IMG/VR virus record: IMGVR_UViG_3300033997_000443
Coordinates: 1-46,545 of that record
From: a virus
Direction: 5' to 3' (one strand)
DNA: 46,545 bases
Numbering within the stretch: the stretch's first letter is position 1; every line of letters begins with the position of its first letter. The translations under genes were made by a program, and so were the position numbers. Positions 1 through 46,545 of this stretch are shown here, in pieces. The notes below the pieces were generated by a model. It made no database searches, was not told the origin of the DNA, and saw only the letters and a program-made list of their open reading frames with translations.

Positions 1-168
1 CATTTTAATATTTACATCTTTTTAAAAAAGATACAAAATAGGTTTAAACGCTTTAAATCAGCGTTTTACGTTTTTTTAATGTTTATTTTTTGTGAAATAT
101 TGTAATTAAATAAGGCTATTTTTAATAAATATAAATTATAAAAATCTTTAAAATTTAGTTGTTTTTTT

Positions 169-211
169 ACACAATTTTAATTGTGTTTTATTGTATTTTT
201 TTGTATATTTA
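169..211 (+). promoter_or_regulatory. Promoter with palindromic operator for the left-end cassette
   Basis: The palindrome ACACAATTTTAATTGTGT lies at 169-186 (8-bp arms, TT centre). A candidate -33 TTG (181-183) falls inside it and a -7-like box TATATTTA is at 204-211, 20 nt further on. The start codon at 231 follows. An almost identical palindrome precedes the small HTH gene at 9268, so the same regulator may bind both. The region 1-168 is very AT-rich and no gene was seen in it. Confidence 0.5.
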
Positions 212-230
212 CATAGTTAAATAATTCAAT

Positions 231-617
231 ATGAACGCATTAGACACAAAGGCGAACGGAGTGAAGACAGTAATTCCTGCCACAGACAAAAAGGCGAACT
301 CTAAAGAAGAAACGCAAAAAAATGTAGTAAAAGCAATCAATTTAGAAACGACTGCCGAAAAGAGAATTAAAAACGCTGAACATTTTCAGAAAATTTGTGA
401 AAAACACACTTTTTTAAAACAAAAAGCCGATGAATTAAACGCCTATAATATAGGAAGAGACGGACTGAAAGAAAAAATCACCATTGAAAACACAGACGGA
501 ATGGAGTTTGAAATTTCTAACTCTGTTATTATTGGCAAAATTCTAACATTGTGCGCAAATGAGTTAAACGATTTAGTTGAAAAATCAGAAAAGGAAGTTT
601 TAAATTTTACAGTATAA
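231..617 (+). CDS. Hypothetical protein, first gene of plus-strand cassette
   Basis: A 128-residue soluble protein without a recognised domain. Residues 1-30 are rich in Lys, Thr and Asn and look disordered. Residues 35-75 are predicted helical, and the C-terminal part (from about 78) mixes strand and helix and is acidic. There is no signal peptide or membrane segment. It follows a Bacteroidota-type promoter with an 18-bp operator and is followed by a strong hairpin terminator, so it is probably a monocistronic, regulated accessory gene. It is on the strand opposite to the neighbouring phage structural genes, which fits cargo. Function unknown. Confidence 0.6.
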   Translation: MNALDTKANGVKTVIPATDKKANSKEETQKNVVKAINLETTAEKRIKNAEHFQKICEKHTFLKQKADELNAYNIGRDGLKEKITIENTDGMEFEISNSVIIGKILTLCANELNDLVEKSEKEVLNFTV

Positions 618-626
618 CCAAAAATA

Positions 627-658
627 AAATAGCGGAGTTCTCGACCGCTCCGCTATTT
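627..658 (+). terminator. Hairpin terminator after the 128-residue gene
   Basis: The 11-bp perfect stem AAATAGCGGAG/CTCCGCTATTT encloses a 10-nt loop directly after the stop codon at 617. The T-run is short (TTTGTT), so read-through into the next gene at 679 is possible. Confidence 0.75.
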
Positions 659-678
659 GTTAAATAATTCTATCGCTT

Positions 679-891
679 ATGACGCTAATAGACAGCAAAG
701 ATATAAATCTTTCAGAAAAAGTAAAAGAAATTTTATTCAGAAAAGGGTATTCTCACATTTTTAATTGGAGAGATTACGAAGAATTTAAGCATTCAACAAA
801 AGACGCCATTTTTCAAGCGGAAGCCATCGCTAACTTATTTATAGAATGGAACTCTCACGAAGTTTCAGATTTCGCAGATTATGAATTTTAA
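679..891 (+). CDS. Small acidic hypothetical protein
   Basis: A 70-residue acidic protein, probably mostly helical, with no motif that I recognise. It begins 20 nt after a terminator hairpin and has no clear promoter of its own, so it may rely on read-through. Its 3' end overlaps the next gene by 11 nt (the ATG at 881 lies within the last codons), which points to translational coupling. Function unknown. Confidence 0.5.
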   Translation: MTLIDSKDINLSEKVKEILFRKGYSHIFNWRDYEEFKHSTKDAIFQAEAIANLFIEWNSHEVSDFADYEF

Positions 892-1330
892 AAATGCTTT
901 ACTGATGATTTCTATAAAAAAATATAACGGTACACCGCAGGAAATTAAAAACGGACAATTCCGTTTTTTTATTCAATCACATGGATTTAACGCAGGGAGA
1001 CCGCTCCGAAGTCCAAAAACTAACTGCTGGGAATTTATTTCCGAACGTGAAGCAGATTTCGAGATACTTTACATCATTTTTGAAAGCAAGATTTTACAAT
1101 CTTTTATTCGTGGTTCTGTCATTCCTTTCATTGCTTTAATTGATTATAAAAATATTATCACTCCCATTCTAAAAAAAGCAATCCACGAAAACAGGATAAT
1201 AAATGAACATTATTTGCAACTCCGAAAAATAGAGCAGCAAACCGCCAACCAGGAGAAAATAATAAAACTACTCCAGGAAATGAAAATCACAGTTTCAAGA
1301 CAAGCCTATAAAAATATAACCGCCAAATAA
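881..1330 (+). CDS. Hypothetical protein, possibly DUF6943-like
   Basis: A 149-residue protein. The stretch around residues 35-52 (GFNAGRPLRSP followed by NCWEF) resembles a Bacteroidota phage and mobile-element family that I recall as DUF6943; I could not check this. Residues about 100-149 form a charged helix or coiled coil. The ATG overlaps the upstream stop by 11 nt, so the two are probably co-translated. A GC-rich hairpin begins in its last codons, closing the plus-strand cassette before the convergent terminase gene. Confidence 0.5.
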   Translation: MNFKNALLMISIKKYNGTPQEIKNGQFRFFIQSHGFNAGRPLRSPKTNCWEFISEREADFEILYIIFESKILQSFIRGSVIPFIALIDYKNIITPILKKAIHENRIINEHYLQLRKIEQQTANQEKIIKLLQEMKITVSRQAYKNITAK

Positions 1331-1341
1331 GGCGGTTTTTC
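1318..1341 (+). terminator. Intrinsic terminator closing the plus-strand cassette
   Basis: The stem AACCGCC/GGCGGTT has a 6-nt loop that contains the stop codon of the 881-1330 gene, followed by TTTTCT. This is a classic rho-independent terminator that overlaps the coding end. Confidence 0.8.
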
Positions 1342-1343
1342 TA

Positions 1344-1416
1344 TTTGTAAACGTTTGTAAACGGATAATGACCTCAAAAAAAAATTTCCGGCTCCGCCGT
1401 TACACTATGGAGCCGG
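1344..1416. repeat. Tandem 10-mer and inverted repeat between convergent genes
   Basis: TTTGTAAACG is repeated in tandem at 1344-1363. It is followed by the inverted repeat CCGGCTCC (1388-1395) / GGAGCCGG (1409-1416). The inverted repeat may be a terminator for the minus-strand packaging operon that ends at 1530. The rest of 1331-1529 shows no gene. Confidence 0.4.
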
Positions 1417-1529
1417 CTTTGGAAGTTTTTCTTTATAATCTTCGCTTCCTGCGAACACTGTTTTTACATACGTACAAATTAAATTCAATAAAAATATGTT
1501 GATAATCTGCGAGTTTTCAACATGAAATT

Positions 1530-3251
1530 TTAATGCATCTTAGGAGAATAAGGATTATTAGAACCTACCGTTTCTTTGCATAATCTTATGTAATTTTTTC
1601 TGCAAATGTAATATTTGAAAGCATCACTCATATTGGTCGAGAACATTGGCAATCTAGAAATAGGTAGTTTTTCGGATGATTTATTTTTGTGCAAGGTTTT
1701 ATTTCCGTCTTTATCCGTTTTTAAAATTTGCTGTGTTAACTGCAATGAAGATTTTAATTGCATACATTGTTCAGAATCAATTAAAATTTTTGGCAATCTA
1801 GGATTTGTTTCACCAAAAATCTGATTGGCCACCATAAATTCTGTAGATTGAGCAATGGTTCCTTGTCCTTCAGACATTAGATTTACTCTCCAATTTTGCT
1901 TCACTCCGTCTATTTCCATTGCTTCCACTGCATTTTTAAAACTTGTAGCAAAATCTCTACCTATCTGCTTCCAAGAGTTCCCAGAACGATCATAGTATAA
2001 ATCTAAAACTTTATACTGATGATGTTGAAAAAACTTGCAAAATTTATAAGCTAAATCCGTTTCATTATTTGGCGGAAGTGTATAAATATTTTTTAAAATC
2101 CTCTGATATTTACCTTGAGGCTGTCCTATGATTAAAGACATCATAAGACCAATATCAAAACCTGCCTCTAGTTTTTTATTATGCTCTATGTAGCGCAATG
2201 CTCTAGAAGTTATATCTACGGTTTCTCCAAAATTATAATTATCAAAAAAATCTATAATTTTTCCTTCATCATAAAAATGATGGTCTGCTAATTTTGGATA
2301 AAATTTCTCTCCCTGTGCAATTTCTTGCTTCATGGTGAGAATAGAAGATTTAAAAACTTCTTCTCCCAAAGATTCTAACTGCGCTTCGAACCATCTTAAT
2401 TCTAAATTATCAATATTAGTAAATGATGAAACCGTATGAAATAGTGTAGAATCATATCTTACTTTTAATAATCTTTGATTCCAACGGTATAGACTGCGTT
2501 TTTGCTTTTCAAATTCGTTTTTATCTTTATTTTGATGAGCTTTTAGTAAATTTAATTTTATTTCATTGACAATTAATGAAGTACGGAGAATTAATTCTAT
2601 CCTTTCTGGGTCCATATTTTCTTCCTGGTCGAGAATCCAGTCATATTCATTTACTGCCAAAATATTAGGCATATCGGTAGTAAATGTTTTCCCAAGATAA
2701 TATGATGAACCACCATAAGTTAATCTCTCTCCTCTATTTGCAGGAAGTAGTTTATCTAATTTTTGTTTGGCGATATATTTTACTTCATCGCCAAAAACAT
2801 GCTGATAAGAATCTCCCGCTGCGGAAGAAACCACATCCGTACTTACCAATTTGAAAAAACAGCCATTTTGCATACTGATGGTATGCTTGTAGCTTAAAGG
2901 TTTTTTATATGGTTTTTTGAAATGTTTTGGCGGTTCTTGATTGGTTACGTAGTCTTTGCCTTCTTCTAGTCCTAAATCGTTCCAGCCTTTTATCATAGAT
3001 GGAACTGTATTCGATAATAAGTTGGCGTAAGTATCTCCTACAAATGCAAAATAAGCACCAGGAAGAGCTTTTACAATTCTTAAAGCTCTATCTGCAATGA
3101 TATTGGTAGTTTTTCCCGTAGCTCTACCACCTACTACATATAAATTTGTAGGGTCTATGAGTTGATAGAAAACAGCGGCAGAAGTAGAATAAACGATTTC
3201 TGCTTTGCCACCAAATTCACCATTTGCATCTTCGAAAATTCTTCTACCCAT
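1530..3251 (-). CDS. Terminase large subunit (TerL)
   Basis: A 573-residue packaging motor. The ATPase half has Walker A GGRATGKT at 41-48, Walker B HVFGDE at 151-156 and a TTD coupling motif at about 191-193. The nuclease half has acidic residues in GFDIG (D366) and LYYDRSG (D421), and a late SDAF near residue 548. The length is normal for TerL. It pumps DNA into the procapsid through the portal and cuts concatemers. Its ATG overlaps the stop of the upstream gene by 8 nt, and it is the last gene of the packaging operon. It ends facing the plus-strand cassette. Confidence 0.92.
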   Translation of the reverse strand: MGRRIFEDANGEFGGKAEIVYSTSAAVFYQLIDPTNLYVVGGRATGKTTNIIADRALRIVKALPGAYFAFVGDTYANLLSNTVPSMIKGWNDLGLEEGKDYVTNQEPPKHFKKPYKKPLSYKHTISMQNGCFFKLVSTDVVSSAAGDSYQHVFGDEVKYIAKQKLDKLLPANRGERLTYGGSSYYLGKTFTTDMPNILAVNEYDWILDQEENMDPERIELILRTSLIVNEIKLNLLKAHQNKDKNEFEKQKRSLYRWNQRLLKVRYDSTLFHTVSSFTNIDNLELRWFEAQLESLGEEVFKSSILTMKQEIAQGEKFYPKLADHHFYDEGKIIDFFDNYNFGETVDITSRALRYIEHNKKLEAGFDIGLMMSLIIGQPQGKYQRILKNIYTLPPNNETDLAYKFCKFFQHHQYKVLDLYYDRSGNSWKQIGRDFATSFKNAVEAMEIDGVKQNWRVNLMSEGQGTIAQSTEFMVANQIFGETNPRLPKILIDSEQCMQLKSSLQLTQQILKTDKDGNKTLHKNKSSEKLPISRLPMFSTNMSDAFKYYICRKNYIRLCKETVGSNNPYSPKMH

Positions 3252-3909
3252 CTTTTCTAGGATTATCTCCGTAAATTAATTTTAAAGGAATTCCGTCAAC
3301 TTCAGCGTTAGCAACTTCTTTCATTTTTTCTGAAATAGGAAGTTTATCTATAAATTGAGCAACAAGTCTTCTGTCTTGTTTTTCTAATCCGAAAGTTTCT
3401 ATATTAGAAGTAACAACTTGTATTTGTCTGATGAAATTTTCATTTTCGGTATCTTCTTTTTCCACATTCCAACCGAGGAATTTTCCTAATTCTAGCAAAA
3501 TCCAGAAAGCATCTTTCACATCTCTGCTGGTTTTGGCTATTTTCATGGCCAAAACAAAAGATTTCATTCCGTTATCTGCTAAAATCCCTTTGTTTACTGC
3601 GTTATCTTGGTTATTTTCCGCATAAAAATATTTTAATGAATCTTTTACCAGTTGTGTAGCTTTTGGTCGTTTAAAACCATACACTAGCATTAAATGATTG
3701 ATGATGGCTTGATTGTTAGGATAATCAAACTGTCTTTTGTGTAAACGCCAAATAATATCTAAAATCTGTAAATATTCTGCCAATTCTGGCGGAATATTCT
3801 CAGGATTGCCCACTTCTAGAAATTCTATAAGGTGTTCTAGCTCAATTTCATCAAAATTTGAAGTAAATTGAAGCTGATTTTCTGGTATTATTCTTCGCTT
3901 TTTACTCAT
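3244..3909 (-). CDS. Packaging-associated hypothetical protein
   Basis: A 221-residue, largely helical protein directly upstream of TerL, with an 8-nt overlap. Residues 60-95 could form a helix-turn-helix (NQAIINHLMLVYGF then KATQLVKDSLKYF). Position and coupling suggest a terminase partner or second small-subunit component, but the better small-terminase pattern is in the gene just upstream. No catalytic motif was seen. Confident as a gene, less so for the role. Confidence 0.5.
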   Translation of the reverse strand: MSKKRRIIPENQLQFTSNFDEIELEHLIEFLEVGNPENIPPELAEYLQILDIIWRLHKRQFDYPNNQAIINHLMLVYGFKRPKATQLVKDSLKYFYAENNQDNAVNKGILADNGMKSFVLAMKIAKTSRDVKDAFWILLELGKFLGWNVEKEDTENENFIRQIQVVTSNIETFGLEKQDRRLVAQFIDKLPISEKMKEVANAEVDGIPLKLIYGDNPRKDG

Positions 3910-3912
3910 TTT

Positions 3913-4251
3913 CTAGGTATTGAAAATTTCATTTTTAAGGTTTTCTAACTTCTGCTCTTCCCAAATTTTATCCATTCTTTGAGCTGCAGTTATATTTCCT
4001 TTCTTTGCATTTTCTAAATTCGCAGAATCTACATCTGCTTTTGCTTTTAGCAAACCTTTTTGATATGCTTGATGAAAATGCGAGTGTGGATTTTTATAAT
4101 CAAACATTAATTTTTGATAGTCCTCTTCCAGAAGAATGGCAATTTTCTGAATGGTATATCCTATTCCTGCAAAAAGTTCTACTTCTTGCTTTTCTTCTTC
4201 CGTAAGCGGAACCTGCATCGGAACCAATGGAATGATATTGTTTTCTTCCAT
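3913..4251 (-). CDS. Putative terminase small subunit, TerS-like
   Basis: A 112-residue helical protein with the usual layout of small-terminase and phage HTH proteins. There is an N-terminal HTH with a recognition helix around 30-50, then a histidine- and Tyr-containing linker (PHSHFHQAYQKG), then a helix with Lys/Ala spacing ending KKGNITAAQRMDKIW. That last part resembles the A-x-G-N-x-x-A segment of small terminases. Small terminases recognise the packaging site and load TerL. It lies two genes upstream of TerL in the same operon. Confidence 0.55.
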   Translation of the reverse strand: MEENNIIPLVPMQVPLTEEEKQEVELFAGIGYTIQKIAILLEEDYQKLMFDYKNPHSHFHQAYQKGLLKAKADVDSANLENAKKGNITAAQRMDKIWEEQKLENLKNEIFNT

Positions 4252-4253
4252 CT

Positions 4254-4850
4254 CTAATTTATTTTAAAAACAACTTTACACTCTTCAAAAAGAGATTTTC
4301 TCAGTTTAAAAACATCTTCAGAATTTACAAATGTGTATTGTTCATAACAAGCATTTTCGCTCCAGTTCCCAGAACCTTCTATGCAATAAAAACCTTGTTC
4401 TGTTTTACAAAGCGTTATTTTAGAATGATTCCAAGTGTAGATGATAGAAACACCGCAAGTTTGCGCCCAAGCATTAAGCGAATCACAAACACGCGGATTG
4501 CGTTTCTGCATAGAATCGGAAATCAACAAATTTATTTTCCCTATTCTCCCGAGTTTTTTCATTTCTTGTAAAGCTTCCAAAACACCCATATTTACGCTAT
4601 AAGTAGAAGCATAAACTTCTTCTATAAATTGTAGTCTTGCAATATATTCTACAAATGTAAATGCGTTGAAAGCCTGCATGGTTTGCAAGAAAATACACTC
4701 TCCATCTTGAGGCAACCGCAGTAAATCAGTTGAGAGTTTTCCTATTTTAGCAGTTTGAATATTGAGTAATTTAGAAGTAAAGGCGGAATAATTTTCCGCC
4801 TCTTTACTTTCAGATTTTACGCCAATTTCTTTGAAAGAAAATAGAGACAT
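4254..4850 (-). CDS. PLD-like (HKD-related) protein in packaging operon
   Basis: A 198-residue protein whose C-terminal half looks like one phospholipase-D-superfamily repeat. H142-S-K144 (NHSKITL) is followed by GSGNWSEN at 159-166, as in H-x-K ... G-S-x-N active sites; the usual Asp of HKD is not in its place. A single half-site suggests a dimeric active site. The superfamily includes lipid hydrolases and DNA nucleases. Placement between the TerS-like gene and a helical protein points to a role with DNA or head assembly, but the substrate cannot be read from sequence. Confidence 0.6.
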   Translation of the reverse strand: MSLFSFKEIGVKSESKEAENYSAFTSKLLNIQTAKIGKLSTDLLRLPQDGECIFLQTMQAFNAFTFVEYIARLQFIEEVYASTYSVNMGVLEALQEMKKLGRIGKINLLISDSMQKRNPRVCDSLNAWAQTCGVSIIYTWNHSKITLCKTEQGFYCIEGSGNWSENACYEQYTFVNSEDVFKLRKSLFEECKVVFKIN

Positions 4851-4855
4851 AAATT

Positions 4856-5701
4856 TTATTTTTTGAATTTAGTATCTAGCAACTCAGTTGCTTTCTTTTC
4901 TCTGTAAGACCAATTTTCAAAACGAGCTTTTTCATTGTCGTTTTTTGGGTTTTTCACTTTGTTCTTGTTCTTTTGAGCATCAAGTCTATGTTTTACCAAA
5001 TCAGCTTCCGACATCTCATCAAGTTCTTGATCAATTTTCAAAAATTTCAATTGTGGAACTTTACCGAGAACTTTGCCTTTCTCTTTGTAGAAATCTAATT
5101 CTTTTTTGATATCTGCATTTAATTGAAATTTATCAATTGCTTCTTTGCATAAAACAGCCAAAGGATCTGGCTCTCCATTTTCAGAAATAGTATTGCCTGA
5201 ATTCTCAACCATTTTTGCTAATTTTTCGTGTTTTTCTGCAAAATCATACCAAGCAGTGATTTTATCAGTCACTAAAGCTTTCAGTTCTTGAGGAGTAGAT
5301 TCTTCACGAAGGAAAGGATATTCTTCTCTCAATTTTAAACCAGCAGTTGCATCTTCATTTTCCTTTAATGCTTCTAGGAATTTTGTTTCTGCTTCTGATA
5401 AGGTATTTTCTTTTCGTTCTGATATTGGAACATCAGCTTTAGCAACATCTTGCTGCTCATTTTGTTGGAGTGTTTTTTCATAATCTTCTACATTGAATTT
5501 GTAAAGGTCTAAATCTTTGATTTCGTAGGCTTTTTTTACTTCTGCGACTAAGACATCCATTCTAGCGTCAGAATAGCCTAGATTAAACATTCTGAGCTGT
5601 AGAGAGTTTTTCTTTTGAGAAAGAAAATCTACTAGCTTATTGTATTTCTCGATTTTGCCGAGATTACTGTCTTTAAGACAGTGCATAACTTTATTTTTCA
5701 T
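4856..5701 (-). CDS. Charged helical hypothetical protein
   Basis: A 281-residue, very Lys/Glu-rich protein, predicted almost wholly helical with coiled-coil stretches (about 85-170 and 190-281). There is no signal peptide, membrane segment or catalytic motif. Its 5' end overlaps the stop of the upstream membrane-protein gene by 11 nt, so it belongs to the packaging operon. The composition resembles scaffold or adaptor proteins, but the capsid gene of this phage already carries an N-terminal scaffold-like region. Role unknown. Confidence 0.5.
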   Translation of the reverse strand: MKNKVMHCLKDSNLGKIEKYNKLVDFLSQKKNSLQLRMFNLGYSDARMDVLVAEVKKAYEIKDLDLYKFNVEDYEKTLQQNEQQDVAKADVPISERKENTLSEAETKFLEALKENEDATAGLKLREEYPFLREESTPQELKALVTDKITAWYDFAEKHEKLAKMVENSGNTISENGEPDPLAVLCKEAIDKFQLNADIKKELDFYKEKGKVLGKVPQLKFLKIDQELDEMSEADLVKHRLDAQKNKNKVKNPKNDNEKARFENWSYREKKATELLDTKFKK

Positions 5702-6062
5702 AAGTATAATTTTTGTAAATGTAAATTTTGCGAATGATGGTATAGAGAATTAGAGCAATGACATAGAACTTATTCTCCAAAAATGAAATGCTAAAGAATT
5801 GGCTTAATATTAAAACCGAAAATTTGATAAGAAACACAATTACGGCCAATAAATCTAGCAGGGCAAAAAAGCCTGATTTATGATAAAAAATTTCTTCTTT
5901 CCTGTACTTATTTTGTTGCTCTAAAATCCCTATTTCTAAAAAGAATACTACAGCAAATAAACCCAAAAGAATTTCTGGGTTTACCGCCATAGATTGATAA
6001 ACTATAATAAAAATGAAAGCAATGAATTGTAGTAAGAAAAATATTTTATGAGCTTTTCTCAT
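5691..6062 (-). CDS. Small multi-pass membrane protein
   Basis: A 123-residue hydrophobic protein with three to four membrane segments (about 7-24, 31-47, 64-88 and 97-113) and a basic C-terminus. It is the first gene after the late promoter at 6075-6111, with the ATG only 12 nt after the -7 box. That places it at the head of the packaging operon. Small membrane proteins here may act in superinfection exclusion or lysis, but no family is recognised. Confidence 0.55.
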   Translation of the reverse strand: MRKAHKIFFLLQFIAFIFIIVYQSMAVNPEILLGLFAVVFFLEIGILEQQNKYRKEEIFYHKSGFFALLDLLAVIVFLIKFSVLILSQFFSISFLENKFYVIALILYTIIRKIYIYKNYTYEK

Positions 6063-6074
6063 TTCTTTTTTTTG

Positions 6075-6111
6075 CTAATTTAAATAAGGCGAACGCAAAA
6101 TCTGTGACGCA
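6075..6111 (-). promoter_or_regulatory. Late promoter L1 (packaging operon)
   Basis: On the minus strand TGCGTCACA (6111-6103) is followed after exactly 20 nt by TAAATTAG (6082-6075), a one-mismatch TAnnTTTG box. The ATG of the first packaging gene is 12 nt downstream. This is one of five copies of the 9-mer in the window, all upstream of minus-strand structural operons. Confidence 0.7.
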
Positions 6112-6117
6112 AAAAAA

Positions 6118-6135
6118 ACCACTCCGAAGAGTGGT
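6118..6135 (-). terminator. Terminator of the 6170-6849 unit
   Basis: The stem ACCACTC/GAGTGGT has the tetraloop CGAA. On the minus strand it runs into a T-stretch (6117-6111). It insulates the late promoter L1 that follows directly. Confidence 0.85.
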
Positions 6136-6169
6136 CAAAAAAAAACTATAATTTAAATGAAAAGATGGT

Positions 6170-6346
6170 TTAGTGAATATTTGGCAATTCTACTTTATAG
6201 AATTTTTTTTCATCATAAGGAGCTGATGCGTATCTGTCATCATCTACCAGAATCATCAGTTCACCTCTTTTTATCCAAAGAGATTCTGCGTCTACCATTT
6301 CTCCTTCGAATGATGTGATGTCTATTTTATTACGGTAATGTTGCAT
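6170..6346 (-). CDS. Small hypothetical protein (58 residues)
   Basis: A short open frame read directly from the sequence. It begins ATG-CAA-CAT and ends with TAA at 6172-6170. The product is acidic with an LMILVDDDRYAS segment that looks like a beta-strand core. It overlaps the upstream gene by 25 nt in another frame and is followed by a terminator at 6118-6135. Overlap and terminator placement support a real last gene of this small unit. Function unknown. Confidence 0.5.
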   Translation of the reverse strand: MQHYRNKIDITSFEGEMVDAESLWIKRGELMILVDDDRYASAPYDEKKFYKVELPNIH

Positions 6347-6624
6347 TTTGATTTTAGTTTTTCTGTGATTTCCTGCTGCAGAGCTTCTAAACCTTCCAGG
6401 TTATCTTCTGCAATCAATTTCATCAATCTAAAAGATGCACGGATTTTAAGATATTCCGATAAATCTTCCATGGAAATTTTGTGGGAAACTTTTTCTAAAA
6501 ATTGGTCTAATTTTTGGAAACTCCCGAATTCCATTACCAGAAGTGTAATTACTTCTGCAAATCCTCCTTCAATGTCTGTTACTGCATGTCCACTTTTTTC
6601 GTGGGTCAATTCATTGTAATTCAT
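6322..6624 (-). CDS. Small helical hypothetical protein
   Basis: A 100-residue acidic protein, probably all-helical, with no recognised motif. It lies 6 nt downstream of the 72-residue gene and overlaps the 58-residue gene at its 3' end. The three genes form a compact unit between a structured intergenic region and the terminator at 6118. Possibly a phage accessory or regulatory protein; nothing in the sequence assigns a function. Confidence 0.5.
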   Translation of the reverse strand: MNYNELTHEKSGHAVTDIEGGFAEVITLLVMEFGSFQKLDQFLEKVSHKISMEDLSEYLKIRASFRLMKLIAEDNLEGLEALQQEITEKLKSKCNITVIK

Positions 6625-6630
6625 AATGTA

Positions 6631-6849
6631 TTAGTTAAGTGAATTGGCAAAATACGAAGTATTATACTTAACATTGAAGTTTCTGATGGCGTTTTCTTGA
6701 GCTTTACACTTGGTTTCGCCGAAAGCGTGTGTTTTTCTACCTTCATAATCTGAAACGGTAGCTAAGTGAGCAGAATAGAATTTTTCAAAAGCAACTACTA
6801 GAGCTTTGTTGCTTTTAGGCGCGGTAGCCTGTGTCTCTTGTTTTCGCAT
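6631..6849 (-). CDS. Small basic hypothetical protein
   Basis: A 72-residue protein, basic at its N-terminus (MRKQETQ), with helix-forming residues 15-60 and an aromatic, Asn-rich C-terminus. No domain recognised. It heads the unit 6849-6170. The only promoter-like element upstream is a weak TAAATTTA at 6857-6864, so the start of transcription is uncertain. The region upstream (6885-7080) is strongly structured. Confidence 0.45.
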   Translation of the reverse strand: MRKQETQATAPKSNKALVVAFEKFYSAHLATVSDYEGRKTHAFGETKCKAQENAIRNFNVKYNTSYFANSLN

Positions 6850-6884
6850 ATATATTTAAATTTAAGTTAAATCTTAAAAATAAA

Positions 6885-7080
6885 AATACTCCGGTAGGAG
6901 CTGCGAATCTTAGAGATAAGATTTGAGAGCATTACTGCATCTCTACTCCCCGGAGCGTTTCTGCTTTAAAACAAAAAACGCCTTCCAATTATTATAAATT
7001 AAGAGGCTGTTATAATTTTTCTTTTCTAAAAAAAATATCCTCTCTAAGATTCGCATGACAAATGTCGTGATACTTTTTTT
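6885..7080. ncRNA. Structured intergenic region, possible ncRNA or switch
   Basis: No gene fits in 6850-7121, but the region holds nested inverted repeats. CTCCGG (6889-6894) can pair with CCGGAG (6950-6955). GCGAATCTTAGAGA (6903-6916) matches TCTCTAAGATTCGC (7041-7054) perfectly. AATCTTA (6906-6912) can also pair locally with TAAGATT (6917-6923), so two exclusive folds exist. On the plus strand a hairpin at about 7054-7069 precedes a T-run. Strand and function are undetermined. Confidence 0.35.
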
Positions 7081-7093
7081 AATACACAAGAAA

Positions 7094-7118
7094 AACCCCA
7101 AGAAATTTTCTTGGGGTT
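7094..7118 (-). terminator. Terminator of the membrane/outer-membrane protein unit
   Basis: A near-perfect 12-bp hairpin (AACCCCAAGAAA with TTTTCTTGGGGTT) lies just after the stop codon at 7122, with a T-run on the minus strand. It is almost the same hairpin as those at 8274 and 9053. Confidence 0.85.
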
Positions 7119-7121
7119 ATT

Positions 7122-7664
7122 TTATTCATTTGCTATTAAATTTAAAATATTTCCTTCATAATCTACTTTTGCTATTGCTGTTTGCGTTCTGATAGCTCCA
7201 AAACCATTTTCGCCTCTATATTTCATTATTACAGTTAAACCATCTCCATCATCTCTGAATTTAGTTTCAACGTGTTCAAAACTATCAGGATTTTGTAAAT
7301 TTTCTTTTATATAATCTTTAAAAGATGGAAGAGAACCATCCCAGGCACTAAATAAATTTTCTATATCTGCTTTGCTTTTTGGTTTATTTGTTTCAGCAAT
7401 AATACTGTCAATTTCCTGTTGAGACATATTTACTACTGATTGTTCTACTTTTTCTTCTTTATCTGGTTGAGAGTTTATATAAACAATACCGACTATAATA
7501 AAAATTAAAATTAAAATTGATGCGAATTGATGATATGGAGCTTCTTTGTCCATTTTTTCTTGAGGAGATAACTCTAAGTTTTTATTTTTAAAATAGTTAT
7601 TTATTAAAAAGAAAATCAATCCTAAAAGGAAAATTGAAAATAAAATAAAAATAAATGTAATCAT
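7122..7664 (-). CDS. Membrane protein with conserved C-terminal domain
   Basis: A 180-residue protein with two membrane segments (about 2-22 and 46-62) separated by a charged loop. A C-terminal domain (about 103-180) contains AWDGSLPSFKDYIKENL, DPDSFEHVET, RGENGFG and a final VDYEGNI. I recall this domain from uncharacterised membrane and lipid-anchored proteins of many bacteria; its function is unknown. It lies 2 nt after an outer-membrane protein gene and shares its promoter and terminator. It looks like prophage cargo (lysogenic conversion) and not a virion part. Confidence 0.65.
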   Translation of the reverse strand: MITFIFILFSIFLLGLIFFLINNYFKNKNLELSPQEKMDKEAPYHQFASILILIFIIVGIVYINSQPDKEEKVEQSVVNMSQQEIDSIIAETNKPKSKADIENLFSAWDGSLPSFKDYIKENLQNPDSFEHVETKFRDDGDGLTVIMKYRGENGFGAIRTQTAIAKVDYEGNILNLIANE

Positions 7665-7666
7665 AA

Positions 7667-8221
7667 TTAAAAAGAATAATAGATTGAACCAAAGATATTA
7701 TGTAAAGAATTATACCCTAATCTGAAACCTAGAGAATTATGTAATTCTTTTTTTAATGAATAATCTATAAAAGCTTCTGCTGTTATAGTTGATTTTTTAT
7801 CTGCATAAAAATATGTACCGTATTCATCTTTAATACTATCAAAGTCATAAACAACATTTTCTACTGTTATTTTTTGTTTTATTCCATACCCTAAACCTGC
7901 TCCAAAAGAAAAATTAGAATCTTTAAAATTATAGATAGTACCTAAAGTTATACCAAAAGCAGGCTTATCTTCTGTACTTATAGATAAAGTTTTTTCGGTT
8001 GCAATATCAGAATAATCAATTCCAGAAAAATAATCATATTCTGTATTTAAACCTCTTGCAGCAATATAAAAACCAAAAGAGTTTTGTTTTTTTTGTCCTA
8101 ACTCAAAGTTAAAACCTCCATTTTTTGCCCCACCAAATCCTATAAAATAAGCAGGAGAAGATCCTTGAGCAAAAGCAAAAACAGTAAATCCAATAAGAAA
8201 AAGAGAAAATAGTTTTTTCAT
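7667..8221 (-). CDS. Outer-membrane beta-barrel protein
   Basis: A 184-residue precursor with a clear signal peptide (about 1-19, ending FAFAQ). An alternating aromatic and glycine-rich strand pattern follows to a terminal SIYYSF, as in small outer-membrane barrels that end in Phe. Strands such as FGFYIAARGL, FSFGAGLGYGI and LGFRLGYNSL support the barrel. Expressed from a lysogen it would sit in the host outer membrane, where such proteins can alter phage adsorption. It is first in a two-gene unit with its own TATATTTG promoter and a terminator. Confidence 0.7.
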   Translation of the reverse strand: MKKLFSLFLIGFTVFAFAQGSSPAYFIGFGGAKNGGFNFELGQKKQNSFGFYIAARGLNTEYDYFSGIDYSDIATEKTLSISTEDKPAFGITLGTIYNFKDSNFSFGAGLGYGIKQKITVENVVYDFDSIKDEYGTYFYADKKSTITAEAFIDYSLKKELHNSLGFRLGYNSLHNIFGSIYYSF

Positions 8222-8237
8222 AGTTAAAAATTTTTAC

Positions 8238-8265
8238 CAAATATAAAAATTTACTGTGATACTTT
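8238..8265 (-). promoter_or_regulatory. Promoter of the outer-membrane protein unit
   Basis: The minus-strand -7 box TATATTTG is at 8245-8238, 16 nt before the ATG at 8221. The decamer AAAGTATCAC (8265-8256) sits 10 nt upstream of the box. The same decamer occurs at the early control region and at 7067-7076. Confidence 0.55.
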
Positions 8266-8273
8266 AAAATAAA

Positions 8274-8296
8274 AACCCCAAGAAATTCTCGGGGTT
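8274..8296 (-). terminator. Terminator of hicAB
   Basis: The stem AACCCC-A-AGAA / TTCT-C-GGGGTT is followed on the minus strand by a T-rich tail (8273-8267). It closes the toxin-antitoxin operon that ends at 8320. Confidence 0.85.
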
Positions 8297-8319
8297 AATT
8301 GTAAGATTAAAAAAGTACC

Positions 8320-8733
8320 TTATACAAAGTGTACTGCTTTTAGGTCGTCTGCTAAATTATGCAAACCTTTTTGTATTTGCAATGCTTTTTTATCAGAAAT
8401 AGGTACTATTCCTTTGCTCCATTTTCTCATTTGGCTTTCATTTATCCCTATAAAACGTGCAAAAGCAGTTTTATTGATCATATAGAAATATTCAAAAAAT
8501 TGCTCTACGTCTATATAAAAATCTAATTTTGCATTTTGCAAACGTTCTGCATCTTCCCATTGCTGTTTTTCTTGGTAATACTCTACAGACATTTCTACCA
8601 CTTCTAAGAAATTTTCTTTTATTTCTTCAAAAGTTTTACCAGCTGTAGTCATCGCAATTCCTTGTTCATCTGGTGCATAAGCACTATAGCCAGTATTAGT
8701 TTTTTCAATAATTACTTTAATTCTAGGTGTCAT
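8320..8733 (-). CDS. hicB: HicB antitoxin
   Basis: A 137-residue antitoxin. Residues 1-60 form the partial RNase-H-like HicB fold (IKVIIEKTNTGYSAYAPDEQG then A-GKTFEEIKENFLE). Residues 75-137 form an HTH DNA-binding domain (NKTAFARFIGINESQMRKWSKG). It should bind and neutralise the HicA toxin encoded just upstream and repress the operon. Two palindromes upstream of hicA are suitable operators. The order hicA then hicB is common for the family. The pair lies in its own unit within the phage accessory block. Confidence 0.9.
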   Translation of the reverse strand: MTPRIKVIIEKTNTGYSAYAPDEQGIAMTTAGKTFEEIKENFLEVVEMSVEYYQEKQQWEDAERLQNAKLDFYIDVEQFFEYFYMINKTAFARFIGINESQMRKWSKGIVPISDKKALQIQKGLHNLADDLKAVHFV

Positions 8734-8767
8734 AAGCTTTAATTTATTTTTTTTTTAAAACAACAGG

Positions 8768-8953
8768 CTATTTAAGGCCTGCTGTTTTTAGAATTTTGTT
8801 ACAAGTTCCGTTGGCTATTTCAGAAGACTGGTGTCTTTCTAGAGAAATTTGCTCTGGTTTTGTAGGGTGCCGGTATATATCGTGCTTTTTTCCGTGCCTG
8901 TGGATATACCAACCATCTTTTACTAGGATTTTCCTAAGTTCTGATACTTTCAT
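8768..8953 (-). CDS. hicA: HicA toxin, mRNA interferase
   Basis: A 61-residue protein that matches the HicA dsRBD-like fold: K-V-SELRKILVKDGW, then HGKKHDIYRHP with the catalytic His (H25 is the likely residue), then ISLERHQSSEIANGTCNKILK. HicA cleaves mRNA when free of HicB. The promoter has a TATCTTTG box with two operator palindromes upstream. Length and motif order are normal, so the toxin is probably intact. In a prophage it may stabilise the lysogen or act against other phages. Confidence 0.9.
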   Translation of the reverse strand: MKVSELRKILVKDGWYIHRHGKKHDIYRHPTKPEQISLERHQSSEIANGTCNKILKTAGLK

Positions 8954-8979
8954 TTGAATGACCTTTTAATCTTACCCTA

Positions 8980-9033
8980 CAAAGATAAGGAACATTTTTG
9001 TTACTTGAAAGTATTTTGTAACATTTTTGTTAC
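8980..9033 (-). promoter_or_regulatory. hicAB promoter with two operator palindromes
   Basis: The minus-strand -7 box TATCTTTG is at 8987-8980, 26 nt before the ATG at 8953. Upstream are two copies of GTAACAAAAATGTTAC: 9018-9033 is perfect and 8989-9004 has one change. They are spaced 29 bp apart, about three helical turns. This is a likely HicB operator pair. Confidence 0.7.
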
Positions 9034-9052
9034 TTTTTTTTCAATATATAAA

Positions 9053-9075
9053 AACCCCGATAAATTTTCGGGGTT
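9053..9075 (-). terminator. Terminator of the small HTH gene
   Basis: The 8-bp stem AACCCCGA/TCGGGGTT has a 7-nt loop. It overlaps the stop codon of the 9074-9268 gene, and the minus strand then reads TTTTATAT. It is nearly the same as the hairpins at 7094 and 8274. Confidence 0.85.
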
Positions 9076-9268
9076 ATTTTTTAATATAATTTTCAAAAAT
9101 TTTGTGTAAGTCCATAATTCCCACCTTTATTTTGGCAGCCATTTTATCCGTGAGTTTCACTTCGCCTTTTAGCACTCTAGTAAGATGCGGATAATCTATA
9201 CTATTTTCTTTTGCAAATTTCTTAATGTCTAAATAAGAAAATATTGATTGTAATTCTTGTAGTTTCAT
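9074..9268 (-). CDS. Small HTH regulator (64 residues)
   Basis: A 64-residue protein with a Cro/C1-like helix-turn-helix: LDIKKFAKENSIDYPHLTRVLKGEVKL, followed by a short C-terminal helix. The ATG at 9268 is preferred over the upstream one at 9313, because a perfect TATCTTTG -7 box ends only 4 nt before it and would lie inside the longer reading frame. The mRNA would be nearly leaderless. The 18-bp palindrome at 9288-9305 touches this promoter and recurs at 169-186, so the protein may autoregulate and also control the left-end cassette. Confidence 0.65.
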   Translation of the reverse strand: MKLQELQSIFSYLDIKKFAKENSIDYPHLTRVLKGEVKLTDKMAAKIKVGIMDLHKIFENYIKK

Positions 9269-9272
9269 ACTA

Positions 9273-9305
9273 CAAAGATACAAAAAAACACAATTAAAAT
9301 TGTAT
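9273..9305 (-). promoter_or_regulatory. Promoter and palindromic operator of the small HTH gene
   Basis: The -7 box TATCTTTG is at 9280-9273. The palindrome ATACAATTTTAATTGTGT (minus strand, 9305-9288) lies 7 nt upstream and overlaps the 3' end of the preceding gene. It matches the operator at 169-186 in 17 of 18 positions. Confidence 0.6.
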
Positions 9306-9671
9306 ATTTTCAATATTATTTCTTATTTCTTCTTTCACCTGTTCTGTAAGACCATACGTTAATTCTGCTTGAATTCCTGCAAATTGTCCCATGATAATGC
9401 GATTGTGTATTTCGTGGTTTTTCTTTGGCTTACGTTTTCCGCCTACTTTGCGCACCTTCATATCTACAAATCTGTGAACAGGTAAATGAGAATACACCAA
9501 AGAAACATCACTCGTAGTGAAATTTTTGTCTTTCCAAAAATCAGAAGAAAAACCCGCCATTCCTTTATTAATGTCTGCATCTATTTCTTGCGCACGCTTT
9601 TTAAGAACCCTTTGCACAAAGGCTCTAAAAATTGGTAGTTCGTCATTTTTTCTGTCATTTAGTAAATCCAT
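9294..9671 (-). CDS. Putative neck or tail-completion protein
   Basis: A 125-residue basic protein. Features are an N-terminal helical part (MDLLNDRKNDELPIF and RAFVQRVLKKRAQEID), a central DVSLVYSHLPVHRFVDMK and a very basic KVGGKRKPKKNHEIHNR. I chose the ATG at 9671, which overlaps the upstream stop by 13 nt like its neighbours; a start at 9698 is possible. It is the last gene of the head/neck operon, where small connector or tail-completion proteins are usual. No family assigned. Confidence 0.45.
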   Translation of the reverse strand: MDLLNDRKNDELPIFRAFVQRVLKKRAQEIDADINKGMAGFSSDFWKDKNFTTSDVSLVYSHLPVHRFVDMKVRKVGGKRKPKKNHEIHNRIIMGQFAGIQAELTYGLTEQVKEEIRNNIENIQF

Positions 9672-10117
9672 GATTTTTGGTCTATTTGAATTTCCCAACC
9701 GTTATGCTGCGCTTTATAACGAGTTGGTTTTATCAGTACAGAATTGAAATTAAATTCTTGGAATATTTTGCAACCGTTTGCGTCTTCAGAAGCTACTAAT
9801 TTTTTAAAAAAATCTAAAGTTATCGGTTGAGAATCTTTAAAAATTTGCAGAAAATCTTTTGATGATTTTATTTTTTTATAGTCAGTTTTCTTCAAAACAA
9901 AAAACTGTAGAAAAGAGATAAACCCAAAATTATCTATTTCGCCAAAACCTTGCGCTGATGGAACTAAGCAAAGCAATAGATGTTTATCTCCTTTGTAAGC
10001 ATCTGCTTTTTCGGTAAGTTGGTCATCATCTATTACGTACTGAACTTCTTGTTCTAGTTCTGGTATCGTTGCTACGATAGCATCTACCACGGTTTCTAAA
10101 TTATCAATCGTTAGCAT
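9659..10117 (-). CDS. Putative neck or tail-terminator protein
   Basis: A 152-residue protein starting MLTIDNLETVVDAI. The upstream Lys-rich stretch that could extend it to 10177 is out-of-frame reading of the preceding gene, so I start at 10117 (14-nt overlap). The mixed alpha/beta pattern, and the position between structural genes in a tightly overlapping chain, suggest a connector or tail-terminator protein. There is no motif to confirm it. Confidence 0.45.
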   Translation of the reverse strand: MLTIDNLETVVDAIVATIPELEQEVQYVIDDDQLTEKADAYKGDKHLLLCLVPSAQGFGEIDNFGFISFLQFFVLKKTDYKKIKSSKDFLQIFKDSQPITLDFFKKLVASEDANGCKIFQEFNFNSVLIKPTRYKAQHNGWEIQIDQKSWIY

Positions 10118-11003
10118 TTTGTTTAGATTTTTCTTTTTGTTTTTCCATTTCTTTTTCCATTTTCTTTCCTCGTACATATAGATCGTACATTCGGAAAAGA
10201 ATTTGCCAACCTTTTTCGGCTCTCATTTCTTTGTAAGAACCGAAAATTCCGCTTTCTGCCAACTCAAAACCTGTACTTCTGAATCCTAGCGTTGGTAAAT
10301 CGTCTTCGTCTGCTTCGTCATCATCTTCATTTCTTTTGAAAAGCACAGATAAATCATATTCTCTACCTTCAAATTCTATTTGTCCGTTGGTAATTAGCCA
10401 TTGCCAGAAGCTTGTAAAAAGCAAATAAAATCCGTAAACGTAGCGAATGTCTAGCGTTTTAAAATACTCTACTCTTTCATCAATTTTATCTTCGATATCC
10501 TGGTATTTTTCATATTTTTTGAGATTAAAAATGGCAAAGATTTTTACCAAAGATTCTATTTCTCCATTTTTCAGAAATGAGTTAAGCTCTCCGATGGCAT
10601 CTTCTAATTGTCCGTAAGTCATATCAGAGAATGAATCTTTAGGACCATAAAAATAAGTTCGCTTGATTCCGTATTTTATTTTTTTGATAGGATTATGAAC
10701 GAAGTTCTGCACCAGAACCATTCTTTCGTTTTCGTCAATACTGAAGAAACTGCGAAGAATTTCTGAAGCGATGACAATATTTTGCATTTTTTCGTCTTGC
10801 ACATCTGGCAGTTCATTTACTTCATAATGCATATTCAGAAGCCGATAAAAAGCCATTACTAGAAACTGTCTTTCGTTTATTTCTGCCATTTGATACATCA
10901 AAACGAGTTTAGACATATCTAAATATTCTTCGCGGTTACATTCGCCTAAATTCTCGGGAATTTGACGGTAAAAATTAATTTCTGGAATTTCTATGGTGTG
11001 CAT
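10104..11003 (-). CDS. Structural-operon hypothetical protein
   Basis: A 299-residue helical protein with an acidic insert (NEDDDEADEDD around 233-243) and a Lys/Glu-rich C-terminus (KKMEKEMEKQKEKSK). It overlaps the methyltransferase stop by 13 nt and the downstream gene by 14 nt, so it is translationally coupled in the head/neck operon. The acidic insert and charged tail recall assembly chaperones or adaptor proteins, but there is no motif. A programmed-frameshift chaperone was considered and cannot be shown from the sequence. Confidence 0.45.
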   Translation of the reverse strand: MHTIEIPEINFYRQIPENLGECNREEYLDMSKLVLMYQMAEINERQFLVMAFYRLLNMHYEVNELPDVQDEKMQNIVIASEILRSFFSIDENERMVLVQNFVHNPIKKIKYGIKRTYFYGPKDSFSDMTYGQLEDAIGELNSFLKNGEIESLVKIFAIFNLKKYEKYQDIEDKIDERVEYFKTLDIRYVYGFYLLFTSFWQWLITNGQIEFEGREYDLSVLFKRNEDDDEADEDDLPTLGFRSTGFELAESGIFGSYKEMRAEKGWQILFRMYDLYVRGKKMEKEMEKQKEKSKQNAND

Positions 11004-12013
11004 TGTTTTCTATTATTTATTCTATTTTCTCCTAGCTTAAAATATTCTTCATCTATTTCAGTGCCTACAAATTCAAATTCTTTTTCTGGAAATTCTGCTT
11101 GAAGATTTATTACAGCTTCACAGCAAGAAAATGAACCAGCAAACCAATCTGCAACTACTATTTTATCTTTTTTCATCGGAATTACTAATTTTAAAAGCCT
11201 CTCCAATAGTCTTACTGGTTTTTGCGTAGGATGAATAGCTGTGTAGTGGTCTCTTACTTGTTTTATTATGCTTTTTTCATTTAAACCAAAACAAATTGAT
11301 TGCATAGCATTAGCGCATCTGTCACCAGTTTTTCTTTTATCTGCGTTTACTTCATATTTTGTAAAAGTTTCACAATCTGTTCTATCTGTCCTAATAATAC
11401 TTTTTTCATTTAAACCTTCTTTAAAACTTCTTGCGACAGAAACGCATCTATCTTCTTTTGTAATATCTGAAGAAATTGAAAGTAAATTTTTATTCCAACT
11501 ATCAGATTTATCGCGAGTATTATTTTCTAAAAAATCTTCAACTGCTTTTAATGATTTTGTATTTTTAAGAATTACTCTAATTCTTTTTACATCGGTAATC
11601 ACAGCATCTAAATCATGTGATTTCATTTCTAAGTAAGGCACTTTCACTTTATTAATAGTTCCTTTGCCTTTTGTGAAAATTGAAATTGTTTCGTGAACTC
11701 TTGACAATCGCATTAACGGACTTGTGCAATGTGATTTGTTCCAAATAATTTCTTCTTTAAAAGTAAATTTTAAATCAGCTAAAATTGTATTCCATCGGTA
11801 GAAGCTTTCGCCACGACCAAACATAACGATAAATCCATCTTTTGTAAGTAATCTTCTACATTCTGAAAAAAATAATTTTTCATCAAAGACTCTTTCTAAT
11901 TTTTGATTTTTTAGATATAAATAAGGTGGGTCAATGCAGATGACATCAATGCTTTCATCTGGCATTTTTGCCATTATTTCTAAATTATCTGAGTTGTATA
12001 ATTTTATTTTCAT
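10991..12013 (-). CDS. DNA methyltransferase, amino (N6-A or N4-C) type
   Basis: A 340-residue enzyme. Motif IV DPPY is at 28-31. A target-recognition-like insert spans about 120-255. HPTQKPVRLLERLL is at 261-274, motif I DWFAGSFS at 289-296 and GTEIDEEYF at 317-325. The catalytic motif precedes the SAM motif (beta-class order). Motif I deviates from the usual DPFxGSGTT. The insert contains a duplication: DRC followed by GLNEKSII occurs at 188-207 and again at 231-250. It methylates exocyclic amino groups of DNA, so it may protect phage DNA from restriction. It is inserted in the head operon, overlapping the next gene by 13 nt. Confidence 0.85.
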   Translation of the reverse strand: MKIKLYNSDNLEIMAKMPDESIDVICIDPPYLYLKNQKLERVFDEKLFFSECRRLLTKDGFIVMFGRGESFYRWNTILADLKFTFKEEIIWNKSHCTSPLMRLSRVHETISIFTKGKGTINKVKVPYLEMKSHDLDAVITDVKRIRVILKNTKSLKAVEDFLENNTRDKSDSWNKNLLSISSDITKEDRCVSVARSFKEGLNEKSIIRTDRTDCETFTKYEVNADKRKTGDRCANAMQSICFGLNEKSIIKQVRDHYTAIHPTQKPVRLLERLLKLVIPMKKDKIVVADWFAGSFSCCEAVINLQAEFPEKEFEFVGTEIDEEYFKLGENRINNRKQCTP

Positions 12014-12018
12014 CTTTT

Positions 12019-12903
12019 TTATCTAATGGTTACAAATCCATCTTCTTCATCGAAGTTTATCATTCTTTTTGTGTTAGGAATAGCATTGAGTTTTTTATGC
12101 TCGTCTTCCAATTCACGTAATAATTTTGTGAGCTCTTCTTCAAAATAAAGAATAGTTGCAGCCACATCTACTCTACTGCTATTCCCAATTTTGAAGACGC
12201 CTTCCGGAAACAACTGCACAGATAGTTTCTTGAAACCATCTGCCATCGCATAATGCACGCAAATAGATTTTATCAAATCATTAATCGTGGTATTTTCGGC
12301 TTCAAAATATTGTTGGAACTTTGCACCAACACGGCTTTTTATCAAGCGATTTTCGGCAGTTTGCAAAGCAGGAGCTAACTTCATAAAAAGCAAATAGGAA
12401 TCATTAATGTTTACAAAATTTTGGAAAATTTGTAAACTGGAAACAAATAAATTCGCAAATTTTTGAATTTCTTTAATCACTTCATAACCAGAAGTGCTCA
12501 TGATGAAAGCAAAAATTTCATTGATGGCTTGATAGTAATTTTTCTCCATTGCTTTATCAGAATTGGTAATCTGATGTTCAAAAGCAGGTTTCAGTTGATC
12601 ATCTGCTCGGAAAGCTCTTCCTTGAGAAGTATGGGAAACATCTAACAACGGAGCAAATTTTCGCCACGCATTTAAGCCAATTGCATATTTACAGAGAATT
12701 AGAAATTCTTCGGTATATTTTTCTTCTTCATAAAAATCAGTTGCAATTTTATAATTCTCTTCACCGATATATCCTACTAATTCACGAGTAGCAGAACGAA
12801 TATATTGTGCGAGTTGAAGCATATCTAAATCAGAATCTACAAAACCTAAAGTTTCGTGAAGTTCTGAAGAATCTGTGGCTGAAATGTCGTATAAAAGTTT
12901 CAT
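12019..12903 (-). CDS. Putative head-tail adaptor (possible DUF6712)
   Basis: A 294-residue, mainly helical protein directly after the portal gene (gap 3 nt), where head-tail connector or adaptor proteins are usual. It starts MKLLYDISATDSSEL and has conserved-looking helices (LAQYIRSATRELVGYIGEE and WRKFAPLLDVS). I recall similar Bacteroidota phage proteins as DUF6712, but could not check. No catalytic motif. Confidence 0.5.
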   Translation of the reverse strand: MKLLYDISATDSSELHETLGFVDSDLDMLQLAQYIRSATRELVGYIGEENYKIATDFYEEEKYTEEFLILCKYAIGLNAWRKFAPLLDVSHTSQGRAFRADDQLKPAFEHQITNSDKAMEKNYYQAINEIFAFIMSTSGYEVIKEIQKFANLFVSSLQIFQNFVNINDSYLLFMKLAPALQTAENRLIKSRVGAKFQQYFEAENTTINDLIKSICVHYAMADGFKKLSVQLFPEGVFKIGNSSRVDVAATILYFEEELTKLLRELEDEHKKLNAIPNTKRMINFDEEDGFVTIR

Positions 12904-12906
12904 TGC

Positions 12907-14256
12907 TTAATTATTTTTAATTCTATCTTGAGAAGTTTGGTCTTGCTGGCGTTGAGCTTCGCCATGTAAAAATCCTATTTTCACGTTTTCATTTGGAAAA
13001 TTGGCTTTAATAGCGGCGTTTAAAGCCTTGAAAATTATGTATTCTGGTATATCTACCCCGATGAGCTTAAACATGAGATAAGCGTACAATTGCTCGCTTC
13101 CAGAATCTGCTTTTCCGTTGGCTGTAATACCGCCCAAAGCTTTATGAATCCCCAAAGCTGCGGAAACTGCAGAATCTGCTTTATCGGCAATTTTAATTTG
13201 AGTCTCTACAAAATCTTTGATGTTTTGGTCGATTGGCTTGATTGTCCAACCTACTGTAGTTAAGTTCATTCCGTCAACTACTAAATCTACAGTATGCCAA
13301 ATTCTACCAGGAGAAGAAAGCGTTTTATTTATTTTTCTGAACAATTCAGTTTCAAAATCATCTAATTCTTTTTCGTCAAAATCTCTACCTTCTAACCTTG
13401 CTTTTTCTTCTAATTTCTCACGCATATCATCCCAATATTTCTGTGGTGATGTTACGTGATAAGGCGCATTGATAGAATTTTTAGAAAGTGCTTTCAGAAT
13501 TAACGGAACCGCAGTAGAACGGCGAATCCATTCTAACGCTCCGTAAATGGTAGGTATAGCGTAATGATCAGTCGCAAAAGTTTTTGTTCGGCTGTACATT
13601 ACAGAATTAGGATATTTGAAAGGCTCTAAATTATTAAACAATGGATACGCTTTATAATCATTAGCAATGCCAGAACGCCAATATTCTGAAACGATACAAT
13701 GCGAAGGTTTTGCACCATCTCCTTTAATAGCTAATCTCGCCCAGTGTGGCTCTATATGTTCTAGATGATTAAAGAAAGGTTTTCCTGTTAAAAAACTACG
13801 CTTTTGAACAAATTTTGTAAAACCACCTTGAATGAAATTAAAATCTGTAATGAGGTCTAAAATATAATCTTGATAATCCCAAGAATCCAACCAACTTTCA
13901 ACCTCAGTGCTTTGTATAGGAATGCGAACTTTCTCATTTTTTTCATTAATGATTTCACGGTACAATTGTGGACCTTTACCCCAAATTAAACCTTGCTTTT
14001 TTTCCATTACTCCTGGAATGTTAGGATTGTCATAGACTACATCGCGAAGTAATTGAGGTAAATCGTTTCTATTTCCATAAGGTAAAACTTTGAAACCTTC
14101 GTAATAATTGAGATTATAAGTCCATAAAAATGGAGAGATAGAATCAGTTCTATCAAATTCTGGAGTAGATTCTGTAACCTCATAAGCAAAAACAGAATTC
14201 GGAGAATAAACAATGGCATTTCTGCCATGTTTTTCTATGGTGATTTTTTCTTCCAT
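12907..14256 (-). CDS. Phage portal protein
   Basis: A 449-residue protein with a typical portal pattern. There is an N-terminal clamp region with LPYGNRNDLPQLLRDVVYDNPNIPG and GLIWGKGPQLY, a central stem-like helix region (ALEWIRRSTAVPLILKAL), and a C-terminal VSAALGIHKALGG-x-ANGKADSGSEQLYAYL segment. Its neighbours are the tail-tube and capsid genes upstream and the adaptor candidate downstream. The portal forms the dodecameric DNA gate and docks TerL. Its ATG overlaps the preceding stop by one base (TAATG). Confidence 0.85.
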   Translation of the reverse strand: MEEKITIEKHGRNAIVYSPNSVFAYEVTESTPEFDRTDSISPFLWTYNLNYYEGFKVLPYGNRNDLPQLLRDVVYDNPNIPGVMEKKQGLIWGKGPQLYREIINEKNEKVRIPIQSTEVESWLDSWDYQDYILDLITDFNFIQGGFTKFVQKRSFLTGKPFFNHLEHIEPHWARLAIKGDGAKPSHCIVSEYWRSGIANDYKAYPLFNNLEPFKYPNSVMYSRTKTFATDHYAIPTIYGALEWIRRSTAVPLILKALSKNSINAPYHVTSPQKYWDDMREKLEEKARLEGRDFDEKELDDFETELFRKINKTLSSPGRIWHTVDLVVDGMNLTTVGWTIKPIDQNIKDFVETQIKIADKADSAVSAALGIHKALGGITANGKADSGSEQLYAYLMFKLIGVDIPEYIIFKALNAAIKANFPNENVKIGFLHGEAQRQQDQTSQDRIKNN

Positions 14257-14546
14257 TACATTATTTTTATTTTGAATTCACCGAGCTTCATCAGCAACGG
14301 TAAATAAAATTGTCTTCTTTCGTTGGTTTCGGTTCTGAGATATGAAACTAAAATATCATGCTTAGAACTTTGGTTTCTTCTATAACCTGGCATTAATAAA
14401 ATTTTAGTTTCTTTCTTTAGTCCATCAGATTTTCCTGTGCTTTCGTTATAGGAAATAAATTCTATATCAAATGGAATATTATGCTCGCTAAGATGACGCA
14501 TTGTCTCTACAGCCTTCATTAATTTTATTTCTTTTGTTATAGCCAT
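14256..14546 (-). CDS. Small hypothetical protein ahead of portal
   Basis: A 96-residue basic protein of unknown function, starting MAITKEIKLM at 14546. The ATG is only 3 nt after the -7 box TATTTTTG of late promoter L2, so the mRNA would be leaderless or nearly so; an in-frame TTG at 14552 would lie within the promoter and is rejected. It is coupled to the portal by a TAATG overlap. It may be a structural or regulatory protein of the portal module. Confidence 0.55.
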   Translation of the reverse strand: MAITKEIKLMKAVETMRHLSEHNIPFDIEFISYNESTGKSDGLKKETKILLMPGYRRNQSSKHDILVSYLRTETNERRQFYLPLLMKLGEFKIKIM

Positions 14547-14549
14547 ACA

Positions 14550-14586
14550 CAAAAATAAAATACGTCACAGCAAAAACTGTGACGCA
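14550..14586 (-). promoter_or_regulatory. Late promoter L2 (portal/neck operon)
   Basis: On the minus strand TGCGTCACA (14586-14578) lies exactly 20 nt upstream of TATTTTTG (14557-14550). The spacer contains a second, inverted CTGTGACG (minus strand, 14570-14563). This makes an 8-bp inverted repeat that could be a dyad operator or a hairpin. Confidence 0.75.
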
Positions 14587-14609
14587 TTTTCATCAAAAAA
14601 ATAAACAAT

Positions 14610-15467
14610 TTAAGTTCTTGTTGTTTCAATCAAGAATATGTTGCTTGAGTCTTTAAAAACTCTGAAGCTGATGGTAGAACCTTCTAAAGATTTCCACGCT
14701 ACTCCATCTTTTAATAAGACTACAACGCCTGAAGCAGTTGCTAAAGAATCTGAGCTAAGCGTTGCAGCTTTTGTAGCATCAGAATCTTGACCTACTAATG
14801 TAAGAATGTCTCCTGCTTGTTTTTCTACAGTAGAAATTTCAGCAACTGAGGAAGCAGTACCTTCTTGAATTTTCACCACGTTTACGTTTTCTTCTAAGAA
14901 TTGAATTGCTGTAGAAGCTTGTTCTGGAGTTAATGATTCTTCTGTAATCAGAGAACCTGCATATTCAAAATGCATACTTCTAGAACCGGTAGTTTGTTCA
15001 AAAGAAAATTCAAAACCTGTTTTGTCTTTGTTGCCTTTGAAACCTGGTTTTAGTTTAAGTGGATGGCAATCTGAACCTAGAACCTTGCGAGTTCCGTTTG
15101 CTTTGCACTTATCAAATACAACTACAAAACCTTCTCCTAAATAATTTACCGCAAATTCTGTGGCTTCTATTTCGTCTCCTGGGTGATTTGCTTTGAAAGA
15201 TAATTTGAAATTTTCTGCATCATCTTCTCCTTGCGCTTCGGCAGAATAATCTTTAGAACTTGCAGTAGCATACATAGGAATTGCAAAAGCACCAGGCTTT
15301 AATGACATATTCCCAAGAAGTCTTACTCCTTTGTCATCAGTTGCAGGAAAACCATTTTCCACAAACTCATCTGCTGGAATTAACCACACCAATTTATCAT
15401 TATTGAATTTTGGTGAACCTGCACCAGCGGCAGCAGGTTTTAATAATTTTGGAACGATTATTTTCAT
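14610..15467 (-). CDS. Putative major tail (tube) protein
   Basis: A 285-residue, beta-rich protein between capsid and portal genes. A core of about 1-180 has WLIPADEFVENG, alternating strands and QTTGSRSMHFEYAG, patterns seen in siphovirus tail-tube proteins. A C-terminal extension (about 219-285) repeats a small beta motif that also ends the capsid protein (GDILTLVG, then a strand and DGVAWKSLEG). Such additions often decorate tail tubes. A major tail protein is the best guess; a head decoration protein is the alternative. Confidence 0.55.
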   Translation of the reverse strand: MKIIVPKLLKPAAAGAGSPKFNNDKLVWLIPADEFVENGFPATDDKGVRLLGNMSLKPGAFAIPMYATASSKDYSAEAQGEDDAENFKLSFKANHPGDEIEATEFAVNYLGEGFVVVFDKCKANGTRKVLGSDCHPLKLKPGFKGNKDKTGFEFSFEQTTGSRSMHFEYAGSLITEESLTPEQASTAIQFLEENVNVVKIQEGTASSVAEISTVEKQAGDILTLVGQDSDATKAATLSSDSLATASGVVVLLKDGVAWKSLEGSTISFRVFKDSSNIFLIETTRT

Positions 15468-15495
15468 TATAAAAATTTTAAAAATTAAATGAATA

Positions 15496-15525
15496 AAAAC
15501 TACTCCTTATAAAAGGAGCAGTTTT
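15496..15525 (-). terminator. Terminator or attenuator after the capsid gene
   Basis: A long hairpin (AAAACTACTCCTT with AAGGAGCAGTTTT, one G-U pair on the transcript) is followed on the minus strand by TTTTTATTC. It lies in the 65-nt gap downstream of the capsid gene. Since no good promoter follows, it probably reduces transcription into the next gene without stopping it. Confidence 0.75.
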
Positions 15526-15532
15526 ATAGTTT

Positions 15533-17680
15533 TTATCCTCTAGAAGTTTCGAACCACATTCCTTCAAACTTTTGAAGTTTGATGAATTTAGTTGGAGCAT
15601 CTAATAACGCAGAACCACTAATCAATACAATCTTACCTGTAATTGCTTCTACAGTAAGGGTGTTGGTAGCTTGTCCGTAAATAGTAATTTCAGAACCATC
15701 TACACCGTTTAAGATTTCTGCTAATGTATCAGAAGCAGCACCAGTGTATTTGAACTCAATTCCTTCGTTTGCATCAATTGCATCTGTATCAAATTCTACT
15801 GCGGTAGAATCTGCTTCTGCTAGAGAACCTGTGTTTCTAGAAACTTCTTTCCAAATTCCAGTTGCCAATTTTACCAAAGTAATATCAGTATCTGATTGAG
15901 GATTGAAGTCAGAGCCTAAGTCTAAGTTACCAATAGTTGATGTTTTTTTCTTGATTTTAAAGGTTGTGGTTAAACCAGCATTGCCTTTAATTTTCAAGAT
16001 AGAACCAGTTGCTAATCCATTAATGGTAGTGATGTCTCCCATTAAGTTAGAATCTACGTAATACTTATTGAAAGTAACTTCTAGAATTCCGTTACCTGCT
16101 TCACCATAGATTGGTGCGTAATGATTTGCTGGGAAAATTGGCTCATCATTAATCCAAACGAATTGAGCTTTACCGAAGAAAGGTGAACCTTGTTCTAGTT
16201 TCTTACCAACATAATCAAAACCAGTACCTAGCTTATAATCTGCCATTACTTTGGTATCTCTTTCGTGGTATTGAATTACATATTTGCTTTTTTCTGTAGG
16301 AATGTATTCATCAATTACGATATTTTTATCGTTCGTAATGAACATGATATTTGATCCTTCCAAATCTGGCATTACCTCAAATCTTACGTTTGGATAATCT
16401 TCTGGGCCATTAAGACTCTCTACACCTGTATAGTCATTATTCAAAGCATTTTTAGCTTTTACTGCTTCTCTATAAATATCTCTATTTTTACGAGACCAAT
16501 ACCAAACTAAATTTGGTTGGATTCTTTCTTCCTCAGAAAGTGATTCCATGAATCCTTTTACATAATCTACTGCGTTAGACAGATTAAAAGAACCAACTAA
16601 AGGCTTATAAACTTTTAATCTTTTTTCTACGTCTCTAATTTGGAAAAGTTGAGCTAAAATACCATCTTGACGGAATTGGAATTTACCTGACTTACCTAAA
16701 CCTTTAGGTGTTTTAACATAAATTCCTTTTACACATGCAATTCTGTCTTCTATTCTAGCTTTTCCATCAATTAAACCAGTAAGATAAGCTACAAATGGAG
16801 TTTTATAGCCATCTGAACCGCTAAGATTTTGAATTTCAGAAATCCAAGAAGTTTCTAATTGTTGTAATTGATAGCCTTCGAAAAGTAAATCTATTTGAAT
16901 AGGCCAAACTTTTCTTTGTTCTGCATCTATGTAGAAATCTGCACCAGGAGCAAAACCATTTTTTCTGGCTTGAGTTACATTTGCAACCATAATACCAGCA
17001 GTCATTGTACGGTCTTTTACACCTACATTTTTAGGCCAGAAAGTAGGTAAACCAAATTTATCTCTTTCTAGTTCTAAAAGTTTCTGCGGATTCTGAACAT
17101 AATATTCTTTTAGATCATTGTTCAGTCTTGCGATGGTAGAAGTATCAGAAAAATCTGTTTCTGCCACTACTTTCCCTGCTGCTCTTTGGTTCCATGGTCT
17201 GTTTTCAAAAGCCATAAAAGGAGTTGCATTTTCTGCAAATAAGTGAGTGGTAGAGCTTAACGCCAATACAGCAGCTGCTCCCACTAATTTTCCTTTCATT
17301 CCTGTGCCTACAATTTGACGTACAGCTTCGTCTGGAACTGGAGCATTGGATAGAGCTTCAATAGTTTGTCTTTGTTCTGCAATTGTTTCTGCAGCAGTCT
17401 GCGCCACAGTTGCAGTAGAAGTTCCTTTAGGAGTGTTTACAACTGAAGCTAATTGCTCAAATGCGGCTTGTTTTTCTGCATCTAAACCTGCTTCTTCTTC
17501 TAATACTTCATTGGCGGCTTTTTTGAATTGCTCAAACTTTTCGTCTGGAAATTCTTTTTTCATAGCTGCCTCTTGTTCTGGCGTCAAAGCTAAGCGACCG
17601 TCTTCTCCTTTCGGAAGAGCGTCTACTCCTAAAACTTTTAGACCAAATGCAATTACAGCGGCGAATCTAGTTCTTTTCAT
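15533..17680 (-). CDS. Major capsid protein with scaffold-like N-terminus
   Basis: A 715-residue protein, much longer than a plain HK97-fold capsid. Residues 1-120 are Glu/Lys/Ala-rich and helical (scaffold-like), then a hydrophobic stretch at about 126-150. A capsid-like core (about 155-555) includes DRTMTAGIMVANV, LFEGYQLQQLETSWISE and FDYVGKKLEQGSPFFG. Two C-terminal beta repeats (559-615 and 662-714) each run from a G-S-x-[LI]-x-I motif to W-[KF]-E-x-SR. It directly follows the S49 protease gene, which probably removes the N-terminus during maturation. The repeats also occur in the tail-tube candidate and may be surface decoration. Confidence 0.75.
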   Translation of the reverse strand: MKRTRFAAVIAFGLKVLGVDALPKGEDGRLALTPEQEAAMKKEFPDEKFEQFKKAANEVLEEEAGLDAEKQAAFEQLASVVNTPKGTSTATVAQTAAETIAEQRQTIEALSNAPVPDEAVRQIVGTGMKGKLVGAAAVLALSSTTHLFAENATPFMAFENRPWNQRAAGKVVAETDFSDTSTIARLNNDLKEYYVQNPQKLLELERDKFGLPTFWPKNVGVKDRTMTAGIMVANVTQARKNGFAPGADFYIDAEQRKVWPIQIDLLFEGYQLQQLETSWISEIQNLSGSDGYKTPFVAYLTGLIDGKARIEDRIACVKGIYVKTPKGLGKSGKFQFRQDGILAQLFQIRDVEKRLKVYKPLVGSFNLSNAVDYVKGFMESLSEEERIQPNLVWYWSRKNRDIYREAVKAKNALNNDYTGVESLNGPEDYPNVRFEVMPDLEGSNIMFITNDKNIVIDEYIPTEKSKYVIQYHERDTKVMADYKLGTGFDYVGKKLEQGSPFFGKAQFVWINDEPIFPANHYAPIYGEAGNGILEVTFNKYYVDSNLMGDITTINGLATGSILKIKGNAGLTTTFKIKKKTSTIGNLDLGSDFNPQSDTDITLVKLATGIWKEVSRNTGSLAEADSTAVEFDTDAIDANEGIEFKYTGAASDTLAEILNGVDGSEITIYGQATNTLTVEAITGKIVLISGSALLDAPTKFIKLQKFEGMWFETSRG

Positions 17681-17700
17681 GATTTATAAATATTTAAAGG

Positions 17701-18570
17701 TTAAATTGAATTTAATGTTGCAAGCATCATGGCTTTTTCAATTGCCATTCTTTCATTGCCTATTGCGTCTATCATTCCGTATTCTACAGCTTTTGAAGCA
17801 GAGAATGTAGCACCTGTAAACATACCAGGAACATCTTTAATTCTTGGATTACCTGCTTTTACATCTGCGATGAATTTTTCAGTAGGCTCTCTCATTTCTT
17901 CTGATAAAGAAGTGATGAAAGCTTCATCATTCCCTTCTACAAAATCTACCATTTGTTGCGCTTTATCTGTAGATTGTGGGGCACGAACTACCATTACTTT
18001 ATATCCTTCTTTTTTCATGGCTTCTCTAGAATCCATGACCATGGCAAGTGTACCAATAGAACCAAATCCTGAGCTCACATCGAAATTAGCATAGGTATAA
18101 TCACAGAGTAAAGATTTCATCCAGTAATATCCAGAATAGCAAGAATTAAATAAACCAACGATTGGTTTCTTTTTTTCGAGTTTAAAAGTTTTGAACGCAT
18201 TGATTGCATCAAGAGAACTACCTGGTCCGTCTCCCGAGATAACAATAGCACCGATTGACTCATCATTATTTAAATATCTGAGGATATCAAGATAATCATC
18301 TGCACCTAGCATACAAGCATCACCATAAGCAGGGATGATTCCCGTAATTGGTAATACTACTACTCTTTTTTGGTCTTTTACTTCTCCATTATTCATGGAA
18401 GAATTTCCCGAGGAATCTACCGAAGCAAAAAACTCTTGTCTATTTATTTCAGTTCCTTTGAAATTGCCTTTTAAAAAATCGTTTGCCAATTTTTCAAAAT
18501 GAGGTACAGTGCTCATTTCTAGAACCCATTTCCCACGAATAATTTCAGTAACTAATGCGTTTGTTTTCAT
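17701..18570 (-). CDS. S49-family prohead protease
   Basis: A 289-residue protein of the SppA/S49 serine-peptidase family. It has a strand LPITGIIP (73-80), the GDGPGSSLDAI turn (113-123), CYSGYYWMKSL with likely nucleophile S146, and SSGFGSIG (166-173), as in capsid maturation proteases. It has no signal peptide, so it acts in the cytoplasm on the procapsid. It is the first gene after late promoter L3 and lies 20 nt upstream of the capsid gene. It should process the scaffold-like N-terminus of the capsid. Confidence 0.85.
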   Translation of the reverse strand: MKTNALVTEIIRGKWVLEMSTVPHFEKLANDFLKGNFKGTEINRQEFFASVDSSGNSSMNNGEVKDQKRVVVLPITGIIPAYGDACMLGADDYLDILRYLNNDESIGAIVISGDGPGSSLDAINAFKTFKLEKKKPIVGLFNSCYSGYYWMKSLLCDYTYANFDVSSGFGSIGTLAMVMDSREAMKKEGYKVMVVRAPQSTDKAQQMVDFVEGNDEAFITSLSEEMREPTEKFIADVKAGNPRIKDVPGMFTGATFSASKAVEYGMIDAIGNERMAIEKAMMLATLNSI

Positions 18571-18588
18571 AAACTATTATTTATGAAA

Positions 18589-18625
18589 CAAAACTATTTT
18601 ATATAAAAGCAAATTCTGTGACGCA
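18589..18625 (-). promoter_or_regulatory. Late promoter L3 (protease-capsid operon)
   Basis: On the minus strand TGCGTCACA (18625-18617) lies exactly 20 nt upstream of TAGTTTTG (18596-18589), a perfect TAnnTTTG box. The ATG of the protease gene is 18 nt downstream. Confidence 0.8.
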
Positions 18626-18672
18626 CGCTTTCTAGAATAAAAGCAGTTTTGGAAAGTTTTTGGAAAAAAAAT

Positions 18673-18696
18673 CTCTCCGACATAAATGTCGGAGAG
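18673..18696 (-). terminator. Terminator of the spike/lysis operon
   Basis: The 11-bp perfect stem CTCTCCGACAT/ATGTCGGAGAG has a 2-nt spacer (so the real loop is larger). It is followed on the minus strand by a run of eight T (18671-18664). Confidence 0.9.
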
Positions 18697-18725
18697 TTTA
18701 AAAAATTTAAATGAACTATGAAGAT

Positions 18726-18995
18726 TTATTCAGGCGGTAATTGTTCTTGAATTTCTTGAAGCCTAGTCTCTAGTCTATCTTTTTCTTGCAATAGTATTCG
18801 TGTTTGAATTACAACTGGGTCTTCGTATACATAACTGTCTAATTCAAAACCTTGAGAATATTCTACGGCAGCTTCTTTCGTTGCAAAATATTGTTCTCCA
18901 AGAATTGTAAATTTAGGTTCTACGTCATCAGATAATTCTATGAAACAATACATTCCTGTAGCTGTATTTTTACTGACTTGTCTTATAATTGCCAT
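18726..18995 (-). CDS. Small hypothetical protein at end of lysis operon
   Basis: An 89-residue acidic protein with a beta-rich N-terminal half (TGMYCFIELSDDVEPKFTIL) and a C-terminal charged helix (LLQEKDRLETRLQEIQEQL) that could be a coiled coil. It is the last gene of the spike/lysis operon, 17 nt after the amidase and just before a strong terminator. It could be a virion or chaperone protein. No family recognised. Confidence 0.5.
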   Translation of the reverse strand: MAIIRQVSKNTATGMYCFIELSDDVEPKFTILGEQYFATKEAAVEYSQGFELDSYVYEDPVVIQTRILLQEKDRLETRLQEIQEQLPPE

Positions 18996-19012
18996 TTTTA
19001 AAATTTTAAAAA

Positions 19013-19576
19013 TTACTTTACTAAATCATCAAACCGCTGAGCAATTTCAGCTATTCCTTTGGCTAAAATTTCTTTTTTAGAATCATAATTAGCCATAGCT
19101 TGTGCATTGGTTATAAATTCTATTTCAATTAAAACAGAACAACCTGCTCCTAAATTAAGAATTCCTAGTTTCTTATGCTGAGAAACTCTCTCTGATTTCA
19201 CGCCTCTATCTGGTGAACCTAATACTCGCGAAATAAAATCCGTAAGCCTTACTCCACATTTGTATGAAAGACTATCTTTATTTTGAAAATCTTTTTCATT
19301 CACAAACGCAGTTACACCTGTAACTCTAGAAGGACCTGCATCAAAATGAATATCTAATACCACAGAACCTGCTCCTGGTTTTATTCTATTTTGATATTCT
19401 CGGTTTGTTTCTGAATCTCTATCTATAATGATTTCTTTAGAATTTCCATATTTCAAAATTCTATTTCTCAAATCTTTAGTGAGTTCATTTTCTTGATAAC
19501 CATTTGCCACAGCTCCAGGATCATTATCATGATGACCTGCGGAAATGAATTGCTTAAAGGGAATTAAATTTATCAT
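19013..19576 (-). CDS. Endolysin, N-acetylmuramoyl-L-alanine amidase (Amidase_3)
   Basis: A 187-residue zinc amidase. Likely ligands are H15 in SAGHHDNDPGA, E29 in GYQENEL and H77 in LDIHFDAG. The catalytic acid is E151 in VLIEIEFITN, in the order expected for Amidase_3. It cuts the bond between MurNAc and L-Ala in peptidoglycan. There is no signal peptide or wall-binding domain, so export must rely on the holin. It lies directly after the spanin-like gene (gap 3 nt) in the lysis cluster. Confidence 0.9.
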   Translation of the reverse strand: MINLIPFKQFISAGHHDNDPGAVANGYQENELTKDLRNRILKYGNSKEIIIDRDSETNREYQNRIKPGAGSVVLDIHFDAGPSRVTGVTAFVNEKDFQNKDSLSYKCGVRLTDFISRVLGSPDRGVKSERVSQHKKLGILNLGAGCSVLIEIEFITNAQAMANYDSKKEILAKGIAEIAQRFDDLVK

Positions 19577-19579
19577 TTT

Positions 19580-20341
19580 TTATTTTTGATTTATTTTTTC
19601 TAAAAAATTTACATAAGGATTAAACCTTAACAACCATGAGCGGAACCATCGCCAAACAAATGGCATCACAAACCATCCTAAGAAAAAAGCAAATACAATA
19701 TATTTCCAAGCAAATAGAAATTTTTGCCAAAATGTGACTGGTGTATTTTCTATGAGCTTCTTGTTTTCTTTTTCTAAATTTTTTATCGTGAAATTCTGAA
19801 TAGAATTTTTAGCAGATAATGAGTAATTTTCTATCCTAGATTCCTTATATAAACTCTCAAAATTCTTTGAAACTTTCAATAATTTTTCTGAATTATCTGA
19901 AACTTTATTATATTTCTCCCGCATTTCTTGATATGCAGATTTTAGAGAGTTAATGTATTCTGTAGTATTTTCAGAAGTTTTAATTTTTGATTTCAGATTA
20001 CCATTTTCAAAATATTCTTCTTGTTCTGTGGTTTTTGCAGAACTTTTTCCCGAATTTTCAGTCTCTAATTTTTGTGAATAATTCTTTTTGATGTATTCTA
20101 AAAGTTCTGATTTAGAATTGAAAATAATCGTAGAATCTGAAATTTTCACAGAAGAGTTCTGTGTGGTTTCTTGCTCTGATTTGTTTTCTGACTTGTCTGA
20201 AATTACTTCATTTTTTTGCGTAGAATTTTCTTTTACAGAATTTTCTACGTTCTTTTTTTGATTTAAGCAACTGCTTAATATAAGTAGTGGTAAAATTGGC
20301 GAAACCAACCACCAAATGAATTTTTTAATTAGGTTTTTCAT
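19580..20341 (-). CDS. Candidate unimolecular spanin (lipoprotein plus C-terminal TM)
   Basis: A 253-residue protein. It has a basic and hydrophobic N-terminus with lipobox L22-S-S-C25, a long Lys/Glu/Asn/Ser-rich periplasmic part (about 26-195) with coiled-coil stretches, and one membrane segment at about 205-230 before a short basic tail. N-terminal lipid plus C-terminal membrane anchor is the u-spanin layout known from phage T1 gp11, though this protein is longer. Such a protein would link outer and inner membranes and fuse them in the last lysis step. The ATG at 20341 is chosen because the lipoprotein signal starts there. It overlaps the holin gene and precedes the endolysin. Confidence 0.65.
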   Translation of the reverse strand: MKNLIKKFIWWLVSPILPLLILSSCLNQKKNVENSVKENSTQKNEVISDKSENKSEQETTQNSSVKISDSTIIFNSKSELLEYIKKNYSQKLETENSGKSSAKTTEQEEYFENGNLKSKIKTSENTTEYINSLKSAYQEMREKYNKVSDNSEKLLKVSKNFESLYKESRIENYSLSAKNSIQNFTIKNLEKENKKLIENTPVTFWQKFLFAWKYIVFAFFLGWFVMPFVWRWFRSWLLRFNPYVNFLEKINQK

Positions 20342-20798
20342 TATGTATTTCTTTTGGATTTTTTTGTAAATATTCTGCAACTGACTTAGAAATTTCTTCT
20401 ATATCCGTTCTATTTTTTGCGATGGAAGTAATTAAAGCTCCTGCTTCGTGGAAACGCTGTTTGTCTTCTGCTTTCTCATAAATTGACTTTATTTCAATAA
20501 AACTTAAACCGATTGCTCCAAGTAAAGTGACAAAGGGAAACATAGGAATAGAATATTGATAGTAAGTTTCGAGATACCAAATCACCGAAACCTGCATTGC
20601 ATCTATAATTGTGAGAGCTGTCATTGCGTTGTAGTATTCCTTAATTTTTTCAACGGTACGCCGAAATCCATAGCTAGACCTTACAATATTATTTTTTTTA
20701 GCTTTTCTAATTCCACTCCAAAAATCAAGACCTATCATAAATAGAATCAAAATGTAAAGAGAGAATAAAATAATGAGTAGAACGATTAATTTTTCCAT
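20325..20798 (-). CDS. Phage holin, holin_4/toxin-secretion type
   Basis: A 157-residue membrane protein starting MEKLIVLLIILF at 20798. It has an N-terminal membrane segment (about 3-22), the family motif GLDFWSGIRKAKK, then SYGFRRTVEKIKEYYNAM, and two more hydrophobic segments (about 58-75 and 83-99). This pattern is common in Bacteroidota phage holins. It forms inner-membrane holes that release the endolysin. Longer upstream extensions overlap the small gene at 20833 and are not supported. It overlaps the spanin candidate by 17 nt. Confidence 0.8.
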   Translation of the reverse strand: MEKLIVLLIILFSLYILILFMIGLDFWSGIRKAKKNNIVRSSYGFRRTVEKIKEYYNAMTALTIIDAMQVSVIWYLETYYQYSIPMFPFVTLLGAIGLSFIEIKSIYEKAEDKQRFHEAGALITSIAKNRTDIEEISKSVAEYLQKNPKEIHNEKPN

Positions 20799-20832
20799 TA
20801 TTTGATTTTTAGGTATCGTTTGTGTGTAAATT

Positions 20833-21012
20833 TTATTCTTCCAAAAGTTTATCGTAAAAAGTCCCATCCTCAAAATCCCAATAAGGATTTTCCATTGGTT
20901 CAGTTCGCAATGCTTCAATTAGCATTTCATTTTCTGCTATTGTAGAGTGAAACTGCGCTCTCAATTCCTGCCCAGTTTCTTTGTCTATTACTGTTTTTAA
21001 TTTTTCTTCCAT
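20833..21012 (-). CDS. Small acidic hypothetical protein (59 residues)
   Basis: A short open frame starting MEEKLKTVIDKE and ending with TAA at 20835-20833. It fills the space between the collagen-like fibre gene (gap 3 nt) and the holin. The product is acidic with a helix (KETGQELRAQFHSTIAENEMLIEAL) and a Trp/Tyr-containing tail (NPYWDFEDG). Tight spacing on one side and a start consistent with the operon support it. Function unknown. Confidence 0.6.
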   Translation of the reverse strand: MEEKLKTVIDKETGQELRAQFHSTIAENEMLIEALRTEPMENPYWDFEDGTFYDKLLEE

Positions 21013-21015
21013 AGT

Positions 21016-22389
21016 TTATGAATTTGTTAATTGTAGTCCTTCTAATCTTGCTTGGTCAGCTGAATTTCCAAGTAAAATAGAGATGTATAAATAATTTGTC
21101 ACAGTTCTATCAAATGGTTTTGAATTTATCGGATTAGATGAAGCTCCACTCGCAGAATAAGAAGGAATTGTAGCTGGGAAACCTTTAATCGCACCACTAT
21201 CTATTAAGAAAATTCTATCTAATCCAGCATATTGATTTGTTGCTGCTATGATAGCAGACTGAAATAGTTGGTCAGTCGTTCCACTTGGCATTGTTGGCGA
21301 AGTTGAAAGTTTACCTCTTATAAATAAAGTCCCATTTGTTCCTATTTTGTTTATGAATAAAATAGGCATATTCAAAAAGCTATTTTCGCTGATGGAATTG
21401 GCAGGTATTTCGATTCTTAAAACTTCCGTTTCAGACATCGTTCCCGTTACCCATGATGAAGGAGTGGTAATTTTTACGTTAAATGCTTTATTTTGTTGTC
21501 TCTCTATTTCTGCGGCAACTCTTGCATTTTCTGCTGTAACTCTTGAACTCTCCGCTGTAACTCTGCTATTTTCAGCAGAAATACGGTTATTTTCGTTTGA
21601 AATGCGGGTATTTTCGGAGTTTACTAAAGTAGATTCTAAAGCATTTAACTCTACTATTTTATCAGTTGCTGGTTTTTGTAATTCTGCTATTTGTGTAGGG
21701 GTAAAATCATCATAGGAAAAAGCATCTCCTTTATCACCCTTGTCACCTTTATCACCTTTAATGCCCTGAATTCCTTGAAGACCTTGTAAACCCATTTCTC
21801 CAGCATCTCCCTTATCTCCCTTATCTCCTTTCTCTCCAGCATCACCCTTTTCTCCTCTCTCTCCTTGTATTCCCTGAATACCTTGAATTCCTTGAATACC
21901 TTGTTCTCCAGTATCGCCTTTGTCTCCTTTGTCGCCTTTTTCTCCTTTTAACAGTGCTATTTGTTCGGGAGTTAGATTTTCAATGTTTAAAGAAAAATTG
22001 TTGATAGCTTTTGAAATAGTTACAGGAATAGAAATTTCTTCAATCTTAATTTCAAAGTTTAGATTATCAGAATTAGCACAATTAGTTGCGTTTTCTGCTG
22101 AAACAATCGAAAGTTCCTCTACCAAAAAAGGCTCATTTCCTAAAGCTCCAAAATCTCCCCAATATTCTATGTTATAGGTTGATTTCTTCAAAGTTTGCAA
22201 CTGTGAAAAATCAAAATTAATAGTACCAGCATTTTTTATTCCTGCTATTTCTAAGATTTTCCCCTGAATGATGTTTTTCACCACAGCTTTGAAAGAATAT
22301 TCTGAAATATCTCCCGCAGTAGTGAGCGTTCTGGAACTAAATTTAGAGCCAAAAACCTCTGTGTTTTGTATTTTTTTGATGTAAGTCAT
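21016..22389 (-). CDS. Collagen-like tail fibre protein
   Basis: A 457-residue fibre. Residues 1-145 form a beta-rich attachment domain. A collagen-like Gly-X-Y block of about 25 triplets spans 149-222. An Asn/Ala-rich trimeric helical segment (about 255-300) has repeated RxTAE/RISAEN units, and a C-terminal globular domain (about 305-457) would bind the host. LTPEQIALLKG and FTPTQIAELQK flank the collagen block, a common phage-fibre layout. It lies 7 nt after the spike gene. Confidence 0.85.
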   Translation of the reverse strand: MTYIKKIQNTEVFGSKFSSRTLTTAGDISEYSFKAVVKNIIQGKILEIAGIKNAGTINFDFSQLQTLKKSTYNIEYWGDFGALGNEPFLVEELSIVSAENATNCANSDNLNFEIKIEEISIPVTISKAINNFSLNIENLTPEQIALLKGEKGDKGDKGDTGEQGIQGIQGIQGIQGERGEKGDAGEKGDKGDKGDAGEMGLQGLQGIQGIKGDKGDKGDKGDAFSYDDFTPTQIAELQKPATDKIVELNALESTLVNSENTRISNENNRISAENSRVTAESSRVTAENARVAAEIERQQNKAFNVKITTPSSWVTGTMSETEVLRIEIPANSISENSFLNMPILFINKIGTNGTLFIRGKLSTSPTMPSGTTDQLFQSAIIAATNQYAGLDRIFLIDSGAIKGFPATIPSYSASGASSNPINSKPFDRTVTNYLYISILLGNSADQARLEGLQLTNS

Positions 22390-22396
22390 TGTTTTT

Positions 22397-25300
22397 CTAT
22401 AAGATTACACAATTTTGAACTCTAACAACTTCACTACCACTTTCTGTTTCTACATCACCAACAATTGTAGAATGAACAACATTGTATTTAGCTCCTATCT
22501 CAGCATTTTCTCCGATTCTCAAAGCTGTTTCCTGCTCTAATATCACTCCATTAATCAAGGCATTCTTTACAATGTTTGTTTGCGGATTAAGTGGGTCAAT
22601 TACTGTTTCGTGAGACCATAACTGCTGATTGTAAAATCCTGATAAGCCCTCGTTTACTTCTGTTGTATTGACCGCTATTTCTATAAATCCATTTGTAATT
22701 GTAGTATATTCAACACCACTAGCATTTTCTAAGGCTACATATAAATAATCTCCATTCTGAGCGTCTATAATTACATTAGATGGTACATTCATATATTGAT
22801 AGTTACCATCAATGTTCTCAAGAATAGTTCGTGAAATCTCCGTTTTAGTGCTACCGTTTACCTTATATACAACAACTCTAGCAACTCCTCCTAAACCGCT
22901 TGATGTAATCTGAAAAGAACGTGTAAAAGTTAAATTAACAAGCCTATAAGACTGTGTAGTGTTATCTACATTTAACTCCCAATGATTTTTATACAACACA
23001 TCATCTAAATTACTTCCATATCTTGTTGGGCGTTTGTAAGGGTACATCTTCATTCCATTTCCATGATTTTTAACGAATGCAAAAGATGAAGTTTTGTAGT
23101 GTGCTCCAAAATAACCGCCATTAACATCAATTGTAGCGTATTCTGAAATATCAAGTCCTGCTGAATTAACTCCGCCACCATTGTAACCAATACAATTAAT
23201 TAATTTAGGTTGAGTTCTCATGTCAGCTTGAATACCATGAGATTCTTGCATTTCATTTCCATAACCAACGCACCCAATTAAAGTAGATGCACTCATCATT
23301 TGAAATTTTATACCACATGAATTACCTCTGTCGTGAACATTCACAGGTGTGTTATGTCCAAATGGAGATGCGTAACCTATGCAATTATGTAATTCTGATT
23401 CAGAAGTTCTATGACAGATAATACCATGTAATCTATGACCTATTCCTCCTCCATAACCAACGCAATTAAAGAATCTAACCTTACCAAAATTGTTATAGAT
23501 ACCACGAGTGTTATGTAATCCCCAAGGTGAGCCTTTGCCTACACAATTAGTCATTTCAATGTCTGCATCCGTTGGTACTTCTATGTAAATACCATACAAA
23601 CGACCACCTTGATAATCTTCCCACCCTACTTTTTCAATTTCGCTTTCAGGTTTTAAAATCGGTAAATAATGAGTATGTGTTTTAGCAGATGTTCCTGTTG
23701 CAGTTCCTACTACACTACCATCAAATCTTGAATATTCCGTTTCAGTAAAAGTACCATCACCATTATCTACATAATTCAACAATCTACCATCAATGTCTGT
23801 GGCAATCATTTTACTGTCAGTAGTTCTTTTACCAGGCATTACAAGGTTAGTTCCTTTCACATTTATAAACCTACCTTTCTTTTGATTTAGCATGATGATA
23901 GCAGCCTTTGAATACATTCTTACAACTCCTGCTCTAACAAATTCAATATCACGAATTTCACCATCAAAATCAGTTGTTACCCTAAGAGTTTCTGTTGGAG
24001 AATCCTGCTCAGCAGTCTGCCCCATATCAATTCCTATATTGATAACTCTTGCATTGTAACCTATAATATCATATCCTGTTGTGTATGCGGTAATCATTGT
24101 GCTTTCACGAGTTTCGCCGTACACTTCAATAGTCCATCTATCAGCGTTTGTAGCGTTAAACGCCATAGGTCTAACTGCATAATCTAACTTAGAATGTATA
24201 TTATTTGCACCTACTTTTATAACCCTACTTTCAGCATTATAATCTTCTAATTTAACACCATTACGATAGCAGTTTTTAACTACCATATTAAGTGCAAATT
24301 TGGTATTGATATGTCTTTTGAAATTAATACCCTCAATAATTTGTGGAGTTGTTACCTTAGAAACGGTTGCGAACATATAGGCATCATTAGGCTCTAATAA
24401 AGTGCCTGTTGGATTCTCAACTAACACAAGTTTTTCGTACTTCGGTAATCCTAATATTCTATTCCCTCTATCTCCTCTTAATTGTAAACCTCCATTAGAC
24501 ACATAAGAACCTGGCATTAACACAACCGTTCTTGCTTCTAAGTTATTGCCATTCCAAGCAGGAGCGTGGGTTGTGGTAACTTGATTAACTAGAGATGTGC
24601 TACCCGCCAAACTACCTGCATTATTCATTGAATAATACTTAAAAGGCGCAGGAGTGTCAAAAGAACCTACTGAAAAATATTTGTTTTTATATAAAAAGTT
24701 AGGCACATCAGTATCTGCTTTTACACCATCGTGCCAAATATTATATTGTTCAATCTCTGAATTGTAAAACTCCCAAGTAGCTTTTCTATGCAATCCAATG
24801 GAATGTTTAACATTTACATTTCTGACAATAGCTTGAACATTATCTGACTTGATAGTAATATCGTGACCAACGTAGTTAGAATTTATTATCGTACTAATTC
24901 CTTGCCCTATGATTTCACAGTTCTTAGGTATAACAACTTGCGCTAAATCTGATGTATTTGTTGTTGCAAATGTCCCGTCTGAAAGAATCATTCTACCTCC
25001 GCTTTGAATTAAATTGAATCCTTGATTAATAAATCCAATGCCTAATGCTTCGGTTGCTTGAATATCCGCTAAATCTTTAAAAACTTGACTTGCATTTGAA
25101 GCGGATACAACAATATCCCCTCTTTTAGCAATAGTAATTTTTGTCCAAGTTCCATTTGTATCAGAAGTAGGTGTGTAAACAAGCATTGCACTCTCTCCTT
25201 GATTTACAACTAATCCCCCATGATAAGGATATGTACCTGCTATTCTTGTACTGAAGAATGATTTTAAGTAAGGTATGAATGAAGATGGTAATCCTACTGT

Positions 25301-25987
25301 TGATGCTTGACCAAGATATAAATGTCCGTCAGTAGACATTAATTCTTCTTTAGTTTTAATCGTAATTTTAGTCCATACACTATCTCCTGTGCTATTTAAT
25401 TCATGCAAAAACAAACCATACTCTCTATTTCCAAGTTCTAGGTTACCTAAATTAGAGTAAATTCCAACTTCTTTTACAAGCACAAAAAATGCTTTATTTA
25501 ATTGTTCTGTTGAAGGTTGCCACAACCTATTCTTTTGACCTAAAAATAATGCCTTTATTGACAATAATTTCTGAATTTCTTCATCAAAAACTGCCTTTGC
25601 ATTATTAGCATCTACTGCTATCAAACTCCAAGCTGTGCCATCAAAATATGCATAATTTAATTTATCTGCAGTAGTAACTAAACCACCGAGATTGGTATAA
25701 GTTCCTGAAGATGCTAGTAAATATTTCCCTTTTTCAGTAGGAGCAGAAGAAGATGTAGTAAGAACTCCTTTAGTTTCTTTTGCCATGTAATCTAAAATAA
25801 GATTCCACTGTGCAAATTGCTCTTCGGTAAGATTTGGTGAAAACATTGAAAATTTAGCATCTAAAACTTTTACAATGTTTTCTAAAACTTCTCTTAAATC
25901 TGGCTCTTCTATTAACCCAGACGTATTGTTGAAAAGTTTTTCTCTAATGATATTGATTAAATCTTGAGGATTGCTTGGAACTGGCAT
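22397..25987 (-). CDS. Tail spike / fibre with beta-helix
   Basis: A 1196-residue protein, first in the spike/lysis operon. Residues 1-75 form a helical base typical of Bacteroidota phage fibres. Several short repeats of strand-plus-YTNLGG or YSNLGN (about 83-300) follow. From about 350 there are long stretches of single-strand repeats, with stacked short motifs such as NCVGKGSPWGLHN, NCVGYGGGIGHR, NCIGYASPFGHN and GCVGYGNEMQ around 815-930, as in a right-handed beta-helix. A C-terminal domain ends VRVQNCVIL. It probably binds and may degrade host surface glycans; no catalytic site was identified. Confidence 0.75.
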   Translation of the reverse strand: MPVPSNPQDLINIIREKLFNNTSGLIEEPDLREVLENIVKVLDAKFSMFSPNLTEEQFAQWNLILDYMAKETKGVLTTSSSAPTEKGKYLLASSGTYTNLGGLVTTADKLNYAYFDGTAWSLIAVDANNAKAVFDEEIQKLLSIKALFLGQKNRLWQPSTEQLNKAFFVLVKEVGIYSNLGNLELGNREYGLFLHELNSTGDSVWTKITIKTKEELMSTDGHLYLGQASTVGLPSSFIPYLKSFFSTRIAGTYPYHGGLVVNQGESAMLVYTPTSDTNGTWTKITIAKRGDIVVSASNASQVFKDLADIQATEALGIGFINQGFNLIQSGGRMILSDGTFATTNTSDLAQVVIPKNCEIIGQGISTIINSNYVGHDITIKSDNVQAIVRNVNVKHSIGLHRKATWEFYNSEIEQYNIWHDGVKADTDVPNFLYKNKYFSVGSFDTPAPFKYYSMNNAGSLAGSTSLVNQVTTTHAPAWNGNNLEARTVVLMPGSYVSNGGLQLRGDRGNRILGLPKYEKLVLVENPTGTLLEPNDAYMFATVSKVTTPQIIEGINFKRHINTKFALNMVVKNCYRNGVKLEDYNAESRVIKVGANNIHSKLDYAVRPMAFNATNADRWTIEVYGETRESTMITAYTTGYDIIGYNARVINIGIDMGQTAEQDSPTETLRVTTDFDGEIRDIEFVRAGVVRMYSKAAIIMLNQKKGRFINVKGTNLVMPGKRTTDSKMIATDIDGRLLNYVDNGDGTFTETEYSRFDGSVVGTATGTSAKTHTHYLPILKPESEIEKVGWEDYQGGRLYGIYIEVPTDADIEMTNCVGKGSPWGLHNTRGIYNNFGKVRFFNCVGYGGGIGHRLHGIICHRTSESELHNCIGYASPFGHNTPVNVHDRGNSCGIKFQMMSASTLIGCVGYGNEMQESHGIQADMRTQPKLINCIGYNGGGVNSAGLDISEYATIDVNGGYFGAHYKTSSFAFVKNHGNGMKMYPYKRPTRYGSNLDDVLYKNHWELNVDNTTQSYRLVNLTFTRSFQITSSGLGGVARVVVYKVNGSTKTEISRTILENIDGNYQYMNVPSNVIIDAQNGDYLYVALENASGVEYTTITNGFIEIAVNTTEVNEGLSGFYNQQLWSHETVIDPLNPQTNIVKNALINGVILEQETALRIGENAEIGAKYNVVHSTIVGDVETESGSEVVRVQNCVIL

Positions 25988-25990
25988 AAT

Positions 25991-26007
25991 GTTTACAATT
26001 TGTAAAC
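25991..26007. promoter_or_regulatory. 17-bp palindrome in the tail-spike leader
   Basis: GTTTACAATTTGTAAAC, arms of 7 bp with centre ATT, lies between the -7 box and the ATG of the spike gene. In DNA it could be an operator; in RNA it would form a small hairpin next to the start codon. Confidence 0.45.
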
Positions 26008-26043
26008 AAATCTATTTCAATGAGAATGAAATTTTGTGACGCA
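26007..26043 (-). promoter_or_regulatory. Late promoter L4 (spike/lysis operon)
   Basis: On the minus strand TGCGTCACA (26043-26035) lies exactly 20 nt upstream of TAGATTTG (26014-26007), a perfect TAnnTTTG box. The spike ATG is 19 nt downstream. The 9-mer directly abuts the stop codon of the 26044-26604 gene. Confidence 0.8.
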
Positions 26044-26604
26044 CTATTCGCCAGTTCGGTATTTTGACTTAGACATATCCTGGTCTTGGAACCTTGATAA
26101 ACCTCCTTCTTTTTTCATGCGATAGTATAATGCACGAAGCTGCACAGGATTCAGGTATTCATATTCATACAGTTCATAATCTTCTATGAATGATGAAATA
26201 GCATGAACTATCTTTGTTTCATTATGCTTTGCAATTCCGTTTACGTAATAGTAGAACGCAGTTCTAAACATGGTATCCATCATTTCATTAATGTCATGTA
26301 TTATTTCTTCTGGAAGCTCTAGAAATGAATTACAAAGATTTTCGCGTTTATAGAAAGATTGACGTACTAAAATGCTCCTATTTTTAAGCCCTTTTAGTTC
26401 TATAAAAATATTGAATGAATTGATGTTTTTAACCGGATAATCTATTTTTTTTAGATTAGAAATGATGTATTTGCCAATGGAGCTGGTTGGCGGAATCTGA
26501 ATTGCTTTACATTCTCTACCCGCATATTTTCTTGATTCTCCTTCAAATTCTTTGAAAAAGAAGACTAATAAATGTGGATATATTTTGAATGGAATTAAAC
26601 TCAT
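26044..26604 (-). CDS. Hypothetical protein, candidate regulator
   Basis: A 186-residue basic protein with no recognised family. The N-terminal half is alpha/beta; the C-terminal half is helical (FIEDYELYEYEYLNPVQLRALYYRMKKEGG) and could hold a DNA-binding element. It follows the 26604-27047 gene with a one-base stop/start overlap and ends directly at late promoter L4. Because its unit carries a copy of the repressor-type operator, it is one of two candidates for the late activator. This is inference from position only. Confidence 0.5.
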   Translation of the reverse strand: MSLIPFKIYPHLLVFFFKEFEGESRKYAGRECKAIQIPPTSSIGKYIISNLKKIDYPVKNINSFNIFIELKGLKNRSILVRQSFYKRENLCNSFLELPEEIIHDINEMMDTMFRTAFYYYVNGIAKHNETKIVHAISSFIEDYELYEYEYLNPVQLRALYYRMKKEGGLSRFQDQDMSKSKYRTGE

Positions 26605-27047
26605 TATTGAAATGCGATTGAAAATATTGATTTTATGGACCAGCTTATTTGTAAAAACTTTCCTACTACTTTGGATTTTGCTTCCATCGGTTTATTAAGG
26701 TGAATATCGTTCCGAGAAAGGTTTATTACTTTGCCATTGCAGTAGTGCACTTTTATGGCTTTTACATATTTAAATTTCTGAATGATTTCTGTGATCATTT
26801 CAGAATTTGGTATTTGTATCCCGAACTCTTTTTCAAATAAATAACCTGGTGTAGATGGAGCACCGTCTTGAGAAAGGTATGCAGAATTAGCAGTGAAGTA
26901 TAAGCCATCATAAACCACATCTATACTTTCTTCGTCTTCAGAAAAAAATCCATTTTTTGGGGTTATTTCTAACTCCTGGTCACTTAATAAAGATATGATA
27001 GAAACTTTATTAATGTAAACATCTGATATTTTACGTAAGTAGTTCAT
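26604..27047 (-). CDS. Hypothetical protein, first gene of operator-controlled unit
   Basis: A 147-residue mixed alpha/beta protein starting MNYLRKISDVYINK at 27047. The longer reading from 27098 would cross the promoter. The -7 box TATATTTG ends 5 nt before this ATG, so the transcript is probably leaderless. The protein contains VVYDGLYFTANSAYL and a KYVKAIKVHYCNG strand pair but no known motif. Function unknown. Confidence 0.5.
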   Translation of the reverse strand: MNYLRKISDVYINKVSIISLLSDQELEITPKNGFFSEDEESIDVVYDGLYFTANSAYLSQDGAPSTPGYLFEKEFGIQIPNSEMITEIIQKFKYVKAIKVHYCNGKVINLSRNDIHLNKPMEAKSKVVGKFLQISWSIKSIFSIAFQ

Positions 27048-27052
27048 ACTCA

Positions 27053-27096
27053 CAAATATAGTGAAAATATTTACAAAATGAAATATTTTATATTTC
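27053..27096 (-). promoter_or_regulatory. Promoter with GAAATA-N5-TATTTC operator
   Basis: The minus-strand -7 box TATATTTG is at 27060-27053. Upstream at 27080-27096 is the 17-bp palindrome GAAATATTTTATATTTC. The same half-sites with the same 5-nt spacing, preceded by CAAAAT, occur at the early control region (37008-37024). Confidence 0.6.
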
Positions 27097-27120
27097 AATG
27101 TGAAAAATTAAAAATTTAGG

Positions 27121-27430
27121 ATTTTTTTTGTAAAACTGTAATTCTGTAATAAATAACTGATAATCAATTATTTGAAACAAAACTAATTTTGTAAATGCAG
27201 AAAAAGCATTTTGTAATGAATTTGTAAGTCTCTTTTTATTACATTTTTTTTGTAATAATTAAATTTATTACAAAATATAAAAATAGTTGTAATGGCTTAC
27301 AAATCTAGGTTTGGTACTATTCATTACAATATTACAAAATTTATTAAAAAAATTAGTGTGGTGTAAGGAGAGGGAAAGGTACGCAAAAACGCCTGTGCGA
27401 AGCTTCAAGAAATTGGCGGTATTGTAATCT
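27121..27430. repeat. TTGTAA/TTACAA-rich gene-free region, possible origin
   Basis: About 400 nt between 27098 and 27498 hold no gene. Within 27121-27430 the hexamer TTGTAA or TTACAA, or its close variant CTGTAA, occurs about a dozen times on either strand (for example 27128, 27211, 27250, 27288, 27325 and 27332). This includes the inverted pair ATTACA...TGTAAT at 27239-27256. A GC-richer stretch follows (27370-27420). Repeated short elements in an AT-rich gap beside replication genes suggest an iteron origin or a multi-site control region. Confidence 0.4.
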
Positions 27431-27449
27431 CTGAGAATCGGGTATAAAA

Positions 27450-27474
27450 AAACCTGCCAAATATTAGCAGGTTT
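27450..27474 (-). terminator. Terminator of the early/replication operon
   Basis: The 8-bp stem AAACCTGC/GCAGGTTT has a 9-nt loop and is followed on the minus strand by a T-run (27450-27444). It lies 24 nt after the last gene of the operon. Confidence 0.9.
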
Positions 27475-27497
27475 AAAGGTTTTCTGGGGAATGGTGA

Positions 27498-27800
27498 TTA
27501 ACTTCTACTGATTACAGTAGGGTTCCAAGCGGTAACGGTTTGAAAGTATTTTGTTTCACCATTTTTTGGGTAGAATCTACCATTGATGTCAAAATTACAT
27601 TTCAGAACGTCTCCTGGTTTTAACTGAAGGTTTTCTACTATTTCTACATTTGCAGCCGAAAATTGTACTTCTGTGTAATTCTCTCGGCGTACTCCTTGGT
27701 ATTCTGTAGTTCTGTCGATGATCATTCTTTTTGTTTTGAAATTTTTTTCACCTTTGGTTTCGGTTTCTAAAATTTGGTGGATTTTTCCTTGTAATTCCAT
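27498..27800 (-). CDS. DUF3127-like OB-fold protein
   Basis: A 100-residue protein with the pattern of Bacteroidota DUF3127: MELQGKIHQILETETKGEKNFKTKRMIID at the start, a central strand region, LKPGDVLKCNFDINGR and a final YFQTVTAWN. The family looks like an OB fold and is often close to single-stranded DNA-binding functions. It is the last gene of the replication operon, so a role in binding ssDNA during phage replication is plausible. The family match is from memory of the pattern. Confidence 0.65.
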   Translation of the reverse strand: MELQGKIHQILETETKGEKNFKTKRMIIDRTTEYQGVRRENYTEVQFSAANVEIVENLQLKPGDVLKCNFDINGRFYPKNGETKYFQTVTAWNPTVISRS

Positions 27801-27832
27801 AAGTTATTGTATTAAAAATTAGTTGTTATTTA

Positions 27833-27991
27833 TTAAAAAGGTAATTTTATTGGCTTTAGTAAGCCTTTATTTTCTAGCATAACTCTTATACATTGACGAA
27901 CTTCTTGAGCTTCTTTTTTACCAAGCTTTTGAAGCGCAATATTAGTTTCATCATCAAATCTGTATCTTCTTATGTAATTTAGTTTTGCCAT
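27833..27991 (-). CDS. Small RHH-like protein
   Basis: A 52-residue basic protein (MAKLNYIRRYRFDDETNIALQKL ... VRQCIRVMLENKG). A short strand followed by two helices resembles ribbon-helix-helix DNA-binding proteins. I chose the ATG at 27991 because the fold starts there; an in-frame start at 28045, overlapping the methyltransferase by 10 nt, is possible. It could be a regulator or a small phage DNA-binding protein. Confidence 0.5.
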   Translation of the reverse strand: MAKLNYIRRYRFDDETNIALQKLGKKEAQEVRQCIRVMLENKGLLKPIKLPF

Positions 27992-28035
27992 AAATGTCCT
28001 ACAAATGTTCGCCAATTTGGATGTTACAGGCAATA

Positions 28036-28929
28036 CTACGACCACTCCGCAAAAGATAGAATGTGTGCAATAATATCAACTGTCCACCCATCTCCTATAC
28101 AATCATACGCTTCATCGTAAGACAATATTTTTGTGTAGCCAATAGGTAGTGTTTGTAATTTTTCAATTTCAGTTTGTGAAAGGTAGCGATATACACCATC
28201 TTTCAATAAATAGTTTTCATTCCATTTCTTATGCCCATTAGCAGTTAAACAACCACTTTTAGGATATGGATTTACCCTTGTATATCCATTAGCAATAGAT
28301 TTTTTACCGCTTTCAGAAGTTAACCACTTTACTCTACATTCATCAGCTAATTGCCCAGAGTAGTTAAATACATCAGTAGTTGTAATTCCTTTGTCTGTTG
28401 GTTGTTTAACTCCAGGAATGTTCGTCCAATAATATCTTGGTCTATTTTGAGCAGAAACTAATTTACTATTTATTGAAATAGGTTTAACTCCTAATGTTTC
28501 TGTGATTATCTCTGTGGCTTCTTTGTTACCGTGTGTATTTTCAAGCAAAAAATACTTTGGTTTTACTTCTTCAAGTAATCTAACATACTCCCAAAATAAT
28601 TTACTTTCAGAGTGTTCAAGTCCTTCTTGGTTTTTATTCAATCTTGAAATTCCTTTACAAGGAGAGCCACCTATCAATAAATCAATTTTTGGTAAATCGC
28701 TACCTTTCACATTCAAAACACTGCCTAATTGTATAGTGTTGGGGTAGTTGCTTTGTGTACATTTTATTGCGTGTGGTTTAATCTCACTGGCAAAATATTG
28801 TCTTACTTCATAACCAGCACGTTCTAATGCAATTTGTCCGCAGGAAATACCATCGAATAGAGAAAGTACTGCCTGTAACACGGGTTTTGCGTCATTGGGG
28901 GTTTGGTGTTTCAAATTAACTTCTATCAT
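28036..28929 (-). CDS. DNA cytosine-5 methyltransferase
   Basis: A 297-residue enzyme. Motif I is LFDGISCGQIAL (24-35). The catalytic PC is in GGSPCKGIS (C91). Motif VI is LLENT (E130; the usual V is replaced by T), and motif VIII is QNRPRYYW (161-168). The target-recognition part is short, and the layout recalls DNMT3-like phage enzymes. It transfers a methyl group to C5 of cytosine. It probably protects phage DNA from host restriction; no partner nuclease is encoded here. It lies in the early operon. Confidence 0.9.
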   Translation of the reverse strand: MIEVNLKHQTPNDAKPVLQAVLSLFDGISCGQIALERAGYEVRQYFASEIKPHAIKCTQSNYPNTIQLGSVLNVKGSDLPKIDLLIGGSPCKGISRLNKNQEGLEHSESKLFWEYVRLLEEVKPKYFLLENTHGNKEATEIITETLGVKPISINSKLVSAQNRPRYYWTNIPGVKQPTDKGITTTDVFNYSGQLADECRVKWLTSESGKKSIANGYTRVNPYPKSGCLTANGHKKWNENYLLKDGVYRYLSQTEIEKLQTLPIGYTKILSYDEAYDCIGDGWTVDIIAHILSFAEWS

Positions 28930-29011
28930 ATAATCAAATTTTGTTTTTCAAATGAGCTTTAATGCTGGAAATCCCCAACGAACGCAAAGCCCGAAAACGT
29001 TGTAGAAAATG

Positions 29012-29338
29012 CTACAACTCTACAGCATAGCGTTCTTTTTGGATTTTATAAAGATTTTTAAAACTTCTATTTGAAATAACTTTATTAAATTCATCTTTTT
29101 TCAATAAAGTTTCGGCATTAAGTAAGGCATTTCCAGCCATTCTTTTAATCTCAAAAACACCACCACTTAAACTTAATTTTATTGATTTTTTTTGATTATT
29201 ATTTTCTCCTTTCCCAATAAATGCAGTCCACATTATAATTCCATTTTCTCGATGTTCCACAGTTATAAAATTTTCATCTTCAATTTTTTGTGATTTAAAC
29301 TGCTCAACTATTTTTGTAACGTTATATTCTAAATTCAT
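29012..29338 (-). CDS. Hypothetical protein
   Basis: A 108-residue protein, alpha/beta, with ITVEHRENGIIMWTAFIGKG and a basic C-terminal helix. No family recognised. The stop codon lies in the hairpin GTTGTAG/CTACAAC (28999-29018). The ATG follows a 26-bp sequence that is repeated upstream of the next gene. Early operon member of unknown function. Confidence 0.5.
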   Translation of the reverse strand: MNLEYNVTKIVEQFKSQKIEDENFITVEHRENGIIMWTAFIGKGENNNQKKSIKLSLSGGVFEIKRMAGNALLNAETLLKKDEFNKVISNRSFKNLYKIQKERYAVEL

Positions 29339-29348
29339 TTTATGTGTT

Positions 29349-29630
29349 CCACTTTCTACAAGTGGGAAGTTTTAAATTTAGGTTTGCATTTTTTTTCTTT
29401 ACATAATTTATAATCAGCGAAGTTTCTTGATTTAGTTTTATCTATTGTTTCAAGTTTTACAATAAACCCTTCATTTGTAAATTCTGTAAATTCATTTTCT
29501 GTTTTTTTATCTAAAAAATCAACATGACATGCTAAAACAAATCCATGACATTTAGGACAAACTGCTACTTTTGATACTTTACCTTTAGTATTCATTTTAT
29601 TAATCCACTTTCTACAAGTGGGAAGTTTTA
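29349..29630. repeat. 26-bp direct repeat flanking the zinc-ribbon gene
   Basis: An identical 26-bp sequence (beginning CCACTTTCTACAAGTGGGAA) occurs at 29349-29374 and 29605-29630. It contains the inverted repeat CCACTT/AAGTGG. The copies bracket the gene 29356-29595; the left copy encodes its last residues. Together they suggest insertion or duplication of that gene by recombination. Confidence 0.8.
29356..29595 (-). CDS. Small zinc-ribbon-like protein
   Basis: A 79-residue basic protein with CPKCHGF (13-19) and a later KLCKEKKCKPK (C69 and C75), a plausible zinc-binding set with C24. The last residues are encoded by one copy of a 26-bp direct repeat, while the other copy lies just upstream of its ATG. 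Function unknown; zinc ribbons in phage early operons often bind nucleic acid or host enzymes. Confidence 0.55.
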   Translation of the reverse strand: MNTKGKVSKVAVCPKCHGFVLACHVDFLDKKTENEFTEFTNEGFIVKLETIDKTKSRNFADYKLCKEKKCKPKFKTSHL

Positions 29631-29804
29631 GTTTTGTTTATTTTTAATTACTGGAAAATCTTCTTCATCTTCTTGCGAGCCTTCTTCCGGAAAAGGAAAG
29701 AATTGCAAGTAAATGAACACTGATACTGATGCTAAGCCTATGATCATTAATAATACTCCGATTAATAATGCTAAGCCTTTGAGTAAAATGATAAATAATT
29801 CCAT
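29628..29804 (-). CDS. Small single-pass membrane protein (58 residues)
   Basis: A short frame starting MELFIILLKGLALL. It has one long hydrophobic segment (about 3-34) and an acidic tail (PEEGSQEDEEDFP) ending KNKQN. It fills the gap between two zinc-ribbon genes and its stop lies in the 26-bp repeat. Membrane-bound early phage proteins may affect host envelope or exclude other phages. No family recognised. Confidence 0.6.
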   Translation of the reverse strand: MELFIILLKGLALLIGVLLMIIGLASVSVFIYLQFFPFPEEGSQEDEEDFPVIKNKQN

Positions 29805-29817
29805 GATATAAGGTGTT

Positions 29818-30018
29818 TTAGATTAATTTTTCGCCGCAGTTTTCGCAGTCTTTAGATTTTCTTAGGTCGGTTTCTTCTCCACAGTTTGGGCAAGTTTTCC
29901 ACATTTCGTGGTTGTTAAAAAAGTTTTTAACGGTTCTGATTTCTCTAGGTTTGTATTTTGGTCTGCGCACTCCAGAAGCTAGAGACTTAGTTTGTGCTTT
30001 GGTTAGTTTGATAGACAT
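29818..30018 (-). CDS. Small zinc-ribbon protein
   Basis: A 66-residue basic protein. Residues 1-40 are Lys/Arg-rich. The C-terminus has CPNCGEETDLRKSKDCENCGEKLI, a four-Cys zinc ribbon (C43, C46, C58, C61). It likely binds nucleic acid or a host protein. Its 5' end overlaps the short upstream frame by 32 nt. Confidence 0.6.
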   Translation of the reverse strand: MSIKLTKAQTKSLASGVRRPKYKPREIRTVKNFFNNHEMWKTCPNCGEETDLRKSKDCENCGEKLI

Positions 30019-30166
30019 ATTTTAAGATTTTGATAGGTTTATTTTTAATTTCTAAGGCGTTTTCTACTTCTGTGAGCATTTCTGAATAAGAAGATTTTTG
30101 CTCCATTTCTATGTGGTAAATGCACTTTCCTATTTGTGCAGTTACGGTGATTAGGTTAGTGTTCAT
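29987..30166 (-). CDS. Small hypothetical protein (59 residues)
   Basis: A short frame starting MNTNLITVTAQIGK at 30166 and ending with TAA at 29989-29987. It overlaps the YopX-like gene by 11 nt and the zinc-ribbon gene by 32 nt. Such overlaps are usual in this operon, and the frame fills what would otherwise be a gap. The product is a beta-then-helix small protein; function unknown. Confidence 0.45.
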   Translation of the reverse strand: MNTNLITVTAQIGKCIYHIEMEQKSSYSEMLTEVENALEIKNKPIKILKYVYQTNQSTN

Positions 30167-30590
30167 GGGTAGAAGTTTTAGAGATTAATTCTGGATTTTC
30201 GTAGATGTTTCCGATTACGTGAAATCTTTTCAGAATTCTATCAAGCCAGTTATTTGAAAGATTAGAAAATGATATATCTACACTTCTATCTTTTGTACCA
30301 TATCTGAAACCGCCATTTTTAAAATAAACTTCAAATATCATTGGTATTTTTTCGGAAGAATCTAAAATATCACCTTCATAAATTTCTTTTCCGTTTTTGT
30401 CGTGAAGTCCAGTGAATTGAGAAATTGTCTTTTTTAAGACTTTGAATTTATTTAAGCCTTCGTAGTCCCAAAAATTAGGTAAAATATAATTTTCTTCATT
30501 GGTAATAAATAGTGGAGTGCCGTACAAAAAGGTTCTTAATTCTTCACAATATGGATTTGCCTCTAATCCTCTAAATTTTATTGTTCTCAT
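30156..30590 (-). CDS. YopX-family protein
   Basis: A 144-residue protein matching the YopX pattern: MRTIKFRGLE at the start, TISQFTGLHDKNGKEIYEGDIL in the centre, and HVIGNIYENPEL at the end. YopX proteins are widespread in phages of Firmicutes and Bacteroidota, form oligomers and have no established function. It lies in the early operon among small genes. Confidence 0.85.
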   Translation of the reverse strand: MRTIKFRGLEANPYCEELRTFLYGTPLFITNEENYILPNFWDYEGLNKFKVLKKTISQFTGLHDKNGKEIYEGDILDSSEKIPMIFEVYFKNGGFRYGTKDRSVDISFSNLSNNWLDRILKRFHVIGNIYENPELISKTSTHEH

Positions 30591-30603
30591 TTCTTAAATT
30601 TTT

Positions 30604-30744
30604 CTATAATTGTTGATAATAAATTATTGCGGATATGCTGATGATGATATTTATCCAGGTAATGATTCCTATTTTTTTAAACTCTCTATCATCAGTTCTG
30701 AAGAGTAGGCAGTCATGAATGAAGCCTTTTATGTTTTTTACCAT
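30604..30744 (-). CDS. Small membrane protein (46 residues)
   Basis: A short frame starting MVKNIKGFIHDCL, ending YYQQL. It has one hydrophobic segment (about 25-42, IGIITWINIIISISAIIYY). It begins 1 nt after the stop of the 30746 gene, typical operon spacing. Function unknown. Confidence 0.5.
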   Translation of the reverse strand: MVKNIKGFIHDCLLFRTDDREFKKIGIITWINIIISISAIIYYQQL

Positions 30745-30745
30745 G

Positions 30746-31228
30746 CTATTCGTTTTTAAAGAGTTCCAGATAAAGTTTGTAAGTAATTTCTTCGCAATCT
30801 TCTGGCATGATATGTTTCCATTCTTCGCGAAGCATAAAACAGAAATAGTCTTTAGAACCTAAATCGAAACCAACGTGCTGAAATACTTGCCCGAAACCAA
30901 CTATTCTATTCAAATCCACTCTGTCTATAGCTTCTATGCTATCAAACTTAGTTTGTATTTTTTTGCCTTCGTAGCTGGTCATTCTTGGTTGGTAAGAATT
31001 AGGAAATTTTTTAAATTCCTTCCATATTTTCATATCTGGTTCAGTTTCAAATAATACTGCTCTAACAACAGTATTAAAGAAATACTTATCGCTGCTAACC
31101 CATTGGTTAGATTTAGCTCCAATTAATTCTAAATACTCTGAAATTTCTTTTCTTATCGCAGATGCTTTATCTAAAAGCTCTTGCATTTTTTTTCCTGTTT
31201 CGCTGTTTTTTCTTGTTATGTAGTACAT
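30746..31228 (-). CDS. Hypothetical early protein
   Basis: A 160-residue protein with an N-terminal helical hairpin (ARKEISEYLELIGAK-like segment, residues about 15-45) and aromatic-rich C-terminal half (FGQVFQHVGFDLGSKDYFCFML). No catalytic motif or domain is recognised. It belongs to the early operon, 21 nt downstream of the 74-residue gene. Confidence 0.5.
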   Translation of the reverse strand: MYYITRKNSETGKKMQELLDKASAIRKEISEYLELIGAKSNQWVSSDKYFFNTVVRAVLFETEPDMKIWKEFKKFPNSYQPRMTSYEGKKIQTKFDSIEAIDRVDLNRIVGFGQVFQHVGFDLGSKDYFCFMLREEWKHIMPEDCEEITYKLYLELFKNE

Positions 31229-31249
31229 TTTTTGTGTGTTTTTTTTGAA

Positions 31250-31474
31250 TTAATTTTTATTTCTGCCGAGGAACTTACCGCCGAAAATGATTACTTGCTG
31301 CTGAACCTTTACTTCTATTTGCATTTTTGAGGTAATTTCTAAGTCTTTGTTTTCTTCTAAGTCTCGCAAATTATTGCAGAGATTAGTGAGGTCATCTAAA
31401 TCATAACAATCTTGAATTATTCTGATTAGCGTTTGTTCTGTGTACCGTGGTGGCGGTTTTGGGGTTATTGTCAT
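31250..31474 (-). CDS. Small hypothetical protein
   Basis: A 74-residue protein with an N-terminal Pro-rich start (MTITPKPPPRY), then helices with an acidic face and a short strand (QQVIIFGGKFL). No family. It lies 6 nt after the 117-residue gene in the early operon. Confidence 0.45.
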   Translation of the reverse strand: MTITPKPPPRYTEQTLIRIIQDCYDLDDLTNLCNNLRDLEENKDLEITSKMQIEVKVQQQVIIFGGKFLGRNKN

Positions 31475-31480
31475 AAGCCG

Positions 31481-31834
31481 TTATTTAGAATTATTTGGTT
31501 TTACTACTCTGTCATCTACAAAGACGTAATTGTCTTTTGGTGGTACTAGAATTTCTATTCTTCCTTGCATTTCTTTTTCAAATTTTCCCAGTTCACTGTA
31601 AGAATCTGGTGCGTCTGTGAAGAATGTAAGTTGCTGTGCTAAGGTTAGTTTATCGCCTTCATATATGAATCCTGTCTTCTTATCTCCTCTGTAAGTAATA
31701 ATTACTCCTTCACCAGTCTTTAGGCTTCTAATTCCTATGATGTCTACGTTTATCAGAACACAGTTAAAGGCTAGGTAACCAAACCTTTCTCGAAGCTGTG
31801 TTTTGAATAGTGGAAATAAATTGCTTGTTATCAT
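31481..31834 (-). CDS. Hypothetical protein downstream of primase
   Basis: A 117-residue protein, beta-rich, with LINVDIIGIRSLKTGEGVIITYRG and a later EGDKLTLAQQLTFF. It starts 1 nt after the primase-helicase stop, so it is probably translationally coupled and may assist replication. No family recognised. Confidence 0.45.
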   Translation of the reverse strand: MITSNLFPLFKTQLRERFGYLAFNCVLINVDIIGIRSLKTGEGVIITYRGDKKTGFIYEGDKLTLAQQLTFFTDAPDSYSELGKFEKEMQGRIEILVPPKDNYVFVDDRVVKPNNSK

Positions 31835-31835
31835 T

Positions 31836-34800
31836 TTAGTAAGGTTTTTCGTCTGAATCTATTGTGCTAAATGGTATTTCATTCGTTTTAACTTCTGAAT
31901 TTTCAGATTTTAGGTAAATCATTTCGGTAGCTTTACCTGATATTGATTGAGTAATTCTTCCATCTTTAGTATTAATCAAATCTTTAGGATTGAAAATATA
32001 TCCTTTGTATTCGCAGAACCTCATTACTTGTCTCTTGAATGCTGTAACTGAAATATTTTTCATAGAAGCATTGTATGCTTTCAGTGCTTCAAAAGCTTCT
32101 AATTTTGGAACTTCTTTATTTAGTCTTACATCAAAGAAATAATCTTCCGCCCATTCTAAGAATACGACTCCCATTTCTGTAAGGAGATTTCTCTTCTTAA
32201 TGTTAGATTGTGGAGCTCCAAGTTTTTCGTTTGTAGATAAATAAAACTGAAGACACTGTGCAGCAAAATTTAGAAATAAACTCCAGTCTTTATTATCCCA
32301 TTCTGTGAAGAATCTTTTCTCAAAATCATGCAATGGAGATTTAGCTGGGTAATCATCACTTTCGCCGTGATAATAATCTGAATATGCTACAAATAATAAA
32401 CGTTCTTTAGTAGATGTATCTAGACCAAATGGCGCATAATTGGTAGTAATAGCAAATTTTGGCGACTGATGGAACGGAATTAAATACGCATTCTGATTTT
32501 TTGGGTTTACGTTCAAATCTCCGGTTACATCTGTAAACAAATTATTAAACTGAAATCTCTTATCGGCATCATCAAAGAGTACGTAATCTGTTTGCTCTGT
32601 AATTCCATCGTAAAGGAAATCATTCTCTAAAATATTCTTCTTTCGTGCGCCAATGTATTTACTATTGACAAAGAGCCTCATTCCCATATTCCAAAGCAAT
32701 GACTTACCAGTTCTACCATGAGACTCATTATCATCTACTACTTCGTTATCCATTACATAAACGCACCAAGCTTTAGATGGGTCTTTATAACGATGAAGCA
32801 TATAACCGAATGCGTACACTTTATTGATAAAGTGAAGCTCTTGTTCATAAACCTGGTCATCATCTAATCCGGCTCTACTGCTTTCAGTTTTATAATTATC
32901 AAGACAAAAATTATGTTCTTTCAAATAAGCTTCAACTTCTGATGGCTTCAAGTCCTTTATTTCTTCTTTCCAATTTACACGACTAGCATTGATAAGATAG
33001 TTCATGAAATCGCAATCTTTGCGCAAAATTTTGAGCTCCCAATTTCCTGTCTCATCTTTTTTAATCTCGAAAAACTTTTCTTTTTCGATGGTAATTTTAG
33101 AAGAATCTACCTTACATCTTGTTTGTTTCTCAATAAGACGATTTAGAATATCGTCTTCCATTACATAGCGAGAATATCCTTTGGTAATTCTTTCTATTTT
33201 TTCGGCAGTAACTTCCCAGATGTAAGAATCAAAGAAAAAGTATTGTGCAGCAGGTGTAAAATCTGTAAAATCAAAAATTCTACTTTCTATATTCACCAAC
33301 TTTTTATCTGATACTGCATCAGAACCAAGAAGCATGTTTAGTAATTCATCTGGGAAATTTCTTCTTCCTTGTTCGCGTTGCTTTTCGTCTAGAAATCTGT
33401 TAAAAAATTCTTTGATTTCTTGAGCCGAAACTTCCTTGATGATATGCTTATTTTGATGAATATAATAGTAACCTTCTTTTCTGTTAAGGTCTTTGATTTT
33501 AGCAAAACCGTTCAATTTTAAAAAATTGAAAGTATTCTTATAGTTGATTTTATAAGTAATTTGTCCTGTGAAATTTCCGTCTTTATCATATTTTCTTACT
33601 TCATCCCAAAATCTCCCTGGTCTAGCAAGGTCTAAGAAAATGTGAATTTCTTTTAAAATTTTAGAGTAATCACGATCATCTGGATTGTACTTGAATTTTA
33701 TAAAATCTGTAAAATCCTTTAGCTGCTTTAGATTTCTATTTTTACGGTTGTAAAGTTCTTCGGGAATCCAAGCGGTTTTTATATCTAAATATGATAATGC
33801 TAAGTCTTTACCTGCGTCTATACCAGTGCTATCGATATCAGGAATATTGATAATTTCCTCTGCATATTTATACAGCATACCAATAACTTGAGGAGATTTT
33901 ACTTGCGTCTCTGAATTAAACCAAATAACAGCTTCACCACACGAAGCAATATTCATAGCATCACGGTCACCAGAAGCGATGATAAGGCGTTTTAGTTTGC
34001 CATGCTTTCTATTGAAATGCTGAGCTTCATATAAATTCTGCTCCTTCTCATCGCAAGTAAACTTTAAGCCTTTATTTAATTCTTTGAAAGGCTTTGCATC
34101 ACCTTCTTCATCTACATAACTATTTTTAAGCTTTTTTGTTAAGCTTTCCACATAGTCTAAACCGAAAATGTAATCTTCATTTTTTTGTCCGAAATAACGG
34201 AAACGATGCTCTTTGTCTCCTGGTTGGAGAATCTTTACAAAACCGGGTATTGTTATTTTTTTTGTTTCTCCAGAAGCATTTGAAATAATCTCTTTTGGTT
34301 TTGCTTCGATGGCAAATAAAGGCTGAAATGGAGTAGAAATTTTGGTAAAAACTTTGGCTTTAGATTTATCAGAATCTAGTTCGCCTTTGCTATCTGGAGC
34401 GTATTTTATCCAAGAATAACTTTTTACAGATTTTAGATTATAACGTTCGCAAGTTTCTTTGGTAACTAATGGACCTAAATAATTAAGTTCTGCTTCGTCA
34501 AAATCTTTATACTCTATGTGGTAACCATCTTCGTTTAGCTCGATAAAACTTTCAGAAAAAGGTTTAGATTCTAGCGTACTAGAAAATTCTCCAGAAATTA
34601 CGCCGTATCTAGAAGCCAGTTCTTTAAGTGCATCATAATACCCGATTCCGTTTACATGAGCGAAAATATGAATGGCATGTTTACCATTTTCGAAGAAACC
34701 ACCATAATCTCCGAAATCTTTGATATAGTAAATGCCAGAAGTTCTAGATTTCCATAGAACCGCTGAATTGGTTTTATCAGCTTCTCTAAGTTGGAAATGC

Positions 34801-34898
34801 TTTTTATCATTAGCGAAAGGATATATTTCTAAAATAATATCTAGTCCGCCATTGGTGGCAGCAAAAATTTTCTCTTGGTCTATTGGGAATTGTGACAT
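31836..34898 (-). CDS. Replicative primase-helicase (TOPRIM plus SF3/D5-like)
   Basis: A 1020-residue multi-domain replication protein. The N-terminal part (1-110) resembles a primase zinc/core region without a clear Cys set. A TOPRIM-like part has ASGDRDAMNIA (308-318) and IPDIDSTGIDAGKDLAL (352-368). The C-terminal helicase has Walker A HGRTGKSLL (727-735), Walker B VLFDD (773-777), sensor KFAITTN (814-820) and a likely arginine finger in STKERLLF (R833). It should unwind the origin and make primers. It is the main replication gene of the early operon. Confidence 0.85.
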   Translation of the reverse strand: MSQFPIDQEKIFAATNGGLDIILEIYPFANDKKHFQLREADKTNSAVLWKSRTSGIYYIKDFGDYGGFFENGKHAIHIFAHVNGIGYYDALKELASRYGVISGEFSSTLESKPFSESFIELNEDGYHIEYKDFDEAELNYLGPLVTKETCERYNLKSVKSYSWIKYAPDSKGELDSDKSKAKVFTKISTPFQPLFAIEAKPKEIISNASGETKKITIPGFVKILQPGDKEHRFRYFGQKNEDYIFGLDYVESLTKKLKNSYVDEEGDAKPFKELNKGLKFTCDEKEQNLYEAQHFNRKHGKLKRLIIASGDRDAMNIASCGEAVIWFNSETQVKSPQVIGMLYKYAEEIINIPDIDSTGIDAGKDLALSYLDIKTAWIPEELYNRKNRNLKQLKDFTDFIKFKYNPDDRDYSKILKEIHIFLDLARPGRFWDEVRKYDKDGNFTGQITYKINYKNTFNFLKLNGFAKIKDLNRKEGYYYIHQNKHIIKEVSAQEIKEFFNRFLDEKQREQGRRNFPDELLNMLLGSDAVSDKKLVNIESRIFDFTDFTPAAQYFFFDSYIWEVTAEKIERITKGYSRYVMEDDILNRLIEKQTRCKVDSSKITIEKEKFFEIKKDETGNWELKILRKDCDFMNYLINASRVNWKEEIKDLKPSEVEAYLKEHNFCLDNYKTESSRAGLDDDQVYEQELHFINKVYAFGYMLHRYKDPSKAWCVYVMDNEVVDDNESHGRTGKSLLWNMGMRLFVNSKYIGARKKNILENDFLYDGITEQTDYVLFDDADKRFQFNNLFTDVTGDLNVNPKNQNAYLIPFHQSPKFAITTNYAPFGLDTSTKERLLFVAYSDYYHGESDDYPAKSPLHDFEKRFFTEWDNKDWSLFLNFAAQCLQFYLSTNEKLGAPQSNIKKRNLLTEMGVVFLEWAEDYFFDVRLNKEVPKLEAFEALKAYNASMKNISVTAFKRQVMRFCEYKGYIFNPKDLINTKDGRITQSISGKATEMIYLKSENSEVKTNEIPFSTIDSDEKPY

Positions 34899-34907
34899 AG
34901 TTCTTTT

Positions 34908-35366
34908 TTAAAAATAGTTTAGTTTTATTTTCGCTGAGTTTTTTAAAAGTAATCTTGTATTAGTTTCAATTCTAGGGTTATATTTATATCTACTTCCCAT
35001 AAATTCCTTTAATGAAATTTCTTTATCTAAGAGATTAAATTTTTCCCATTCACTCTCAAATATTTGAAGAACTGAAATAGGAAACATTTGATAAGAAGAA
35101 GTTCCTTCCTTTTCAGTTTTTAGCCTGATTCCTAATTCAAAATAATACTCAATCTTAAAATTTTCTTTATTTAATCCTTTTTTTAAAAAAGAATGACAAC
35201 AATCCGCATCTAAATTAATTTTTGCATTTTCATTAAAAATAATAGCTTCTAAACCAATAATAAACTCTTGGTTATTTTCAAGTTTAAAATATTTTGATAA
35301 ATATTTTTTTAAATTTTCTTTATTAAATGGCTTTACCATTAAGGTTTCTTCATTATATTTTTTCAT
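34908..35366 (-). CDS. Hypothetical early protein
   Basis: A 152-residue protein, helix-rich, with ADCCHSFLKKGL near the centre. It lies 9 nt upstream of the primase-helicase gene. No motif recognised; probably a replication or host-takeover protein by position only. Confidence 0.45.
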   Translation of the reverse strand: MKKYNEETLMVKPFNKENLKKYLSKYFKLENNQEFIIGLEAIIFNENAKINLDADCCHSFLKKGLNKENFKIEYYFELGIRLKTEKEGTSSYQMFPISVLQIFESEWEKFNLLDKEISLKEFMGSRYKYNPRIETNTRLLLKNSAKIKLNYF

Positions 35367-35378
35367 TGATTCTTTTTT

Positions 35379-35561
35379 TTAAAACATTTCAGTTTGAATA
35401 GCGTAATGAAATTCATTGATTAGAATATTCATTGGTTTATTTTTCTCAAAATTGGCTGGAGTATAAATTGTTTTAGCCTTCGTATTTATTATAAAACCTT
35501 GCTTCCGTAATCGATAAGCGGCGTTGTATTTTCTCTTTATCTTTAAATCTTTAGCTTTCAT
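35379..35561 (-). CDS. Small basic hypothetical protein
   Basis: A 60-residue, very basic protein (MKAKDLKIKRKYNAAYRLRKQGF) with a short beta pair and a C-terminal helix. The basic, aromatic N-terminus could bind nucleic acid. It starts at the stop of the P-loop gene (no gap). Function unknown. Confidence 0.45.
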   Translation of the reverse strand: MKAKDLKIKRKYNAAYRLRKQGFIINTKAKTIYTPANFEKNKPMNILINEFHYAIQTEMF

Positions 35562-36065
35562 TTAAGAATTCTTAAAAGGTGATAGGACTTCTTTTATGGT
35601 AATTTTTTTCCTTGCTAAAAATTGAAAAAATTCTTGTTGAGAATCTATTTTAATTACATCAGTAAATAATCTATTTATGTCTACGTTATAATTTTTACGA
35701 AATTTTTTGAATGATTTTTTTGAAATTATAATTACGTTTTGAACAATAACCCGATAAGGATCTTCATTTTGCTTATTCACAATAATATATTCACTACTAA
35801 CAAGTTGTAAAAAATTAGCTTTTTCAATATCATCTAGTTTTTCGTTAACATCATTTAAAATCAAATAGTCAAGTGAATCAAAATTAAATTTACCTAAGAA
35901 AAATTCAGACCTCAATCCGCCTCTACAGTCAATTTCTTTAGTGTTTAAATTTTGTGTAATAATTTTAGCAAGAGTTAACTTACCAGAAAAAGCCTTTCCG
36001 TGAATAAATATTACTTTTCTTCTATTTGGATGCGCTGAAGATATTTTATCTATTATATTTAGCAT
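35562..36065 (-). CDS. P-loop protein with unusual Walker A
   Basis: A 167-residue protein. The motif IHGKAFSGKLT at 21-31 has the GxxxxGK spacing of Walker A, but the residue after GK is Leu followed by Thr. A Walker-B-like DYLILNDVN is at 66-74. The helix/strand order fits a small AAA+ or SF3-like ATPase. Placed in the replication operon, it could load the primase-helicase or act in another ATP-dependent step. Alternatively it may bind nucleotide without hydrolysis. Confidence 0.5.
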   Translation of the reverse strand: MLNIIDKISSAHPNRRKVIFIHGKAFSGKLTLAKIITQNLNTKEIDCRGGLRSEFFLGKFNFDSLDYLILNDVNEKLDDIEKANFLQLVSSEYIIVNKQNEDPYRVIVQNVIIISKKSFKKFRKNYNVDINRLFTDVIKIDSQQEFFQFLARKKITIKEVLSPFKNS

Positions 36066-36083
36066 TTTATTGAAATTTAAAAA

Positions 36084-36101
36084 GCGCCGCCGAAACGGCG
36101 C
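36084..36101 (-). terminator. GC-rich terminator between regulator and replication genes
   Basis: The stem GCGCCG/CGGCGC has a 6-nt loop and is followed on the minus strand by TTTTTAAA. It lies between the 36121 gene and the 36065 gene. As no strong promoter follows, it may be an attenuator of the early operon or an antitermination target. Confidence 0.75.
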
Positions 36102-36120
36102 AGGTTAGAAAAGAGAAAAA

Positions 36121-36672
36121 TTACAGCAGTCCTTCCCTAATTAGGACAAAAACAGACTGTGGTTTATTATAAATATCAAGTTTTCGGTAAAGCTGAGTTT
36201 TGCTTACGTTAAATGTTCCAAGCGGTAGATTAAGGTCTGAAGCTATTGCTTCATTCTTTTTCTCTGTAGCGAGTTCTTTCAAAAGATTAATTTCTAACTC
36301 GGTAACTTCTACACCATTAATAAAAATTGGTTGGCAAACGATATTTTCTCCGATGCAATTACCTCTTTTTGGGCAATCGATATGATCACTTGTGCTTTTA
36401 GAATCGTTCGAAAAATCTGGAGAAAAATTAAGTCCACCAAATCGGCATTTTGCCAATTGTTCTTGCTGGTCTTGTAAATTTTTGCCAACCATATTAATGA
36501 GTGTTTGTTTCAATCTAGGTTCAGTCTCTATAAGCAGTTCGAGTTCCTCGTGAGCTTCTACTTCGTTAAACTGTTGAACCTTTCCATTCGTAATGAGAAA
36601 TAGGTTCCCATCTTTGGTAAAGTACTCCTTGGAACTGTCGAGCATTCCAGGATAGATAGCGTCAAAATTCAT
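36121..36672 (-). CDS. LuxR-type HTH regulator with four-cysteine cluster
   Basis: A 183-residue regulator. Residues 1-70 are acidic and helical. A cysteine region follows: C76 in CRFGG, C100 in CPKRGNC with C106, and C113. The C-terminus (121-183) is a LuxR/GerE-like helix-turn-helix (VTELEINLLKELATEKKNEAIASDL then NVSKTQLYRKLDIYNKPQSV). The cysteines could bind zinc or an iron-sulphur cluster. I recall similar proteins from Bacteroidota phages. It is expressed early and is a candidate activator of the five late promoters; this link is inference. Confidence 0.7.
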   Translation of the reverse strand: MNFDAIYPGMLDSSKEYFTKDGNLFLITNGKVQQFNEVEAHEELELLIETEPRLKQTLINMVGKNLQDQQEQLAKCRFGGLNFSPDFSNDSKSTSDHIDCPKRGNCIGENIVCQPIFINGVEVTELEINLLKELATEKKNEAIASDLNLPLGTFNVSKTQLYRKLDIYNKPQSVFVLIREGLL

Positions 36673-36690
36673 GTGATAAATTATTTATTG

Positions 36691-36966
36691 TTAAACTTCC
36701 ATTTTTTGAATCTGGATTCTTCTCACGTTTGCAACCAAAAACAACGCATTAATAATCATATCGTTGTTTATTTTTTTGGTCCTTACATGTCTTATATAGG
36801 ATAAATCATCCTCTGAAAACTGATGTTCAGAAGGTAGAAGTTTATTAACTTCTTTAGCGTATTTCTGAGGTAGCCATAAATCAATAAGCTCCCATTTTTC
36901 ATTGAGCTTTTTTTGTTTATTGGAAACAATAATTTGTTTTCTACTTTTTCTTTTTAACTTTGCCAT
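36691..36966 (-). CDS. First early gene, basic hypothetical protein
   Basis: A 91-residue basic protein (MAKLKRKSRKQIIVSNKQKK...) with helices in the C-terminal part. It is the first gene after the early promoter, where Cro-like proteins are usual, but no HTH can be clearly seen. Two GTGATAC repeats lie between its promoter and ATG. Function unknown. Confidence 0.5.
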   Translation of the reverse strand: MAKLKRKSRKQIIVSNKQKKLNEKWELIDLWLPQKYAKEVNKLLPSEHQFSEDDLSYIRHVRTKKINNDMIINALFLVANVRRIQIQKMEV

Positions 36967-37024
36967 GTGATACTTTGTGTGTTATCGTGATACAAATATA
37001 GCAAATCGAAATACATTTTATTTC
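36967..37024 (-). promoter_or_regulatory. Early promoter and operator region
   Basis: The minus-strand -7 box TATATTTG is at 37000-36993. The operator GAAATA-N5-TATTTC (37008-37024) is 7 nt upstream and sits in a larger imperfect palindrome running from TAGCAAA to TTTGCTA (37000-37034). Two direct GTGATAC repeats (36967-36973 and 36987-36993, 20 bp apart) lie over the start of transcription. The divergent repressor gene begins at 37063. Confidence 0.65.
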
Positions 37025-37062
37025 ATTTTGCTATAAAAATAATTACCTAAAAACGTAACTAT

Positions 37063-37410
37063 ATGGAAATCAGAAAGAAAATTTCACTTTTCATGGAAAA
37101 TGAAAAGATAGAAGTGAGCCAAATTGCTCAAAAAAGTGGCAAAGCTCAGCCTACTATTTCCAATTATATTAATGGAAAAAGAGAAATTCCATTATCATTT
37201 TTGATCTGGCTCATCGGAGAGTACAAAATAATTGATCCAAGAAAATTATTTGATAACTCTGAAGATATTCGATATGCTGTAGATAAAATAGTAGCAGAAG
37301 ACAGGGAAGAATACGGAAAGAAAAAAGAAATTCTCATCAAAAAAATCTCTGATATTATAGATGAACTGTATATTTCTGACACAAATATGACACAAAAAAA
37401 ATTGAAGTAA
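37063..37410 (+). CDS. XRE-family HTH repressor (CI-like)
   Basis: A 115-residue regulator. The N-terminal XRE HTH (about 1-62) has KISLFMENEKIEVSQIAQKSGKAQPTISNYINGKREIP. The C-terminal helical part (63-115) probably serves oligomerisation. It is shorter than LexA-type CI and lacks a self-cleaving peptidase domain, so induction needs another signal. It is divergent from the early operon and upstream of the integrase, the usual CI position. The operator between the genes, and the second copy near 27090, are likely targets. Confidence 0.8.
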   Translation: MEIRKKISLFMENEKIEVSQIAQKSGKAQPTISNYINGKREIPLSFLIWLIGEYKIIDPRKLFDNSEDIRYAVDKIVAEDREEYGKKKEILIKKISDIIDELYISDTNMTQKKLK

Positions 37411-37632
37411 TTGATAATCAGTCTTATCTTTTTTCAAAAATATTCCGGCACTGGGTACAATTAGAAAAGAAAAGACATTACAGCAGGTTAACAGCCTAAA
37501 GTATGTCTTTTTTTTATTTTCATAAATAATTGATTCTTAGGATAAAAACAGATTTTTTTAAACATTTAACTAAAAAATCTAAAATTATGTTTTTATCAGA
37601 AAAAGAAATTTTTGACACAAGATTTGACACAA
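37377..37632. repeat. Four TGACACAA repeats around the candidate attP
   Basis: TGACACAA occurs at 37377-37384, 37388-37395, 37613-37620 and 37625-37632. The pairs are spaced 11 and 12 bp and flank the gene-poor stretch between repressor and integrase. Such paired direct repeats resemble arm-type integrase sites beside an attachment core. The core itself was not identified. Confidence 0.4.
37470..37516 (+). terminator. Terminator after the repressor gene
   Basis: The outer stem AAAGACAT (37471-37478) / ATGTCTTT (37503-37510) holds an inner AGG/CCT stem. It is followed on the plus strand by a run of T to 37516. It ends repressor transcription before the integrase. Confidence 0.7.
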
Positions 37633-37649
37633 AAAAATATTTTGTGACA

Positions 37650-38762
37650 ATGAGAAGTAGATTCAGCTTACGAAGCGAAAAAAATAAAGATGGAAAATCT
37701 TTGCTTTATCTAGATATTTCCGATAAATTCACTAGACCACGACTTAAAACTAATATTTATATTGAAAAGAAATATTGGGATGCTACAAAACAACGTGTAA
37801 AACCTTCGCCTAATTATGAGAATTTTAATTTAATTATTGAAAATCTAGAAGCGAAAATTATTACCATTAAAACAAGGTATACCATTATGCAGCAGTTCTT
37901 GTCTGCTGAAAGGTTAATTGAAGAACTTCAGAATGTATCGCCAAATTTTGATTTTATTTCTTTTTTTAGACATCACTTAAATATTCAGGACCACAAACCC
38001 AGAACTCACAAAAACCATACATCTGTCCTAAATAAATTAATGGAATTTTCAAAAGAAATTCCATTCCACAAGATAGATGAAAGCTTTTTTGCAAATTATA
38101 GAAAATGGTGTACTGAAGTCAAAAAAAACAAACCCATCACTTATAATTCTGACGTAAAAACAATTAAGAAATATCTTAATATTGCTTTAGATAAAGGAAT
38201 TGTACTTAATATTAATTTGAAAAAACTTAAAATTAATGTACATTCTCAAAGAAGAATTTACTTACAGAAAGAAGAAGTAGCACGACTAAAAAAATATTTT
38301 TTTAACGAATTCATTAACCCATCGCACGTAATTCCGCTTGGCACTTTTTTAATTGCTTGCTATACTGGAATGAGAATTTCTGACTTGCAAGAAATTTCTA
38401 GAAAGGAACTCTTGAGCAATATTTTTAATTTTTCTCATCAAAAATCTGATAACTTTCAATCCATGAAAGCAAATTCAGAAGCAATTGAAATTCTAGAGCA
38501 TGTAGATTTTCTTTTTGAAAAGAAAATGAGTGAACAAAAAATTAATCAGAATTTAAAAAATATTGCTAAAAACTGTAAACTCGAAAAAAATATTTCGATG
38601 CACGTTGCTAGACATACTTTTGCAACTACTTATATTAGAAATGGTGGAAATGTACTCAAGCTGCAGAAACTACTCGGACATTCGCAAATTAAACATACAC
38701 TGGTGTACGTTCATTTGGTAGAATCTGAACTGCTTGATGACATGGAAATTATAAAATACTAA
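37650..38762 (+). CDS. Tyrosine recombinase (phage integrase)
   Basis: A 370-residue integrase from the ATG at 37650. The N-terminus (RFSLRSEKNKDGKSLLYLDIS) is the Bacteroidota arm-DNA-binding domain, followed by a SAM-like core-binding domain (about 100-190) and the catalytic domain. The catalytic set is R242 in YTGMRISDL, K265, H318 and R321 in HVARHTF, H344 in LLGHS, and Y353 in HTLVYVH. It inserts and excises the phage genome. In-frame starts at 37587 (ATG) and 37530 (TTG) would cover the TGACACAA repeats and are less likely. It overlaps the convergent tail gene by 14 bp. Confidence 0.9.
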   Translation: MRSRFSLRSEKNKDGKSLLYLDISDKFTRPRLKTNIYIEKKYWDATKQRVKPSPNYENFNLIIENLEAKIITIKTRYTIMQQFLSAERLIEELQNVSPNFDFISFFRHHLNIQDHKPRTHKNHTSVLNKLMEFSKEIPFHKIDESFFANYRKWCTEVKKNKPITYNSDVKTIKKYLNIALDKGIVLNINLKKLKINVHSQRRIYLQKEEVARLKKYFFNEFINPSHVIPLGTFLIACYTGMRISDLQEISRKELLSNIFNFSHQKSDNFQSMKANSEAIEILEHVDFLFEKKMSEQKINQNLKNIAKNCKLEKNISMHVARHTFATTYIRNGGNVLKLQKLLGHSQIKHTLVYVHLVESELLDDMEIIKY

Positions 38763-40629
38763 TAGTTTCAAAGTCTATTTGATACATTTTTTCGCCTATA
38801 AAAGTCTTAGTTAGATTAATGATCTCTAATTCTTTTTTATAGGCGAAAATTTTATCATTTTCTGAAAGATTAGCAAATTCTTCTGAATCTGAAATAAAAC
38901 TCCACTTGATATTTTCTCCGTGAAAATATTTTATTTTCTCTTTGAAAAATGTGAGATAAGAATTTTCTGGAAGAAAATGTGCCAAAGAAAGACCGTCATT
39001 CTTTTTATTGAAAACGCCTCTATATTTTATCAATCTTAAATTGGTTCCTGAATCATCTACTTCTTTTACTACTTCAATAGGTTGTACTACAGTAGTAGCA
39101 ACTCCCGAAGAATTATAAGTAATAATTTTCTTGTCGTAATTGAAAATAGGAAGCGGTAACGCATTTATTATAATTTCTTCTTTAGTGCCAAATTGCTTAT
39201 CAGAGTTGATTAAAATTCCATCTTCTGAAATAGTTACTTTTCCGTATTTTAATTTATCATAAGAAGAAAGCCTTATAATTAATGCTTCGTTTTTATTACT
39301 CGTAATTTCTGGAAATTCTACTTCTGCAAAAGTGAAATCTTTCGTTTCCGCAGTATTACTTATTTTATTAATAAAAACTGTACGCCCAACTGGAATTATT
39401 CTATAACCGTACTTTTTTAATAAGTCTAAAACTTCAGAAAAAGTAACATCCGGAACAAATTCACTTAATGTCATTTGAGTTTTTATTTTCATTATGGTAT
39501 CTCCAGGTTTTATACCATTAAATTTTTGAGGAAGAAAATAAGTGTCTAGCCAAAAATGAGGATAAAAACCGCTACCATAACTCCATGTAAAAGTTATTTT
39601 CACTTCTACATCAGTTTCTTTTGTGAAAAAAGGAAGGTCTAACTCATAAAGCAATAGAATTGCTCTTAAACCATTATCATCTACTTTAGAATAAGTATTA
39701 TTTCTGTCTCTTGTAACCGAAATAATAGTTGAATTATATTTAATTTCTATTGTAAAATCTTGCCATACTGTAGGATTACTTCCCCTATCATTATTAGAAT
39801 AATGAAACTCTAGCTTATGTTTTCCAAAAATTGTAAACTTAAAACTCTTTTCTTTGGTTCCTGATACATATTCTCCTGGTTTACTTGGATAATCAATATT
39901 GTACTCTAATGTTTCTAGTTTCAATTCATCGTAAGAAATGCCCTCATTGTCTAAACAAATGAATCTAAAATCTCTATCGTTAAGAATATCTCCATCTATG
40001 GAATACCCTAACTTTTCAAAACCTTTTGAAACCACATCTAATAAGTAAACGTATGGTTTAATTAGATTTTGAGTAGATAAAGAAACGGTGGGAGAAATTC
40101 TTACAATAAGTCCGTTTGTAGTATCATTATAAAGTGGTACTTTATTAAAATCTGCCTGATTTACTGATTCTACAAAGTTTTCATTATACACTCTAGGAAA
40201 GCAGTGGTTAATTTCTGGAAAGGTTTTGTCTAAAACGGCATCTACATAATCATAAATTTCTGGAACATTTATTTCTCCAAAATTCAAGTCTTGAATATTA
40301 AAATCCGTGAAATTAAGTTTCTGATACCCGAAATCTATCTGCTTTCTAACCAAATTGGTATCAGAAGAAATTATTTCTAAAGTTGCATCGTAAACTTTTC
40401 CTTCTATATATAACTGACCCGCTTCTTTCTTTTTTAATTTTTCTTTATTCAGCACAGAATAATCGTGAAATTCTCTCTTGAATTCATCTGTCATATAATC
40501 CTCATAAGGATAACTCCAAAATTTAAAATTATCTTCGCTAAATGCTGGATTAACGAGATTAATCGTAAAACCATCTCTTCTGATATAATCTACATAACCA
40601 GAACTTGTTTTGAAAAATATATTACTCAT
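38749..40629 (-). CDS. Tail-tip / baseplate-like protein
   Basis: A 626-residue protein encoded downstream of the tape measure and another tail protein in one operon. It is beta-rich with a central GTKEKSFKFTIFGKHKLEFHYSN and a C-terminal hub-like part (LDLLKKYGYRIIPVGRTVFINK). Position and the mixture of beta domains suggest a tail-tip or baseplate hub protein, as in siphophages where these genes follow the tape measure. Its last codons overlap the integrase by 14 bp. No enzyme motif was found. Confidence 0.6.
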   Translation of the reverse strand: MSNIFFKTSSGYVDYIRRDGFTINLVNPAFSEDNFKFWSYPYEDYMTDEFKREFHDYSVLNKEKLKKKEAGQLYIEGKVYDATLEIISSDTNLVRKQIDFGYQKLNFTDFNIQDLNFGEINVPEIYDYVDAVLDKTFPEINHCFPRVYNENFVESVNQADFNKVPLYNDTTNGLIVRISPTVSLSTQNLIKPYVYLLDVVSKGFEKLGYSIDGDILNDRDFRFICLDNEGISYDELKLETLEYNIDYPSKPGEYVSGTKEKSFKFTIFGKHKLEFHYSNNDRGSNPTVWQDFTIEIKYNSTIISVTRDRNNTYSKVDDNGLRAILLLYELDLPFFTKETDVEVKITFTWSYGSGFYPHFWLDTYFLPQKFNGIKPGDTIMKIKTQMTLSEFVPDVTFSEVLDLLKKYGYRIIPVGRTVFINKISNTAETKDFTFAEVEFPEITSNKNEALIIRLSSYDKLKYGKVTISEDGILINSDKQFGTKEEIIINALPLPIFNYDKKIITYNSSGVATTVVQPIEVVKEVDDSGTNLRLIKYRGVFNKKNDGLSLAHFLPENSYLTFFKEKIKYFHGENIKWSFISDSEEFANLSENDKIFAYKKELEIINLTKTFIGEKMYQIDFETISIL

Positions 40630-42106
40630 AAAATTCTAAATCTAAATCGTACTGAATTAATTCTCTATTGGTATCTACATCTGAAACTTTAGCATTTACT
40701 GCTACGCAAAAAATTCTTTGTGATGGATCATCTCCAAAAAACCAAGCATGCTTCGATTTTTGAAGATTTATCACTAATTCAGTTTCAGAATCTAGAATGA
40801 AGCCTGTGTTTACTTTTCTTACATCTTTTATGGTATTTCCAGCTTTATAATTTTTGGGATTTACAGCATTTTCATTGAGATAATTTTTAATTTGCTTTTC
40901 ACCGCTCATTTCACCTGTTAATGGTAAACTTCTAAATATATTATTTTCATCAAGCCAAATAATATTGAAGCCATGCTTTTGCCAAGGAAAATTATACCCT
41001 TTTACGGTATAATATGAAGAAATTTCATTAACATAACCTTCTTTGTAAAGATGAAATGATTTAGCATTTTCTAAAGCGTTTTCGGTGGCAAATCCATTAT
41101 TAAATCCTAATGAGAAAGATGGTGATTTATCTTTTTTGAAATCATGTGAACGCTGAGAAAATAGTAATTGCAATATTTTTCCTGGAGCTGATAAACTTTG
41201 TTTATTGATGGTTTTGGTACTTCCTTGAAATTCTAAAGTTATATCTTGCGTTTGATATTCATAAGGAAGTGTAAGAAATGTATTGTAATTCAAACTTCTA
41301 TTAATAACATCTCCGTTATTAAACAAATTAGCCTTTTTACCTGCATAAAAAGAAAATGTTCCCACTGAAAACTCTTGCAAAACTTCAAATTTTTCATTTA
41401 AAAATTTTCCGCTGATGGTAACAGATGCCGGTTCTATATTTAACTTATAATTCTCGAAAAATTCTGAAATTTGCGCATCAGATAAATAAATATAAGGCTG
41501 AAATACACCTTTCAAATCTGAATTTGCGGTGTTTTTTATAAAAACATCTTCTAATTGTACCTCTTTGGTTACCCCTTGATATACAATTTCTGCTGAAAGC
41601 TGCATAAGATAAGATACAGAAGAAGTTCCCGTAATTTCCAGCTGATCATTCGCAAAATTTACCGTTTGTAAATTGTGAGAAACGCTTCCAGCAACATTTG
41701 AAATTATAACTTTGCCTTCTATATATATTGTTTCTAAAGTTTGATATGTATTATTTGTCTTTTTAAAAATATCAATATAAATTATAAATTCATTTCCTCC
41801 TGGATAAGTGTTTGATGTATTAATGTTTTTAAATTTCAATTTTAGCAAGCTACCAAAAGCATATAATTTATCAATTGAAAATTTATCGGTAAAATTGAAA
41901 ATATCTTGAAAAGAAATTATGCTAAAATCCCAAGAACTATATCGGAATGATACATACAATTCATCATTAGGATTTGTCTTTTTATAATTTTTACATTCTA
42001 TAGGGAAATCTACTAATAAATCAACAATTCCAGAAGATTTAACATAATTAAAATTAGAATTTGGGAATACCCAATCTTCATTGATAACACTTAAATTGTA
42101 TGCCAT
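40622..42106 (-). CDS. Distal-tail-like protein
   Basis: A 494-residue beta-rich protein directly after the tape measure gene (1-nt gap) and overlapping the next gene by 8 nt. The N-terminal half has YVKSSGIVDLLVDFPI and many strands. The C-terminal half has NFPWQKHGFNIIWLDENN and QYDLDLEFYE at the end. In siphophages the gene after the tape measure usually encodes the distal tail protein that joins tube and tip. The role is inferred from this position. Confidence 0.6.
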   Translation of the reverse strand: MAYNLSVINEDWVFPNSNFNYVKSSGIVDLLVDFPIECKNYKKTNPNDELYVSFRYSSWDFSIISFQDIFNFTDKFSIDKLYAFGSLLKLKFKNINTSNTYPGGNEFIIYIDIFKKTNNTYQTLETIYIEGKVIISNVAGSVSHNLQTVNFANDQLEITGTSSVSYLMQLSAEIVYQGVTKEVQLEDVFIKNTANSDLKGVFQPYIYLSDAQISEFFENYKLNIEPASVTISGKFLNEKFEVLQEFSVGTFSFYAGKKANLFNNGDVINRSLNYNTFLTLPYEYQTQDITLEFQGSTKTINKQSLSAPGKILQLLFSQRSHDFKKDKSPSFSLGFNNGFATENALENAKSFHLYKEGYVNEISSYYTVKGYNFPWQKHGFNIIWLDENNIFRSLPLTGEMSGEKQIKNYLNENAVNPKNYKAGNTIKDVRKVNTGFILDSETELVINLQKSKHAWFFGDDPSQRIFCVAVNAKVSDVDTNRELIQYDLDLEFYE

Positions 42107-42107
42107 T

Positions 42108-45100
42108 TTATTTATTTTTTAGATAGTTATAATCATCTTGCATTTCTATGATATTTTTTGCTGAACGCATATCATTTTTATCTACTACTGCGGTAAATCT
42201 TGTTTTTCTTAATTCTCTGATGGCTTCTCTATTTTCCATTAAAAGCTCAATCATTAAATCGTCTTTTGGTGAAGAAGAATCATTTCCATTTGATAAGTAC
42301 GGATATCTACCACCTTCATAACCTTTTGCTATGGCTATTTGTCTATTGAGTGTACGTTTTACACTTTCTGGGAATTTGGTGTAAGTAGGATTATCAATTA
42401 CCATTTCTACCCCATTTTCACCAGCGATGAAATGCGTAGGTCTATCTACCAAACCAGATGTTAATCTACGGCGAACCGTTCTAAATTTTTTACCGTCTTG
42501 TTCGCGCATCATATCGTACTCCATACCGAAACCTTGTTCATAACCTGGAGCTTCTGGAAGTGGTGTAGAAAGAACGGTAGCAACTTGCAAAGCACCTAAT
42601 GCAGAAACAACTCCTGTAAGAATTCCTGCGGTAGCTCCAAAATCAAATTTTGGAACCTGCGCCCAAATACTCATTATTGCTTGAGCTGTATTAGCAATAA
42701 TTTGTCCTATTTGAATTACTCTCTGTCTTTTTGCCGCTTCGTATTCTAATTGTGCTTTTTTCTTTTCAGTTTCTTCGTTTAAACTCTGTATTCCTGCTTC
42801 ATATTCTTCTTGAGAAATAATCCCTCTATCTAATTGATTTTTCAAAGATTTTTCTCTTCTTTTGGCATAAACTTCTACTTGTCTTACTTGCGCCTGCTCT
42901 TTAGCTTGAACCAATTGATAATAAGTATTGAATGCTTCTTGCAAAGCTTTTACAGCCATCATCATAGTACCCAACTTATCTACTCCAGTATCTAAGTTGG
43001 TGAAGAAAATATCCCAATCCTCAAAACTCATTCCTAGTACATCTGTAGAACCTTTTGAACTAAGTTTTTTCGGTGTATTTTCTACTTCTCCTGCTCCTTT
43101 TGCTCCTGCTTTTAAAGAAGCAATTTTATTTTGCGCTTCTGTAATGAATTTCATTACTTTTTCACGCTCTTTTTCATCTAGAATAGTTAAGTCTAAACCT
43201 TCATATAGCTTAACCATAGATTCTAAGTGTGCTATGTGAAGTTCTAATTCTTTTTTCTGATAAACTTTGGTAAGTGCTTCTTTTCCTTTTTGCCAAGTAT
43301 TTATTTGAGAAATTTCAGAAGCTGAAGCTCTTCCTACTAAAGATTTTTTCAAATCTTCCAAAGTATTGAATGAGTTTATCTCGTCATTTTTTTGACGTTC
43401 TAAAAGAGCTAACTTATCTTCATACGCTTTATTTGCTTCCGCTAATTCTTCATTTTTATATTTGATGCCTAGAGCTTTTCTTCTATCATTGAAATAATTA
43501 ACTTCCACTGCTTTTGCAGTTTCTAATTTTGCATTATTAGCTTTCCATTGTTTCAGTAAAGAATCAAAGAATTCTTTATCTGTACCGGTAGCTTTGGCGG
43601 TAATTTCTTGAAGCTTAGCAATCTCTTCTGGTGTAATTTTTTTATTTTCTAGTTCTGCTAGCTTTTGGCGTTCTTGTTCATCTATTAAAGCTAATTCTTT
43701 GGCAAAACCATCTTCCATCGCTTCGATTTTCTTTTCGTTGATTTCTTTTTCTAATTCAACTGAAAGTTTACCAGCTTCATCTGCTCGTTGCTTATAATCT
43801 TCCATTAATTTTTTATGCTCAGATTCTGCTTTATTTGTAGATTCATTTACTTTATCTACTGGATCGCCTGGTATGCGGAATTTAGAATTAGGATTATCCG
43901 TATTCTTTATTTCGTTTCCTTTGAAAGGATTATTGTTAGAAATACTGATAAGAGGATTCATTCTAGCTGTTTTTTCTCTTAACAGTTGGTCTCTTTCTAT
44001 TCTTAATCTTTTTAATTGTGCTTCATCACCTCCTTTTAATTCGTTAGCTGTTACCGTATAAGTTCCGCCACCACTTTGCCCTACATAAGTTCTAGTTTCA
44101 TTAGTATAATTATTATTTTTTAATTTAGTTTTAAGTTCTGCTATTTTTCCGTTTATTTCAACTTCTTTTTCTAAATATTCACCTGCAATTTCATTAATCT
44201 TTGCATCAGCAGCTCTTGCTTGTGAAGCTGCAATAATAGCTGTTCTTAATTTATTATATTGCCCAGCAGCTTTTCCTAGTAAGAAGTCTTCTGTTGTTAA
44301 ATTTTTAAAGTAACCTGGGTATTGTTTGTTAGCTTCATCTAATAGTTTTTGTCTATCTTTTTCAGCTATATTTTTATTGGTAAGTTTTTTATAAGTTTGT
44401 TCTAGAGCATTTACTTCAGCACCTGCATTTTTAGCACCTTCTTTTATAACATTATTTAATTCTTCCTGAATGTCTATTGCTTTTTTTGTATTATCTCTAA
44501 AAAGTAAATAAGCTGTTCCTACCGCAAGAACTACCGCCAATAATGCGCCCCAAGGATTAGCTTTAGTCACTAAATTCAATCTTTCTTGAGCAGCAGTCTG
44601 CAATGTTAAATTTCTTGTAAATTGAGCTGTTAGCCACATACCAATACCAACTACTGTATTCCAAGCGGCTTGTGAAATATTTCCTAATGCAGTAACTCCA
44701 TTTCTAGCTTTTTCTATAATAGTGAGACCTAAAACTCTTTCTTTTGCAGTCGTTAGCAATGTATTATAAGTACCTAATAATAAATTGTATGAAATGGTAC
44801 TTACCATTAATATTGCCATGACTTTTACTAAAAACATCAACGAATTTCTCCATGCGGTAACATATCCATCAGTATCTTTTACAACACCTAGAAACTTACC
44901 TAAAAGGTTAATTAATGTATTTAAATAATTAGCAAATGTTTGACTTGTAAATAATTCTGAAATCTTTCTTTGTATTTTTTCATAAATAGCAGCACTATTA
45001 TTATTAACCTTATCAAATTCTTTTTGTAGGGAATTTCTTTCTTTGAATGCTTGATTAGACTTCTCTATCACTTCACGGAAACGCTCAGACTTTTCCGTTG

Positions 45101-46373
45101 CAGCACCTATAACTCTCTGAACCTCGTTATCGTTTAATTTTAATTTATCTAATATTTGGGTAACATCTGTGGTGTTATAAGCTTTTAATCCTTCAGAGAA
45201 TTGTAAAAAGAATTCAGCAGGGTTAGAATTTATTAAGTCTTTTACTTCCTGAACTGGTCTTTGCATTACATCTGCAAAAGCTTCTACATTAGTCCCAGCT
45301 ACTCGGAAGAATTTAGAAATACCAGAAGAACCAATTTCTGCTTTAATTGAAGACTCTTCTAATGCAGCTCCTAAACCTAAAAGAGTATTAATTGGCGGTT
45401 TCATAGATGGTGGTAAAGAACCTAATCTATTCATGAAATCTGCTATATTAGATTCACTACTTGCTCCATCGGCAGCTAATTCATTGAGAGCCGAACCAAT
45501 TTCGCTAATAGATTTAGCAATAGGTTGGTTCTTAGTTTCTTCATAAGAGAGTGCTATTCTGCCTATTTCTTCTGCAATCTTATCCGCACCACCTTCCCAA
45601 GAATCACCCAATGCTACATTAGCTTTATCTACTTCTACAACAAAATCCTTAATATCTTCCTTTGCTACTCCTAATCTACCTCCTGCGGTTGCTATCTTTA
45701 GAAGGTCTATCTTCTTAGTTCTCGTATCCATATCAGAGAATGAACGAGTAAGAGCTTCTACTTCCTGCCTAGTCATGTTCGCATTCTTCTCTACTTGAGA
45801 CATGGCATCAGCCATTTTATTATTTCGGTCAATAACATTTTGAACCGATAAACCGAAGCCAATTAATACTGCAGCAACTGCTGTTACGATACCGCTATAA
45901 TGATTAAACCTATCCGCTAAATGCTGGAAAGACATTTGGGTACTTCTTGCGCCATTCCTTACTTCTCCTAATCTAGTAGATACTTGCCCTATCCTTTCTT
46001 GTAGTGCATTGTATTGGTTAGAACCTGGTACGGTTCTGTCTAATTCTCTTTTCAGTAAAGTAAGTTCTTGCCTTAATTGCTTCACAGACATTTGATTAAT
46101 GTCTAAAGAATCTGTAAGCTCTTGCATTTTTCTCTTATTATTAGATATAGTAAGAGAATTATCATTGATTTTTTGAGTTAGCTCTTTATATTCTTGTGAT
46201 TCTTTTCCAAGAGTTTGACGAACTTTTTCTCTCTCAGCACGAAGCTTTGTAGATTCATCGGCTAATTTTCTATTAGCTTCAGCTAGTTTATAAATTTCTT
46301 GCTGTGCTGGGTTAGAATTGACGATAATCGTCATCTTCATTATTTCGTCTCTAATCTGTTTTGCAGATGCCAT
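42108..46373 (-). CDS. Tail tape measure protein
   Basis: A 1421-residue protein. An N-terminal coiled coil (about 10-150) with KLRAEREKVRQTLGKES and TSLKRELDRTVPGSNQYN-like repeats is followed by membrane-like segments (about 158-180, 508-535 and 598-620). Long helical and coiled-coil parts (830-1170) and a C-terminal MIELLMENREAIRELRKTR complete it. The central segment has the TP901-type pattern. By the usual rule of about 0.15 nm per residue, the tail would be near 210 nm long. It is the first gene after late promoter L5. Confidence 0.88.
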   Translation of the reverse strand: MASAKQIRDEIMKMTIIVNSNPAQQEIYKLAEANRKLADESTKLRAEREKVRQTLGKESQEYKELTQKINDNSLTISNNKRKMQELTDSLDINQMSVKQLRQELTLLKRELDRTVPGSNQYNALQERIGQVSTRLGEVRNGARSTQMSFQHLADRFNHYSGIVTAVAAVLIGFGLSVQNVIDRNNKMADAMSQVEKNANMTRQEVEALTRSFSDMDTRTKKIDLLKIATAGGRLGVAKEDIKDFVVEVDKANVALGDSWEGGADKIAEEIGRIALSYEETKNQPIAKSISEIGSALNELAADGASSESNIADFMNRLGSLPPSMKPPINTLLGLGAALEESSIKAEIGSSGISKFFRVAGTNVEAFADVMQRPVQEVKDLINSNPAEFFLQFSEGLKAYNTTDVTQILDKLKLNDNEVQRVIGAATEKSERFREVIEKSNQAFKERNSLQKEFDKVNNNSAAIYEKIQRKISELFTSQTFANYLNTLINLLGKFLGVVKDTDGYVTAWRNSLMFLVKVMAILMVSTISYNLLLGTYNTLLTTAKERVLGLTIIEKARNGVTALGNISQAAWNTVVGIGMWLTAQFTRNLTLQTAAQERLNLVTKANPWGALLAVVLAVGTAYLLFRDNTKKAIDIQEELNNVIKEGAKNAGAEVNALEQTYKKLTNKNIAEKDRQKLLDEANKQYPGYFKNLTTEDFLLGKAAGQYNKLRTAIIAASQARAADAKINEIAGEYLEKEVEINGKIAELKTKLKNNNYTNETRTYVGQSGGGTYTVTANELKGGDEAQLKRLRIERDQLLREKTARMNPLISISNNNPFKGNEIKNTDNPNSKFRIPGDPVDKVNESTNKAESEHKKLMEDYKQRADEAGKLSVELEKEINEKKIEAMEDGFAKELALIDEQERQKLAELENKKITPEEIAKLQEITAKATGTDKEFFDSLLKQWKANNAKLETAKAVEVNYFNDRRKALGIKYKNEELAEANKAYEDKLALLERQKNDEINSFNTLEDLKKSLVGRASASEISQINTWQKGKEALTKVYQKKELELHIAHLESMVKLYEGLDLTILDEKEREKVMKFITEAQNKIASLKAGAKGAGEVENTPKKLSSKGSTDVLGMSFEDWDIFFTNLDTGVDKLGTMMMAVKALQEAFNTYYQLVQAKEQAQVRQVEVYAKRREKSLKNQLDRGIISQEEYEAGIQSLNEETEKKKAQLEYEAAKRQRVIQIGQIIANTAQAIMSIWAQVPKFDFGATAGILTGVVSALGALQVATVLSTPLPEAPGYEQGFGMEYDMMREQDGKKFRTVRRRLTSGLVDRPTHFIAGENGVEMVIDNPTYTKFPESVKRTLNRQIAIAKGYEGGRYPYLSNGNDSSSPKDDLMIELLMENREAIRELRKTRFTAVVDKNDMRSAKNIIEMQDDYNYLKNK

Positions 46374-46388
46374 AATGCTTAATTTACT

Positions 46389-46425
46389 GCAAGTTGCTAA
46401 TCTCTACACGAAAAAATGTGACGCA
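46389..46425 (-). promoter_or_regulatory. Late promoter L5 (tape measure operon)
   Basis: TGCGTCACA is on the minus strand at 46425-46417. At the expected 20-nt distance lies CAACTTGC (46396-46389), a poor match to TAnnTTTG, so this copy would depend most on an activator. The ATG is 15 nt downstream. The region 46426-46545 shows no convincing gene. Confidence 0.55.
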
Positions 46426-46545
46426 TTTTTGGACTATAAGGTGAAATTTTTTTTCAAGTAAAAAAATTCCGTGTCTTATAAGTGGTGGGATTTTCGCCAT
46501 ATATCTCTTCCTTTCGAGGGCGGGAGTTCGCTCCAATAGGTTATG

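What the first reader, a model, noticed from the sequence alone, without database searches (positions are those of the whole stretch)
14610..17680. A small beta motif shared by capsid (twice) and tail-tube candidate
Capsid residues 559-615 and 662-714 and tail-tube residues 219-262 all begin G-[SD]-x-[IL]-x-[IL]-x-G and end with a strand and a conserved Trp. Sharing between head and tail proteins suggests a surface decoration unit copied within the virion operon, possibly for adhesion.
Basis: seen in the sequence. Interest (0 to 1): 0.55.

Follow-up and report, generated by a model that had tools for sequence, protein, structure and literature searches.

The report
Domain shared by capsid and tail
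A phage related to known viruses of Bacteroidota carries the same small beta domain at the end of its head-shell protein (twice) and its tail-tube protein (once), and relatives have different numbers of copies, so it looks like an add-on coat, probably for sticking loosely to host sugars.

Summary
The window is a Duneviridae-like siphophage. By predicted fold the 715-aa protein has an HK97 capsid core (209-514) and the 285-aa protein a tail-tube core (about 20-172). Both end in homologous all-beta domains: capsid 531-618 and 620-715, tube 179-285. The window's own three sequences are too diverged to prove it. Profiles from 38 capsid and 37 tube sequences give 95.8-98.6% probability, against at most 13.6% in 33 control comparisons. 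The shared marks are one glycine and a final E-x-x-R, not the Trp. Copies are modular: of 126 non-redundant capsids 58 have two and 68 one; of 124 following tube genes 94 have one and 30 none; Polaribacter phage Leef_1 shows none in either protein. No other ORF among 7527 has it at E <= 0.01. Nearest known family: Phage_depo_C (PF25692), reached by some relatives but not by the window. Best explanation: an outward-facing decoration domain on head and tail, probably binding surface glycans, as Ig-like domains on capsid and tube of mycobacteriophage Douge do. Exposure and binding are inferred, not tested. New variant of a known kind.

The parts
15533..17680 (-). major capsid protein, 715 aa (N-terminal helical region, HK97 core 209-514, two C-terminal beta domains)
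   Evidence: phrog_21862 (function unknown) E 9.6e-107; AlphaFold2 model aligned to HK97-fold capsids over 209-514, Z up to 15.8; follows an S49 protease gene
15827..16090 (-). capsid beta domain 1 (c1), residues 531-618
   Evidence: profile match to c2 and to the tube domain; joint domain HMM, dom E 5.1e-14 (this sequence was in the HMM)
15536..15823 (-). capsid beta domain 2 (c2), residues 620-715
   Evidence: profile match to c1 and to the tube domain; joint domain HMM, dom E 1e-20 (this sequence was in the HMM)
14610..15467 (-). tail-tube protein, 285 aa (tube core about 20-172 plus one C-terminal beta domain)
   Evidence: phrog_19897 (function unknown) E 1.6e-32; model aligned to tail tubes of SPP1 6yeg (Z 7.3, rmsd 4.6, 125 aligned), monocin 8qhs (Z 7.3) and lambda 8k36 (Z 7.0)
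14613..14933 (-). tube beta domain (t), residues 179-285
   Evidence: profile match to both capsid domains; model 181-285 aligned to tailspike depolymerase 24qj 613-699, Z 8.3, rmsd 2.9, 85 aligned
17701..18570 (-). S49-type head maturation protease (context)
   Evidence: PF01343 E 5.5e-10, phrog_53 E 6.3e-21

Best explanation
The capsid and tail-tube proteins of this phage each end in copies (two and one) of one small all-beta domain that is separate from the core folds. The domain was copied within the head-tail operon long ago, and relatives differ in how many copies they keep. It most likely hangs off the outside of head and tail, giving hundreds of copies or more per virion (inferred from the usual copy numbers of these two proteins), and provides weak, many-point binding to host surface polysaccharide before the tail tip engages its receptor. 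Steps: homology and copy-number variation are shown; capsid and tube identity is supported by predicted folds; outward exposure is inferred; glycan binding is inferred by analogy and untested.
For: Profile-profile 95.8-98.6% against at most 13.6% in 33 control comparisons, repeated. HMMs built from one position alone find the others in part of the relatives: c1 and c2 HMMs each hit 14 of 37 distinct tubes and the tube HMM hits 14 of 38 distinct capsids, at domain E under 0.01. In 249 genomes of one bacterial family the c2 profile (E <= 0.001) hits five, and there only ORFs of 714-730 aa and 278-281 aa. The domain is an add-on: capsids with 2 (58) or 1 (68) of 126; tubes with 1 (94) or 0 (30) of 124. 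Domain-free tubes end shortly after the core. Leef_1 capsid (332 aa) and tube (187 aa) match only the cores. Some relatives match Phage_depo_C above its cut-off, and the tube domain's top structural match is a tailspike depolymerase. Precedent: C-terminal Ig-like domains on Douge capsid and tube bind mycobacterial glycans (PMC13033339, section 14 read). The capsid domains diverge faster than the capsid core (mean identity 0.351 and 0.326 against 0.443; 694 pairs).
Against: No binding data, no solved structure, no assembly model. The window's own domains do not reach Phage_depo_C, and 0 of 20 domain sequences tested from other relatives, mostly one-copy phages, do at E <= 0.1. Z 8.3 is barely above what unrelated models reach, and only 2 of the 50 rows cover the tube domain. 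The roles of depolymerase C-terminal domains are themselves disputed between trimerisation and sugar binding (PMC10653864 passages). The tube domain evolves no faster than its core (0.352 against 0.347; 662 pairs), which fits a structural role as well. Most distinct tubes (23 of 37) are not reached by single capsid-domain HMMs.
Confidence: 0.55

Rival explanations
1. Structural cement: the domains contact neighbours on the outside of capsid and tube and stabilise them, as lambda gpV's C-terminal domain partly does, with no role in host contact.
For: Depolymerase C-terminal domains promote trimer formation (PMC10936425 and PMC10653864 passages). Lambda's domain takes part in intra-ring contacts and its loss costs 100-fold activity; [quoted passage not shown] The tube domain is as conserved as the tube core. 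E-x-x-R end invariant in c1 and t.
Against: Relatives do without the tube copy (30 of 124) and with one capsid copy (68 of 126). The same domain in tube rings and icosahedral capsomers would have to serve two different neighbour geometries (inference). The capsid copies diverge faster than the core.
Confidence: 0.25
2. The domains are homologous and exposed but near-neutral passengers, or serve something else such as shielding from host defences.
For: Copy number differs between relatives. [quoted passage not shown]
Against: At least one copy is present in all 126 capsids examined, which include phages of Flavobacterium, Cellulophaga, Bacteroides and Porphyromonas, and argues for selection. 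Some of the search patterns lay inside the domain, which biases this set somewhat.
Confidence: 0.15
3. Chance or convergent resemblance of short beta motifs in unrelated domains.
For: Within the window alone the pairwise scores are at background, and the literal octamer is rare in relatives.
Against: Profile comparisons with controls, cross-hitting HMMs, raw pairwise scores in L003 and L032 beating all 1000 shuffles for all three pairs, and genome-wide specificity.
Confidence: 0.03

Closest known systems
Mycobacteriophage Douge capsid and tail-tube Ig-like domains (PMC13033339)
   Same: HK97 capsid and tail tube both end in a small protruding beta domain; 919 such domains per virion there
   Different: Ig-like domains, unrelated host and phage; there the binding to host glycans was measured, here it was not; one domain per capsid protein there, two here
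Phage_depo_C (PF25692), depolymerase C-terminal beta-sandwich
   Same: Some relatives' capsid domains score above the family cut-off; top structural match of the tube domain is a tailspike depolymerase
   Different: The window's own copies do not reach the family; here the domain sits on capsid and tube, not on a spike
Lambda gpV / T5 pb6 / YSD1 tail-tube C-terminal Ig-like domains (PMC8718954)
   Same: Extra C-terminal domain on a siphophage tube protein
   Different: Big_1/Big_2 Ig-like families; in the passages read, no capsid copy of the same domain is described
Duneviridae (Flavobacterium phages 6H and laban, Cellulophaga phage Ingeline)
   Same: Homologous capsid and tube genes side by side, with the same 2+1 domain layout. 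A Duneviridae capsid (phage 1H) was modelled with AlphaFold before (PMC9855967); the passages I saw do not mention these domains
   Different: Window capsid is only 33-35% identical to 6H and laban (28% to Ingeline); the genes are annotated hypothetical in those records

Membership tests
HK97-fold major capsid protein | HK97 fold over the core | tested here: met
   AlphaFold2 model residues 209-514 against phiRSA1 7oz4 Z 15.8, 264 aligned, rmsd 4.3; HK97 1ohg Z 12.3. Predicted model, mean pLDDT 75.6
HK97-fold major capsid protein | Located next to a prohead protease | tested here: met
   S49 protease gene 17701-18570 directly upstream
Siphophage tail-tube protein | Tail-tube beta-sandwich core | tested here: met
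   Model about 20-172 against SPP1 6yeg, monocin 8qhs, NF5 9m7c, lambda 8k36: Z 7.0-7.3, rmsd 3.9-4.8. Modest values, but most of the listed rows are tube-type proteins; Foldseek itself had no PDB match at E <= 0.001. Related folds (Hcp, stopper, terminator) are in the lists too
Duneviridae | Homologous, adjacent capsid and tube genes | tested here: met
   phrog_21862 and phrog_19897; 6H and laban capsids aligned over 99-100% at 33-35% identity, tubes 97-100% at 28-29%. Formal family assignment not tested
Phage_depo_C (PF25692) | Pfam curated cut-off reached by the window's own domains | tested here: not met
   0 families for the window members; G000 no match
Phage_depo_C (PF25692) | Pfam cut-off reached by homologous domains in relatives | tested here: met
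   Ingeline c1 27.1 bits against cut-off 25, c2 23.6, tube none; 3 of 16 records over the cut-off, 0 of 14 control genomes; at E <= 0.01, 6 of 33 c1 and 6 of 33 c2; tube 2 of 36 only at E <= 0.1; further set 0 of 20
Phage_depo_C (PF25692) | Same fold as a depolymerase C-terminal domain | tested here: inconclusive
   Tube model 181-285 against 24qj 613-699: Z 8.3, rmsd 2.9, 85 aligned, top row but close to the background of 7-8. Whether that part of 24qj belongs to PF25692 was not tested. The capsid domains' own folds were not searched alone
Phage_depo_C (PF25692) | Sits at the end of a phage depolymerase | tested here: not met
   It sits on capsid and tube; no other ORF of 7527 has it at E <= 0.01
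Phage Ig-like domains (Big_1, Big_2, I-set, FN3) | Match to one of these Pfam families | tested here: not met
   None of these four in the tables (one search listed 25 of 28 families). Other Ig-like models only weakly: T26-6p Ig-like E 0.0019 in 1 of 33, HYDIN Ig-like E 0.017 in 1 of 20, Big_3_5 E 0.19 in 1 of 3
Phage Ig-like domains (Big_1, Big_2, I-set, FN3) | Ig-type beta-sandwich fold | tested here: inconclusive
   With one profile (A11) 31 of 35 weak PDB sequence matches (E 0.019-1, short stretches) are Ig-superfamily chains by their names; the other domain profiles gave no antibody-type chains. Topology was not compared
Glycan-binding decoration domain | Measured binding to host surface glycan | not testable with these tools
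   Needs purified domains

The most novel reading that the evidence does not exclude
A depolymerase-type sugar-binding module was captured by a lineage of Bacteroidota siphophages and spread in steps (0+0, 1+0, 1+1, 2+1) onto their capsid and tail-tube proteins. The whole particle, head and tail alike, is thus a multivalent glycan adhesin built on a domain family different from the Ig-like ones known for this job. The single capsid copy in one-copy phages aligns with domain 2, which would make domain 2 the founder.
Probability: 0.4. Interest if true: 0.65.

Novelty: new variant of a known kind. Interest (0 to 1): 0.5.

Why it matters
Decoration of both head and tube with one domain type was shown to bind host glycans in a mycobacteriophage. 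If a different domain family does the same in phages of gut, oral and marine Bacteroidota, then coating the whole particle with weak adhesins has evolved more than once. The natural series with 0, 1, 2 or 3 copies across related phages (Leef_1, Porphyromonas phages, viral contigs, Duneviridae) is a ready-made comparison for testing what such domains do. It also suggests functions for two PHROG families listed as unknown (phrog_21862 capsid, phrog_19897 tail tube).

Tried and rejected
Single-sequence comparison of the three window segments: at background; on its own it would have led to rejection. Pfam on the whole window proteins: only a weak Globin match below its cut-off. PDB sequence searches with the whole proteins or the domain profiles gave no relative I trust; an M60-peptidase match (E 3.7e-4) lies at profile positions 361-447, outside the domains, and was not pursued; one search lists 35 weak matches, 31 of them Ig-superfamily chains, which keeps an Ig-like fold open. 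A stray capsid-domain-1 hit in one genome (G217, E 3.9e-4; ORF of 404 aa read) was judged chance. PHROGs with the domains alone: weak matches to phrog_21413 (E 6.5e-4) and phrog_4017 baseplate (E 0.0051), not followed. The later domain HMM also gave E 0.0043 to Leef_1's protease-fused protein (residues 333-378, in a search of only seven proteins); judged chance, so 'none in Leef_1' means none on its capsid and tube. Recent exchange between head and tail copies was considered; the tree sorts copies by position (2 label changes in all, the least possible), so the copying is old. Domain 2 is not one clade there: 15 rows lie beside the tube clade and 19 beside domain 1 across a weak branch (95/77). 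That fits domain 2 as the source, but the tree is unrooted with few columns, so the order of gains is not shown. The capsid domains' structures were not predicted or searched alone (both prediction jobs went to the whole proteins). PADLOC gave nothing. Loci are partly redundant; one search gives the non-redundant counts, with incomplete capsids, capsids under 550 aa and loci L054-L083 left out beforehand; 2 of its 126 capsids had no readable next gene.

Papers: passages only for PMC9855967, PMC8776804, PMC10276861, PMC10936425, PMC10653864, PMC8718954, PMC10367356; for PMC13033339 passages plus section 14 in full; others only as search listings. I found no description of this domain on capsid and tube in the listings of ten searches of the open library and these passages; subscription papers are not in it.
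Full report
WHAT IS THERE. The two genes lie next to each other on the minus strand, after an S49 protease gene. The 715-aa protein (15533-17680) and the 285-aa protein (14610-15467) match PHROG families of unknown function, phrog_21862 and phrog_19897. Both are homologous along nearly their whole length to genes of Duneviridae: Flavobacterium phages 6H and laban, and over 76% of the capsid to Cellulophaga phage Ingeline. Predicted structures say capsid and tail tube. Residues 209-514 of the larger protein align with HK97-fold capsids (Z up to 15.8). Residues about 20-172 of the smaller align with tail tubes of SPP1, monocin, NF5 and lambda (Z 7.0-7.3), modest values; Foldseek alone found no PDB match at E <= 0.001. 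What is left over at the C-termini, capsid 531-715 and tube 179-285, is the subject of the finding.

CHECK OF THE OBSERVATION. The octamer is present exactly at the three places, nowhere else in 116 window ORFs, and in 0 of 2236 other ORFs of the first related loci; but relatives keep it literally in only 16 of 54 capsids and 3 of 55 tubes. The window's own segments are too diverged to prove kinship: 77, 320 and 98 of 1000 shuffles score as high. Thirty-eight distinct capsid and 37 distinct tube sequences, the window's included, change that; in all 54 loci the tube gene starts 2-71 bases after the capsid gene. Profile comparison gives 98.6% (capsid 1 to capsid 2), 95.8% (capsid 1 to tube) and 96.7% (capsid 2 to tube). 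Thirty-three comparisons with other parts of the same proteins give at most 13.6%; six further ones used windows overlapping domain 1, gave 0.6-99.7%, and are left out of that count. Independent alignments repeat the result. HMMs made from one position find the other protein in 14 of 37 distinct tubes (capsid 1 and capsid 2 HMMs) and 14 of 38 distinct capsids (tube HMM). In phages L003 and L032 the raw sequences of all three pairs beat every one of 1000 shuffles. Across 249 genomes of one bacterial family (that of Aureivirga marina) the capsid-2 profile hits five genomes, and there only ORFs of capsid size (714-730 aa) or of tube size beside them (278-281 aa). The capsid-1 profile hits six, one of them a stray, and the tube profile five.

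CORRECTIONS. The true units are longer than the quoted segments. The Trp is not shared: in the tube it precedes the last two strands, in capsid domain 2 it is W in 23 and F in 15 of 38, and at capsid 610 it is W only in the window. The common marks are the second glycine of the octamer and a final E-x-x-R.

A REMOVABLE MODULE. Searching outward brought in Bacteroides phage BT-TP2, Porphyromonas gingivalis phages and about a hundred viral contigs. The search patterns lie in the capsid core; some of those lie in the domain. Of 126 non-redundant complete capsids, 58 have two copies and 68 have one. Of the 124 with a readable following gene, 94 tubes have one copy and 30 have none. The domain-free tubes end within about 45 residues of the last matched core position. 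No other ORF among 7527 has the domain at E <= 0.01. Polaribacter phage Leef_1 (Helgolandviridae, whose capsid clusters with Duneviridae in PMC9855967, passages) has a 332-aa capsid and a 187-aa tube that match only the cores. The natural states are therefore 0+0, 1+0, 1+1 and 2+1, plus 2+0 in two contigs; contig L004 has two tube genes with one copy each. The single capsid copy aligns with domain 2 in all three one-copy capsids compared. On the tree, domain 1 (support 85/88) and the tube domain (100/100) each form one set, while domain 2 is split by a weak branch; the labels need only 2 changes, the least possible. So the copying is old, domain 2 may be the source, and the order of gains is not shown.

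WHAT KIND OF DOMAIN. Several relatives' capsid domains match Pfam Phage_depo_C, the C-terminal beta sandwich of phage depolymerases, above its cut-off (counts). The window's own copies do not, nor do 20 further sequences, mostly of one-copy phages. The tube domain's top structural match is the tailspike depolymerase Solidus_gp83 (Z 8.3, rmsd 2.9, 85 aligned), suggestive but near background. I therefore call it a distant relative or look-alike of Phage_depo_C, not a member. The usual phage Ig-like Pfam families do not match, but one profile gave weak matches to Ig-superfamily chains (31 of 35 listed) and one public record labels a capsid homologue 'IPT/TIG domain-containing', so an Ig-like fold is not excluded.

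HOW IT PROBABLY WORKS. Placed after the core folds, and missing from some related phages, the domain is an appendage. In Douge, lambda, T5 and YSD1 such C-terminal domains stand outside the tube, and in Douge also outside the capsid. In Douge both were expressed, bound the host surface and host glycans, and loss of surface arabinomannan slowed adsorption. I take weak multivalent glycan binding as most likely (0.55), structural cement next (0.25), passenger or other role 0.15, chance 0.03. The capsid copies diverge faster than the core while the tube copy does not, which does not decide between them.

NOVELTY. A decoration domain on both head and tube is known; this domain family in that role, with its graded copy number across phages of Bacteroidota, I did not find in the searches and passages listed under Tried and rejected.

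Noticed in passing
L004:7224-8039 and 8045-8872: Two tandem tail-tube-like genes in one phage contig, each with one copy of the domain; possibly a mixed tube.
   Followed up: partly
L085:6398-7057, L086:5364-6023: Tube proteins of Porphyromonas gingivalis phages begin with a hydrophobic stretch of about 35 residues, odd for a tail-tube protein.
   Followed up: no
window 15533-17680, residues 1-177: The capsid has a helical N-terminal region (1-112) and a low-confidence stretch (113-177) holding the conserved T-H-L-F motif; it may be a built-in scaffold cut off by the S49 protease.
   Followed up: no
window 15533-17680, capsid core: The capsid profile has a weak sequence match (E 3.7e-4) to M60 peptidase chains 9plw/9pl7 at profile positions 361-447; unexplained.
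   Followed up: no
window 21016-22389: Protein of 457 aa with a collagen-like G-x-y repeat (Pfam Collagen, E 1.4e-15), matching PHROG tail fibre families.
   Followed up: no
L084:4027-7096 (Bacteroides phage BT-TP2): In the public record the capsid homologue is named 'IPT/TIG domain-containing protein' (perhaps after these domains) and the tube homologue 'holin', which does not fit its match to the tube family (E 2.5e-77).
   Followed up: partly
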